Source of the DNA: Alloascoidea africana
Lineage: Eukaryota > Ascomycota > Alloascoideomycetes > Alloascoideales > Alloascoideaceae
DNA: 64,000 bases
Assembly: GCA_030581615.1 (NCBI GenBank)
Contig: JAKTTT010000041.1
Coordinates: 124,001 to 188,000 of the forward strand
Direction of reading: 5' to 3'
Each line of letters opens with the position of its first letter. The first letter of the stretch is position 1. This document shows positions 1 through 64,000 of the stretch, piece after piece. A program made the translations under genes and the position numbers. The notes under the pieces were generated by a model. That model had not been told where the DNA came from. It made no database searches and saw nothing but the letters and a program-made list of their open reading frames with translations.

Positions 1-354
1 GGACATTCCGGCCTGGCACGCATAAGAGCAGTACTTGCCGTCCTCACACGCGGTTGCAGAGTTGGCGTCTCCATCCGAAATGGTCGTCCATCCATCAAGT
101 CCAATCCAGTCTATTGCAATCACTCCTTGTCCCGCAGGAAACGAGGAGCACTTGATCGTCCCGTCTTCAAACTTCTCGCTCGGCTTTTCAAAGTCCTTGA
201 GGTCTCCCTCGATGCCCGAGCTTGATTTGTTATTGTTATTGTTATTGTTTTGTTCCGCCTCTCGCCTGTGCAAGTGGTGGACATGTTCCAAAGGAGCAGG
301 TGCCGCCAAAACTGAAGCAGCCAAAAATGTTGAAAAAATCGCAGAGTATTTCAT
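1..354 (-). CDS. SUN-family cell-wall protein, N-terminal part (cut by window edge)
   Basis: The first 118 codons of a secreted SUN-domain protein (Uth1/Sim1/Sun4/Nca3 family, GH132), which acts in wall remodelling and septation. The ATG at 354 opens a hydrophobic signal peptide (MKYSAIFSTFLAASVLAAPA). A dibasic HRR-EAE motif follows, consistent with Kex2 then Ste13-type processing, then a seven-Asn run. The start of the SUN domain is clear: CSSFPAGQGVIAIDW, then GWTTISD, then CEDGKYCSYACQAGMS, with cysteines at the family positions. The gene continues beyond the left edge. It closely resembles the complete SUN gene at 46,472-47,368 but uses more GC-rich codons. An alternative methionine upstream was not seen. 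The family is certain; the orthologue within it is not. Confidence 0.9.
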   Translation of the reverse strand, partial: MKYSAIFSTFLAASVLAAPAPLEHVHHLHRREAEQNNNNNNNKSSSGIEGDLKDFEKPSEKFEDGTIKCSSFPAGQGVIAIDWIGLDGWTTISDGDANSATACEDGKYCSYACQAGMS

Positions 355-533
355 CCTATAATGCACTTGATTCTACAAATCGTATCCCCCACATCTATTG
401 TTAGATTATATCGTCTTCATGTTTTGGGCCAACCCAAAAACGGAATAAGGTTGAGAGGTGGGGTCTCACAGTACGTACCTGAACAGAACGGAAAAAAAAA
501 AGAAGCGAATGACTTGTCTTTGAAAGAAGTGAG

Positions 534-547
534 TTTAGGGTTTAGGG
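534..547 (-). promoter_or_regulatory. tandem TTTAGGG pair (possible Tbf1 sites) upstream of the SUN gene
   Basis: Two adjacent TTTAGGG units read as CCCTAAACCCTAAA on the SUN gene's strand, about 180 bp upstream of its ATG. The yeast factor Tbf1 is known to bind RCCCTAA-type sites in promoters and subtelomeres, so a Tbf1-dependent element is plausible. Two units alone do not make an interstitial telomere. Confidence 0.3.
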
Positions 548-813
548 TTGGGTTTTTTGTTATTTCCCAAGAAAAAGAGCGACTATAATCGAGTGTATCT
601 AGGTGTATTCGATTCACAAGAAAGAAGGGGAAGAGGAAAGAAGAGAAAGAAGGATATAAAAATTTGAAAGGAGATACAAGGCGGAAAAAGCTGAGCCCAT
701 TCCCAAGATTTCCAAATCCTGGCCTTTGCAGCTCGCACCGGGATCTTCAGCCGGACAGCCCCTGGCCGGGTAGCCCCTGGCCCCTGGCAATCGCAGGCTC
801 TTCGCTCTTAGTT

Positions 814-849
814 CTCGCACTCGCACTCGCACTCGCACTCGCACTCGCT
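814..849. repeat. CTCGCA hexanucleotide microsatellite
   Basis: Five perfect CTCGCA units followed by a CTCGCT unit. The array ends just before the stop codon of the phospholipase gene at 851-853, so it would lie at the very start of that gene's 3' untranslated region. Confidence 0.9.
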
Positions 850-850
850 C

Positions 851-2044
851 TCACTTGGCAAACACAGCGAGATACGCCCAGAACAGGCCGTCCAGGCAGC
901 GGTACACCGCGTAGAGGGCGCGGGCCTTGATCCCGGAACATCTCAGCGCGTGGAATTGGAATTGCGACCGCAACAGCGTATTCTGTTCCTGTTCATCTCC
1001 ATGTCCATGTCCAGGCTGCCTCTTGCCCGCCACAACTTGTAGATACTCGTCGGGTCGGTCTGTGACCACGCCCTCGAATTTGCCACTCTTGATCATCCAT
1101 TCCATCACCCCGAGGTCATTCACGGTCCATGAGTAGAGCCCGACGCCTCGTACGCCCATTCTCTCCATGAACTGCTGGCCCCGCGACCCGTAAAGTGCAA
1201 GGTATAGCATCGATACCCCTTGCACGCGTCTCCTACCCTCCACTTCCCCCAACAGCCGTTCCGTGTAGAAAATGCTCACGCTAATGTGCACGGCCTGGAA
1301 CCCATCAAACTCCTCAATCTCCCCCAACGCAAGGAAAAACTCAACGTTCCAAAGCCCCAGTATGACTCGCTCGCGCCAGAAATCGAGGTTCGGGTCATGA
1401 TCCACCAACAATGCAAGTAACTTGTGCAGAATGCCCGTCGAATTCGTAAACTTGATATCCACCATAATCTTGGTTGAGGCATAGGCAGGATCCCCAATCA
1501 GCCTGTCCAGCACTTGTGACAACGCAGCCATGCCAACTCGAGGCGCCCGCTGGCTGACAAGCCGGTCCAACCCCCCGTGGTACGGAGTCTGTCCCACTTT
1601 CAAGCTGGGCCTGCCGAAACATCGCCCAGTGCTGCCGTCCTTGTGTTATCACATGAATTAGACTCTGTGCTGATTGCTGGTTCACCACTGGGCTTAACTT
1701 ACATGCGATATGACAATCACGTCATCTGAAGAAACCTGAACATCTGAGTCTTGGGTTAAAACAAACTTGAAGAAGAAATAAAGAAAAAAAGAAAAAATGT
1801 TTAAGTATATATATCTCTATCTTACCAAGCTCTAACACATGTGTTCCTTCCCGGACAGCAGCATCAAACCCAGCCATAGAGTTTTCAGGATATAGTCCTC
1901 GAAATCTAACAAACCGAAACAATAATAATAAAAAAGAAGGAAAGCCCCCCCAAAGGGTTAGATCTCTAATGCTTCCCGGTTTTATCCCCCACCTTACCCT
2001 CTATGCCCAACACATAATGGTAATCCAATTGTACTATTGCTCAT
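851..2044 (-). CDS. PGC1: Pgc1-like phosphatidylglycerol phospholipase C (GDPD family), four exons
   Basis: Glycerophosphodiester phosphodiesterase-family enzyme. Yeast Pgc1 degrades phosphatidylglycerol in lipid droplets and mitochondria-associated membranes. Exons I deduce: 2044-1998, 1905-1826, 1743-1703 and 1639-851, giving 318 residues. All three introns (92, 82 and 63 nt) have GT-AG ends (GTAAGG, GTAAGA, GTAAGT) and the phases match. The joined protein shows the GDPD signature: GHRG (His14, Arg15), YPEN, ELDV (Glu41, Asp43) and SHDG (His56, Asp57), followed by TGRCFGR, DIKFT and YSWTVND. The last about 25 residues are hydrophobic, like the membrane tail of Pgc1. Exon 1 encodes only 15 residues plus two bases and exon 3 is only 41 nt. 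Family is sure; exact first exon is inferred from the conserved GHRG motif. Confidence 0.85.
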
Positions 2045-5000
2045 TGCTGACTGTTAGGTGGAAACAAGAGAAGAGAAGAGAAGAGTAAAAAATTGGGAAG
2101 AATTGTCGTTAATTTTGTATTTGTATTAACTATCGCTTACCGATTTCTCCGGAATGGGCCAAAAATGGTGGAAATAACGGAAGGTTACTGAATCTGAATC
2201 TGTCCGGGTAACAGATATATACATGGAGGGAGGAAGGGAGGAGGGAGGAAAAAGGAGAAAATTAACCAGTGTAGAAAGAAACTCGACGTATCTTTACGTA
2301 TGATCAGGGATCTGATAAAATGAAAGTGTTATATCCTCATCGGCGTTTAATTAGAATGGGCTAAGTTGTTTTTGAACTTTGTCTGTTTTTTTTTTTTTTG
2401 GCAACTGCTCCATTATACAAGTTTTTTTCAAAAATCGAGTAACTATAACTATACTAATTTATAGAACTTGACGATCCGTTTCCCACTACGTAAGCACTCT
2501 CTTATACTTTCAAGTTTAGAAATTGCGTTAAATAATAAAGGAAACACAAGTACTTTTTTTTGTTCTTAGATGTCCCATTGACCATCATAATGTCTTTGTG
2601 TGGCGCATCCCCCCATTCGATGCCCATTCCTCCCTCCTTGATGATTCCGCAATTGCCTGCTTGCCTCCTCACTAACATCTATCTGATTAATCATGTGCCT
2701 GTTGTCATTTCTAACCTGAAAAGCGACTGAGGAGAAACAAAACAGAAACTTGAATGAACCAAAATAGATTATGAATCTATTCTTTTGTATCAAGTGTTTG
2801 TGTAATTGTAAATTATAAAGTGAACGGATCACCTTCCACAACATCGTCTAACGATCTCCTGTAAGATAAAAAAAAAAAATGTCGGGTCGCATAGTAGAAA
2901 ACATTGTAATTATTCTCTGAGCTATCCAACGAGACCCAAAACTAGGTATTCTAAAAAGTTGTTGAGATTTGGTTTTGTCAGTAGAGAAATTAAGAGGTTG
3001 GATGAATGGAAGAAGCGCTCAAAGAAGTCGATCGATGATACCTCACCCAAATTTGAAAGAAATGAACCTATGAATAGAAGAAAGAGCATTGTATGCTTCT
3101 CTGATATTGAGGATCTTCTATTCACATCAGAAATTACTGATAATTGGAACACAATGTGTAATAATCCTTTTTTTTCTTGTATTGACACAGCCTATGGAAT
3201 AAAAAATGGATGGATGGGATGCTATTGTTCTTGATACTACTATGTCTATCCGCAAGAAGGTTTGTGAATTGACGATCACGAATAATCTCGTATGTCTTCA
3301 ATTTTGACATCTATAGACTGTTTTTTCCCAAACTTTATCTCACTCTTCTGTCTTATATAGTTTTTAAAAACTTTTGCTGACATCAGAGCAACAACATTAC
3401 AAGGCAATTGGGAATTTTTGTTTTTTTGAAATTGCCAAACAAAAGCCAAGAAAACATAGGTATGTTAAGAGGCTCTTATTCGAAGTTTGCCCGAATCAAA
3501 TGGATTCAGATGGACAGGAGTTCGCAATGTGGAGGTTTGTCAAGACGAGCTAAAGCGACTGACTATTCGATACTGTCATACCTTGTGTGAAACCAAGATA
3601 CAATTCCCGAACAAGCCCAAGGCATGGAGAAATGTCTGGACATTTGATGAAGTAATTACCGAATAGCATCTTTTTCAGGTTATCCGCTCATCTGTATCCT
3701 GTGTAGTCCCTGGTGGAGAGATCATCAAGTATCTAAGTTCAAGAATAACTTGGAATGGAATTTATTCATCTAGATCAGATATATATGCGTTACTTCAGAA
3801 TTTTGGCAAGAGACATTGGACAGAGGATAAAGGGTTTTAGACCTACATTTAAAATGAAGAGATATCTGATGTACACTGTTTACAGGTGAGCGAATCTCTC
3901 CTTCCACAACCTTTCTACTGCTCATCATGTATTTAACCAAAACCCATTAGATATTGGTTTCAGCATTTTTTTTAGTTCTAAATCTCCTGTGAAAATCCTG
4001 GAGTTATTTCTTGGCTTTTCAACAAGCACCATCAGGACGAATAGTCTCTAGAAAGTCAACCAGGCTGTCTGTATTTCTTGAGATGTCGACGGCTTGCTCC
4101 TCTCATTTGACATCCTTTTGATTCAGTAGGCTCAGAGAAATTTTCCGGTTAATAAGCGCAGCTTCTTACAATGTCTATGTTTCCTTGGCCCTTTTTTGGA
4201 AATTGCAAAGTGATCTGTTCTCAACACACTAACTAAGGGTCATCATATGCAGAAAAGACTGAGTTTCTTTAACGATCTAATCAATGGTAGTAAAACTCAA
4301 TTGACAAGGTTAGTTCCGGGTGCCTGCTGCAAGCTATATACGACATTAAAAATCTGGATGAGGCGAAGAAGAAGCAAATGATTCAAATATACAGGGAGAT
4401 TTAGATGCTCTAATGCCCACTCTTTCTGTAATTTCGGAACTTCGTTTTCGTCCAGATTCTGTAAGTGTGGATCCAACCCATTGTACGAATGTTACACTGA
4501 ACTGAGAGACCCAACGATAAACTCAAGTTTGTCACTGGATATACCCAATTTAATGAGAAACGACAATATCAGCTAGAATATTCACTTTTTTCACTTTGAG
4601 GAACAAAAAGCAGTTGATATGTTGAAGAAAGATATCAAGTCTAAAGATTCTTTTTATGCTTCATCATCTGTTTATTTCTTGTTAGAAGAATGAATGACCA
4701 AGTATTCAAGCTCTTTATGCTAAAGAACATCTCTATAGACTTTATAACTCAAGAGCACGGGTAAATTATACTTTGCATACTAATTACCAGAGATTCTTGA
4801 ATTTGAACAGGAAGTTGGTCATATCAGAGGACATTGAAAGTCGGAATTTATGGACACGGTGTTCACACCAATATTGCTCCTATTTTGAAACAATCGATTT
4901 CAGTAGAAAAGCATTTTTCGGGTCTAAATACGGGCGACTTTTTCTTAGACTCTTTGGTGTTGAGGATTGACAGAGTATATTATATCAGAGCACTTAATTT

Positions 5001-8000
5001 GGGAGGGTCTTGGTTGATAACGCGAAGAGCAAAGACACTATTTGACACTATTAATTGTGAATACATCTTATGTGACCTAAGAACCAGAATCTTAAACAAA
5101 GAGATTGCGTGGAGTTGTGGAAAGTGGTCCGTCTACCTCTTTCGTCCGCTCACTTATGCCCCAGGTTACAAACAAAGCAGAAAAGTGGAGAAGCATCAGG
5201 AAGATAGCATTCTTTGGGTATTATTTTACCCTTACTCCATTTCATATCGATCCATTAAAAAGATCAAAACATGGCTGTTTTGGGTCGCACCCCTTATTTG
5301 AGAACAACTACGGTCGAGTTCAGAACTTGTGGTAAAGGGCAAAAAGTGTTTATATTAGCTTGGATCCAGTTATATGGAAGTCATCATATCTCCGCTTTTG
5401 ACTGTTAATCGATTACGCTTGTCAGCTGTTATCTAGAGTTTAGGAGACCGGGCTGAGTTCCCAAATCCCTAGGCGTTTGTTTCCATTCCTCACTCTTTTT
5501 CTCTATCTGTTTTTCTAACTTGACATCTATAAGGGTTAATCTTTCTGGTTATGACTGTTGGCTTGATAGATGAACATCAGCCATAAAAGGAAACTTGTGA
5601 AAAAAAATGATTTAGTTGTAAACTGTCTTCAAAAGATCCAAAAAATAAGGTTCAACTGGAATTATACTGGAACTTGTATTCCGATTAGGTGCTTTATTTC
5701 ATTTAATCTTTTGTCTCGTTGGTTGTAGAACTCCTATCCAAGTTGAAAGGGAAATAAAGCTGTTTATCTGATGGATGAAAAAAAGAGCTTATATTTTGAT
5801 TTTTGTTGAGGCCCGAGTGATTGTGCGTTATTGAGTTGAACGACTTCTTATTCTCCTGTGCTTTTAAACAACATGCAAGCGCACTTGGTGCTTTTTTTCC
5901 CTATCATACATGTTTTGATGTAATAAATGGGAAAAAGTTCCAGTTTGGTTGATACAGTATATTTGTTTCTTTCAGAACTTACAGAAAAGACGATACTTCT
6001 GCAATTGTCTTTAATTAAGAGTAAGAGTGTCAAAGGGGAAGTCAGGGGCTATAACCTTCCTTTCTTCCTTTCTTCCTGCCAGAAGCATCTATCCAAATCT
6101 TACAAAATCGTTCCAGTTTCTTTGTCATATAGGTGAGTTACTCGAAATCTCATCATGTCTACAACTCCTAAATTTGATATAGGGTTGTCATGAGATCAAT
6201 CAAGGAGAAAAAAAAACAGTAATATGGGACAAAATGGCTTTTACCATTTGATTCCCGACCATCAAGCCACACTTTCATAATCCAACCTAAGTCTAATGAA
6301 AATTCAAATCCTTTCATTTCCCTAGCAATCCCATTTCTCCATTCTGTTTCAGCCAATGTTTCGGATCGACAGATTCAAAAGCCCAATTCTGATTTCACAC
6401 AAAAGTTTATACAAAAAATCTTTTCATAGCTTCAACCTTTCAAAATCTATGCTTTTTTAACCCATTTTTAAACCTGGGACTCGAGTATTTTATGCTTTTC
6501 CGGTTTCATAATGATCATTTATTGTTTAAGGAGCCTTCATTTGCCTTGGTGTAGTGGAATGATACGCCGTCTTCTGTCATGTACGTAAAAAAGCTGGCTC
6601 TGGCTCAGTAGAAATCCGCAATGCTATTAGTACATTGCAGTATAGTGTGACTTCTTAGATCTGGTTTAGAAACTATATCAATGTCATATATTTCTTATGA
6701 AGTTGCTTCAAATAACGTCATACAGTAAAATAAAGGGGTATGTGGAAAAAAGCTTTGGCATAACCATACTAAAAAAATGACATTTCAAATTTATGTCTTT
6801 GACTTATGACCATATGTATGTACCTAGTGTGGTACTATTGCCGTAGTTGGTATGGACGCCCACTTCAGACATACCTGTGTGAATACTCACGCGCACAAAT
6901 GTCCTTTAACAGACAAGCACGTTTGGTAGTAAAACTATAGTAAAATAGGTAGAAAAAAAAAACATAAAAATTACGTTAGTCTTTTCTAAAGTATCTTTTC
7001 CTTCTTTTCTTTCATTTTCTTACCACTACGAGTCTCGCTTTGGTCCCAAGCCGGTAAAAAAAGATACGTTCGTTTCTTCTTTTTCTGAAGAGGGAAACTT
7101 ACAGTGTTGCTGGAATGATAGGAGCAAGTTAAATTACTAGAGCCTGGTTATGGAAAAAAGATATAAAAGCTTGGATAAAACCTGCTCAAAACAGTTATTT
7201 CTTTGGCTAATTCAGATGAAAGAGCGCGTATTTTTTTCACTCTAACTGTGACACCTGTCAAAATTGTGACGTTTTTGCTATTTTCCACTACAAGTTCATA
7301 CGCTCTCCGAGATACCGGAACCGCGTTTACTGATTTCCAACGTTGCTTACGTTTTTTTTCTTCTTTAGTTAATTCCTATACCGACTCTCAAGTCATCGAA
7401 CTAAATATGCAACAAAAAATCATATCAAAACAGCAACATAGTTGGGTTAAAGTTGTGTGTGTTATCTTTTCAGAGAAAATTGCTTTTGTGCTTTTGGATC
7501 TCAATTACAGGATTTCCGAAAGGCAGAGAGATCCATTGTTTCTTAAAGACTTCATCTGAAAAAAAAAAAAGTAACTGGGTAATCTTACTTTGAATCTTAG
7601 AAAGAAAAACAGGAATATGATGGTTTTTTACAAGAAACTTTGCTATGGATACTACGCTGAATTTCTTCTTTATACCCAAAGCACCGGCCTTTTATTACAG
7701 TATAGCCTTCATCAATCGGTATTCACACCGACTAATTGCAATATCCAGAGCTGGAATCATAGTAAAGCCCGATGCTTTGTTAGATATCTACTCCATTCAA
7801 TAGAGTTTTCTCAGAATTATTCAGATATACATACCCAATTTAGGGAGATAGGATGTTTTGAATGGTTTTGTAAGTAGACAGTAAATCCGTAGAAGATCAA
7901 GCTCTTTCATCAGAGAATTAGAAAGTACAAATTAAAAAAAAATTACAGACTGATTTTAAAAGCGATTGAAACCTGTGAATTTGTGATCTATGTTCGAAAT

Positions 8001-11000
8001 AATCGCCATGTATTTCTGTTAAACCATTTGATGTTTTTATTGGTTTCTTTGCAGAGAACAACAGAAAAAGCTTCTCTAACCCTTTTGTTTTACGATTCAA
8101 TACAGTAATTTGAATGCTTTTATTTTCAAGGCTGTATCTTTTTTTTAATTATTGATTTAGAATCCTCTCTTGCCTTTAGCAAGCAAATGAACTATAATTT
8201 GATGGTCGCGCCTACATAAAGTCGAGATAGAAGGAACTTTTGATATTGTTGAATAACACAGTTTATGTCTCTAATTACAAACAAACGTTATGATAATCTC
8301 TAGAGGTATACATCTTTACTCAATCTTTGATGAGCATTTATCTCCCAAACTCCAATTGATGCAGTTCGGATAGATAAACTCTTTATTCACCTTTTGTCAA
8401 TTCCTGTTTCATAAGCACATGCTTTAACATGTATTTACAGATCTATTGCTCAAGTCTCATGTATCAAGGGGTATTAATGTGAATGATCTGAAAAGCGTCT
8501 TTGTTTATCTCCAATGTTTGGAATGGTATACGAAGTTGATGGCAAATCACGTAGAAGACAATGCATATTGACCATTTTCAAGCAGAATGGATTGGCGACA
8601 TTTGATTCACAGAACATAATCTCAATCCATTTCAAATTTTTCTCCACCAAAAACAAACTAACCAAAAAGCATCTCTGGTTTTTACTACTGGAAATACAGA
8701 ATGCTCCATTCCATACTGTATTATGAATGCATCGGAATGAGTAGCTTCAGTAGGTACGTTTTTTTTCCATGCAATCCAGTATGTTCAGGGGGATTTGAAC
8801 ACGCCACCACTTATTTATGTGTAAGGGTATAAGAATGAACCTGTTCCACAATCACCGAAAGCTTTTGACAAAGCGGTTGGTATCAATCAAAGAATCTGCT
8901 TTAGAAAAGATACAGTTACTTCAATAATATTGGAAAAAAGATAGCCCATCACCCTCTTACCGAAATAGTTTTGACAATTGCGGAAAGGAAAAACTCTAGG
9001 TAATGGCACACAGTAGGAGTTTTAGCTTTCAACACTTCTGTGGTAGCTAAAATTCATTTTCCCATTTGCTGGATAACAGATGTTGATATCTACGCCATTG
9101 TGGCCCTTCAGACCCAAAAACCAGAATATCGCGTTTGCCACTGGCTCTAGAGTATCTAAGGTGTTTTAGTTATTTCAACTGGTTTAGGTAATGAACATTA
9201 AAAGCAATCCAAGAACTAATTTTTCGCTGAACATCGTGTGTCTGGCAATTAAACTAGGCACTCTGGTCATGCTTAGGATTTCCCCACCAGTTCATTTAAT
9301 CTACAGAAACAGCAACTTTTAGTTGGACATTCATTTCCCCAGCAATATCTAGCATTATTGAAACAATTACCAAGTTCATAAATGCTTCAACAGACCATTT
9401 GGAAGCATAAAAGGCAAGTTCCCCCAATTTTTCACACAAAAAGTCATTGTAGATCTTATAAAAGCCTATGTATTACTACTAATCAGAGTTCACTTTTTTG
9501 GCATAATGGGAGAAGACGATTGTCTGTTTTTTTTTTTTATTCTTTCCTCAAAGATTAGAAGCATTGTAATAAGGATAAGCTAAAACTTGGAAGCACTTAC
9601 ATGAAAGCGCTCGCTAGATGATCCCATTTTTGAAGTTTGCCCGAGATGAAAACATAAAGCCGTTTCTTCTCTCTAATTTCCCAAATTCTAATTGCATAAA
9701 GGCATACATCTGTTGTAGAAATTCGTAGGAATAAAGGAAAACTTTGACTGACTCTATTGATAGGAAATTCGCCAGTGATATTTCCTTTTTTTTCGAGTTG
9801 ATAAAATGTAGTGGTCAAAATATTATGAATCTTTCTGTTCCCTAAAGTTGCTATTAAAAAGGGCTAGCAGATGATATTTTTCGGCAAATCAGACTCCGTG
9901 GATAACCAGTCGTCCGATCAGTCCGGTTTCTTTTAGCCTTTATTCTTCAAGACATGAGTATTACGGGCTGAAACTTGTAGGCCGCTGTAATGGATAAAAT
10001 TGCCATTCCAATCAAAATGATTATGTCCAAGCAAATCTCCCAGACCACACTGGTGACATCTATTTAAATTTTGTACTAGTATGTGCGATTAAGAATCGTC
10101 TGGAACTTCCTGAACAGTCCCTGAAGAGGTTAATGTGACCTTAAATCTTCTCCTTGACTTTATTTCGGATAAATCTGCACATGGCTGTACTTTTGACTTG
10201 TCCTGCTCGTCTCCAAAAAAGTATTTACAAAAGCAGTGAATAGGTGCCTTTTCTCGTTTTTTTAGTCATCTAGGAAAGGTAGGTAGAATAGAAGTTGAGC
10301 CAAAAAGAACACACATTATTTTTTTAATAGTTCTCCTGTCAACATGACCTAGCATAGAGAAAATTTAATATTTGTTACCATCTGCCATTCTTTTTGATTT
10401 TGTTTCAAAAGCTTTATGCACTTTCCATTTGTCACTCTCATGCGGACAACATGGACAGAATAATCCGCCCAGCTTTAGCCCAAATCATTTCCTATGATTA
10501 CTGCCAAAAAAGACCAAACTTAGTGTGATCGTGACTCTTAAATTTCAAGAAAGAGCTGTCCTACTTCACATATAAACTTAAACTAGCCGAGATTATGGCT
10601 GTTTTACTTGTCTTAGATTCAAACGAGATTGTTTCTCTACCAGCAATAATTTCGCCAAAGTCTAGACCAAACAATTAAACTTATTTTAATTTAGACTATC
10701 TGAAAACAGTCAAAGCATCAATTTTCATTATCAAATAGTTATCAAGCTATACCATGGATACAAATATTTGGTTACACAGATTCTGGATACAAAGGCGAAG
10801 AAAATTTTGGTACAGCTCATCATTTTGGATCAATAGTGAAAATCGCTGGTTTACTTTATAATAAAAAAAATCAATTTTTACAGAAAAAGAAGAAAAACAT
10901 CACCTTGTCAGATAATTTTCAGCCAACCTACCCAGTCAGATATTATCACGGATCGCTTGCATGCTTGTTTAGACCTGGTGAAAAGCTTGTGAAACACGCA

Positions 11001-12714
11001 CAGGGAGCTTCTGCTTGACAGCCACTCTTCATCAACATCAACACATAAAACAGATTTAGCACTTAGTACTCTTGAGTACCTCGCTTTCGTAGTTTGAGCT
11101 TCGGACAGAAACACAACAATAAAATCGACTGAGTACATCGTAGATCATATGTCATGATAATAGAAGTGGTTAAAAAAAATTATTCATACAATGGACTGCA
11201 AACCGGGGAACAAGCGTTGATACTTTCCTCCCAAAGCCAGCGTTTGTGCATATTCGCTTTTCAGCAGCTGTCAAAAGTTGTGCTCATCATCTCCTCAGCC
11301 CTTGCTCACACTGCGATCGTTATTTGCAAATACATGCCAGTTAGAAAATATCCAAGATGACTGACCACAAGGCTTTCAAAAGCAGAGCGTACGCAAGATG
11401 GAATTACAGCAAGTTTTACCTTACTTATCTCTTTGCATTCTTTGACAAACACTTTACTCTAACAACTAATCAGCTCAAACTAATCGTTACATGCCATACT
11501 CAGGTGGCAAGCATTTAAATACTGGAAGATCGTAAATCAATTTGGATGAATATGTGATGCTCAGTGTAATGAAACAATAAATCAAATGAGAAAACTCAAA
11601 TTATCAAATCCTGGGCTGCCGAAGCATTCTTTACCATTATGTCAAGCGTAAATGAGACACACTCATGGGAAAAAAATATAGCTGCTGATTGTAGCACAAT
11701 GTATGACATATGTTGCAGTATAGATTGCCCTATCTGGTATTATTGTTCTTCTTAATAGCTAGGATATCGAAAAACAATGCTTGCCTTCGATAATGCTTAC
11801 AAGTGATTATAAGACGTAAGAAAGCATTGAAGAACTAAAACACAAGGGGATGCGAAAGTCATTTTCGCACAGAAGAAGTGTCAACTGCCAGTTTACAGAC
11901 CTTGAAACAAAACAGGGTTTATGACATACTCAGATATGCATTCCCTAATCCCCTATTCTCCCTTGATACCTTCTTTCCGCTTTTTGCTTTTTCTGCGCCT
12001 ATCACTCATGACTATGGTTTTCCTTATGCTGCTATTTTCTGTTTTGAAATTATACTATCCCTATTTTTCTTCATATGAAAATAGGAGTCAAAGAACAGAC
12101 TGGCAATCATAATACGATCCTGACATTATAAAGTCTTGACTAATAACTCTCTGATAAATTCTTGATCAGAATATTGGGAATGATTTTCTTGTTTACTCAA
12201 AAGCTCATGGGTACCTTTTCCACTTTACTTCAGCAATAATTGGTACAGCATTCATAGTTATACGAACTGTGCTCGATAGAGTTAGCGCTAGGAAAAAAAT
12301 AATTGAAGATCACCCACCGAGTTCATAAGAATATGCGGGTGGGAAAGCGAACAATGCCAATCTTAGTATTGTTTATGCATGTCAATAAAACTGACAAACT
12401 CTGTAGTTCGTTAGTAGGCATGCTGCAAGAAAACAGAGACAGGAATGTGAAAGGATTTGAATGTATGCGACATGCCCTTACAACTCAACTACATGATGTA
12501 GTATTTCCCATAAGATTATAGCAAAACCTCAACAAATAGACTACATGCAGTATGTATATGATAGATAAACAGAACTCAATGCAATTTAGAATATAAATAT
12601 ATCAGATTTAAACAGATAGAAAGAAAAAGAGTCATGCTTTATGGTCTTGCGTTTTTTTGAAAACCAAGTTAAATCCAGAACTTTTCTAACTTATCAATGA
12701 TTGGTTTAAACCTG
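2045..12714. other. long gene-poor region
   Basis: About 10.7 kb without a recognisable gene. It is AT-rich with many short A/T runs. The longest open frames (for example 155 codons at 4,834-5,301 on the plus strand and 118 codons at 7,203-7,559) do not begin at convincing ATG codons and resemble no family I know. Between about 2.9 and 3.9 kb there are several plus-strand open stretches with codon-like texture flanked by GTATGT and pyrimidine-AG signals, and at 2,566-2,860 a minus-strand pair of similar pieces; these could be an unrecognised intron-rich gene or an old gene relic. The rest could be regulatory DNA, non-coding transcripts or decayed sequence. Confidence 0.5.
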
Positions 12715-14618
12715 TCAAATGCCCAAAGACTTCAACGAAGGTAACCTCGTTTTCCTCGGTTGATGGTCATTGTTTTTGTCTCCTGAAAGACTTATAGATG
12801 ATGTGGGGGATTGATTTCTCAAGTGCTGGTTCCTTTGTGGCAGCAGAGAAGTGTAAGAACTTGAGACCGATTGATAACCAGTTCTTGAAACGTACTCCGA
12901 GCTACTTGTATTACCACTATAACAAGGCAAATGCTTGTAAGAATTGAAACTAGAAGAATTGCCCATCTTTGTAGGTAGGAAGAGCGTTCCCTCCCTAGAA
13001 TACGGAGAGGGCAAAGAATAAAAACTCTGTGTGTAGTTGGTATTCGGGATTTCACTATTAAAAGTAGGTTTCGGACCAATTCTAGAAGTGCTTAGATTTC
13101 TCGGACTTTGAAATTCTGAAGTTTTTGAAGACTTTAATTCCTTGTTCATTCCTACATTGTCTTTCTCTCCAGGACCAAACCTTTTTGAATCAAACTGACA
13201 ATCTTTATTTGCGAGTAAAGAGGTAGGAAGTGTCATAATCGAATTACCAAGATCTTCGTGAAAACTAGAAACATTGGCGGGTTGGAAATGCAGTGATTGG
13301 TTGCTGATATCGACCTGTTGAATTTTCTGAAACTTTGGGCAGCTGAGAATCTCGTTAATGTGTCTTGAACCTCTCTTCAAGTAAATGTTTTTGCTGAAAT
13401 CAACTTACTTACCTCTTACTTCCTTCTTTTCTCAATCTCAGACGAACTCCTTGCTCACTGACAATCTTTGTCAATTGAGTTGAGGGAAAAGACCCCGTAT
13501 ATGATTTTGATGTTAAGACTAGAGAAAACAACAAATTTAAATGTTAGCAGAGTTCGAGTGTATTCCTTTCCATTAACCAGAGACGTATCGCTGTATCCCA
13601 GGATTAATGCCGGTCTGCATTGCAAAACTACCAAAGTATGCATTAATTCCAGCACAACTTTCGGTTGAGGAATTATGTTTTTCCTTGTATTAACATTTCG
13701 ACGTTTGGAATCAAAATTGTTGTTCCCTCATCTGCCGCTCCCATAAGAATACAATACCTTTCATCGTCTTCAGTTTAAAATGGTACAGAGAAACCTAAAC
13801 ATATGCTAACCTTCAAAAGCTTTGGAAAACACGGAGTGCTTATATACAAGAGACTTTCCCCTTTACAAATCAAATTTGGCTGTTAGTTAAAAATTCAATA
13901 AAGTAACTCGTAACAATAGTGCTCACAGCTGCTCATAAAGAGAGAACTTTAAACGGTATCTACCAGTGGAAACAATAGAGAGGTCTCCAAAAACAAAGAG
14001 AAGAATTGATTCATCATTGACAGCTATTTTGTGACCTGATGAAGCTCGAGTACCAATTAATGGACTAGCTAGGTCAAGGGTACTATCGCTTTGGTAAATG
14101 AAACTGTTTTTAGACTGTTTTCTTCGGGTTTTGCTGAAACTTGTCTTTGGCCTAGAAGGTCTATCTATCAAAGATACAGAAGCACTTGATTCTTTTGTTA
14201 TGGATCCATCAATCCTAAAAGATGAGTTTTCTTCAAAAGAAACGGGTTCAATCTCGCATAGCATTGTATAGTTTGTTATAAACAACCATGGGGGATTGCA
14301 TTCTAGTTCTTGATTTATTAGAAGGGCTTGAAAAATTGTAGTCCAGGGAAACTGACCATTTACACCATTCTCATGTGATTCATCCTTATCATAGTCTTGA
14401 TCCATGATTGCTGGATTGAGGACTGCAAGCCTGACAATTGGGGGCGGATCAATTGTTCTTCTGTCGCCCAAGCCCCCTTTATCATACCGCAAAGTTACCT
14501 TGCAATGAATTGGTTGTTGGACGACTCTCATACTGTAAATAAAGTCATTACTAATTAAAACTTCAGGATATATGGAGCTGCATTGTTGGTCATATTGTCG
14601 ACTTGAACGCCTTTGCAT
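12715..14618 (-). CDS. velvet-domain regulator A (four exons)
   Basis: Velvet-domain transcription regulator; family members (VeA, VelB, VosA, Ryp2/Ryp3) are fungal DNA-binding regulators of development and metabolism. Exons deduced: 14618-13927, 13860-13811, 13518-13413 and 13372-12715, giving 501 residues. The domain begins almost at the N-terminus with RVVQQPIHCKVTLRYDKGG and DRRTIDPPPIVRL, continues with ECNPPWLF, FVFGDLSIVSTGRYRLKFSL and SVFSK, and ends with STQLTKIVSEQGVRLRLRKE. Between the first two parts lies a low-complexity Ser-rich insert. The C-terminal about 220 residues are disordered and finish in LPSLKSLGI. Introns 1 and 2 have CTAAC-type branch sites; intron 3 is only 40 nt. 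Velvet gene B has the same exon pattern. The splice sites are read by eye; the domain call is firm. Confidence 0.85.
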
Positions 14619-17600
14619 ACTACAAAGTTTATTTGACCTTTAACAAGATTTCTTTTGATCTGTATAAGGAGGCTAGATGTGCGTGGTTGGAAATAGTCAG
14701 GGCCGGATACTTATTTTATATGCGAAACTTAGGGAATGTCATTATCTGACGTTCTAAAATTCGTATGTACACTAAATTTATTTATTGAATAGTGTACCTA
14801 TATGGGGAGAAACTTACAGTCTGAGCATGAGTAAGTATCTGAGGAGCAACTTTGTAATAATAAATCTGTATCTGTTTCTATTATTATCTGCACTCCAACC
14901 TCGTCTTCTGTGCGATAAAGTTGGAAGATATATCAGAACAAATATTTGCAAGTGCGGCAGACATACAAATTAAACCGTTCACTTAGAAAGAGACCCACCT
15001 CAATGCTGGATGGAAGTCTCAGTTCCGGTTATTCGGAGCTCATCTTTCCAATGTCGTTAGTCTTGGTGATTTTCAGCGCTTACTGAGATAGGAGCTTTGC
15101 AAAATTTGATGGAAAAGATTTAATGGATTTATGTATGATCGCATGCCCGCACCCTCCTTTTACTCTTTCAAGTGGCATCAATTCTTGTTTTTCTTGATAT
15201 CTCTCGGTTTTCAAACTGAACAGACACTGAATTATCGTTTTCTTATTGGAACACATGTTTTGACAAATACAATTTGCGATCGTTTGCCGATATCAATCTA
15301 AGATTTCATCTACTAAAGAAGCGCAATCAATTTTCGATGGTGCACCAGGTACTCATTGCAACACCCTAAGCAGTTTGCGAGAATTGAAATTGTGAACTTT
15401 AAAATTTACTATTGGCATAACATTGGGAAGCTACAAAAGGAATAATTTTGGCAAAAAAATCACAGATAGGACAGAAATGTTTTCAATAGTTTAAAAAATA
15501 CTTGACAGATAGATAACATGTAAAAACTAATCTCTTAAATCAATTTTGTTAAAATTTCAAATGTATGTAAAAACAGAGCTTTCCTCGATATTTATTTTAT
15601 GCCATATGCTTCAGACAGGTTAAGAAGAAGCTCCCACTATATATTAACAGGAGGATAATGGTAGCTTAATTATAAGATTCGGTCTGGAATCTTGACTCGG
15701 ACTACTTTAAGCCTTTAAATGATTCCAGGAGTTGGCCCATTGAAGGAGATAGAATGAAGGAAGAGCGAAAGTTGCTTGAAGCAGACCAGACGTATTGGTC
15801 TCAGTTGGGGGGATGAGCGCGAGGTGGCTGCATGACCATGGAAATAGAAAAGAAAAAGAAATAAGAAATACATCATTATGAGAGTGGCCTGCATCGTTTA
15901 CTAATGCGTAAATTCATGTGCCCAAGCATATTTAATAGAGAAGTTTAGCGAGTTTGCTATATATACAGTGTAGATGTACCTTTTGGATTTGAGACTTTTC
16001 TCTTCAAGACTTACGAAGCAGCTAATCGTAACAGTTTGCATGCTTCCCAAAGTCAAAGGGATACACACAAAGCATTTTGCATGGATCAACGACCCATTCG
16101 AAATAATTGTTTACGTTTGTTATCCGTATTTTTAAATGAAAACCGTTGAACCTTCCGAAAAAAATCTTTTAGTAAACTACAATATTCCTTTGTAAATTTG
16201 CTGTTGTTTATAGACACTCTCACAAGCATTCATAGTTACCTTTCATTGTCCTTGAAGACAAATCATTTTTTCCTAGAGATACAACCCTGGAAAGAGTATA
16301 TTATACCGCCAGTTGAATGGCTGAAGCCCGCTAGCAAATGAACTAGGAATATTGTCTTGAAGCGATGGTTAAGATAACTGTGTGCATCGTCTTTTAAATT
16401 ATAGTCTTATTTATCTAACATTCTTGTCCGTGCTAGGACTCCGCGGGTTGTCTTTTTCAATGGAAGGTTAAGATCCATTGAGAAATCTTAGTAAAAGTGC
16501 TCCTTTAAAAACTACTCAAGAGTAAAATGAACTACTAAACGGCGCATTAAGGGATTTCCCCCAATAAATTTTGATTATGGGTGCTTTAAAGCCTTTGATT
16601 TTCGGGTTCTCGTTGTGGCCGTCAACCACCAAATTCCGACCTAGTAGAGCTTCCATCTGATGAAGATCTCAAATAACAAAAATAATGAACAAACAGAACC
16701 TGGCACCGATAAGCAAGCTAAGCCTCATAGGAAGGGAAATGTATTTAGATTTTGTTCTTATTTGCTTCTAAGGATAATAATTAAATCCCTTGAGATGATC
16801 ACCACCTCTATTATTAAGTTAGATCATTGAGTTCAAGGGGGAAAATATCCTGGGCACTCAAAAATAATATAGGCATTGGTTTGAAAATGATTCGCGCTCT
16901 AGAAAGATGTTATTTGGCAGAATTTCCTGATATAATACAACCCGATCTTTGGTTTAAATTGGACATATCTCTCATTCATTTTTTGTTACTGCAACAAACG
17001 CACTTTCACTGACAGTAACATTCGTTCTTATGTTTCGTAAGAATTTTTCATTTTAAAAAACCTAAAATGAAGAAACCATCAAATAACTCCGAAAACAGTA
17101 TATATTTGGTTTTTACATGCTTCTAATCATACTTTCAGTGTTTTCTTTGACAACTTGAACAGCTCTTTAACCCTCCTTCGCAATGCTTTTTTTTTTTATG
17201 TGCTTGAACGCTTTGGAAGGCGGGTGAATATCGAATACCCTTTCACAGGTAATTCGTCGGTTTACGGACATGCTGACATTTGAATATGAGAAACTTGACA
17301 GTTATATAGGCCAAACCAAACATAAGTCTCTATTAAGAAAAAGAAAAGATGCAATTTGAACTGTTCTCTAACTGTTTCTACAGTCAAATTGACACCAAAA
17401 ACCCTCCTCATTACAGGCGTCATGTTGCGCTGGGAAAAGTAAATTATATGCTTGATCTGATACTTAAGCCTACAACTTTTTGAGGAGAAAACGAAATGAA
17501 AAGAGCTGAGACGAGCATCGTAGTCTCTAAATATTCTTGTACGTACATCTGGGGCGTCTTTGCTCAATACATGCCTGTTCCTTTCTGGACTCAAATCATT

Positions 17601-20600
17601 TAGCAATTGGTTAGAGTGACAGCTATTTTGCAAAGCGTTGTTTTTCTTTGTTGTTAGTGTATTAGTTTAGGAGGCTATTCTCTACCGTCCAGCTAGAAAT
17701 TGAAAATTCATTTCCTGTCAGAATACGACAGTAACTTCAAATGGAGAGTCTAAGATAGATCAACAGCCAAGTATGGTAACTCCAGGTTTTAGTTCAATCT
17801 ATACTAAAGGTTTCAAGAGTTCTGGTGTCCTTTGAACTTTACCAAGAAATGTTTGCATTAAATCATGCCCCTGAAAGATTCACATTTTTTTTCTTATAAG
17901 GGAGAGATTTACCAAAATATCTCTAGTTTTCTTTATTTTGGATATAAAATGTAGAGCCTTTAGTATATTTCAAAGCTCGGCATGGGCATATGCGATGGTA
18001 CAAATATCGTTAACTTATAGTTTCACAGGGCTATGCTCACCGTTTCAGTAAAAACGTATCTCCATAAGGCAAGCCTTAATGAAAATGAAAGTAAAAAAAG
18101 CCCGAATCTTGTATATTCTTTTCCTTTTTTTAGTAATGATTGTAGAAATGAAAGAATACTGAATGACTTTGATTTGGAGCAACTACTACCTAAGAATTGT
18201 CTTTTTGCGAAAAAGGATGACTCATTTACTTTTAATGTAGCCTTCAAAAAGAGCTTACTTAAATGATTCATTTTCCATTTCAGAGCAAGATCGAAAGAGT
18301 AATATGAATTACCGCTAAAATGTTTTAGCAATTTTTTCAATCCAAGTGGAAATATCCTTTTGCATAGCGGATCATTTTAACTTGTCAAGTTCGGTAACTG
18401 ACATTAATATGGATTATTACGGGGATAATCAAAAACTGTTGAAAGAAGTGATGATAATCTGGTTATTGCCAATTTTTTCTTACCCATTTTGAATTCTTGA
18501 TTCTTTGATGCCATTTTCAGTTTTAGTCAGCTGTAATGTATCAGAATGGTAGTCTTTGAAAAAGTTTCAGACAAGGACATTATATCACTTTAAAGCTCAT
18601 AGGAGAGTGCAAGTTGTGCATGCCTTGAACTCCTAGAAATCAATGAATTCTTCTGAACCTCTGCTTTCTTTATTAAGTCTTCTCCAATTCTTTTCACCTT
18701 CCCCTGTCGTGCCCTCCTGTCCATCCTCTCGGTACTCTCAGCATAACCGTTCATTAACTTCGTCTAATTGATGCTTACGAGCTGAATGATTTGACAGTAT
18801 TCAAAGCAATCATAAAGATAGTTTGCAAGCATGCCTAAAATGGTTATTCAGATTCATTTTTTATTACGCTAAAATTCTATTGTTCCATTGATATTTACTG
18901 TTAAAATCATAAGAGCAGATGAATGAGAAGGCCAGATCTCACAACTATGCAAAGATATCAATTTCTCACAAGTTACTTCTAACCTGAGTATGTAAAACCC
19001 TAGAAAAGTGACCAAGTCTTTAGTAATACAAACAACGCTGAAAAAGCTATGTTCAAGGTAATATGCGCCGGAATTCCTAGCATTGCTCGATAAGGATAAA
19101 AAGAGACTCCTCAATAATTAGTGATTTGGAAGGACTGATCAACAGGTAAATCAAATTCCCGTCAGATTGACTTCATATGTCGGTTTTTTTGGCAGCCATA
19201 TAAAGCTAATGCTCGTCTTTCTTACACTAAAGCAAAAATGGTATCAATTCTTGAACTTAGAAATTGGTCTTGCAATTGAATACACACTTGAAGAAAACCG
19301 AAAACACAAATCTGAATTCTCAGCTATTCCAGACTGTTTAGGAATACTCAATACAAGTTTCGAAGCATGTAAAAATTTTAAACTTTCCTCATTTGAAACC
19401 GGGGTGAAGTTGGTAGTTCAGCTTGAAGAAGCTTTATCAGCCATTAATTACCACCGATAGCCGAGTGGCCAATTAATCTATAAAAGGAAAGCATATAGAT
19501 GCTATTGGAGAATGGTGACCAACAAAAGTGCTCCCTGCAAGCAATGAAAAATAGGAACAACTGAAGAGACAATCATTTTAACTACTCCAATGTCTGCCGG
19601 TTGTAGAAATCTCATAGGGAAGGGGACATATTCAAGTTAGGATTAATTACTGTGGATATGGCAAAATTCCAAAGTAAGAACATCCCATATTACTAACAAG
19701 TATTAATACAATATAATGCATGTTTTAAGTTTGCTTTATTTGTTGGTGCATTGCCTGCCAGTCTGGTTGACCTTCTTCTGAAGATGTTCATCCCTGATTT
19801 TGCTACCAACCGGCTAAAACAAACACTCAATGGAGCAAAATAGCAATACCTAACAGAATTGTAGTAAGTTTGACGCTTTTCAGATTTATTGGCATGATGC
19901 TGTTAATGCCATTCTACCTATTACCAAGTGACAATAGAAGAATTTAAGTCTTTGTTCCATTTTCTAGTACCATGTCACTGTACGACAAGTGGTCAAGTTC
20001 ACATCCAGATTAGCCAAATCCAACTGCCTAGATAGCTCTAAGATCCCCCGACAAATCCTAAAGATGAGGATTACTTTTTGACTGGAGTTATTCCCGAACA
20101 AACTAAATACCACACTCAGAATAACTTTGGCACTATTTTACATTCTATAAAAGTAGTTTTCCAAAGTGTTTCGCCATTAATAGTAATAGCAGGAAGCCAA
20201 GATAAGGCAAACACACACTGCTCAATACACATTCTACGTAAGTTAAAAAGGACCTCGTTGAAAACAAGTCATATGGCATGGATTGTAAAAAATTTGCGCA
20301 TCAAGACATGTGCTTCAAACGCAAGTGGAGTTTTGATATATTTCTTGAAAACAGTTTCCTCGTTTCATTTTGATCATGATCTCCCTAGCAATACTACAGC
20401 TCTTCACCAAGTATTGGTCAACATTGTAGTCATACATGCGGTAGGCTAGGATGTAAGTGCTCCTAATAGCCTAATTCCACAGAGTAGTCGCTAAAACGGC
20501 GCTTGGATAGAAAATTCCTAGTTCAACAGTTCTATTAGCATTAATCCATTTGAACCGATTGCTGAGTTTCCTTGCGGATTGACAAAAGGTAGGAAGGGCA

Positions 20601-21019
20601 ATGTACAGTGGCGGACACAGGAAACTAGGAAAGGCTACCACGAATGCGGTCTGATTAATGAACACAAAAGGAATAGGGAGTCACAACCAACTACGGAAAA
20701 GATCTAAAGACTATGTAGTAGATCTGAAGATCGGAGCACGAAGAAAACCTGGTACTAAAGAGCATGATCTCCTTCTAACATAGATCATATACCACACCCA
20801 TACACCCAAAACCATGCTTCGGATGAAAGTAAAGTTGTTCGGACCGAACTTCTGAATTACACTGACTTGCTCGGATGTTCACAAAACAACGACCCATAAG
20901 ATCTTTAAATTAGTTCTTCTTCTCTGTTTTTTCTCCATATGCGTTGATAACATTTCATAAACCAAGATATCATTTGTTTTTATGAATTCAACGACCCTTC
21001 GAATCAGCTTTGGGTTGTA
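14619..21019. other. gene-poor region between velvet A and the Rch1-like gene
   Basis: About 6.4 kb without a recognisable gene. Open frames of 100-123 codons (17,262-17,633 minus, 18,023-18,340 minus, 20,078-20,449 plus) lack ATG starts or any known motif and are close to what AT-rich DNA yields by chance. The proximal part must hold the promoters of velvet A and of the carrier gene. No tRNA was found; an isolated A-box-like motif near 19,456 has no partner B box. Confidence 0.55.
14660..14817 (-). other. possible 5'-UTR intron of velvet gene A
   Basis: A perfect GTAAGT donor on the minus strand begins at 14,817 and a pyrimidine-rich TATACAG acceptor ends at 14,660, about 40 nt before the velvet A start codon. 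The spacing (158 nt) suits a leader intron. No transcript evidence is available, so this is only a candidate. Confidence 0.25.
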
Positions 21020-22411
21020 ATGGTATCATTATCACCTTCTCCGAGCTCTCGATCTAAAGAGATTTTTGAACGAAAGGCATCATTAATCGAGGAAGATCTT
21101 AAAAACATTGAGGAATACAAAGAAGAAACCAACAAAATACCTGTTCCTTATCAAATAGAAACCCCGGCAGACCAGGAGAATGTTTGGTGCAAAAGATTAA
21201 GAGTTGTTGTCCAGTTTTTGATTTCTCAGTGGTTTTTAATTGGATTAGGCGTCTTCATCGCCCTCGCACACTTCTTCCCCCATTTTGCAGGGTCTGGAGG
21301 AATAATCGCGGGAGAGTACACAATTGGTTGGGGTGCCGTCGCAGTGATATTTTTGATTTCGGGGTTATCAATGTCAACAAAAGGACTTTTAAAGAATGCG
21401 GCGAATTGGCGCGCTCATATTGTTACGCAAACAATTTCATTTCTGGTGACTTCATCAATCATGTTTGGATTGTCAGTGGCTATCAAGAGTGCGAAAAACA
21501 AACGTATAAGTGACTACATGCTTGCTGGAATGATTATTGTAGGATCTACCCCTACCACTGTCTCCTCGAATGTTGTTATGACCAAACAAGCAAATGGAAA
21601 TGATTTACTGGCGTTGACCGAAGTCGTCATTGGAAATCTCATGGGGGTGTTTCTGAGTCCGGCCCTATTGCAAATGTACCTCACCAATTCCACTGGATTT
21701 GGTTTTGCAAATCCAGCAAATGAAGAATCCACTGGAACTGTTTATAGAAATGTGCTGAAACAACTGGGAATATCGGTAATGATTCCCCTTTTTGTGGGGC
21801 AGGCCTTACAGAATTTATTCCCTAAACAGGTTGACTGGACTTTGAAAACGTTTTATCTAAACAAACTGGGATCTTGTATGTTGCTTCTGATCCTTTTCAG
21901 CAGCTTTTCCACTGCATTTGATCAAAAAGCTTTTCAATCTGTCTCAACTGCTGCTATTATAATGCTCGTTTTCTTCTGTGTCAGCATTTACTTGTTTTAC
22001 ACTCTCATATGTCTGCTCTGTGCTAGACCTTTTTTAATACCTATCTTGTTCCCGAGATGCCCTATCGAAAGCGACTCTAAAGCCTACAGGGTTTGTTTTA
22101 AGATTTTTAGACCGTTTTATTATAGCAAACCAGATAGCGTTGCGATAATGCTCTCCGGAGCTGCAAAAACTGCTGCCCTGGGCGTCTCACTCTTGACCGC
22201 TCAATTCGGAGCAGATAATGTACACCTTGGGATTTTACTTGTGCCAATGATGATATACCAAGGGGAGCAGCTCGCAGCTGCCCAGGTTTTGATTCCCATC
22301 TTTAGAAAATGGATTGCAAAAGGTGAAAATGGGTGGGACGTTATCGTTACCGAGAATGAAAACAATTCAGACTTTAACGCAAGGACAAGAAATGACGAAG
22401 AGGGAAGTTAA
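21020..22411 (+). CDS. RCH1: Rch1-like SBF-family membrane protein
   Basis: A 463-residue polytopic membrane protein of the sodium/bile-acid symporter-like (SBF, SLC10A7) group. Yeast and Candida Rch1 is a plasma-membrane negative regulator of calcium uptake. After a hydrophilic N-terminus (about 65 residues) come roughly ten hydrophobic segments. Family motifs include LISGLSMSTKGL, the TPTTVSSNVVMTKQANGN loop, GNLMGVFLSPAL and, near the end, SGAAKTAALGVSL followed by YQGEQL. The length fits the family (S. cerevisiae Rch1 is about 434). No intron is needed. The ATG at 21,020 precedes a Ser-rich leader and is the first in frame. The 3' end converges on ARP9 with 150 bp between stops. Confidence 0.85.
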   Translation: MVSLSPSPSSRSKEIFERKASLIEEDLKNIEEYKEETNKIPVPYQIETPADQENVWCKRLRVVVQFLISQWFLIGLGVFIALAHFFPHFAGSGGIIAGEYTIGWGAVAVIFLISGLSMSTKGLLKNAANWRAHIVTQTISFLVTSSIMFGLSVAIKSAKNKRISDYMLAGMIIVGSTPTTVSSNVVMTKQANGNDLLALTEVVIGNLMGVFLSPALLQMYLTNSTGFGFANPANEESTGTVYRNVLKQLGISVMIPLFVGQALQNLFPKQVDWTLKTFYLNKLGSCMLLLILFSSFSTAFDQKAFQSVSTAAIIMLVFFCVSIYLFYTLICLLCARPFLIPILFPRCPIESDSKAYRVCFKIFRPFYYSKPDSVAIMLSGAAKTAALGVSLLTAQFGADNVHLGILLVPMMIYQGEQLAAAQVLIPIFRKWIAKGENGWDVIVTENENNSDFNARTRNDEEGS

Positions 22412-22561
22412 CAACAGTAGAGGCACTTCCTCGAGCTCGGAAAATTTGGTATCTGGACCTCATTTCAGATAAGGAGACTAGGAAGCAGAAAATTCCTTTA
22501 CTATATCATTGTAACAAATAGTGAATTATATAATTACAGTTAGAAAAACAATAAGACAAGT

Positions 22562-24051
22562 TTAGATATCCCAAATGGCTAATGGGCCGACTTCATTATA
22601 ATCATTTCTGCTGACATATGAGCCCTCTGAATGTCCTCCAAAAATCTGTTTTGCGGCGATTTGGGCACCTAAGAAAGAAGCATTATCGTATCCATAATGT
22701 TTCCATTCCGAAAAGTAATCGGGCATTTTTCCAAGCTTTATCGCAATTGGCGCTTGTCCGTGTGATACTGGCTGTGGGAACTGATTTAATCTAAAACTTG
22801 GAGTCGAAGCTCCATTTCTTGGAGTGTTTTGTCCCGAAGTATTGAATGCTGATGGCACCTCAGAGTACGTGTTTGTCCTCGATATAAGGTACTTGTCTTG
22901 TAAGGCAGAATAAAAGGCCTCTTTGAATCCTTTAATGGATGCGCCGCGACCAACAAGAATAAGACCCTCCCAGCAATTTCCTCGTTTTACTATTTCATCA
23001 ACCTTGGAAATGGATTTAAAAGTTGCATCAACTATCCTGTTTATCAACTCTTCTGTTCCTTTAAACCGTTCCTTGCCAACCGTGATTTCTTCATTATTGG
23101 AATCTAAAAAGGTATTGGTTTCTCTTTCGGCATTTGGCTTTTCAGCCTGCTTCTTGCCTTGCTTTTTCTCTTTCTCTCTTTGCTCAAGTATTTCCCGTGT
23201 ATTTCCGCTGGTAACAATAGCGGCAACATCAACTATTCCCTCTTCTTCTTTGTCGGCATTCTCATAAAGAAATGAGTTCTTTGCCGCATCTGCACTATTC
23301 AAAATCTCAAAAATGTTGGATTTCTTCAAGTCATCAATTCTCTTAGCTGGCCAGTCTGGCAAGAGCGCGGAGAGTGAGTTATTCATGGTGTTTCCACCAT
23401 AGTTTATCGTGACAATAGCATGCTCAACAGGGCAGAACTCAACGATCGGAGTAATTTCCGTCTTCTCATAGCCAACATCAACTACACACGTACAACTTTG
23501 CAACCCATAGGCAAACGAAGCAGCTAAAGCATTTGAAACAATCGTAAAAGCTGGAATCTTTAGGGTCTCAAACACGTACTGTGTGATTTTCTCGATGTTT
23601 ACGCGTGACCATCTACTATCTGACACCAAAAGCAAGGGAGTATACGGAGTGACGCTGAAGGTTTTCGTAGATGACTTGAAAATAAGTTTACTTCCAGTTG
23701 GGAGGTTAGCATTCAGCAAGTTTATGATTTTTCATGGGTGGGCCACGCTACTTACATCAGGTAATTCAGGGCGTCAACATTCACGATCTTACCCTTGACA
23801 ATAGGGTATATAACATGCTCGTCATCTCCAGTCGATGAAAAATATTTATCATCATCCAAATGTTCGGGATGCCTGTATACTTTTGTCGCAACTTCAATGC
23901 TTGGCGGAGTCAAAGAGTCCTGGAGACCCAATTGAGCAAGTGTGGTTCGAGAACCCGGAGCAATGACCTACAAAACATCGAGTTAGAAACTTTGATCTAA
24001 AATAAATTCAAGCACACTTACGAGGTAGTGGTCTTCTCTGAAAAGAGGCAT
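22562..24051 (-). CDS. ARP9: actin-related protein 9 (SWI/SNF and RSC subunit), three exons
   Basis: Nuclear actin-related protein that pairs with Arp7 in the SWI/SNF and RSC chromatin remodellers. Exons deduced: 24051-24022 (ten codons), 23967-23756 and 23690-22562, giving 456 residues, close to the 467 of S. cerevisiae Arp9. The start MPLFREDHYLVIAPGSRTTL resembles the family opening (PFR-D, I-P-S-TTL-Q-GL). Later motifs are SRWSRVNIEKIT, FETLKIPAF, VVDVGYEKTEITPI, NYGGNTMNN, LVGRGASIKGF and GAQIAAKQIF. A charged Lys/Glu-rich insert sits around the middle. Donors are GTAAGT in both introns; the second intron has a GCTAAC branch site and its acceptor (GGAAG) was chosen because only it keeps frame and restores the conserved helix. 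The start faces the 24,199 gene across a short shared promoter. Confidence 0.88.
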
Positions 24052-24198
24052 GCTTTCTCTATTATGTTGAACAAAACACGTCCTTCCTCGAAATGACGGG
24101 GCGAGATCTCATTCATACCTCCTGTTACCCGGTTATCACCGACCTTTCACCTTCCAAAAGAACTATCACTCTTCACGTCGCCAAACCACATTTGCGGC
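24052..24198. promoter_or_regulatory. 147-bp divergent promoter with Reb1-like site
   Basis: The only DNA between the ARP9 start and the divergent large gene. It contains TTACCCGG at 24,125-24,132, the core recognised by the yeast general regulatory factor Reb1, which commonly marks nucleosome-free divergent promoters. No clear TATA box is seen. Confidence 0.5.
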
Positions 24199-27100
24199 AT
24201 GAGCGATTTCGATGAGAGGTTGACTTGGTCGACCGGCCTTCATCACTGGTACATATCTATGATACCTCGTACCGCTCGAAAGTTCTTTCCTTGTATAGAC
24301 ATATTTACAAATCTTATGGGAAAGAGCGATTGGAACGCGTACGATATCGTAACATTTAAGGACAGTGCGAGGTACAAAAATTTGCAGGAAGTTCTGAATG
24401 CCTATTTCGAAAGAGCTTACTATTACGGAAATAACGCGTCTCAGACAGTGGTTCGCGAGCTTTTTGCCAATGAGAAAGATAAAACGAAAGGAGGCAAGAT
24501 AAAGGTTGGAAGATGCAGGGGTGGAGATTATCTCAAAATGCTCTGGATAGCATTTCAAGCTTATTCTCACATAGGAAACTCTCCTGAACTAAAGCCACAA
24601 ATAGATGAACGGTTTAGAGCTGCTTGCGAGAGGCTAATTCCGACGTTAGACACGTTTGGATTCGTTGTAAGCGAAGAAGCTCTCACAGCATTTCACGAGA
24701 TTAACTTGGCCTTCATTGAATGTCCGTTTTCAGGAACCCTTTATGACAACCGACCTGAAAAGAGCAAGCTACCATTAGCTTTGAATTCTCCTTTTTGCTT
24801 TGCCCTGAACTATCAAGCTAGTAAAACCAATGCCGAGAATAAACCATTCAAAAGAGTGCAAGAGGTGATCATTACTTTGCGGAATATATACCTCTACGAC
24901 TGCTGTATTCGGTCAGATAGTGATGATTTAGAGCAACATTTGAAAAAGATTTCGGAAGAGAAGCTTGCCCTACACTCAAATACCTGTTTTGGATATTTAA
25001 ATGAGTTTAATATGTCATTGACTTTGGCAAATCGAATATTTTCAAGAACAGATGAGGATTTTATTGGCTGGGGTGTTCCACTAAATGACGAGATACGCTG
25101 TTTTGTATCGGATTTAATCGTGGATTGGCACCAAATTTTCAGAGAGGAGATCTGTCTTGATATAGAAGTTATTGAACCCGAAGAAAAGATTTCGGATGAA
25201 CAGCTGATAACCTTTCATGATGATTATAGCAACAAAGAACCAGGATATTGGTTTGGTGCTGATCCATCTAATTATCTCAATTCAACTTATTTATTCGATG
25301 CTTTAATGAAAAGGGAAAAGTTTAAAAAACGATTTTATCCAAACAACACATTGAACAGAGGAATGGCAGAAAAGTGGATTGAATCAGCGGGGAATCTACT
25401 TTCGCTTTTGCTAGGAATGATGCATTATACTGCTTGCCCGATGATTGGCGTTTCTCAGTTTTTTCAAATTGCTTATGCAAATGGGAATGGCGAAAATCAG
25501 ATCAGAAATCTTTTTGCTACAAAGTCGGGAATACACTACATCATTCACACTTTGGTCAGGGGAGGCACAGATGAGACTCGTTCAATGACAAGATTATTAC
25601 CTACATTGATAAGCAAAATTTTGACCTATACTTTAGTCTACATTCGTCCCATTGAAATAAAGTTTTCAACAGAGCTTGGGTTGGATTTGAATGGGAAACA
25701 GACAAAGCTTCAAAATGACTATGAATATCATTTGTTTTCAAACAGCATAAGAAAATTCAATTCCCGTGGAACTTCGATTGTGACTGGACTATGTGATGAT
25801 TATCTGCATTTTGAGAATATCCCATATGCCGATTACAAATCCAAGGCAGAGCAGTATTTTTGCAAGCCTAGTTCATTGGATTATCAGGGGTATCTTATGC
25901 TTCTCGCTTGGTGCTTAGACTCCGCTACTTCTGTTTCATTTAGTTTCTTTGATAGACTCACGAATTTGCAAGTGGAGGACGAATCGCTATTGAAATTTAT
26001 TCGCAAACAACTTGAGCATTTAGAAACAGATATTCCAGGAATATCTCCGGGGCTGTATGGTTTAACGACATATGCTACCCAGTCGTTTCTGCAGCAGTTG
26101 AGTCTTCCGTCAACTATGAAAGAGTTGGAGTCCCATGAATCATTTCATGATAATGTTGTAGCTAGAAAAGTTGACTGGAAAAACAAACAGCTAGGTTTAG
26201 CTGCCACATCAGAATTTTTTAGATTGACGACGCTTTCTTCTCGTCTGCAGTCACCAAAATTAAAGACCCGAAGGAGATCTTCAAGCCCAACAAAAAAAGG
26301 AAACAAAAAAGCAAGGCTATGTAAGGAACTGGATGAGTTACAGGAAGGGATGTCTTTTCTCGAAACTAAGCCAGCTCGAGTTTCTACCGCCCCTAAAATC
26401 TCAATTGAGGAAAACGAAGAAGATTACGCTCACGATCCAGACTTTGAGCCGAAAGAAGATTCGCCTTTCCTTGAAGAAGAGCCTGTTGAGGAGAGTCTCG
26501 AAGAAGAGGAAGAGACCTCTGAAGAAGAGCCTCTTGCAGAAGAGACTTCGGAAGAGGAGCCTCTTGATGAAGAGACCTTTGACGCAGAGCATGCAAAGTC
26601 AAATGAGGAAGATAACCAGAACCAAGACGATTTAGCTGGGGCAACGGATGTTGAAGGACAGCTTTCGTTTGGTACCAGTAGTCTTCAGTTTTCATTTAAA
26701 CTCGACGACGACGAAGACGACGAAGACGACGAAGACGACGAAGAGGAAGAAGAAGAAAAGCATGAAGAACATGAAGAACATGAAGAACATGAGGAACATA
26801 AGGAACATAAAGAACATAAAGAACATGAAGAACATGAAGAAGAGAAAGTAAAAGACGAGGAGGAGGAAAAAGAGAAAGAGAGTCAATTCGAAGAAGAAAA
26901 AGAACAAGAGAAAGAGAAAGAGAAAGAGAAAGAGAAAGAGAAAGAGAAAGAGAAAGAGAAAGAAACAGACGAGGAGGAGAAAAAGATGGAAGAAAGGAAA
27001 ATAGAAGGGTCTAATGCTACTAATGAAAGAACAGATAGTTCTCAAAATCTTGGGCCATTCACAATTATGAACAATAACAGTGACAAGCAGCAATTAAAGA

Positions 27101-28892
27101 GAAGGAAATCAAATGATAGAGTAAATGATAATGGACAATTGGATTTACAGCACAATCAGAAATCAAAGAGACGAAAGTTGAATGATCAAAATAGTACAGC
27201 TGAGGGTTTGCTAAACCCTTCAAAAACGCCTGATAACTTATCAGAAGCTCCGAAAAGGAAAACCGTGGGATCAGGGGATGAGACATCTAAAACGTCTCGA
27301 ATAAGATCGGAAATTTTTGATCGTAAAAATGAAGCACACGAAAATAATATAGCCAAAGAAAATATGCTTTTGAAAAAAAGGGTGAAAGAACTTACAGCAG
27401 AGATGAAAGAGCAATGCAAGATAATTAGCGGATTGAGGAATACAAAAAACCAGCTCGCTAACCAAGTCAAAACTTTGAAAGAAACAATCAATGACCTTCG
27501 AGAATCAGCGAATAGTAGTAATAACGATAAGCAAATAACAGAATTACAAGATTCTCAAAGCGATATTCATTCAACTATGAATAGACTCAAAGAACTTATT
27601 GAATTATCCAACGTTTCAATGGACGACAAAATGGCTGCCTGGGAAAAAACAAAAGAGTCAATTACCAGACTAGTAGAAAGTTGTTCATCTAGGTATGTAT
27701 ACCAATGCATTGACGCTCTTTGATTCTACACTAACTATTTATCAGATGTGAAATACTGTTTGATAATAATAGAAAGTTGTTTGAAATGGTCAAGCAGCTG
27801 GAACCAAAATTAGGAAAGGGGAAAAAAGCCAGTTCAGAGGGATTTTCGGATGCCACCCAGGAAATCAAATTGAAGAAGAGTTTTAGGGGCTTACAAGAAC
27901 GACTATCATTTGAAAAGTCGGACAACCCTGATATGAGCAAAAAAAGATCAGAATCAGACCCGAACATTTCTTCTAAGGGCCGAAATAGCAAAAGAGTGTC
28001 GTTTAGCGATTCTATTGCTGCGCCAGATCCTCAGATTACAGACAGCCGAGAGGGATCCCGCTCGTTGTCACTACAAGGTGGAGACAAAATATCGAAGGGC
28101 CCCTATCGCAACCCTGCTGTCGTCACTGGTGCTAACCGCATTCCTAACCAGCTTTCTGTAAGGCTCGACACAAATTCACATCGTCTTTCACCTGTTCAAA
28201 AAGATGCTAATAGATCCCCTCGCTCTGAATACTCCAGCATGTCGCAATCACCTAACCCAGACAAACATCCATATCCAAAAAATGATGGCTATTTACGCTC
28301 AAAAAGTGTGAGGTCCCCGTACCCTAAGCATACCGACCTTCAATCACGACCCGAAGCGAGGAGGAGCCTTACACATGACGATATAGCTCCTCCACGCGCA
28401 GCATCTCGAAGCTCTTTAACTTCAGATTCGTTTCCAAACGTATCGTCTAAAGGTTCAGAGCTTCTGACTCGAAAACCTATGGCAGATACTATTCGCTCTC
28501 CACAAGCTGCAAATGCATATAAATCGAACAGACCCGACCAAATAAGTTCAACCTCAGACGCCCGGAGTTTGAGAAATCAGAATGATAGAAGGCGCTCCTC
28601 TGACAACAACGATACAGGAACCCCACGGACCACTATCCCACAAAGGCCAGGAACGAAGCCAAATCCAAGCAGTACCAGCATATTTATTAAAGCCAATAAT
28701 TATCGGCCAAGTCCAAGAAATGAGAGTGTTTTCCGTGTGCCCAAGACCAGTAACCTGAAACCTGGCGGAGATGAAGCCAATAAATTGAATGTTCACCCTA
28801 GCACACAAACCTTGGACCCAAGAACACAAACGTCTCGGCATGCCATGTTCCGAATCAAGGACAGCGCTGCTGAAAAGTCCTCCCAAACGTGA
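24199..28892 (+). CDS. large nuclear-type protein with telomere-linked-helicase-like domain, acidic repeats and coiled coil
   Basis: No named function is known to me. Exons 24199-27692 and 27746-28892 join across a 53-nt intron (GTATGT donor, CACTAAC branch, TTATCAG acceptor) into 1,546 residues. Residues about 350-490 follow the pattern I know from the non-helicase part of fungal telomere-linked RecQ-like proteins: GYWFGADPSNYLN, LLSLLLGMMHYTACPMIG, IRNLFATKSGIHYI, MTRLLPTLISKILTYTLVYIRPIE. The usual GQPARG motif is replaced by ACPMIG. Then come Glu-rich repeats (about 730-930), two Lys/Arg clusters (KRRKSND about 966, SKRRKLND about 989) suggesting nuclear import, a coiled coil (about 1045-1190) and a Ser/Pro/Arg-rich tail. 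No helicase domain follows. The intact frame over 4.6 kb implies selection. It shares its promoter with ARP9, a chromatin gene. Gene model firm; homology is from memory. Confidence 0.75.
26701..26962 (+). repeat. three adjoining coding short-tandem repeats
   Basis: Within the 24,199 gene, three different purine-rich arrays follow each other: GACGAAGAC-type units (26,704-26,745), GAACAT-type units (26,761-26,838, encoding His-Glu-Glu and variants) and GAGAAA units (about 26,908-26,962, encoding Glu-Lys). All keep frame. Length polymorphism between strains is likely. Confidence 0.85.
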
Positions 28893-30605
28893 TTGAAAAC
28901 TTGGTCAAATTTATCGTTAGAATAGTTTGGAAATGTTGGTTTCTCTTTTCCTCTCCTGGTAAAGGCGTTCAAATGAGCTTGATTTTTTTGGACTCGATTA
29001 TTATCTATTCCGGTACAAGCATTTGCTTGTCATATATTTCTCTCATTTTGCTGAATGTTACTTGTACGATTATGTATTCTACTGTGAAGCAATCTTCATT
29101 TTTGAACTAACTGTGTAAAACAACGCTGGTATAAATGCGATTCTTGCAGCATAATGCCTGTTCGGTTTTTGTCTTTTGTGAAATTATTGTAAAGGCATGT
29201 TTAGGGTATACCTTCAATGCAACCTCTCGATAGTTAGGGGCTTTGATATGTCACCAATTTGTTGTCCTCCCTGAGGGGAGCAGATGGCGGCTATTTACAT
29301 AGTAGCCTTAAACTAGTCTGCATTAGGTTTCGATGTTTTTAACTCTCAATAGTGGAATCCACTTTCAGGTTCTATTTTGATTCAGACAGTAGTCAGGCTC
29401 ATCACTGAAGGCACTACAGATTTCAAATAGACTTTTGAGTGGGTTTTAGGTGTTACGACTTGGTTTGATGACTAGAACTCCTTGGTTGTTGTGTCCTCAA
29501 AACGCTGTGGCCTGTACTAAGCGTTTGTAATAAAGCCAATTGTCTTGGTGATCGGGAATTGCCATACTTGTTTATCAAATTCTTTTTAAGAGAACTTTGA
29601 CTGTTTGTTATTATCCTGTTGTGGTAGATAGGCAAATCCGGAACCAAAGGAAGTGAAAAATAGGGTGGTTACGACACAAAAATTTTAGGTTTTGATGTGT
29701 TCTATCTCTTTAATATGGAAGAGAAGAGGCTGTTGTCTCCCAGAAAGTATCCTCTAGTGTAAGACTGAGAGAATACCATGTAGCAAGCCTTCCGATAATG
29801 CACAAGGGGCGTTTGACATAATTCTCACTAGATATGAACGCTTCTAAACAGCCAGAAGCAGAAAGATACTAGAGAGGATAAACTTCAATGCCTGTTCCCT
29901 TACAATTTGGCATGTAGTAATTGATTTCAAAAAGCATCTAATACCACACTGTCATCGCTATCTGCTGCTGTTTCATGATAGTCTAGCCTTTGTGATTTGC
30001 ATTGCTATCTCCGGTGTACTGAAGGTTTAAAAGATTGTTAGGAACTGACATGAGTGATTAGCAAGCATCCTGTCTTGTTTGACAAAATTCACAAGCAGTA
30101 CGATCAATCAATGGGAGCAACTAAGCAAGAGCAGCTTTACAAAAACACAAAACTTTTGAAGGGTATATTGTATTTCTTTAGAAAAGATGAGACTTCTCTA
30201 TAATTTACCAAACAATGCCCTTTAAAATCAATGCATCCCCATTCATGTAATCTGGCTCAATTTTGCGGCTTCTCTGGAACCTCAAGCAAGTCATCTCTTT
30301 GTTGATTAGGGTCAAACACTCGTTATGACAGCAATTGGATTATGTCCCGTTGAGATTGTAACTATCAGGTCCACAAACAATGGAAAAAGACTTTTCTTCT
30401 TTTTCTATATCCGGTGTAAGCTTTTGATCTGTCTCAAACTTTCGTGGTACAGATGCCCGTTTACAGAAATGCTACGGCTAGGCCAGCCATTTATCGTAAA
30501 AACATAAGATCTCATTAATGATCATTCGATCGCTAAAATCTGTCTACAGCTATATCATGAAATACACAGATAGAAGCGAGGAGGCTAGAAGCCAAATAAC
30601 CTAAA
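28893..30605. other. intergenic between convergent genes
   Basis: About 1.7 kb between the 3' ends of the large plus-strand gene and GAPDH. No gene recognised. The 60-codon ATG frame at 30,325 has no family resemblance. The region probably only needs to hold two 3' ends, so most of it is unexplained. Confidence 0.5.
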
Positions 30606-31628
<1,023 letters not shown>

Positions 31629-31732
31629 CTATTTGCTGTTTAGAAAAGAGAAGAGGGTGGTAGCAGAGCCAATTGAGGAGTGGGAGGTGCTGAGGAAGAG
31701 AGAAAGATGGCGAGAGAGCGAGATCTGGCTTC

Positions 31733-31740
31733 TTTATATA
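31733..31740 (-). promoter_or_regulatory. GAPDH TATA box
   Basis: TATATAAA on the GAPDH strand, about 120 bp upstream of the ATG, a usual distance for strong yeast glycolytic promoters. Confidence 0.75.
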
Positions 31741-31767
31741 GAGTCCGCCGCCGTTGCCGAGCCGCGC

Positions 31768-31778
31768 CGGGTAACCCG
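31768..31778. promoter_or_regulatory. near-palindromic Reb1-like site in GAPDH promoter
   Basis: CGGGTAACCCG contains the Reb1 core (CGGGTAA, or TTACCCG shifted on the other strand) inside a GC-rich segment about 155-165 bp upstream of the GAPDH ATG. Reb1-type sites are common in yeast glycolytic promoters. Confidence 0.5.
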
Positions 31779-31804
31779 CGGCCGCGGAACAAGGAAACGG
31801 GCAT

Positions 31805-31810
31805 CACGTG
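31805..31810. promoter_or_regulatory. E-box CACGTG in GAPDH promoter
   Basis: A CACGTG core about 195 bp upstream of the GAPDH start. It could be bound by Cbf1-type or other bHLH factors; a bHLH gene lies 5.8 kb away at 37,401. SREBP-type bHLH proteins also accept ATCAC-type sites, and ATCACGTG here satisfies both readings. Confidence 0.45.
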
Positions 31811-31986
31811 GTGCGCTGGCTGCCACGAGCCGCCAGAGCGAGAGAAAAAGGGTCAGAAAAGACAAAGACAAAGAAAACGACTGGCATGGCATTAGACGCG
31901 AAGATATATGAGTTATTTGAGAAACGCTTTGGGCACAAAGCCAATTGATGCTGTTCAGTTGCAAAAGAGCCCGCACCGGCCGCTCC

Positions 31987-34900
31987 CTAGTCCAGAGTCC
32001 GCTTTGCAACCATGTAGAACCCTATGGCTCCGAATATCAGAGCGGCCGTAATGCTCATGAACCAAGTTAAGCCTGGCTGATCCTGGCCGGGAACTATAAC
32101 GTTCATCCCCCATAATCCGGTGACAATGTTCATTGGCAGCACAATCGTACCCAGTATCGTAATCTTCCCCAAAACATTGTTCATGTCGTTGTTCACTTTC
32201 GTCATGTCGATGTTGATTTGGGCGAGATAGTTGGAATGGGACCTCGCAAGCAACTTTTCGTAGTGATTCAGCGACTGGACCATGGTGACAACGTGGTCTT
32301 GAATATCGCCTAGGAACATTCCTATTTCACTCCGAGGTGCAACATCCCAGTTTTCATTGCATCGCTTAGAAAGGCCCTTGATAACGTCGGCTTTGTTGCC
32401 CAACAGTCGAAGCACCGACATTACCCGCTTCCTACACTCTCCAACCCGCCTAAGCATGTCTCCTTTCCTCTTCCATCCTACAATGTTTGAATTCGCAGAA
32501 GACGAGGAAGAAGACGTGCTGCTTGAACCGCTGAGGCTAGAAAACACGGATTTTTCATCCTGCTGGTCGTCCTCACTGTCCGAGTCTAAGCTTTCACCAG
32601 AGTGCATACGAAGAATTGCGTCTTCAATGCTGTTAACCTCGTCCTCAATTGAGTCGATAAGTGGTGCAAATCCATCTGTAATGTCATCGATTAGAGCGTA
32701 GCCAATCCAATCAGATGAAACTGTGAGATAGTCACGAAGCAAACGTGCGCGTCTTCGAACATTAATGGGGTGAGGCGAAGGAGCAAAATGAAAGGTTAGA
32801 ACGCCCTCTCGAAACACAATTATGTACATGTTCAACGGCTCCAATTCTGCTTCTCTGGACCCCTTGGCCTTTCGGGACCGATCTCCACCGGACTCGGACT
32901 TTCTTCTGCTTCGTGATTTTACGCTTGAGCGGTCGCTCTTGGTGGTTGAATTTGTTCGTCGTCTTCTTCGAAAGTGGTTCTTGATCGCTTCAAAAGAGGA
33001 AATATTGGCGGAGTTAGACTCGGGGTCGTAGTTCCCCCAGCGGATATCCTGTTGTTGTTCCTCTTGTTGTTGTACAAGATGGCGTTGAGTCAACTGTTGA
33101 TTCACATTTCGTCTCTCTCTTGCCTCTCTTTTCCTCTTTTCATGTGTCACATCAAAACTCCTGAAGCAAACGAGATAGTAGTTTCTGAAAAGTTCAACTT
33201 TTTCACGAGTTTCACCCAGAAAAATGTCTTCTGTTGTCAAAGGGTGAATTCCAAACGCTCGGCTCAGCGTCTTCATCTCTTCCTCTGTTGGGTTTAGAAC
33301 ATCTAACCAGAATGGGACAGGATCTCTTCCCGCCGTTATAGACTCATTGCCGCCTCCCAAATCTGGAACCTCGCTGTTAGATCTAGTTCTTATAATGCCA
33401 CTGTCGCCAGTATCTTGGCTGAGAAGTGCTCGTTGGCGCTTTTGGGATAGAGAAGAGCTCCCCAAAAGAGGTTCAACTGCAGAAACAGGAGTCTCGGTTC
33501 GACTATGTTGAACACTACCAGACTTTGAATTAGCAGGGACAGAGTTGTGATGTTCGGACTCTGGATAAGTAGGATGGGAACTGAACAAATCCCCAAATGT
33601 CTGCCCTGGTTGGAGTAATCCTGAGATTGTAGGGGAATGGATTGTTGAATCCAAATCTTCTCGAAAATAGGTAAAACGATACTGCACAAAGGATTTTTCA
33701 TCATACACTCCAGGAACTCCATTTATGTACAGAGATGTGTCACGATGTTTGTGTTTTTCCCAAGGAACGTATCGATGAGGCTTGCTCATAATTTCAGTTT
33801 CATTTACTTTTTTCTGATCTCTCAAGTATCCTGCCGTGCTGGGTGTCAGTAACGGCTGCTTGAACTGGACCACCTCATTCTCAAAGGAAGAAACGCTTCC
33901 TGGGTGATTATGAGGGACCCCTGCCTTTCGTAAAGACTCTGCCTCTTGCTCTCTAAGTTCCAGAATCTCCTCCAGCTCTTCTCGTTCTTCCTCTGCAAAC
34001 TCGTTCAAGACATCCAGATCTGGCCAGGAGGTTTTATGTCCAAGATCAGAGTCTTCGTGATTCGTTAGTGGGAAACAGACATCAACAAGCGATGAGTCAC
34101 TCGAAGAGTCAGTGGAACCATTAGAACCTTCAATGCTCGCTGTCCTATGAGACGTTATGCTTCTATTGTCAAAAACACTGAATCCCCTTGGGTGCTGTAA
34201 GGAAAAGCTGCTATTCTCGTAGAATCCATCTATTAACGGCTTGTTGTTGCTGCCGTTCGCAAGAGGGTCGATATCCGCGGTACTTCCTCGTTTTGTTGAT
34301 GATATTTCATACCTTCCTCCAGAAGAACCAATCCCATCGTCATTCGTAAAAGACCGATTGTAAACCGGTGGAACTGATGTTGTAGGACGACCAAAATTGT
34401 TTGAATACTGAGATACTGGCCCATTTCCATAGTCTCTATACCCAAACGTTTCGTTGGTATCTGCTGGAACTCTGCTGGTGATTCTTGGTTTGATGCCAGA
34501 GGCATAATGAGCGCTTCCTCCCAGTGAACCTCGTCGTTTTGCAGTCGATAAAAGAGGAGTCTGGTTAGTGGCAAAGCTATTTTGGTTGATATTCTGTCCT
34601 TCTGTAGGGTTCTCAGGAGCTTGATGAGTTAGCGGGTCGGCAGAGGAGGACGAGGGAAAAGTTTTTTGAACCCCTTCTTGCCTGTTGGGTATCTTTGACT
34701 GACTGGATCTGCTTCCCTCGGCCCCGTTTGCCCCCTGTGCAAGGCTAAAGCTGGTCATATCTCCAGTGGCCTCAAAATCAACAGTGGTGCCAGTGGTAGG
34801 GAGGGCCTTTCCGTGATTTCTCCTGTTTCTGTTGCGGTTTCGATGTCTCTGTCTATGTTGGCTGGGGCAGGAGTGCTCAGCTTCCTGTCTCGCTTGGCTT

Positions 34901-35352
34901 GGCCGGTGGTCGAAAATATTATAATCCGCAGATTCAAGAGATGACTCAGAGGAGCTCTTATTGGAAGATCCCAGGTCCAAGTCCAAAAGATCGGAGTCTT
35001 GTTGGTGCAGATGAGGAAGAGCTTGGTTGGAAATCCTCCTTGATAAAGAATGTGAAGCACGGGTATGCGTTGGGGAAGTTGCCAATACCATCTGAATCTC
35101 GCCTAGGGTCGGACGCCTCTGTGGGGCCGCTACTCTGATAGATTGTGCTTCAGACTGGCGTTGTTCTTTGCCTTTGCCTTTATCTCTGTGTTTTGAGCCG
35201 TTGCCTTTCGCTCTCACGGGCGATGTCTTTATTTTCTTGCCCTGTGATGAAAGGGCGCGATGGCCAGGCGATTCCGGGCTCGTTACCGCGTCATTCACTT
35301 CGTTCAGTGATGCAGAATCGGATTTCGTAGCCGTCACACTATCTTCTCCCAT
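31987..35352 (-). CDS. CorA-type magnesium channel of the Alr1/Mnr2 family
   Basis: A 1,121-residue divalent-cation channel. Alr1/Alr2 act at the plasma membrane, Mnr2 in the vacuole; I cannot separate them here. The N-terminal half is hydrophilic, Ser/Asn-rich and basic in places. The CorA region begins near FWLDVLNPTEEEMKTL and PLTTEDIFLGETREKVE and carries GFAPLIDSIEDEVNSIED. Two C-terminal membrane segments flank the hallmark GMN (GLWGMNVIVPG), with the second segment close to the C-terminus as usual. The chosen start is the first ATG in this frame (35,352). The same frame is open upstream to 35,439 without another ATG. A 45-codon ORF in another frame starts at 35,471 and overlaps this start. 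The gene sits directly upstream of GAPDH; its stop is 373 bp from the GAPDH start. Confidence 0.9.
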   Translation of the reverse strand: MGEDSVTATKSDSASLNEVNDAVTSPESPGHRALSSQGKKIKTSPVRAKGNGSKHRDKGKGKEQRQSEAQSIRVAAPQRRPTLGEIQMVLATSPTHTRASHSLSRRISNQALPHLHQQDSDLLDLDLGSSNKSSSESSLESADYNIFDHRPSQARQEAEHSCPSQHRQRHRNRNRNRRNHGKALPTTGTTVDFEATGDMTSFSLAQGANGAEGSRSSQSKIPNRQEGVQKTFPSSSSADPLTHQAPENPTEGQNINQNSFATNQTPLLSTAKRRGSLGGSAHYASGIKPRITSRVPADTNETFGYRDYGNGPVSQYSNNFGRPTTSVPPVYNRSFTNDDGIGSSGGRYEISSTKRGSTADIDPLANGSNNKPLIDGFYENSSFSLQHPRGFSVFDNRSITSHRTASIEGSNGSTDSSSDSSLVDVCFPLTNHEDSDLGHKTSWPDLDVLNEFAEEEREELEEILELREQEAESLRKAGVPHNHPGSVSSFENEVVQFKQPLLTPSTAGYLRDQKKVNETEIMSKPHRYVPWEKHKHRDTSLYINGVPGVYDEKSFVQYRFTYFREDLDSTIHSPTISGLLQPGQTFGDLFSSHPTYPESEHHNSVPANSKSGSVQHSRTETPVSAVEPLLGSSSLSQKRQRALLSQDTGDSGIIRTRSNSEVPDLGGGNESITAGRDPVPFWLDVLNPTEEEMKTLSRAFGIHPLTTEDIFLGETREKVELFRNYYLVCFRSFDVTHEKRKREARERRNVNQQLTQRHLVQQQEEQQQDIRWGNYDPESNSANISSFEAIKNHFRRRRRTNSTTKSDRSSVKSRSRRKSESGGDRSRKAKGSREAELEPLNMYIIVFREGVLTFHFAPSPHPINVRRRARLLRDYLTVSSDWIGYALIDDITDGFAPLIDSIEDEVNSIEDAILRMHSGESLDSDSEDDQQDEKSVFSSLSGSSSTSSSSSSANSNIVGWKRKGDMLRRVGECRKRVMSVLRLLGNKADVIKGLSKRCNENWDVAPRSEIGMFLGDIQDHVVTMVQSLNHYEKLLARSHSNYLAQINIDMTKVNNDMNNVLGKITILGTIVLPMNIVTGLWGMNVIVPGQDQPGLTWFMSITAALIFGAIGFYMVAKRTLD

Positions 35353-35471
35353 ATTGAGATGCCGAGGCGTACGTTTTTGGTTTGCGTTTCTTCGTGCTTT
35401 CTTGACTGTGAAGAAGGAGACGATGGAGATGGTGGGCAAGGAAGATAACTAAAACCTTGCTGCGCCGCCAT
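35334..35471 (-). CDS. 45-codon upstream ORF overlapping the magnesium-channel start
   Basis: An ATG at 35,471, directly preceded by an A-rich run ideal for yeast initiation, opens a 45-codon frame ending at 35,334, 19 nt inside the channel gene. Its product starts MAAQQGFSYLPCPPSPSSPS and is Pro/Ser-rich, then basic. Because it overlaps the channel ATG in another frame, ribosomes using it would bypass the channel start unless they leak past. It may be a regulatory uORF, or the true N-terminus joined by an unseen intron or a sequence error. Its translation is inferred. Confidence 0.4.
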   Translation of the reverse strand: MAAQQGFSYLPCPPSPSSPSSQSRKHEETQTKNVRLGISIWEKIV

Positions 35472-37400
35472 TTTTTTTTTCTTTACATAGCTCTTTTCTA
35501 GACACAATGAACTCTTCTACAACTGGAGTCTACGCAATGCGTTGTGCTCAAATTTTTACATCTTCACCATTAATGAGAAATTAGCATTTAATTCTTAGTC
35601 TATTCTTCTATACATTTCTATCTTAGTGCTTTGTTTGACAACACCAGTGTTAGTAAAACTGTTTCCAAGTAAAATCAAAAAGTGATGCCGTGAGGTGAAA
35701 AAAAAAATAAAAAAAAAAAGCAGAAACCTTGCACTTTCAATTCAAAATCAGATTAGGAGTTCTTCTCATGTGAATAAATTCGACGAGCTGGGTTTATGTT
35801 GAGCCATTTGGCTCGTTATCATCATTTAAAAAGGTTTCAAAACATCAATAGAAATGGCACTTCCGGGAGGTAAAAATTAGTATCGTACCTCTCATTCATA
35901 TAAAGCAATTGTGTAATCGATGAAAATACAATCAAGTCCCACGTGGGGATAAGTTGAAGGTATTGACAAGTTGGAAAAGTGAGGAGAGAGAAGATTTTCA
36001 AGCTGATTTTAATGGTTCTTTGGGTGCTGACATTTACGCTGAACAGTTTTCATATTACGCAGTGTTCTTTGACAAGATCAGCAGCATTCCAATAGATCAG
36101 AGTGATTTACTAACAGGTATAATTGTTACAGGAAAGCGCTGTCATGTTTGAGAGTGTTAAAATGTGAAATTGTCATCATCATATAGAGTCTATCCAGCTG
36201 GGATATATCTATAGATCCATCTCTAGATGTAAGACCTGCACAATGGCCAATACAATAATATATATCTGGTGGGTGTTCAAACTTCATTTCTCATGGAATT
36301 AAAACGTTGATAATGAAATCGATATGCAATTATCCAGGATTGTAAAGACATTGTATTCCAGAACAATTGTTAGGATGCTTTGTGGGGATTTTTGCGGAGT
36401 TTGATGATCAATGAGCTATACAATTGTAACTACTTTGCTTGATACTCCTATCTCAAGGATTGATATGCTGTTATCAACTTTTTGTGCAAAAAACTGATCT
36501 ATTGAACAAAGACAATTGTAGAGCTTAATCTGTCGCCAATTAATGTCCTTCAAAGTGCCTAATGAGCAACAGTCCCAGGTCTGATAGGAGATCCAAAAGG
36601 TTCTATCAGATCAAGACATGTGCGTGAGAATCAACCACGAACCTACTCTGACAATGCATAGGTTTCGCCAATCACACAAAAGAATGGTCCAAATCAATCC
36701 ATTATGCATACCGTATTTTTTTTATGTATATTTTCTTCCTGTTGTTCATCAGATACTAATTGGGGGGTATATCTAAATAAATTCATTAAACGCTCCCTTA
36801 ACCAATGGATACGCTTACTAACACTAAGAGTATCTCCTCTATAATATCAAATACTTTAAAACAAAGAAACAAAACAAGACAAGACAAAAAACGAGATATA
36901 CATTTAAAGAGGGGGTTGTGGGGTGCGCATTCTTGTGAATCCATTTGGTTTTCTCCATATCCTTGTTTCATCATTATATTTATCATAAAAATAAAAAGAA
37001 CGTCATGAAAAAATGATAAAAAAATAAAATAAAAAAGACAAAAAGAAGTGAAAGATGAAAATGTTCTACAAAAATTGTAGGAAAAACAAAGGAAGGGAAG
37101 TTCTAACATTCTATAAGTTCAAATCATAAAAGGAAAAAAAAGAAGATAATCGTGCTTCAGAAGGTATCATTTTTTTGTTATCATTCCAACTCTGAATCAC
37201 TGTGTTCGTATAAGTTTTATCACAATAGAGTAGTGTAAACCATTGGATCGATAAGGCATTGCTTTAAACTTAAAGCTCCACTTAATTTTTCGTTATTCAA
37301 AAATTTCTTTTTTCCTCCAGAAAACCATGAAGCTTCAATTCTAGATACTATCCACTTACATGCACTTACTCATAAAATTCATTCTCCCCTATTGGAGGTC
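35472..37400. other. intergenic upstream of the magnesium channel
   Basis: About 1.9 kb with no recognisable gene. It holds the channel promoter, including an extended palindrome CCCACGTGGG at 35,938-35,947, and the 3' region of the bHLH gene. Long A-rich runs occur near 35,700 and 37,010-37,140. Open frames of 60-100 codons are low-complexity. Confidence 0.55.
35940..35945. promoter_or_regulatory. E-box CACGTG upstream of the magnesium channel
   Basis: The CACGTG core lies in a ten-base palindrome CCCACGTGGG about 590 bp upstream of the channel ATG. Factor unknown; Cbf1-like or the local bHLH protein are candidates. Confidence 0.35.
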
Positions 37401-38645
37401 CTAAGAACTGCCATTTCCGTTGGTAAGTCGCTGTATTTCATTTTTCAAATAAGTGTTCTCATTGTGCATCTTCATGTTTAAATCCTTTAGGTATAGGATA
37501 TAGGAGGTCGCTTTCTCCAGGATGATGCTTTTGTTCAACTTTAAAGAGTTAGAATCACTATTATTAGAATCAGGTGTATCACCATTCACATTTACATTTG
37601 TATTTCCAGATGACGGAGAGGACTCTTTCCTGTTATCGCCAGTGGTCCCAGTCTCAAACGCTGTGGGCTCGTTGCTTAGCCAAGGTATGATATCTTTCAA
37701 ACCAGCAATCTTGTCGTTAATATTTGTTCGATACTTCTTTTCGATTCTGTTGTGTGCTTGTTTCTGATGCTGTGTTAATCGCTTTCTTGGCGCTCGCTTC
37801 TTTTTAGGTTTTTGTTGCGGGTTCTGGCTTGGATCGTGCTTCATAACTGTGGCCGAGGATGAAGGCGATAACGATGAAGAAGAGGGCGAAGATGAACATG
37901 ATGGTGCATTTTGCATAGTTTGTGGCAGGGGACATATCGAACTAGGATCTTCTAGTTTCACCTGAACTGCAGAGTAGTCCATCGATAAGTCTAGTGGGGG
38001 CCAGTAGTTTAGTTTGTTGGTATCCAGGGCACTGGAGGTGGCCACTATAGGGGAATTGACGAGAGATGAGACCTGGGAGGAAACATTGGAGGTTGCATTT
38101 GATGATACTCTCGAGGATGTAGCGGAAGACATCTGTGAGGCTACTCTGGCAGTGGAATAGCCGGATCTCATTTGCTTGTTGTAAGTGACTGAGCCATCGC
38201 TGGGTTTGTTATAATATCCGACATTCCCAGAATCTGAAGGAAATTGGTCGATATCGTAGAGATTTGGCAATTGACTTGCCATTGAGCGGGCATTAATGTC
38301 AACAAAGTCGTTGAACCATATATTGTCATTCATCCCCGATGAAAGTTCATTGTTGGTGGTGGTTTGGCTATTGTTTGCACATTCGTCGGCCAAATCTCTA
38401 GGGCGCTGCTGATTTGGATCGCAAAACTCTTGAGAGATGTCGCCTTCCGTACGAGACAAGGAAGGCGAATGGGAGGTTATTACAGGGGTGGATCTGGGAG
38501 AGATGAGCACGTTGTCATCGTCCATCTGCTGGGGGTCTTTTTGGAGTTGGGAATGGGAAGGTTTCCAGGCGGCGTCAGGAATATAGTTAGTTGAAGTGGG
38601 AAAAGAGATAGAAGCAGAAGTGTTTGTAGAGACAAAAGAAGCCAT
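37401..38645 (-). CDS. SREBP-type bHLH transcription factor (Tye7/Hms1/Cph2-like)
   Basis: A 414-residue nuclear factor. The basic region reads RLTQHQKQAHNRIEKKYRTNIN, with the tyrosine (EKKYR) that marks SREBP-type bHLH proteins; helix 1 is DKIAGLKDIIPWL. A long Ser/Asn/Gly-rich loop of about 55 residues separates it from helix 2 (LNKSIILEKATSYILYLKDL), which runs into a short leucine-zipper-like tail. Long loops are typical of Tye7 and Hms1. No membrane segments follow, so it is not a membrane-tethered SREBP. The N-terminal two thirds are Ser/Thr/Asn-rich, probably activating. Tye7 controls glycolytic genes in yeasts, and GAPDH lies nearby. The ATG at 38,645 is the first in frame. A CACGTG site about 295 bp upstream could serve autoregulation. 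Exact orthology is unresolved. Confidence 0.85.
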   Translation of the reverse strand: MASFVSTNTSASISFPTSTNYIPDAAWKPSHSQLQKDPQQMDDDNVLISPRSTPVITSHSPSLSRTEGDISQEFCDPNQQRPRDLADECANNSQTTTNNELSSGMNDNIWFNDFVDINARSMASQLPNLYDIDQFPSDSGNVGYYNKPSDGSVTYNKQMRSGYSTARVASQMSSATSSRVSSNATSNVSSQVSSLVNSPIVATSSALDTNKLNYWPPLDLSMDYSAVQVKLEDPSSICPLPQTMQNAPSCSSSPSSSSLSPSSSATVMKHDPSQNPQQKPKKKRAPRKRLTQHQKQAHNRIEKKYRTNINDKIAGLKDIIPWLSNEPTAFETGTTGDNRKESSPSSGNTNVNVNGDTPDSNNSDSNSLKLNKSIILEKATSYILYLKDLNMKMHNENTYLKNEIQRLTNGNGSS

Positions 38646-38939
38646 TTGCTCAATTGGTCAAGTTGTCAGGTATTGGTTACAAGCAGTATCAAAGAAAACG
38701 CCTGGGTATGAAGAACAGGAGAAAAGAGAAGAAGAGGAAAATAGGGGGGAAGAAGCGAGGTGAAATATAACAATTGGACACAAGCCTGTTCTTTTCGCCC
38801 AAGGCCCAGCGAGACACAAACACAGCGATGGGAGGATTAAATTGGGAGTAAATTAAATTAGGATTATACACTCGCACAAAGCTAAGTTTGCGAAAAGTGG
38901 AACCATCGTCATAAAAAGAAAGACGCATGCCTGTCTTTC

Positions 38940-38945
38940 CACGTG
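38940..38945. promoter_or_regulatory. E-box CACGTG upstream of the bHLH gene
   Basis: A CACGTG core about 295 bp upstream of the bHLH start codon, in a GC-richer segment. It is a candidate autoregulatory or Cbf1-type site. Confidence 0.4.
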
Positions 38946-39015
38946 CGTGCGTTTGTGATCGGGATGACCTGGAAAGCCGCAGCAAGGGATTGGAGCTGGA
39001 AGAAGGACTGGCACT

Positions 39016-39042
39016 GGCATCGCTGGCATCGCTGGCATCGCT
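39016..39042. repeat. nine-base tandem repeat GGCATCGCT x3
   Basis: Three perfect consecutive GGCATCGCT units inside a GC-rich block upstream of the bHLH gene, followed by related GCTGGC words. No function is evident. Confidence 0.85.
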
Positions 39043-42000
39043 GGCCGGTGCTGGCGGCCTGGTCGGGCTTGGGCTTTGTTTGTTCGCTGGCCCCTACTCG
39101 TGGTCCTTGGCGGTTCAAAGCAAGCAGCGGCAGAGACGGTTTTGCCAGATCTGTGCTCTGGTGCTCGCATTAAGGTTTCCTGATTATTCGCTGGCATAGG
39201 CTTTCTGGAGGTGTTTGTGCCATTGAAGACTTGATACAGAATTGGTGTCGAGCGGGCCAATGGGAATCGAACATCTTGGTTCCTTTTTGCTCCAGCATCG
39301 ACTTCTAGAGCACCCCCCAAGGCTTCCTTTCTCTCCGAGTGCTGGGTGCAAAAGGTGCTCGAAGAAGCAATTGCCGCTATACTGCACTTTTCTAGTATCC
39401 TCACGCGCTAGTAAGATCTTCCTGCATACATGAGTTAAAGGGGTTAATGTTAATGGAAAGGACATAGAAAAGCGAGAGAAAAAAAAAATTTAAAACTAGT
39501 ATTTCACAAGTAGTACAAGTACTTAATAGAACCAATCAATTGAAGTTAATGCAATTGAACCTGGCAGTAGACTCTCTGTATCCAACTAGATCTCGTTTCG
39601 GTCTACTTATTCCGTCGAACCCACTGGACTTGCCTCTAGATGGGCAGTGAGGTTTTCCAGTGGCTAGGACTTCTATTTGATTGTCAACGTGAAGAAATAT
39701 AAATTATAATAACAGGCACAGACTTAGTCTATACGGAGGATCTACGGCCTTGTTCTAAAGCAATTGAAGGTGCTTCCTCAATCTCGCAACCGGTAGACTT
39801 CAATGATAGTAGTTCATGTTTCCAAAAAAAAGAAAAAAAAAACTTGAGGGAAAAAAAAATTAGAGAAAAGTGAAGGATGTTGGACATGGTGGAAAGCTTT
39901 CCATGTCTGAGTTTTCTCCTCTTTTGCCTTTGGCCGTAACGAGGGGGGGATTTATGAGATAAGCTTTTTTTTTCATTCAAATTGAAATTTAGTCACCTAG
40001 AAGCCAAGGAACGTTTGTTTTATCTTATCGGCACTGGGAAGAGCATGCCCTTTCGGAATTCGTATGATTCGTGGATAAAAAAAACGAAAAGCAATCTGCT
40101 ACGACAAAAATGTTGATCTTATTTTTACCGTTTTGAGATTTGCAAAAGGAAACTCTTGATCTGAGCTGTGCCACAGATGATTGATGTATGTACGTATGCT
40201 GTATGGCTGCTGATACTGGGAAAGAATAACGGCAAGTCCAATCTGGTGGATCGATTGCTATTAATACGTTCATGGACAGATCTGCCAGATCAGTTTCGAT
40301 GGTCGAAGCGCTTGATCTGAGTCGATTTAACCCTTTTTTTTTTAGCTATCCAAGAATACGTGCATAACCTAGGCGACCTCCTAAAACAAAATTAAAAGCG
40401 CAAATGGATTGGTATTGTAAGTGAAACGTAAGATACGACTACTGGCATTTCCGTGTTACATGGAATTGCGCATTATCAACTTCAATCCATTTCCATGGCA
40501 TACAATGATAATTAACAATCCACTTGCGAGAACATAGAAACCAGCCATATTATTACAAGTCAAGTTGAAAAATTGCATCCGCATCTCACTAGCCACCGCA
40601 ATGGGTTCTGATGATCAATCCTTTAAAAAGAGCCCTTTGCCCTTTGCTTTTCTACGCCTTTAATGTGGAACTACACAAGACAGTCATCTACTTTTACTCC
40701 TATTTTGACCCTCTATGACAATACCATGGCTTATTAACTGAACCATAAGCTTTTCCCGACGCATTTTGGAAAACAAAGCAGGGGATTTTTGGTAACAGTC
40801 CAAGGAGATGTTGGCACGGTAAAACATTCCAACTTATTACAAGTCTCGACTGATAGCTACAACATTTAGAACCTAATAGCTTTGGCGTTTAGCCGCTCTT
40901 TCACTACTTGCAACAAGAAATACATTGCAAAAGCTCATCTCAAATCATTTACCGTGTTGAACCCACTATAAAATAGCTTTTGTGAACGTGAAGACGATGG
41001 TAGACATTCATGCAAGATGTCATACATACACCCGGTTGTATTCGGATAACACTGAGATTAATCATCAATCTTCATTGCGACTTGACCGATGACCTTCCAC
41101 TTTAGCATTCCCTCTAGGCATTTGCTTCCCAATACCCGAGAAAAACTCCGAAAACCACAAATAGACAAGCTCCTGGAATGGGTGAAATTTATTTCAAGAC
41201 TAGCCTCCGACAATTGCCCTAATCCTATTAGACTACAATGACACAAACTCTCTCCTGAACACCAGGCGTAAAGGCAATTCAGAAATATATGAAAATAGCT
41301 TAAATTTCATCAGGGTTTAAGCCATACGTAGAAAAGAAAAAACCTTCCTCCTAAATGAACTGTCTGTTCAATGGCGCTGAAATGGAATTACTCCGTCATC
41401 ATTTGAAATCTAAAAAGAGTATGGTGTTAGGTTCGTAGACACAAAGTTGCAACCATAGCTTTTAAGTCGTGAGATATCAAAGAGAATGGCGAAACTTGAA
41501 ACCCAGGGTCACAAACAAAATAAGGGATAAGCGGCTTTGCAGAAGGAAAAAAAGAAAAAAAAAAAAGAAGATGCTGTGTGCGTATACCTGTCTATCAAAG
41601 TAGAAAAAAACCTGAAACGGCTATATCTATCGTGCCAAACTCAATTTAGTAAAAAAACGTTCTGTTGTTGACACAGATTAGAATGAACCGTTACAATGAC
41701 TTGTCTTTTGACATACTGAAAATTTTTCAATCATGGTGAATAAAGAAATTTGGTTCCACAATTTCCTTGTTGAAGATTAAGAGATTTTGGCTGAAATTGT
41801 TCGTTGCAAGAGTATATACCCGCACTTCAAGATTTCAGAGCAAATTGAGTAAAGCAAATCGGAATTGTAAAATTACTCTTCTCTTCTAAAACGGAGCAAG
41901 GAAAGGCAATTACAGCATTGGTTGGAGAAAAACATTCATTTGTGTCAGAAATAGACTAAGACTAACTGCCCTTCCATCTGTACCATAAACGGGGTGTTGG

Positions 42001-43262
42001 CACAGGATAAAAAAAAGCTAGGGAGATGGGCTCAGTATCCGTTTAGAGTTCTGAAATTTTCTAGTAAGAGTGTTCCTGAGTGAATTAAGGCATGACTTGA
42101 AAATTATACTCAGGTTAGTGACGTAGTTGCAAAATTCATCCATGGACATCGACGGCGATACAATAAAGACCAAAAATGAACAGAAATGTAAGAAATTGTT
42201 ACTGCACTTTAGACCCTTACCGCAAGTCGATCGTATATCATTGTTTTAATATACGTTTAGTACACTATAGGAAACTATTTTAACAAAGAGAAGCACTGGG
42301 AAATAATGCGTTTTTTCGGAGTTCCTTGTCATCCCATGTATATATGTTGTACCTTATTCTGCAGTTTTTCCGTGAGCTTCGCATAAACGTTTTTCCGAGA
42401 ACTGGGAAAAATTGCGTATTATAATTATCCATTTAGGCGGACAGTCCTTTATTTTTTTTTTTTCTTGGCTCACTTCAACCTTAGATAAACTTCATCATCG
42501 TGCCTCAGAGCCTTTTGTCGGGCCATTCAACAAAACTTTTCTCTCGAAAATGATCCAAGGGAAATCGCATAATAACAGTCTAGTTGCATAGTCTGCATTT
42601 CCAAGTTTACAACCACCAAAAACATGCGTTCTTAATTAACACACAACCTATTGAAAGAAACCATTCTTGATCTATGTCTAAATAAAGCTTGATCTCAAGG
42701 CCACTAACCTTTAACAAAAACAAGAACCAATGGCTAAACTTTTATTAGAATTTCAAGTGGTTTGGGACTGGCTGAGACGTTGTTGCATTAAGGGACGAGC
42801 TCATCTATTGTTTTCCCTGATATTTTAAACTCTGATCTCCTTATAAACGTTCCACTAGACATGACGATGCCAGTAAAAGCTTAAAGGTTAAACCACTACA
42901 CTCGTAATGTTTGATTTTCATAACAACACGTCACGGAGTAGTTCATGTATATAGCAATTTGTTAGGACTCGGGTGATATCCACTCCGGGTAAGCTTCAGA
43001 TAAGTAGTTAGATCCCTATTCTATAGGAATTCAGCATCCATGTGTGTGAATCCCTGATTCCTAGCTTCCTCCGGACCTAACACAAGTGACTAGCGTCCGT
43101 TCAGACACAATTCGCTCTGTGATAGAATAGTTCACTGATAATAGATGCATAGATGTAACTTATACCAAGCAGCAACACATTTAGATCATCGAAAAGCCGC
43201 GAAGAGTTTTTTACCTGTCATTCCTAACCAAATAAGCGTTTTGAATCACCAAAGAATCCCAG

Positions 43263-43550
43263 TTAAGGTTGCAAACGAACGAACTTTTTAGTTACGCAAT
43301 TTTGGACTAGTGGCGCAACATATTCAACAATAAGTATCACAAGGACTGGACATTTGGAAATTGTAAAGAATTCAACAGAAATAACTTGAACTGAAATCAT
43401 AAGAACAATTGCAAGTCCTCTTTGCAAATTTGTTTTCAAGTGAACATGCATCATAGTGCTCAACTCAACTACAACACCCAAAAAATCAATTACGAGTCCA
43501 AGTTGATATCCGGCGTAATGAAAAACACTGCTCAATAACCAACAGCTCAT
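43263..43550 (-). CDS. possible small hydrophobic protein
   Basis: A 95-codon frame with a true ATG at 43,550. The product is rich in Val, Leu and Ile and could span a membrane two or three times. It resembles no family I know. It would be divergent from heme lyase and start 338 bp from it, sharing its two E-boxes. AT-rich DNA produces such frames by chance, so the call is weak. Confidence 0.2.
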   Translation of the reverse strand: MSCWLLSSVFHYAGYQLGLVIDFLGVVVELSTMMHVHLKTNLQRGLAIVLMISVQVISVEFFTISKCPVLVILIVEYVAPLVQNCVTKKFVRLQP

Positions 43551-43633
43551 TGCGAGTTATTATTCACTTCCCCTTAGGACTTCTTATGACTTGGGTTTTT
43601 TTTGGCGTTCTACGCTCATAACCTGTTAAATCT

Positions 43634-43653
43634 CACGTGCTCGATGTCACGTG
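43634..43653. promoter_or_regulatory. twin E-boxes upstream of heme lyase
   Basis: Two CACGTG cores at 43,634-43,639 and 43,648-43,653, their starts 14 bp apart, about 235-250 bp upstream of the heme-lyase ATG. The close pairing makes a bHLH-regulated promoter more likely than a single site would. Confidence 0.5.
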
Positions 43654-43887
43654 CCTTGTATCAAATCTTTTTTTTTCGTAATCGGTGCGTTTGGAGAGAA
43701 ATTTCTTGAATCATAAAGGACCTTTTTGGGTGTTCAATCGATTGCTGGTGATAGGCCAAACACAAACAGAAAGACCACTTCCATTTGAGTACCAAGACTT
43801 CCTTAGTTCCAGTTCGCCAATAGCGCTACCCTCTTTTGGATTATCATTACATTTCTCGATTCCATAGTATCTCACTAATCAACAAAA

Positions 43888-44829
43888 ATGGGATGGTTTT
43901 GGGCCGATAACGTTGACAGCCCCTCTGCAAGTGCTGCTTCATCTCGTGTATGTAACGGCATGAATAAGGGTTATCTACAGGAATTCAATGGGCTTATTCT
44001 AACTAAAATTTAAATTTAGGAAGCTACTTGTCCTATAGATCATACAAAATTCCAAAACTTGTTCTCCAGAAAGGAGCAGATACAGGAGGACCCCAAGAAA
44101 CAAGCAGCTGTTTGTCCTGTCGATCACTCAAAAATGCAAAGCTCGCAAAAACAAGAGGATATGAAGTTGGTCTGCCCTGTTAATGGCGAAGATCTGAATC
44201 CTCTGAATAACATGCCATTTCTTCCCTCATCAAGGGCGCCTGGCCAGAAGATAGATCTCTCAACTGAACGAACGTTTTCTACCATACCAAGGGGTGAAAA
44301 GGATGAGGAAGGGGTTTGGGAGTACCCTTCGCCACAGCAAATGTATCATGCGATGATACGAAAAGGTAAAGGTGCTGTACCTGAGGATGCGGTTGGTTCC
44401 ATGGTGGATGTTCACAACTTTTTAAATGAAGGTGCTTGGGATGAAATCTTAAAGTGGGAGGCTCCATATATCATGAAGTCTCAGAGAATGTCCAGGTTGT
44501 TAAAGTTCACAGGAAAGCCCAATGAATTGTCTCCGAGAGCTACAATCTATAGCTATCTTGGCCAAATTTTCCCAGAGAGATTTGGCACTATGCCACCTTT
44601 TGACCGACATGATTGGACGGTACTGCGACCAGTTACTGGCAAGGAGGAGTGGAAGCAGGTCCGATATGTAATTGACTACTATGCTGGTCCTGATGACGAA
44701 AACGGGATGCCCACTTTCTTTCTCGACGCCAGACCTGCTTTTGATTCTGTTGAAGCGGTAAAAGATAGGGCAACCAAATGGAGTTCCAACATTTGGGCCA
44801 AAGCAATTGGCAAATCTGATCAAAACTGA
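43888..44829 (+). CDS. CYC3: holocytochrome c synthase (cytochrome c heme lyase), two exons
   Basis: Mitochondrial intermembrane-space enzyme that attaches heme covalently to apocytochrome c. Exons 43888-43947 (20 codons) and 44020-44829 give 289 residues. The 72-nt intron has a GTATGT donor, a TTCTAAC branch site and an AAATTTAG acceptor. The first exon encodes MGWFWADN, the typical opening of Cyc3 proteins, which supports both start and intron. Three CP motifs follow: CPIDH, CPVDH and CPVN, of the heme-regulatory CPV type. The core contains [33 protein letters not shown], the conserved FDRHDW and YVIDYYAG. Length is close to yeast Cyc3 (269). Cyt2, the cytochrome c1 paralogue, is an alternative, but the MGWFWAD start favours Cyc3. 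Confidence 0.92.
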
Positions 44830-46471
44830 TGGAAATTACCATTGTTGTCCTAATGCGGGTTACGAGCGAAATTTTATGGGCATTATGTTTCTTTTTTATG
44901 TGTTTAGTTGGCTTTGTAATTACATCTCATACTCCAATACTATACCTGATCATCTTGTAGGTCTCATCAAGCGTTCCTTTTAAAATTAACCTCTAGCGTT
45001 TCATGCCCAATAATCATTAAATAGAAACAAAATGTTTCATCCAATTACGATAGTACTTCTATATTCCGAGTATCAGGTCAAAAAGCAGTCTGTGGCAAGC
45101 TAATATTGTCTATGATGCTTCTATTGCAAATACTCCTAAGCAAGGAATATGCACATATACTGTATTTCTAAGGATTTAACTGATGAATTGGGCTTCTATT
45201 GATGTAATAAATTGAATCTCACGAGTATGAAAGATCTATTCAGACCGGTTACAAGCATGTGAAATGAGGCAATAGAAACATTATTCTCTAATTGTATTGA
45301 AACTTTATAGTCTCGGATGATTTGTAGATGAGTTATTAATGCACTAGAAAAAGTTTCAAGTACAAAAACACTGGCGTCTTCCTCAAGGACATCCAGTATA
45401 AAAACAAAAAAAAGTTTGCACTGTCCTATATGAATTTACTGTTGGTAGCGATTAATTTCTTAATCTCAGTGTTTCTTAATTATTTGCTCAACTTCAAATA
45501 TTGAGAAGCTTACTTTTAAGGTTCTCCTTTATCAACATCCGTAGTGTGTTTCACATAAAGCGGTTTGAAAGACTTTTCAATATAATTTCCTGTTAAAAAC
45601 ACTTTATGGACTTCTAGAGCTTTGAAAATGCTTGATGTTACCTCTAGATATTGTGAACTTGAAGGCAATAACATTTTCCGGAAATTATTTTACAAGAATA
45701 CTAGTCGTCAAAGCTTTCAATGGTCATGGTAAGAGCAATTGGCTTTATCAACTCTTTCCTGCAGGATGTAACCATTGCAATTTTTTGGTTTCCATTAGAA
45801 ACGGTTGTGTATTTGTACTGCTGTGTTGTTTTTTGTTTCACTAAATATGGTAACTGCTTTATTCAGTCTTTCTGTCATTTCAGTCGTTCCAGAAGTTATG
45901 TAAATCATCATACTTGGCTCTGACGAAGACTACTTTCTTAGTGGGCACAAGCTTTCCCCGGCATAGAAAGAAGGAATCCAGAATTAGAACACCTAACCCG
46001 AGGGGCAGCAAAAACAACACAAGAACTACTCCTGGAATTAGCAAACCTAAGAATATTAGGGCTTTTCCACATTAGTTGTATATTGGATAAACTTACTGAT
46101 TACCAACTCGTTTGGTCAAAACCGGGGACTTAATCCTAGTAGCAAAGCTCCAAAGATGATCTATCACAATCATTATGATTTGGTAGAAGATCAGAAACCT
46201 CTAATTATGAAATGCCAATAAAATAAGAAAAGCCCGAGTAAGAAATCAGGTCTCAAATTAACACGTCCAAACTATGATCATCAACATCACCCCCTACAGA
46301 TTTGAAACTCTGACACTAGAATTTGAGGGCAAAGTTACATTTTAACATTTTGTAACTACCTTCAGCTATTACTTCTTTCTAACTGGCAGCTTTCTTATTT
46401 ACTTTCCTTAAGTACTGCTTTCAGGTTAAAAATTGATTCTTTTTTTAATGCTCAGAGATATAAATACATTT
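44830..46471. other. intergenic between convergent heme lyase and SUN genes
   Basis: About 1.6 kb of AT-rich DNA containing two 3' ends. Open frames near 45,632-45,923 are short and hydrophobic and not convincing. Nothing else recognised. Confidence 0.5.
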
Positions 46472-47368
46472 TCATGAACTATAGAGCAAATATTTGACTT
46501 CTCCGCTGGTTACTCCCACTGTGCAACCGTCAGTTCCATCGCCCTTAAACGACCCATCTTCATATACGCATTCCCCACTTACTTTCGCAGAGTCATCGAC
46601 ACCTTCAATTCTAACATTGAAATTTGCCTTTTGATTACTGTTAGGATTTGAAGTTATTGATAAATAACTAGTCCCTCCAACTGAACCTGCACCAAAGATT
46701 AGAGGAGCCCAGTTACCAATCGTTCCATCAGCTGTTCCCCAGATGCATCCATCTTCTGCTGAGACACCTGCGTTATTGACATAGTATTGCGCTGATGTTT
46801 TTAGACCTTTCCACTTGAAATAGGAATCTGAATCAACAACTGTCAGCCTTTGACTTCCTCCAGCTGAAACAAGAGTAGGCACATTCATATTTTCGCTTCC
46901 TGGATAATCTGTTCTGCAAATGCTCACTGAACTATCAATCTCGGATACCACTTCTGCTGAATCGATGCCCCACTCACAGAGATTTTCACTCTCTGTGTTA
47001 CTTCTATACAAGTATCCGTCTTTACAGTAAAGCCCACCAACTGTTTGACCAGAAGCGGGCTGTTCACTTGGCCACTGTGTCTTGGACATGCCTGGCTGGC
47101 ATGCGTATGAACAGTACATGCCATCTTCACATTTTGTGCCTGAAGTCCCTTCTTCGTCTGAAATTGTGGTCCAACCGCCGAAACCCATCCAATCTACTGG
47201 AATAACACCTTGACCTGAAGGAAAAGTAGAGCATTCAATTTCGCCATCCTGAAAATTTCCACTATTGCTGGCATCTCTTTTAGTAACACTCTGTTGATTT
47301 AACACTGGTATTGAAAGTCCATTGGTTGCCATATAGCCAAGGAAAAAAAGCAAATTCAGGGTTTTCAT
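46472..47368 (-). CDS. SUN-family cell-wall protein (complete)
   Basis: A 298-residue secreted protein of the Uth1/Sim1/Sun4 family (GH132), which remodels wall beta-glucan, often at septation. The ATG at 47,368 begins a signal peptide ([17 protein letters not shown]); the frame is open a little upstream but without another ATG. A KR site about 27 residues on suits Kex2 cleavage. The SUN domain fills the rest: [58 protein letters not shown], then a C-terminal half with the conserved [17 protein letters not shown] and WAPLIFGAG. It lacks the long Ser/Thr-rich spacer of Sim1 or Sun4, so it is short for the family. It is the paralogue of the edge-truncated gene at 1-354. Confidence 0.93.
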
Positions 47369-50300
47369 TTTCAAAAGGAAAGGATTTTGTTTCAAAAGAT
47401 TGTTGCAACTGATTGATGTTCTAACGAATGTCTGGTTCAGAAGATATAACTTGTTTAGTTAAGAATTTTTAGTTGATATCATTGCAGAAAGAGAAATTTA
47501 TATGCTTTCTGGTTTTTTTAATAAAAGTATTATCCTCTTCCTTTGAATTGGGATCTATCAAGCAAAGGAAAAGGGTATACTGCATGCAACTGTTTAATGT
47601 TGGTGCTCTGGAAAAAGGAATCACGAAGAACAATTTCAAGCAAAAACCAAAGAATTAATCAGGCTTAGCTGGAAAGAAATGTCTTTGAGCTTTTTCATGT
47701 TTTTTTCTTGTCTTTTGTTGACCGTTACATATGTTCCTGAGATGCATTTTTCATACATACATCATAGTTCTTCTGGTGCATTACAATGGTATCTTTGATC
47801 TTAAAACCTGATCCTTACTTCATTGTAAATCTTAACTTGAGTATTGTCTTACCCAAGGTGTGAATTGTCTTAACGACTGCAAGCAGTCTGCAAACCGTAA
47901 GAGAATTCATTTACAATGGAAAAGCAAAAACCAACATTACAGAACACTGTGAAAGTACAATGTCGAACGTTTAATCACTACTGAATCCTAGCATACTTGA
48001 TTTCAATAACGCTTCAATGATTGTTTTGTTAATTCCATGTACCTAAGAAGTGATTCAGCTTTGCGGTAAAGGAATAGAATTTTAAGCGGCTTTTGGTGCC
48101 TATACTCAAACACCAATCTACATTCAAATGCATTTTGCCGAATGATTAAAGGAAATTTGCCTCGATAAATCAACCATTACATGTATACGGTTGGAGGTCA
48201 TTGTAGCTGTGCCTAATGAGAAGGCAGGATCAAAGCGAAAATGACCTTAAAGAACCAGGGGAAGAAAGGTCAGATACGACCTATCAACTTTTTGGACAGA
48301 ATAATTAGTTTGATTATACCCTTATAAAGCTTTCATCTTCCCTTTATGATCTAATAAATGATCATAAGACGTTTTTTTAATGGGGCGGCTATATGTATTT
48401 TAAGTGATATCGTAACAAGTGCTCCTTCCTGAAATGATCCAACTTTTTGATTCACTTAAAGTCTGCTCATTTCGGTGTTTAATCATCAAGTATAATATTC
48501 AAACACCCTCTTATACTCCCAAGCTTATTACCGTGGTTCACCAACGAAAAAGTCCAATCCAACATATGTTCAGGGCAGCTTGAAAGAACTATTTGATACT
48601 AATCTTTTCAGAATCTCCTGACATTTTTGAATCTTCTATGATGCTTGGACACTATTTCCTGACTTTCCACGAGCACTACACGCCGAACTTTCGCTTATCC
48701 CGTGTCAAAAACAACCAGATGATCGACTACTCCAAGTTTCCTTCATATTTATACAGTAGAACCAAATATTTACCTACAGCAAGGCCTCTTTCCCGTCCTA
48801 TCCACGTTTCTGCTTGGTCCTTCAGCTCTCGCAAAGCCTCTCATTTACATAGCAATGTTGTTTGTGCTCAGCACACAGGTTGGTCAGTTCGTGCATTAAA
48901 GAATGAGTTTCTTTATGGTCAATCTCGCTTAAATAGGCGTTCGATAGCTGCTCTGGTATTAGAAACTTCTTTCTTTAATGTAGGCAGGCCGAGATAGACC
49001 CTAGGGAGTGTTTGCGTCAAAAAGTCTCGATAGTCTGTTTTTCGTAGTTCAGCTCAAACCTTTGGCATTTGCCCTTTACTTTTTTACAAGCATGCCAGAA
49101 AGCCGAAACCTGTCTATTCCAGGAGCATTATGAGTTCACACTTTTTCAGTAGACTTGATACCCCAAGTGTGTAGAAACGGACCGTCACCACTGAAGCTAA
49201 GCACTGACTGTAATCTTGATAGACTGTCACACTGTTCTGATCTTCCCTGTGGTTCAAAGGTTTTTTAAGACAACCAGCTACTTTTTACAGATGACCCATT
49301 TCTCTTTAAGAAACTTATAAGTTTTATCACAATAGCTTTAATATTAGCATTAACGCAAAAGGAATGTTGTTTCCACCACAAGGCCACTGTTACAAATTGT
49401 CAAGCATTAGTTTGCCCAATACTGTGCAGATTCTCCATCCTTCCCCCAAACCGCAAAACTAAAGAATAGAGGGTCCGTATATGGGAACAAAGAGCAGGAT
49501 ATTAAAGCGGACTAGAGGACATTACGCTATCAGACGATATAGCAAAGACAACGGCAGAGCTCAAATTCAAGGAAGTTTTGCGCAAATGCCCGTTATTTTT
49601 TTATCAAACTTTAATGATTTTTTTCTGTGTGTAAATATTAAGGTACAAAAACATCAAATTTGTAATTAACCTCTAGAAACTAGTAAGATCCCGATACTTA
49701 TTTGAAACCCATCAAACAGGAAGAAACTTTTGAGTCTAGCCTGGCAATCACGTTTTAAATCAAAGCACAAAAAACAAATCAAACTATGTTATCGGTGGTG
49801 TAGAATAACAATTGCAGTGCCACATCTTCACAGCTGCGTTTCAACACTAAAGTAAATATAATTCCACGATAGGCGAACAGAAAAAGGTTTTAAACTCATT
49901 ATTAAAATACTGGAGATTTTATTTCAACCTATGATTAACTTTCAAATTTTCTCCGCAGGAGTGAAAAACCAGATATACCAGACATTGGTAGCCTAACAGC
50001 CACACTTTGCCAGGACATTCAGGAACAAAGTTGCCGAGCTCTTTTAATTTTAAACACAAAAACAGATCTGGGGTGTGTTTCGGCGATTACATTGCTATGC
50101 ATTCTCCTTGTCCGATAAATAGATCTTTACTTTCTTCGAATTTTAGGATGACAATAGAGCTTTTTAAGCAGCCACTATCGGATAACAGTCCTAATGGATT
50201 GCTTCTTGTGGCCTAGGCTCGGGTACATAAACTTCACAGAGAAGTGTTTTATCGGTTCTCTCTCCATCTTGATAGAATTTGCTCATCAAAGCTTAGACTG

Positions 50301-50762
50301 TGGCTACGACTGCGTCTGGTTGCCCAGTTCAAACTTGATAGGAAATTGCATTTCTTAAATACACAGATTAAAGAAATAAAGCTTTTCAAAGTTTAAATAA
50401 TAATTTCAGTATCAACGAAACATTTTTATTACCACTACGATGCCATCCATATGGCTCTAGTCTTGCCTGGAACTCAATTGATTCACTAGTAGAAGATGCG
50501 CATTCTAGCGGACAAAGTTTAAGCCATGTATTTTAGGGAAGCCACCAAGGAAAGAACAAACGATATCAAGATAAAACTTTTGAAATTACTTAGTTAATTG
50601 CCCTTTGAAAATACATTGCTCTTATTTTTACAGAATTAGCAGACAACTATAAATAACAAAAAAGATTTCCAGTTCCATTAGACTTTTATGGCATTCCGTG
50701 TATTAGCCGTTACTCCAAGAAATTGTAGTATGTATTGATTAATAATGTAGTTCATGATATTC
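47369..50762. other. intergenic between SUN and velvet B genes
   Basis: About 3.4 kb. A plus-strand open stretch (48,593-48,997), preceded by a TACTAAT...TTTTCAG signal resembling an intron end, is somewhat richer in GC than its surroundings but matches no family I know. A 5S-rRNA-like segment lies at 49,171-49,260. The remainder is AT-rich without recognisable features. Confidence 0.45.
49171..49266 (+). pseudogene. possible degenerate 5S rRNA sequence
   Basis: The run CTGAAGCTAAGCACTG is one base off the near-universal 5S element GAAGTTAAGC in similar context, preceded by an ACCGTCACCA word and followed by TAATCTTGATAGACTGTCAC, which loosely follows the 5S AGTACTTGGATGGGTGACC block. A T6 run at 49,261 could be a Pol III terminator. 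The 5' third is poor. At best a relic. Confidence 0.25.
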
Positions 50763-53652
50763 TTAAAACCCAAGCGACCGTATTGAAGGAAGCTTGATTT
50801 TTTGATCCTCTGATGCGCTTTCCTGGGCTTCTTGTGTGCTTTTCCCTTCCCATACTTTCAGTTCTTTCTCATTGGAATCAGAAGACGTTCCCACAGGAAC
50901 CTGTTTGGTGTGGAATGTCTGCATAGATTGATTGGCAACCGTCCTGTGATTGTCGTTGGAAGAACGAGGAAATGATAGCGGCGGCAACAAAAATTGTGTG
51001 GTCGAAGAAGCTTCCCCATCTGAATTTTTACCTTCCCCAGTCTTGGAAAGTGGGAATGAAGAATCAAAAGAAGGTAGAAAGCTTGCTTTACTTTTGGAAT
51101 TCGTAGAAAAAGACGGAGTCCGTATCTGAACGCCTAAAGGACTTGGGTGTGGTTGCAGAGAAATTGGGGGGACTGCATGCGCAGATCCAAATGGAGAATG
51201 CGATATGGAACTAGGTGGATATTCTCTGAGACTTTTAATAGTAGATATTTCAGAGTATTTTGCCAGACTTCCAGTTAAACTGCGCTGCAAGTCTGGAAAT
51301 GCAGTAGCGTCTGTAATGCTAGGTTTCTGCCCCATCATGTTGGAGTCGCCAAAAGTCTGTGATGATAAGAAAAAGGGGTTTTCGACAGAAGTACCGGCGT
51401 TCAAGTTTATTGGAGGAATAATATGATATGAGTTAGGAGCACTTCTTGATCTCCCCACATTGTTGCTGTAGTTTGATCTTAACTCCTTTGCTTGCGGCTC
51501 ATTATCTCCTTTTTTAACATCCATCATTTCAACCCGTTCACCTTCGTGATCAAACTCATCAGTAAAGTAGAAACTGCGCCTCTTTGTTCCGGTTGTAGGG
51601 GATATCATCAGAAGAGGAGCACGTTGATATTCTGATCGTAATGAAGACGAAGGTGTGGTCATCTGTGTCGGTTTCTGATTGAATAAATGGCTTCCAATTG
51701 TCTGTTGAGGTTGAAGAACTGGAAGTTGTGCACTTGGTGAGTGAGGGTCAAAAAAATTCTGGGGCTCTCCAGCATTGATGTTTTTCACCAGATGTACTCC
51801 ACTCGCAGGTAGAGATTTTCGGATTTCCATATGCTGCTGGTACTGCTGATAGCTTTACAATCGTTAAAATAAAAAGCCAAATCAAAACAACAAAACTATG
51901 ACTGACCTTTTTCTGTTTCCCTCTTTTCTCAGCCTTAACCTCACTCCCTGTTCACAGACAAGTCTGGTTAACGGGGTAGAAGGCAAAGCACCTGTGTATC
52001 TCTTGGGAGTAAATACTATTAAAAAGCGTGTTAGCGATTCATCCAGCTTGATGTAAGCCCTGATTCAAAAATTCCTGGGTTGCATCTGCCGACAAGGATA
52101 AATTCAATGAGGAAAAATGGGTTTCCTAAATAAGGAATAATTCTAGTAGCTCACCTGTGAAGTAGTCAGAAAATACTGATTGCTTGTATTTGAAGGATGC
52201 TCCCCTAAGATCTGTTAGTAATATGTCGCACTTTAGTTCGTTTGATTAGCATCTTACTCCTGCTCATATAAAGAGAACTTCAACCGATATTGCCCCGTGT
52301 TCAACATCGACAAGTCACCGAAAACAAAAAAAAACCCAAGCCGATCTTTATCTTGTACTTTATGCCCTGAGCTCACTCTGATCCCTATTAGTGGGTTAGT
52401 TGAGCTAAAGTTTGTTGTGTCTTTGCCTAAACTATTCTTTATCTCAAGAGTAGGATTAGGCGTTTCTGAAGTGCTGCTAGCTTTGCTACTGACATTGCTA
52501 CTCGGCTTTGCCCTTAACATTTTATTCTTTTTATTTTCCTTCTTTGAAGTGGTTGAAATGAATGACGAAGAAGATGAGGGCGATGATAGCGAGGAAGATG
52601 ACGATCCAACGGCTGTGTTCAGATCAGAGATTGGCAATCTTTGTCTCTCTTTCTGGTCAGGCTCTTGCTCTTCCTGCCCTTGCCCAAACTCTGGATCTGA
52701 GGTAGAATCAATATGGCATAACATTATAAAATGTTTGGTGAATAGCCAAGGGGGATTATACTCTAAAATATGGTTAATTATTGACGCTTACATTACTTTG
52801 TCCGTGAAAATTCGTACCATTTGGCGTATTATCATGAACCGCGCCGATTGGACTATTTGCGCTGATCACTTTTGAAGCATTAAAGTCCCTGAAAACGGCC
52901 ATCTTGACTATTGGTGGCGGGTCTATCGTCCTCCTATCAGCAAGTCCGCCCTTGTCGTATCTTAAGGTGACTTTACATCGAATCGGTTGCTGTACCACCC
53001 TCAGACTGTACGGGAGTTCTGTTCCAAGCCCATGACTCTGTACCTGATACTGATTTGGAGTTGGAATAGGCCCTTGAGGGTTTATTGACAAAACATGCTG
53101 AGCCGGCACTTGTTGGTAAAGACGAAGATCCTGATGAAACATAGGAGGGGGAGTAGATGGATTCCCAGGTTGCTGATGTGCTCCATGTTGCACAATGGGA
53201 TAGCTTGACACACCACGAGCATCGCTTTCTGTCACCATTGGTCTTTGACCTGGGATGTAACCATACTCTTGAGTCTGGGTATTTAAATACCTAGATGTTA
53301 AAAGATTGCTGTTGTTTAGTATGGATGGAGTTATCTGGCGATTTCTTGTGTTTGTTCTACGCAGTTGGTCTTTCGAACTGTATTCTTTCTCAATGTTTGA
53401 TTCTCTTACTAACCTCAAGTTTGAAGCCCCATAGCGAGAGTTTTGATGAAACGTTATAGTGTTTAGACTGAGCGACGTTGCCAAGTTAGGATCTACTGGC
53501 ACAACCTGATGCTGAAGTCGATTGTTGTTGTCGCCATCTGGTCTCAGGATTGAGTCTGAAAGACGACTGTCATTATTGAAAGCTGATGAGTTAACTTTTG
53601 ATCCTTCTATTCCTTTCCGCGAAGAAAAGATATTATGATCGCCAGAAGGCAT
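50763..53652 (-). CDS. velvet-domain regulator B (five exons)
   Basis: Second velvet-domain protein. Exons deduced: 53652-52818, 52762-52258, 52204-52155, 52015-51907 and 51852-50763, giving 862 residues. About 210 Asn/Gln/Ser-rich residues precede the domain, which opens with RVVQQPIRCKVTLRYDKGG and DRRTIDPPPIVKM, passes YNPPWLF, a Ser-rich insert and FFVFGDLSMLNTGQYRLKFSLYEQ, then YKQSVFSDYF, TPKRYTGALPSTPLTRL and EQGVRLRLRKEGNRK. The C-terminal third is disordered and ends LPSIRSLGF. The 50-nt third exon has the same length and phases as exon 2 of velvet A. The first intron (GTACGA donor, TTTTAG acceptor) is the least certain; the last uses a GTCAGT donor. The paralogues share the unusual CKVTLRYDKGG segment. 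Domain identity is firm. Confidence 0.83.
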
Positions 53653-56600
53653 TTGTTAGACAGCGAAACCAATTTTGGAACTTCACAAACTCCCTAGATA
53701 TCTCTGAAAAGAAGCGTCCAGGCAAACCCAAGGCACGCTAAAGCTGTTTTAGAAGGAAGGCTCGAAGGGAAATAACTTCAACTCAAGGGTAGGATGTGGA
53801 TGGCTTGAGTGTGTGCGTTCTTTCATAAAGTTGTATGCTGAGCTCAATCAACAGATTAGAGTAAGCTCAAGCAAGGAGGAAAACCCCTCTATTTGTCCAA
53901 ACCAGTATGTGACTGATCACTCCCTGGGCTAGTGTACTGGAATAGATTGGCTCATTAATCCCAAAGATATGGGAGGGGATACTAAAACAGGCAGAGGACT
54001 CCGGTATGATAAAAGCACGGAGGGCAAGAGCAGGAGAATCGATCAGTTCAGGACCAAGGTCGAGGAAGTATACGCTTCCTGTCGATGGAGATGGAGAAAG
54101 CTAGAGGAGGTCCAAGGAGAACAAAAGTATCGAGGGTTTGGTGGATCAAGAGAAATAATAAAGAAGTAGGTGAAAGCAGTATAATAAATTATTGTTTATG
54201 TAAAATACGAAAGAGGACAATACACAATATCTGATTGTTAAATCATACAATAGCGCCAACTGAAAATGGCAACCGTGGGAATGGCTATCAGAACCCGAAA
54301 ATAAATCTGGCGCACAGAACACTTTTCACCCGTGACCCAGTATCTGGGATGACTGGAAAGGAAAACACGAGCAGTTAGCCACAGTTTCCGAGTAAGTTTA
54401 TGACAGACTAGGTGAGTTCGAGAGAGGGCGATGATTAAAGGGTAGAGTGAATGGAGGTTCTCTCGATAATGCACCTTTTGAGGAATCTGGATTCCAAAAA
54501 GCCGAAGAGCTCTTCCTTTTCGACCCCCTTCTTCTTTCTCTGATTTTTCCCTCTGCTGGATACGCCACAGTAATGCCAGTATCATACCTTGAGGGTTTAC
54601 CAAAGAATGCATTAGTTTTAAATGTCGGTTTGGGAATCGGCAGACCGGTACTTCACGAGCCTAAGAGTTAATACCGAATGCTATTCTCTTCTTTTTCTTT
54701 CTAAGACCTTACGCACATATACTGATTATAACGCTGTCAAGCTGCGTGATGTCTTCATGATTACTACGACTTGCTCGGGTTCTAGTCTCTCCATAAGGTT
54801 CGCGGCCATGTTGGAATGTGTGGTAAAAGTGGGACTTGAGAATCTCCAAAAATAAAACAAAAACACAAAAAAATATGCCATTATCAATTGAGGAAACACA
54901 TCACTATGCCTCCAAACGTTGGTAGAATTCTGGGGTTTTCAAAGTCCGATTTCTTAAGTTTAGGTTATAATAAACTGACTAACCTCGAACCACAGAAAGG
55001 ATCCGGTATTAACCCAACCAGGCGACCTGGACATTTATTTGGAAGATAGAAAAGAATTAGAACAAGAACGGAAGAGGAAGGACCCTGAATCAAACCAAAG
55101 ATCCGTTGTAATATAACTTTCTGGCCGTCGGGCAAAGCTTCAAGCCATTGCTTCCCATTTTGGAACGTTCACGTTCGCTCTTTGTCAATCCACAGTTTTA
55201 TCCAGGAAATGCCTTTTTTCCCAACTGAATGCCAGTGACAACCTCAAACTTAAGTTTTGGAAAGATTCTGAGTAGAATGTACAGTAGATATTGATAATTT
55301 TTAATCTGATGTGACTATTAACTTGTTCCAAACTTTGGGGTAGTGGACGTAAACATTATTAGTTACGGCGGTTCAACGATCATCTGCTTTATAAAATTTG
55401 TGGGAGTAAACGGGAAGAGAATAAAATTTTTATTCAAAGGTCAAATATTACACAACAGGAAAACATTGTTACCTATATTGTCTACATTCTATTCTGTTAG
55501 CTAAGCTTACAAATCTGTTTTAGCTTATCAGTAATTAAGGGATGCTGGGATATAGTCAACTTAATAGACCTTTGGAAAGCTAACATTGCGCACTATCTAG
55601 TAATTTTGGTGCAGGTAACATGACAGCTTTAATTTCATAGAATGAATTTACTAATGGGCTTGCTCCACAATCTGAATTTTCTCCAATCAAGTCGAGAAAA
55701 TTTTCCTTTTTCTAAGGCTTGATTTGAGTATTAAAGGGTTTTCAATATTACTTGACGGTAAAAAGATTCAAATAAAGTCTAGATTCCCAAATATGAGGTA
55801 TTTAATAGGGGCCTCCAGTTTTAGAAAAAAATATCTTACAGGCTAATAATTCTCAGACTGAGCATGAAGTTACTGTCCAGTAAAACGAAGCTCAGGGTGC
55901 CCCATGTGTATATATCCTATACACTCGGTGGTATTTGACTCACTAGTTAGGAATTATTGAACAAACTTGGTGCTCTTTCTTTCAAGACTTTTGACTATTG
56001 TCAACATATGGATATGAAATTTCTGAGGTGTGAAACTTTGTTTAACGAAGAATGAAGCTTCATGCATATCCAGCACTAGACTGAAAAGAAACTAGCATAA
56101 AGGAAATGCTCGGCAACGTTATGTTTCAGCCCCACGGAACACTCAGCCTTTCCCTTAAAACAAGGGAAAAAACAAAAAATACGCTTACAGTCTGTATCCC
56201 TCATTATTGTATAATAAACCTTTTACCAGTCACGCCTGTATGGTAAAAATTTGAAAACCGAGCAAATATGAGCGCTCTGGTGGTAGAAAAGATCATTCAT
56301 CTCCAATGCCTACATTGAAATGCAATCGCCGGATAGTCTAAATCTTCATGCATAAAATATATGGTCAATTAAGTAACTATTTGCAAAGTTAGATTTTTGC
56401 CATTTAAGGTTCTCAACAAGTAGTATATTCTAACTGATTTTCATATTATTGGAACATCTTTGGTTTTGAAAGAATTATTGTTTCGTCTCCGCGTTTAAAA
56501 AGACAAGTTTACTGGATGAATAAGATTTTTAAAGAGTTGGTAAAATATCAACATAGAATCTTGAAGCAAAAAGTAGTTCCCAACTAATTATGTCCCCAAA

Positions 56601-58391
56601 CAGATTTCTTGGGGAAACGGTCCGAACAAATACTAGCTAAATAAAGTACTGTTACATAGCTCGTTTCAAAAATATGAGGCTATAAACCATTTACCATGGC
56701 AAGAACGTTCCAATTTAGCATTTGAAAGACATACTTATCTGACGTATGCGACTCATGGCTATGTGAACTCGGAGACTCAATTTCAATATCAGACCATAGA
56801 CTGTAATCTTTGTCAACACCTTCCTATTTTTAGATGTATCGATTAAGGCATTAAACAAAATTTCTACCATCTTTACAACTTTACCTAGATATAGACCATT
56901 CTATGTTTCAAAAGTTTGTACAGTCATTTGGAGAAGCATCAGTGAACTAAAAGATGTGTAAGCTTATACATCAAAATTCAAACGGCAGTTAACCATCCCA
57001 CTCCGAGGATTACATAGGTTAGTAACGGCAGAAAATATGTTAGAAAGTACATGTTCTTTTGTGCGTTTATGCTTGTTTGCCCCACTGCGTCGACTATTAC
57101 ATTCTGAGTTTGATTTTCACATAAGTAAAACACCAGGGTTTCTACAGATCGGAAGAAAATTTGCGGTTGCACCCTTTCAACTTTTAAATAGGTTAAACAA
57201 TTGGGAGAATAAATTTGACCAAGTTTCTCCAGGATTCTTACACAAAAGTCTGAAGAAAAAGCATGATCGTAGGGGCTTAAGTTAACTATACATCGATTCA
57301 CGCAGAGTCATCCCACTTTGATAGAAATGGACATGTGAAAACCAGGCTCAATTTCCAGTTAAAGATTGAAATTTAAAGGTGAGAACTTGTATTTTGAAGG
57401 CCCTTTTTTAAGGGCGATGAGGGAGCCCCATTAAACTTTCATTCTAAGGCAAAGACGGGAACAATAGAGCTAACCACTTTTAAAGTGGTAATGCTTGTTC
57501 CCAAAACTGTGCGAAAGTTTACACTACAGCTTAATCGTGCATACCGCTCAGAGGTTAATGGTATTGCCATAGTGTAGCATCGAAAGTTGAAAAGTATTCT
57601 TTCAGGTACTATATCCCTTTACTTGGCGACTATTGTCCACCATTGAGCTTCGAATAAAACACATTTTTATATCTGTACTTTCCTTGGTTTCACAAATAAA
57701 GAACCTCTTGTTAAGAGCAAAATTTTGATCGTCATTCGACTCTTGTGTGAATAAAAGCTTGCCGATTTTGTTGGATGTATGACCTTTAACAAAGATTCTT
57801 TGAGAAAATCAGAGATCAATTCGATTTGGACAATTATTAAGCGTTTATGCCAGTAATACTTTATTGTACGTTTATGAGTCCCAAGATTTGGGAAATCTTG
57901 TTATCGATATCCTTTCTGAAGGGATGAATAGTATCCGCAGCTTTATAATTATATCTGGAACACTTTAAAAGTTGTTCACCTGCCACGAGATAATTGTAAT
58001 AGGAAAAATCATTAAAATCTCGGAGGCAGCCTCTCCGGCTTGTGCACTACAAGAGCAAAATACCCTTTCGAGAAGAATGGCAGAGGCGTAGTCGGAGTCC
58101 TCTCTTGGGAAATCCCGTGTTCTTTCGGCTCAAAGTGTGCTCCATCTAATCCAAAGAGACATGCCATGCCCTAAGATCAAGCTATCCTAATTGCTTAATG
58201 AGCTACTGTGAAGCAAAACAAAGCCTGGATTGTGATCGAAAAGGTGAAAGGCAATGCCAAAGCATTTGATACTTGGTGAATTGTTCACTATACTACTACG
58301 TATTCATCTACTAATGTGGCGATCACTCATCAGCATAGTACAATGCATTTTCTGGGACAAAAACATTGCTTGCGATTTGCTGTGGATCATC
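53653..58391. other. region upstream of velvet B
   Basis: About 4.7 kb. The part to about 54.8 kb is less AT-rich and may be the promoter and leader of velvet B. A 124-codon minus-strand ATG frame (54,238-54,612) with hydrophobic stretches and a 66-codon plus-strand frame (53,969-54,169) match nothing known. From 54.9 to 58.3 kb no gene is recognised. Confidence 0.5.
54238..54612 (-). CDS. doubtful 124-codon ORF
   Basis: Begins with a true ATG at 54,612 and stays open for 124 codons; the product is basic with scattered hydrophobic stretches and no known motif. It lies 586 bp upstream of the velvet B start on the same strand, so it could be a leader ORF or chance. Confidence 0.15.
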   Translation of the reverse strand: MHSLVNPQGMILALLWRIQQREKSEKEEGGRKGRALRLFGIQIPQKVHYRENLHSLYPLIIALSRTHLVCHKLTRKLWLTARVFLSSHPRYWVTGEKCSVRQIYFRVLIAIPTVAIFSWRYCMI

Positions 58392-60086
58392 TTAGAACTT
58401 TGTCAGGCCAAGTTTAACCCTTTTCTGGTATTCCTCGAGAGAAAGGTGTCGATATTTGACTCCTAATCCCTCGGCTACCTTTTTGCCTAGCTCAGGATCA
58501 ATCAGTCCCATTACAAGAGAAACATTCTCTTTGATCCAAGGAACCCTAACTTTGTCTGCATTTCCAACCACATTTGATACAAATCTTTCTTTAACAGCAT
58601 CGTCATATACTCGCTGGTACAATTCTCTTGGCTGGTCCAAATCCGCTTCTGTGATACCAGAGATGTAAAAGCTTGCTTTGCTCCATAATATCTCCTCGTG
58701 CATATTTCTTTCTGCTTCAGTTTCAAAGGTCTTGGGAACAACACCCACGTATGACTCAATACTCGAGTTGGTATGGCTTCGCAGTGGCCTCAAGGTACTC
58801 AAGTATGCTGGCCTGTTACCTTGGTTGTCGAAAGCCATGAATCCATCCCTTTGAAAATTCCCCCCGAGAAAAGGACAACCTGATCCCTTGATCATTGTCA
58901 GCGGCTTGTTCACAGGCAACTGTTGATAGTTCACTCCCAACCTATACCTATGAGTATCTGGATAGGAAAAAAGGCGGGATTGTAACACAGGATCATTTGA
59001 AGGGTAAATTCCGTCAATCAAATGAGAAGGACTGAAGGCAACCTGCTCTATTTCGCTAAAAAAATTGGTGGGGTTCTTGTTCAGAGTCATTTTCCCAAAC
59101 TTCCTCAATGGAAAGTCTTTATGAGGCCAGATTTTCGTCAAATCAAAGATTGAAAACTTGAACTTTTCTGCCTCTTTCATAGTCATAGTTTGGATGTAAA
59201 AGGTCCAGCTTGGATAGTTCCCTTCCTCAATAGCATCAAACAAATCCTTATGGTGAATATCAGGGGCGGACCCTGCTAACTCGAGTCCTTCTTCTTGGGT
59301 GTAGCATTTGATGCCTTGGTCAGAAATAGCATGAATTTGAACGTAAGTTAATTCTCCTTTGGCATTAACAAAATTAAAGGTGTGGCCTGAGTATCCATTC
59401 ATATGTCTCCAGCTATAAGGGATGCCACGATCGCCAAACATATACGTGATCTGATGCAAGGCTTCAAGGTTTTGTGTCCAGTAATCCCAAGCCATTGTGG
59501 AGTCGGTATTCAAGTTCAAATGTGTTTCTGGATCCCTTTTTTGAGTATGTATGAAATGGGGGAACTTGTTTGGATCTCTAAGAAAGAAAATTGGAGTGTT
59601 GTTGAAAACCCAGTCTAAATTCCCTTCTTCTGTCCTCATTTTAATCGAGAAGCCTCTGGGATCTCTTAACGTATCTGCAGATCCCATTTCTCCCCCCACG
59701 GTACTAAACCTAACGGTAACTGGAAACTGAGTTCCTATTTCTGCAAAGGACTTTGCAAACGTCACATCTGCGAGTGAATCTGTGACTTCAAATATGCCAT
59801 GAGCACCACCTCCTTTAGCATGGACAACTCGTTCTGGGATTCTCTCACGGTCAAAATGAGCAAGTGAGTCCAACAAATTGAAATCTTGAAGAAGCAATGG
59901 CCCATTTGGACCTGCTCTCTGCGAGCCATAGGGATGCAAAGGTGATGCCCAGCCATTAGACGTTACATATACTGCATCGTCTTGGGAATTATTTAACAAC
60001 TCTTTCGAAGGCATTTTTGAGTCAATTGTATTTGCAACAATCTGGTGCAAGCGTGAGATAGCAAGAAGACACGGCAAAAATCTCAT
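58392..60086 (-). CDS. heme catalase with N-terminal extension
   Basis: A 564-residue monofunctional catalase that splits hydrogen peroxide. Key residues are visible: His89 in RVVHAKGGGAHG, the distal Asn at 162-163 in VFNNTPIFFLRDP, FPHFIHTQKRDP, and the heme-ligand region RLFSYPDTHRYRLG with Tyr375. Length suits the small-subunit class. Two starts are possible. The ATG at 60,086 gives a hydrophobic N-terminus (MRFLPCLLAI...) resembling a signal peptide; an internal ATG at 60,014 (MPSKELLNN) gives a start like ordinary yeast catalases. The C-terminus is LTKF, close to but not the SKF of peroxisomal Cta1, so targeting is unclear. No intron. Repeats occupy the 100 bp just upstream of the first ATG. 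Confidence 0.95.
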   Translation of the reverse strand: MRFLPCLLAISRLHQIVANTIDSKMPSKELLNNSQDDAVYVTSNGWASPLHPYGSQRAGPNGPLLLQDFNLLDSLAHFDRERIPERVVHAKGGGAHGIFEVTDSLADVTFAKSFAEIGTQFPVTVRFSTVGGEMGSADTLRDPRGFSIKMRTEEGNLDWVFNNTPIFFLRDPNKFPHFIHTQKRDPETHLNLNTDSTMAWDYWTQNLEALHQITYMFGDRGIPYSWRHMNGYSGHTFNFVNAKGELTYVQIHAISDQGIKCYTQEEGLELAGSAPDIHHKDLFDAIEEGNYPSWTFYIQTMTMKEAEKFKFSIFDLTKIWPHKDFPLRKFGKMTLNKNPTNFFSEIEQVAFSPSHLIDGIYPSNDPVLQSRLFSYPDTHRYRLGVNYQQLPVNKPLTMIKGSGCPFLGGNFQRDGFMAFDNQGNRPAYLSTLRPLRSHTNSSIESYVGVVPKTFETEAERNMHEEILWSKASFYISGITEADLDQPRELYQRVYDDAVKERFVSNVVGNADKVRVPWIKENVSLVMGLIDPELGKKVAEGLGVKYRHLSLEEYQKRVKLGLTKF

Positions 60087-60087
60087 A

Positions 60088-60178
60088 CTTATAGCGTTTA
60101 ACCAAAGAGGGTCTAGCTTCAGGGACGGGTCTAAGATCGGGTCTCATTTATAGCGTTTAACAAAAGAGGATCGGGTCT
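60088..60178 (-). repeat. direct repeats immediately upstream of catalase
   Basis: A 23-bp sequence (CTTATAGCGTTTAACCAAAG and so on) at 60,088-60,110 recurs with two differences at 60,147-60,169. The word GGGTCT appears four times, at 60,109, 60,127, 60,139 and 60,173. The block begins only 2 bp from the catalase ATG, so it is leader or core promoter. Confidence 0.8.
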
Positions 60179-61306
60179 CAGATTTGTAAATCAACTTTTC
60201 TAATTGCCCTAAATCTAGGCCTGGAGAGGAAGACTCTTACTAGTAAGTTATCAATCTTTTCAATTGCTTCTTAATCCTTAGTGTACGCTTGCACATCCTT
60301 AAAATGCTCCTGAATCATAAATTAGAATGAATGCTAACATGACAAACACATGCGAATCACTCAGGATGGTCCTCAAAATGGAGATTTAAAAGATGCACTT
60401 TTCCACATTTAGTAATAATAGGACAAATTTGGAAGTACCACGTGATTAGATTATGCATAGAAAACCGATCTAGATCACGAGTAGGTAGTTCAGACGCTAG
60501 TATAGCCAATCCGGAAAGTGCACGTGAGTTTTACGGTTATACAAAGATAACCGATCTAGATTAAAAGTTCTACTCCCCAGAAATGCTGACGAAGGAAAAC
60601 GTTCCAAAGCTTGTAGAATTCTACAGGCTGAGGTATGTGGCCAGTCTGAGCAGATGGAACTCTCAGAATGAGTAGCAAGATCTAAGTACCCGGTTGAGAT
60701 ATAAAGCCCGGGTTGCTGGTTGATTAAGAGCGCTTTCATAATTGCTTGATTTTATTAAGAAATCCACCAAAGGCTCTATGTGGGTGCCCCTCTCGAGCAA
60801 ATAAGAGGAGTGCAGGTGTTTAGGTAGTTAATCATTCAAGGCACAGTAATATAAACGAAAAAACCGGAAAAAAGTTGGCGATTTAGACACTATTGTTACA
60901 CTAGCTTCCAGAGCAATCCAATTAACACAAACTGAGACATTGACATAAGATGAAGTAATGCAAATTTCCCCCTTACAATTGGTCAATTGGTGCTTGGAAG
61001 CAACATTTATAAAGTATTACCGGTCTTTTTCCTGTAAACAACTGAAAACGAAAGAAAAGACCGTTTGATGTTTGCTCCAAGACCGATTTACTTCTCACGC
61101 TTGCAGTAACGTCTATTCGTTTGAAGTACTGTTGGAGTAACCAGGCAGTGGTTTCTCTTTGTTCCCCTTGGTCCATAAATGCTTTTTGCTTACTCTAAGT
61201 TTCCGATAGAAGCGCATTTAACAGTTAAGAATTGCTTGACCTCTCCAATGTATTGATCTATATAAGACGTTGATGAACATGCATTATTTTCAAGTATATT
61301 CCAGCA
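60179..61306. other. intergenic between catalase and formin genes
   Basis: About 1.1 kb upstream of catalase and downstream of the formin. Apart from the modules already listed, it holds an 80-codon minus-strand ATG frame (60,497-60,739) that overlaps them and matches no family; I judge it non-coding. Confidence 0.5.
60439..60561. promoter_or_regulatory. duplicated E-box module upstream of catalase
   Basis: CACGTGA at 60,439 is followed 24 bp later by AACCGATCTAGAT; CACGTGA at 60,521 is followed 28 bp later by the same 13-mer (60,549-60,561). The second module also holds a perfect inverted repeat CGGTTAT-ACAAAG-ATAACCG at 60,534-60,553. The pair lies 350-475 bp upstream of the catalase ATG and looks like a duplicated binding module. 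Confidence 0.6.
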
Positions 61307-64000
61307 TCAATAATCATAATAAGAATCTAAAACAAAATCATCATCATAACTGTCATCTTCCTCATTCTCTTGTTGCTTTTCTTTTTGTTCTACTTCGTCA
61401 GGTACTTTCATCTTAGCTTGAACAGTTAAATCAATTGCTGGTGATAATTTAACCCCCTTTTCCTCACTTTCCGACGGATTTTCCTCATTAACCTTAATCA
61501 CTCCATCTTTTTCTTTATGAGCAATGAGGACTGTCTCGTTTAATGATGACGAGGAAGAGGACCTTGTTGTTATATTCTCCAGTTTCTGAGAGCTTGCCAG
61601 AATACCCAAACTGCTTGATCGCGAATGCCCTAATTGCCTTTCTAACATTTGTTTTCGCAACTGTTTTGCACTGAGAGTCTTTGAATCTCTATTTTCTCTG
61701 CTAGATGGTGACCTTTTACGCAATTCATTCAACATCTCTCTAGCTCTAGAAGCACCTACCTTTTCATCGTCTCCTGAATCAATGCTGTGGTCCATTTTTT
61801 GCTCATTATTGGTTTGATCAATAGAATTTAGCGGAACGGATAAACTCTCCACAGAAGAATTCCGAGAATGGGAATTAGGGGTAGCAGTGACCATGTTGCT
61901 TGTATTATCTGAACTGCTCTTGTTTTCATCATCGACGGAGCTGAGAAGATTTCTCTTGTTCTCCACCATATTTTTACGAGCCAAAGCTCGTTTTCTAGCC
62001 GAAATACCACCACTCCCACTTTTCATTGGTCCAGCAGCCTTCAATCTCTCAAGAAGCGTATCCATAACAGCTACTTCTTCAGTTTGACCTTCCTCTAGAC
62101 TTTCGCCCTTCTTTTTCTTTTCTTCTATCATGGCGGCCTTTCTCTTTGAATTCTGTTCAACCATCTTCTTTCTCATTTCATAAGCACGCTGTTCATCTTC
62201 ACGAATAAGATTCTCCTTATTCGCCTTTTTGAGCTCTTCGATAAAACTAGCAAATTTCCCAAAGAATCCATTGCGTGCATTCTCGTCTCTTGAATCCTCA
62301 CCAAAGTACTTCATCATTTTCTCAAATTCATTCATCGTTGCTCTAATCTGGTCATCCATCAGCTCTGCTTTCTTTCTAGCTTTTCTTAAACCAGGTAAGA
62401 CGGTTGACAACACCTTATCTTTTGGATGAAATACTGTTGGATCGCTCAACTTTCCAATATCAATCGAATTTTGAACATTTTGAATCATTCTTATAAATTC
62501 ATGGCAATCCTTCGCAACCTGTTCAACTGAAATTCTCGAAGCTGCCATAACGGCCCGTAAATCTTCAAATACTTGCGTCAAATCAGGGAAAATATTGCGA
62601 ACGATACTTTCAACATAGTGAACAAAATTCATCTTGTTCTTATCGTCCTTTGTAAATACCAGTCGTTGTAATGTATCTAATTTAAAACCATCTGCTTGCT
62701 TTGAAGAGTCGTTCATGTAGTTTCCAACCATCAAAATGATGTCAAATATTCCTTGTAACTTCTCAGATTCGTGAAGCGATACACACGCTTTATCAATAAG
62801 ATCCAGTTTATGAACCAAATCCGAATATTCCTTCTCGTAATTGGTGACTAAAGTTAAGGCATTCATTCTTGATCGCCAGTAATGGCGTAAGTTGTAGCTC
62901 AACTCCAAAAAGATACGATCAGGTTTATCCAATTCGGAAGGATTTTTATCTGGAACTCTTTCTTTCTTTTCCTCGTCACCACCTTCTCTTACAGTCCAAT
63001 CTGTACTATAGGGTTGCAAATTTTGAGCCAGAGTATTGCTAATCTCTACAAACTCATCTTTTGCAAAAAAATCCAGTATGTTGGCATGGGACATAACATC
63101 CTTTTCACAGTTTAGCACTTTATCTACGATCTTTGTATCAGAAAGTGTTGAGAACATATGCAAGTTGATGCCAAACTGCTGTGCCAGATCTCTTGGGAGA
63201 AATGTGACCTTAGCATCATCTTTTCCTGCTTTTTTCTTTAAGAAAGCTAAATTCTTGGCCTCTTTTGCAGCAAATATACTATCAATTTGATCAAAAATTC
63301 CTTTCGATATCAATTCGTTAGCGACAACTTCACGTTCGTCTCCAGATTTCAAATGAGCCCAAAATGTATGCTCCACATTTTCTAGCTTCTCCCAATGCAT
63401 TTGCTTTAGTTTCTTTTTTGGGCGAGGTATCAAAGAATCATCTTTAAGGTCCAAATCGGTGTCATCAAGAATGGAATTATTTAGCCTTCCAAATGGCAAT
63501 AATGGGGGAGGCGGTGGTGGAGGCGGAGGTGGAGGTGGTGGAGGTGCGCCTTGTCCATTTAAATTTGGTGGAAGAGGTGGTGGTGGTGGTGGCGGCGGTG
63601 GTGGAGGAGGAGGAGCTGTTGCTGGTTCTGACGACTCAACATTAGAATTATCATCTTGTGTCAAACTTTCTGAATCTAAAGATGGCCCATTCAAAAACTC
63701 AGGCAGAGGAGGTGGCGGCGGCGGGAGACTGGCTGAATTAGACAAATCAGATGCTGAAACCGTAGTGGCACTTGCAATGTCAGGATATTTCTTCTGATCT
63801 TCTTCATCTGGTTCTTCCTCAGACTCATCGATTACCCCGAATTTACTAGTCAGCTCAGCCAAAAAGTCTGGCTTTGCTCCAAAGAGTTGGCTATTTGATT
63901 TGGATTTTATGGATTGCCTTCTTGTCCCTGATGAAGATGGTAAAAGAGAGACAGGAGAAGAGGCAGTTACCAGTATATCAGGTTTGTTATTGTTCTCGGA
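61307..64000 (-). CDS. BNI1: Bni1-type formin, C-terminal part (N-terminus beyond window)
   Basis: The last 897 residues of a formin, which nucleates and elongates unbranched actin cables at bud tips and necks. The frame is open to the right edge, so the Rho-binding and DID regions lie outside. Three poly-proline tracts form FH1 (about residues 92-98, 130-146 and 154-169). FH2 starts near 193 with KKKLKQMHWEKLENVEHTFW and runs to about 600, including LELSYNLRHYWRSRMNAL and FDIILMVGNYMNDSSKQADGF. A DAD-like segment (MDTLLERLKAAG followed by a basic stretch) lies at about 636-668. A charged Ser-rich tail ends YDDDFVLDSYYDY. Bnr1 is the alternative; the DAD and tail favour Bni1. No intron is seen in this part. 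Confidence 0.93.
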   Translation of the reverse strand, partial: SENNNKPDILVTASSPVSLLPSSSGTRRQSIKSKSNSQLFGAKPDFLAELTSKFGVIDESEEEPDEEDQKKYPDIASATTVSASDLSNSASLPPPPPPLPEFLNGPSLDSESLTQDDNSNVESSEPATAPPPPPPPPPPPPPLPPNLNGQGAPPPPPPPPPPPPPPLLPFGRLNNSILDDTDLDLKDDSLIPRPKKKLKQMHWEKLENVEHTFWAHLKSGDEREVVANELISKGIFDQIDSIFAAKEAKNLAFLKKKAGKDDAKVTFLPRDLAQQFGINLHMFSTLSDTKIVDKVLNCEKDVMSHANILDFFAKDEFVEISNTLAQNLQPYSTDWTVREGGDEEKKERVPDKNPSELDKPDRIFLELSYNLRHYWRSRMNALTLVTNYEKEYSDLVHKLDLIDKACVSLHESEKLQGIFDIILMVGNYMNDSSKQADGFKLDTLQRLVFTKDDKNKMNFVHYVESIVRNIFPDLTQVFEDLRAVMAASRISVEQVAKDCHEFIRMIQNVQNSIDIGKLSDPTVFHPKDKVLSTVLPGLRKARKKAELMDDQIRATMNEFEKMMKYFGEDSRDENARNGFFGKFASFIEELKKANKENLIREDEQRAYEMRKKMVEQNSKRKAAMIEEKKKKGESLEEGQTEEVAVMDTLLERLKAAGPMKSGSGGISARKRALARKNMVENKRNLLSSVDDENKSSSDNTSNMVTATPNSHSRNSSVESLSVPLNSIDQTNNEQKMDHSIDSGDDEKVGASRAREMLNELRKRSPSSRENRDSKTLSAKQLRKQMLERQLGHSRSSSLGILASSQKLENITTRSSSSSSLNETVLIAHKEKDGVIKVNEENPSESEEKGVKLSPAIDLTVQAKMKVPDEVEQKEKQQENEEDDSYDDDFVLDSYYDY

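Follow-up and report, generated by a model that had tools for sequence, protein, structure and literature searches.

The window analyzed here, i.e., a stretch of 64,000 nucleotides from Alloascoidea africana (contig JAKTTT010000041.1, positions 124,001 to 188,000), harbors a gene that belongs to a diverged three-gene family, all members of which possess open frames. The explanation favored for this family, to which a probability of slightly less than one half (approximately 0.48) is assigned, is that its members represent helicase-less, non-catalytic relatives of the core located ahead of the helicase domain in telomere-linked RecQ-like proteins (TLH) of fungi, and that they may have been kept as nuclear DNA- or chromatin-binding proteins. 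Origin and function are both predictions in this interpretation.

The window gene is located on the forward strand and consists of exon 1 (24199..27692), an open frame ending at a splice site, a 53-nt intron (27693..27745) with the signals GTATGT, ACTAACT and CAG read directly from the sequence, and exon 2 (27746..28892), in which the frame remains open after the splice junction and encodes a basic, Ser-rich tail followed by the stop. Translation of 24199-27692 joined to 27746-28892 by means of the standard code resulted in 1,546 codons plus stop. Splice signals and translation thus confirmed the predicted gene as real, with the one long frame, the well-formed intron and the length of 1,546 residues given in the initial annotation. 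ARP9, which had likewise been named as the adjoining gene, was verified by a match to PDB chain 5tgc_B (E 7e-53); it is a divergent neighbor on the reverse strand (22562..24051), with its last exon at 22562-23386 and its first exon assigned by eye. The probable ATG of ARP9 at position 24051, also placed by eye, is 147 bp away from the probable start of the window gene, and because of this short distance any additional upstream exon of the window gene would extend into ARP9. Only a single copy of the last exon of ARP9 is present in the genome.

The genome (23.18 Mb, 138 contigs) was searched with residues 1-700 of the window protein at E <= 10, and three places were found in all, namely the window gene itself and two homologues. 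The paralogue on contig C27 (C27:183066-184631) aligns to residues 27-514 of the query (E 1.1e-23, 27% identity) and the paralogue on contig C50 (C50:124353-125621) to residues 115-504 (E 3.6e-14, 30% identity); the family core accordingly spans residues 27-514 (24277..25740, forward strand). Reciprocal searches starting from either paralogue returned the identical three places and nothing further. Identity among the three members is in the range of 26-30%. Stop-free frames of 1,036 and 1,156 codons and ATG-to-stop ORFs of 971 and 1,148 residues were determined for the C27 and C50 paralogues, respectively, each taken as a single ORF. The window gene had previously been regarded as a lone captured fragment of a telomeric gene, a view that does not hold in this form, as it is one of three diverged open-frame genes.

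Regions outside the core differ among the three members. Both paralogues feature a Cys/His finger-like stretch ahead of the core (CSCG...HARYH and CLLCG...HYKKTH), which is missing in the window gene. Moreover, Arg/Ser repeats precede the core of the C27 paralogue, and the C50 paralogue possesses a charged tail. In the C27 paralogue (L005 3967-6882, minus strand), the Arg/Ser dipeptide repeats ahead of the core are long, and Gln/Asn repeats occur on both sides of it. Low-complexity expansions and the lack of the finger motif in the window copy would be compatible with this copy being the decaying remains of a mobile or subtelomeric element and not a functional gene, but long open frames in three diverged copies, an exon 2 that continues the frame and the conserved columns described below make such decay highly improbable. 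As computed from their positions, the three copies are approximately 55, 100 and 19 kb away from the nearest contig end. The six ends of the family contigs showed no telomere-like array within their terminal 1,500 bases and may therefore be assembly breaks.

Conservation within the family was evaluated for five motifs (40 residues in total) that had been selected in the initial annotation without sight of the paralogues. All five are present on the forward strand, and invariant residues were observed in three of them, namely GYWFGADPSNYLN (residues 349-361, 25243..25281; 6/13 invariant), IRNLF (residues 435-439, 25501..25515; 2/5) and LVYIRPIE (residues 479-486, 25633..25656; 5/8). The remaining two contain only similar residues, i.e., LLSLLLGMMH (residues 400-409, 25396..25425; none invariant, 6/10 similar) and RLLP (residues 465-468, 25591..25602; none invariant, 3/4 similar). 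In the three-way alignment, 64 of the 700 window residues are invariant, and the five motifs account for 13 invariant positions among their 40 residues, compared to 3.7 expected. The hypergeometric probability of this enrichment is 1.6e-5 over 700 residues and 1.7e-4 within residues 27-514. When the motif pattern was slid over residues 27-514, 13 invariant positions were reached in one of 351 placements (the true one included) and 12 or fewer elsewhere; since shifted placements reach up to 12, the enrichment is in part attributable to conserved positions being clustered. Two diverged paralogues keeping long open frames together with the same motif columns indicate that the motifs reflect more than chance.

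The GQPARG box is a hallmark of the TLH pre-helicase core. At the site expected for it, the window protein reads ACPMIG (residues 412-417, 25432..25449, forward strand), which had been interpreted as the loss of an arginine in this gene. The hexapeptide is indeed present, but its deviation is not private to the window gene: the corresponding columns read SCTPFL and SFPNLQ in the two paralogues, and GQPARG is absent from all three members in the three-way alignment. The box was therefore either lost long ago or never there.

The order and spacing of motifs in the region ahead of the TLH helicase appear to resemble those of the family core. For comparison, a TLH core consensus was drafted by hand rather than compiled from TLH sequences, after all three family proteins were known, so that it may be biased. 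The three-member profile aligns collinearly with this consensus in 131 columns (hhalign score 61, probability 95), the best of 200 shuffles reaching a score of 25 and a probability of 3.4. In hmmsearch, the consensus scored 31.4 bits with the core profile and 28.7 bits with the full profile. The best shuffles reached 5.5 and 2.6 bits (1,037 and 987 scored, respectively, of 2,000 made), and the reversed consensus was not among the matches listed. Alignment to the two paralogues alone, i.e., with the window gene left out, resulted in a probability of 88; values for single proteins were 12 for the window protein and 36 and 24 for the paralogues, the latter over 25 columns only. Since the three proteins were known before the consensus was drafted, its alignment to the family profile is considered a lead and not a proof of kinship. 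Based on the motif order and the hand-drafted consensus, kinship of the family core with the TLH pre-helicase core appears plausible, at about even odds.

Comparison with described TLH revealed similarities as well as differences. The family appears to share the pre-helicase motif order and spacing with U. maydis UT5/UT6 and S. pombe Tlh1/Tlh2, whereas it differs from them by lacking a detected helicase and the GQPARG box and by comprising three copies of only 26-30% identity. In agreement with the initial annotation, no helicase model matched the window protein or the two paralogue ORFs. A genome-wide search with the RecQ model at E <= 1 yielded 34 matches, one above the cut-off (on C37) and 33 below; none of the 34 is located on C41, which carries the window gene, or on C50, and two partial matches on C27 are approximately 150 kb away from the paralogue. 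For S. pombe Tlh1/Tlh2, a RecQ match at residues 1180-1820 is given in a published study (PMC7074392). The Cys/His motif of the two paralogues is a further point of similarity to TLH. The U. maydis telomere-linked element UTASb is reported to contain a conserved core together with an OrsD domain, or only one of the two (PMC10532341). In nine Fusarium strains, TLH number in the tens and are situated at chromosome ends, unlike the three-copy family (PMC12857005). The truncated RecQ helicase gene UMAG_11065 of U. maydis is comparable in that its C-terminal part was lost and it is still expressed; in contrast to the three diverged genes, it is located beside a telomere, and its truncation, caused by insertion of an endonuclease gene, is regarded as recent (PMC7593156). 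A screen of 1,237 fungal genomes for transposon-derived domains reported helicases as the commonest and a higher proportion of such fusions among the Saccharomycotina (PMC10799480), and does not bear directly on this family.

Searches of Pfam, NCBIfam, PHROGs and PDB, the last of these by sequence as well as by profile, yielded no credible match for the family. The lack of a profile match had been named in advance as speaking against the TLH relationship; it is not counted as a refutation here, because we know of no model in these libraries that covers this domain. The OrsD model (PF12013) matched neither the three proteins nor five fragments, and its only match in the genome was an unrelated C2H2 protein (18.6 bits, cut-off 26.6). 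Several further candidates were set aside as effects of composition or chance, namely matches of the heptad region to PilJ (E 0.065) and DUF1664 (E 0.074), a match of the Arg/Ser-rich N-terminus in the C27 paralogue to MCM_bind (E 0.0022; 17 bits, cut-off 25.6) and to eight weaker families, one NCBIfam model (E 0.015) and one unnamed PHROG (E 0.25) in one member each, and two PDB chains (E 0.95 and 1.8). AlphaFold2 predictions from the window sequence alone reached a mean pLDDT of 32.1 over residues 1-700 and of 37.5 over the shorter segment 285-523, which is too low for a fold comparison.

The sequence collections available for comparison comprised viral, prokaryotic, phage, plasmid and E. 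coli sequences. Pattern-limited scans of viral contigs found nothing with the hand-drafted TLH consensus and no relatives of the three-gene family, and a genuine TLH sequence was not encountered among the viral and prokaryotic contigs scanned. The DNA pattern for GQPARGxE occurred in 36 viral stretches, 29 of which encode the peptide; as judged by eye, none shows a TLH-like core around it. A longer GQPARG-type pattern was found in two bacterial stretches, one with the peptide in an unrelated context and the other not encoding this peptide. The string GQPARG was not found in the literature searched, and among the literature matches listed no report on this protein family was recognized from titles and abstract openings.

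The missing library matches and the absence of GQPARG from all three members would fit a fungus-specific nuclear protein family that is unrelated to TLH, in which case the likeness would be a coincidence between helical, hydrophobic motifs that contain a few aromatic and Arg-Pro positions. This explanation is possible but somewhat less probable than the favored one, because the 131-column collinear alignment to the TLH core, albeit to a hand-drafted version of it, scores far above shuffles, and motifs named without the paralogues proved rich in conserved columns.

Tyrosine recombinases feature the catalytic order Arg, His-x-x-Arg, Tyr. The invariant Arg/His/Tyr columns past residue 411 are R436, Y477, R483 and H646, and, as judged by eye from the alignment, their order appears to differ from the one stated above. 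The NDC10_II model (PF16787) had a single match in the genome; it lies on another contig, C1, and reached 14 bits (cut-off 26.3). GCR1_C had no match in the genome, and the same search gave none in control genomes either. Furthermore, no integrase was among the PHROGs matches, which were limited to an unnamed family at E 0.25. Yeast precedents for a domesticated, catalytically dead recombinase have been published: Cbf2/Ndc10 and Gcr1 are described as having kept the recombinase-like portion with the catalytic site gone, and Hot1/Msn1 and Cdg1 are likewise held to derive from CryptonF (PMC3212892). A Crypton-line origin of the family, independent of TLH, could be modeled on these cases, but it is unlikely in view of the missing NDC10_II match above the cut-off, the missing GCR1_C match and the lack of an integrase among the PHROGs matches. 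If a recombinase origin applied, the family would resemble Ndc10/Cbf2 and Gcr1 in keeping an inactive recombinase-like core as a DNA binder (PMC3212892), and would differ in that its genome has neither NDC10_II above the cut-off nor a GCR1_C match. It is also conceivable, with low probability, that the TLH pre-helicase core itself is a relative of tyrosine recombinases and that three of its descendants, catalytically dead and free of the helicase, are kept by this yeast to bind chromosomal DNA. Such a domestication would mirror that of Ndc10, in a genome without NDC10_II over the cut-off.

Under the favored interpretation as TLH-core relatives, the three genes would form an old family of helicase-less proteins in this yeast. 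Their core of approximately 500 residues would be a diverged relative of the region ahead of the TLH helicase and would most likely serve to bind DNA or chromatin; it contains no recognizable catalytic residues. The window gene is without the Cys/His finger seen in the paralogues, and an acidic tract, a short, putatively dimerizing coil and a basic tail are attached, a domain make-up that would suit a nuclear scaffold or regulator, for which nuclear localization and dimerization are predicted.

The acidic repeats previously noted were recovered as a low-complexity region with tandem repeats at residues 760-985 (26476..27153, forward strand; 43% Asp/Glu). Much of this tract is encoded by several tandem repeats whose units are 3 to 30 nt long (window positions 26509-26969) and which may differ in length between strains. 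The coiled coil proposed earlier could be retained only as a short heptad stretch at residues 1060-1101 (27376..27501, forward strand). In the test of five 42-residue stretches, this one exceeded 2000 of 2000 shuffles, whereas the other four were reached by 33, 139, 460 and 753 of 2000 shuffles. Moreover, five basic clusters were found, of which the three outside the core (residues 703-706, 967-970 and 990-993) may act as nuclear signals.

If the kinship holds true, the non-helicase part of TLH is able to persist by itself in a family of ordinary chromosomal genes, and this would point to a function of this part apart from the helicase. If it does not, the three genes still constitute a conserved protein family that has no model in any of the searched libraries.

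Further observations concern other genes. Two RPB2-like genes (on C71 and C11) encode proteins that are 83% identical across 969 aligned residues, and besides these two more second-largest-subunit genes are present in the genome, a finding suggestive of a duplication of genes or of the genome, or of a hybrid origin. In a comparison of RPB2 with solved structures, chain 5x4z_B (Komagataella) was closest, followed by 1i3q_B (Saccharomyces) and 3h0g_B (Schizosaccharomyces), and the organism is accordingly likely to be a budding yeast. The Velvet-factor family is rare in budding yeasts; a Velvet-factor domain was detected at window positions 52777-53652, covering positions 1-46 of the 237 positions of the PF11754 model (E 3.5e-9).
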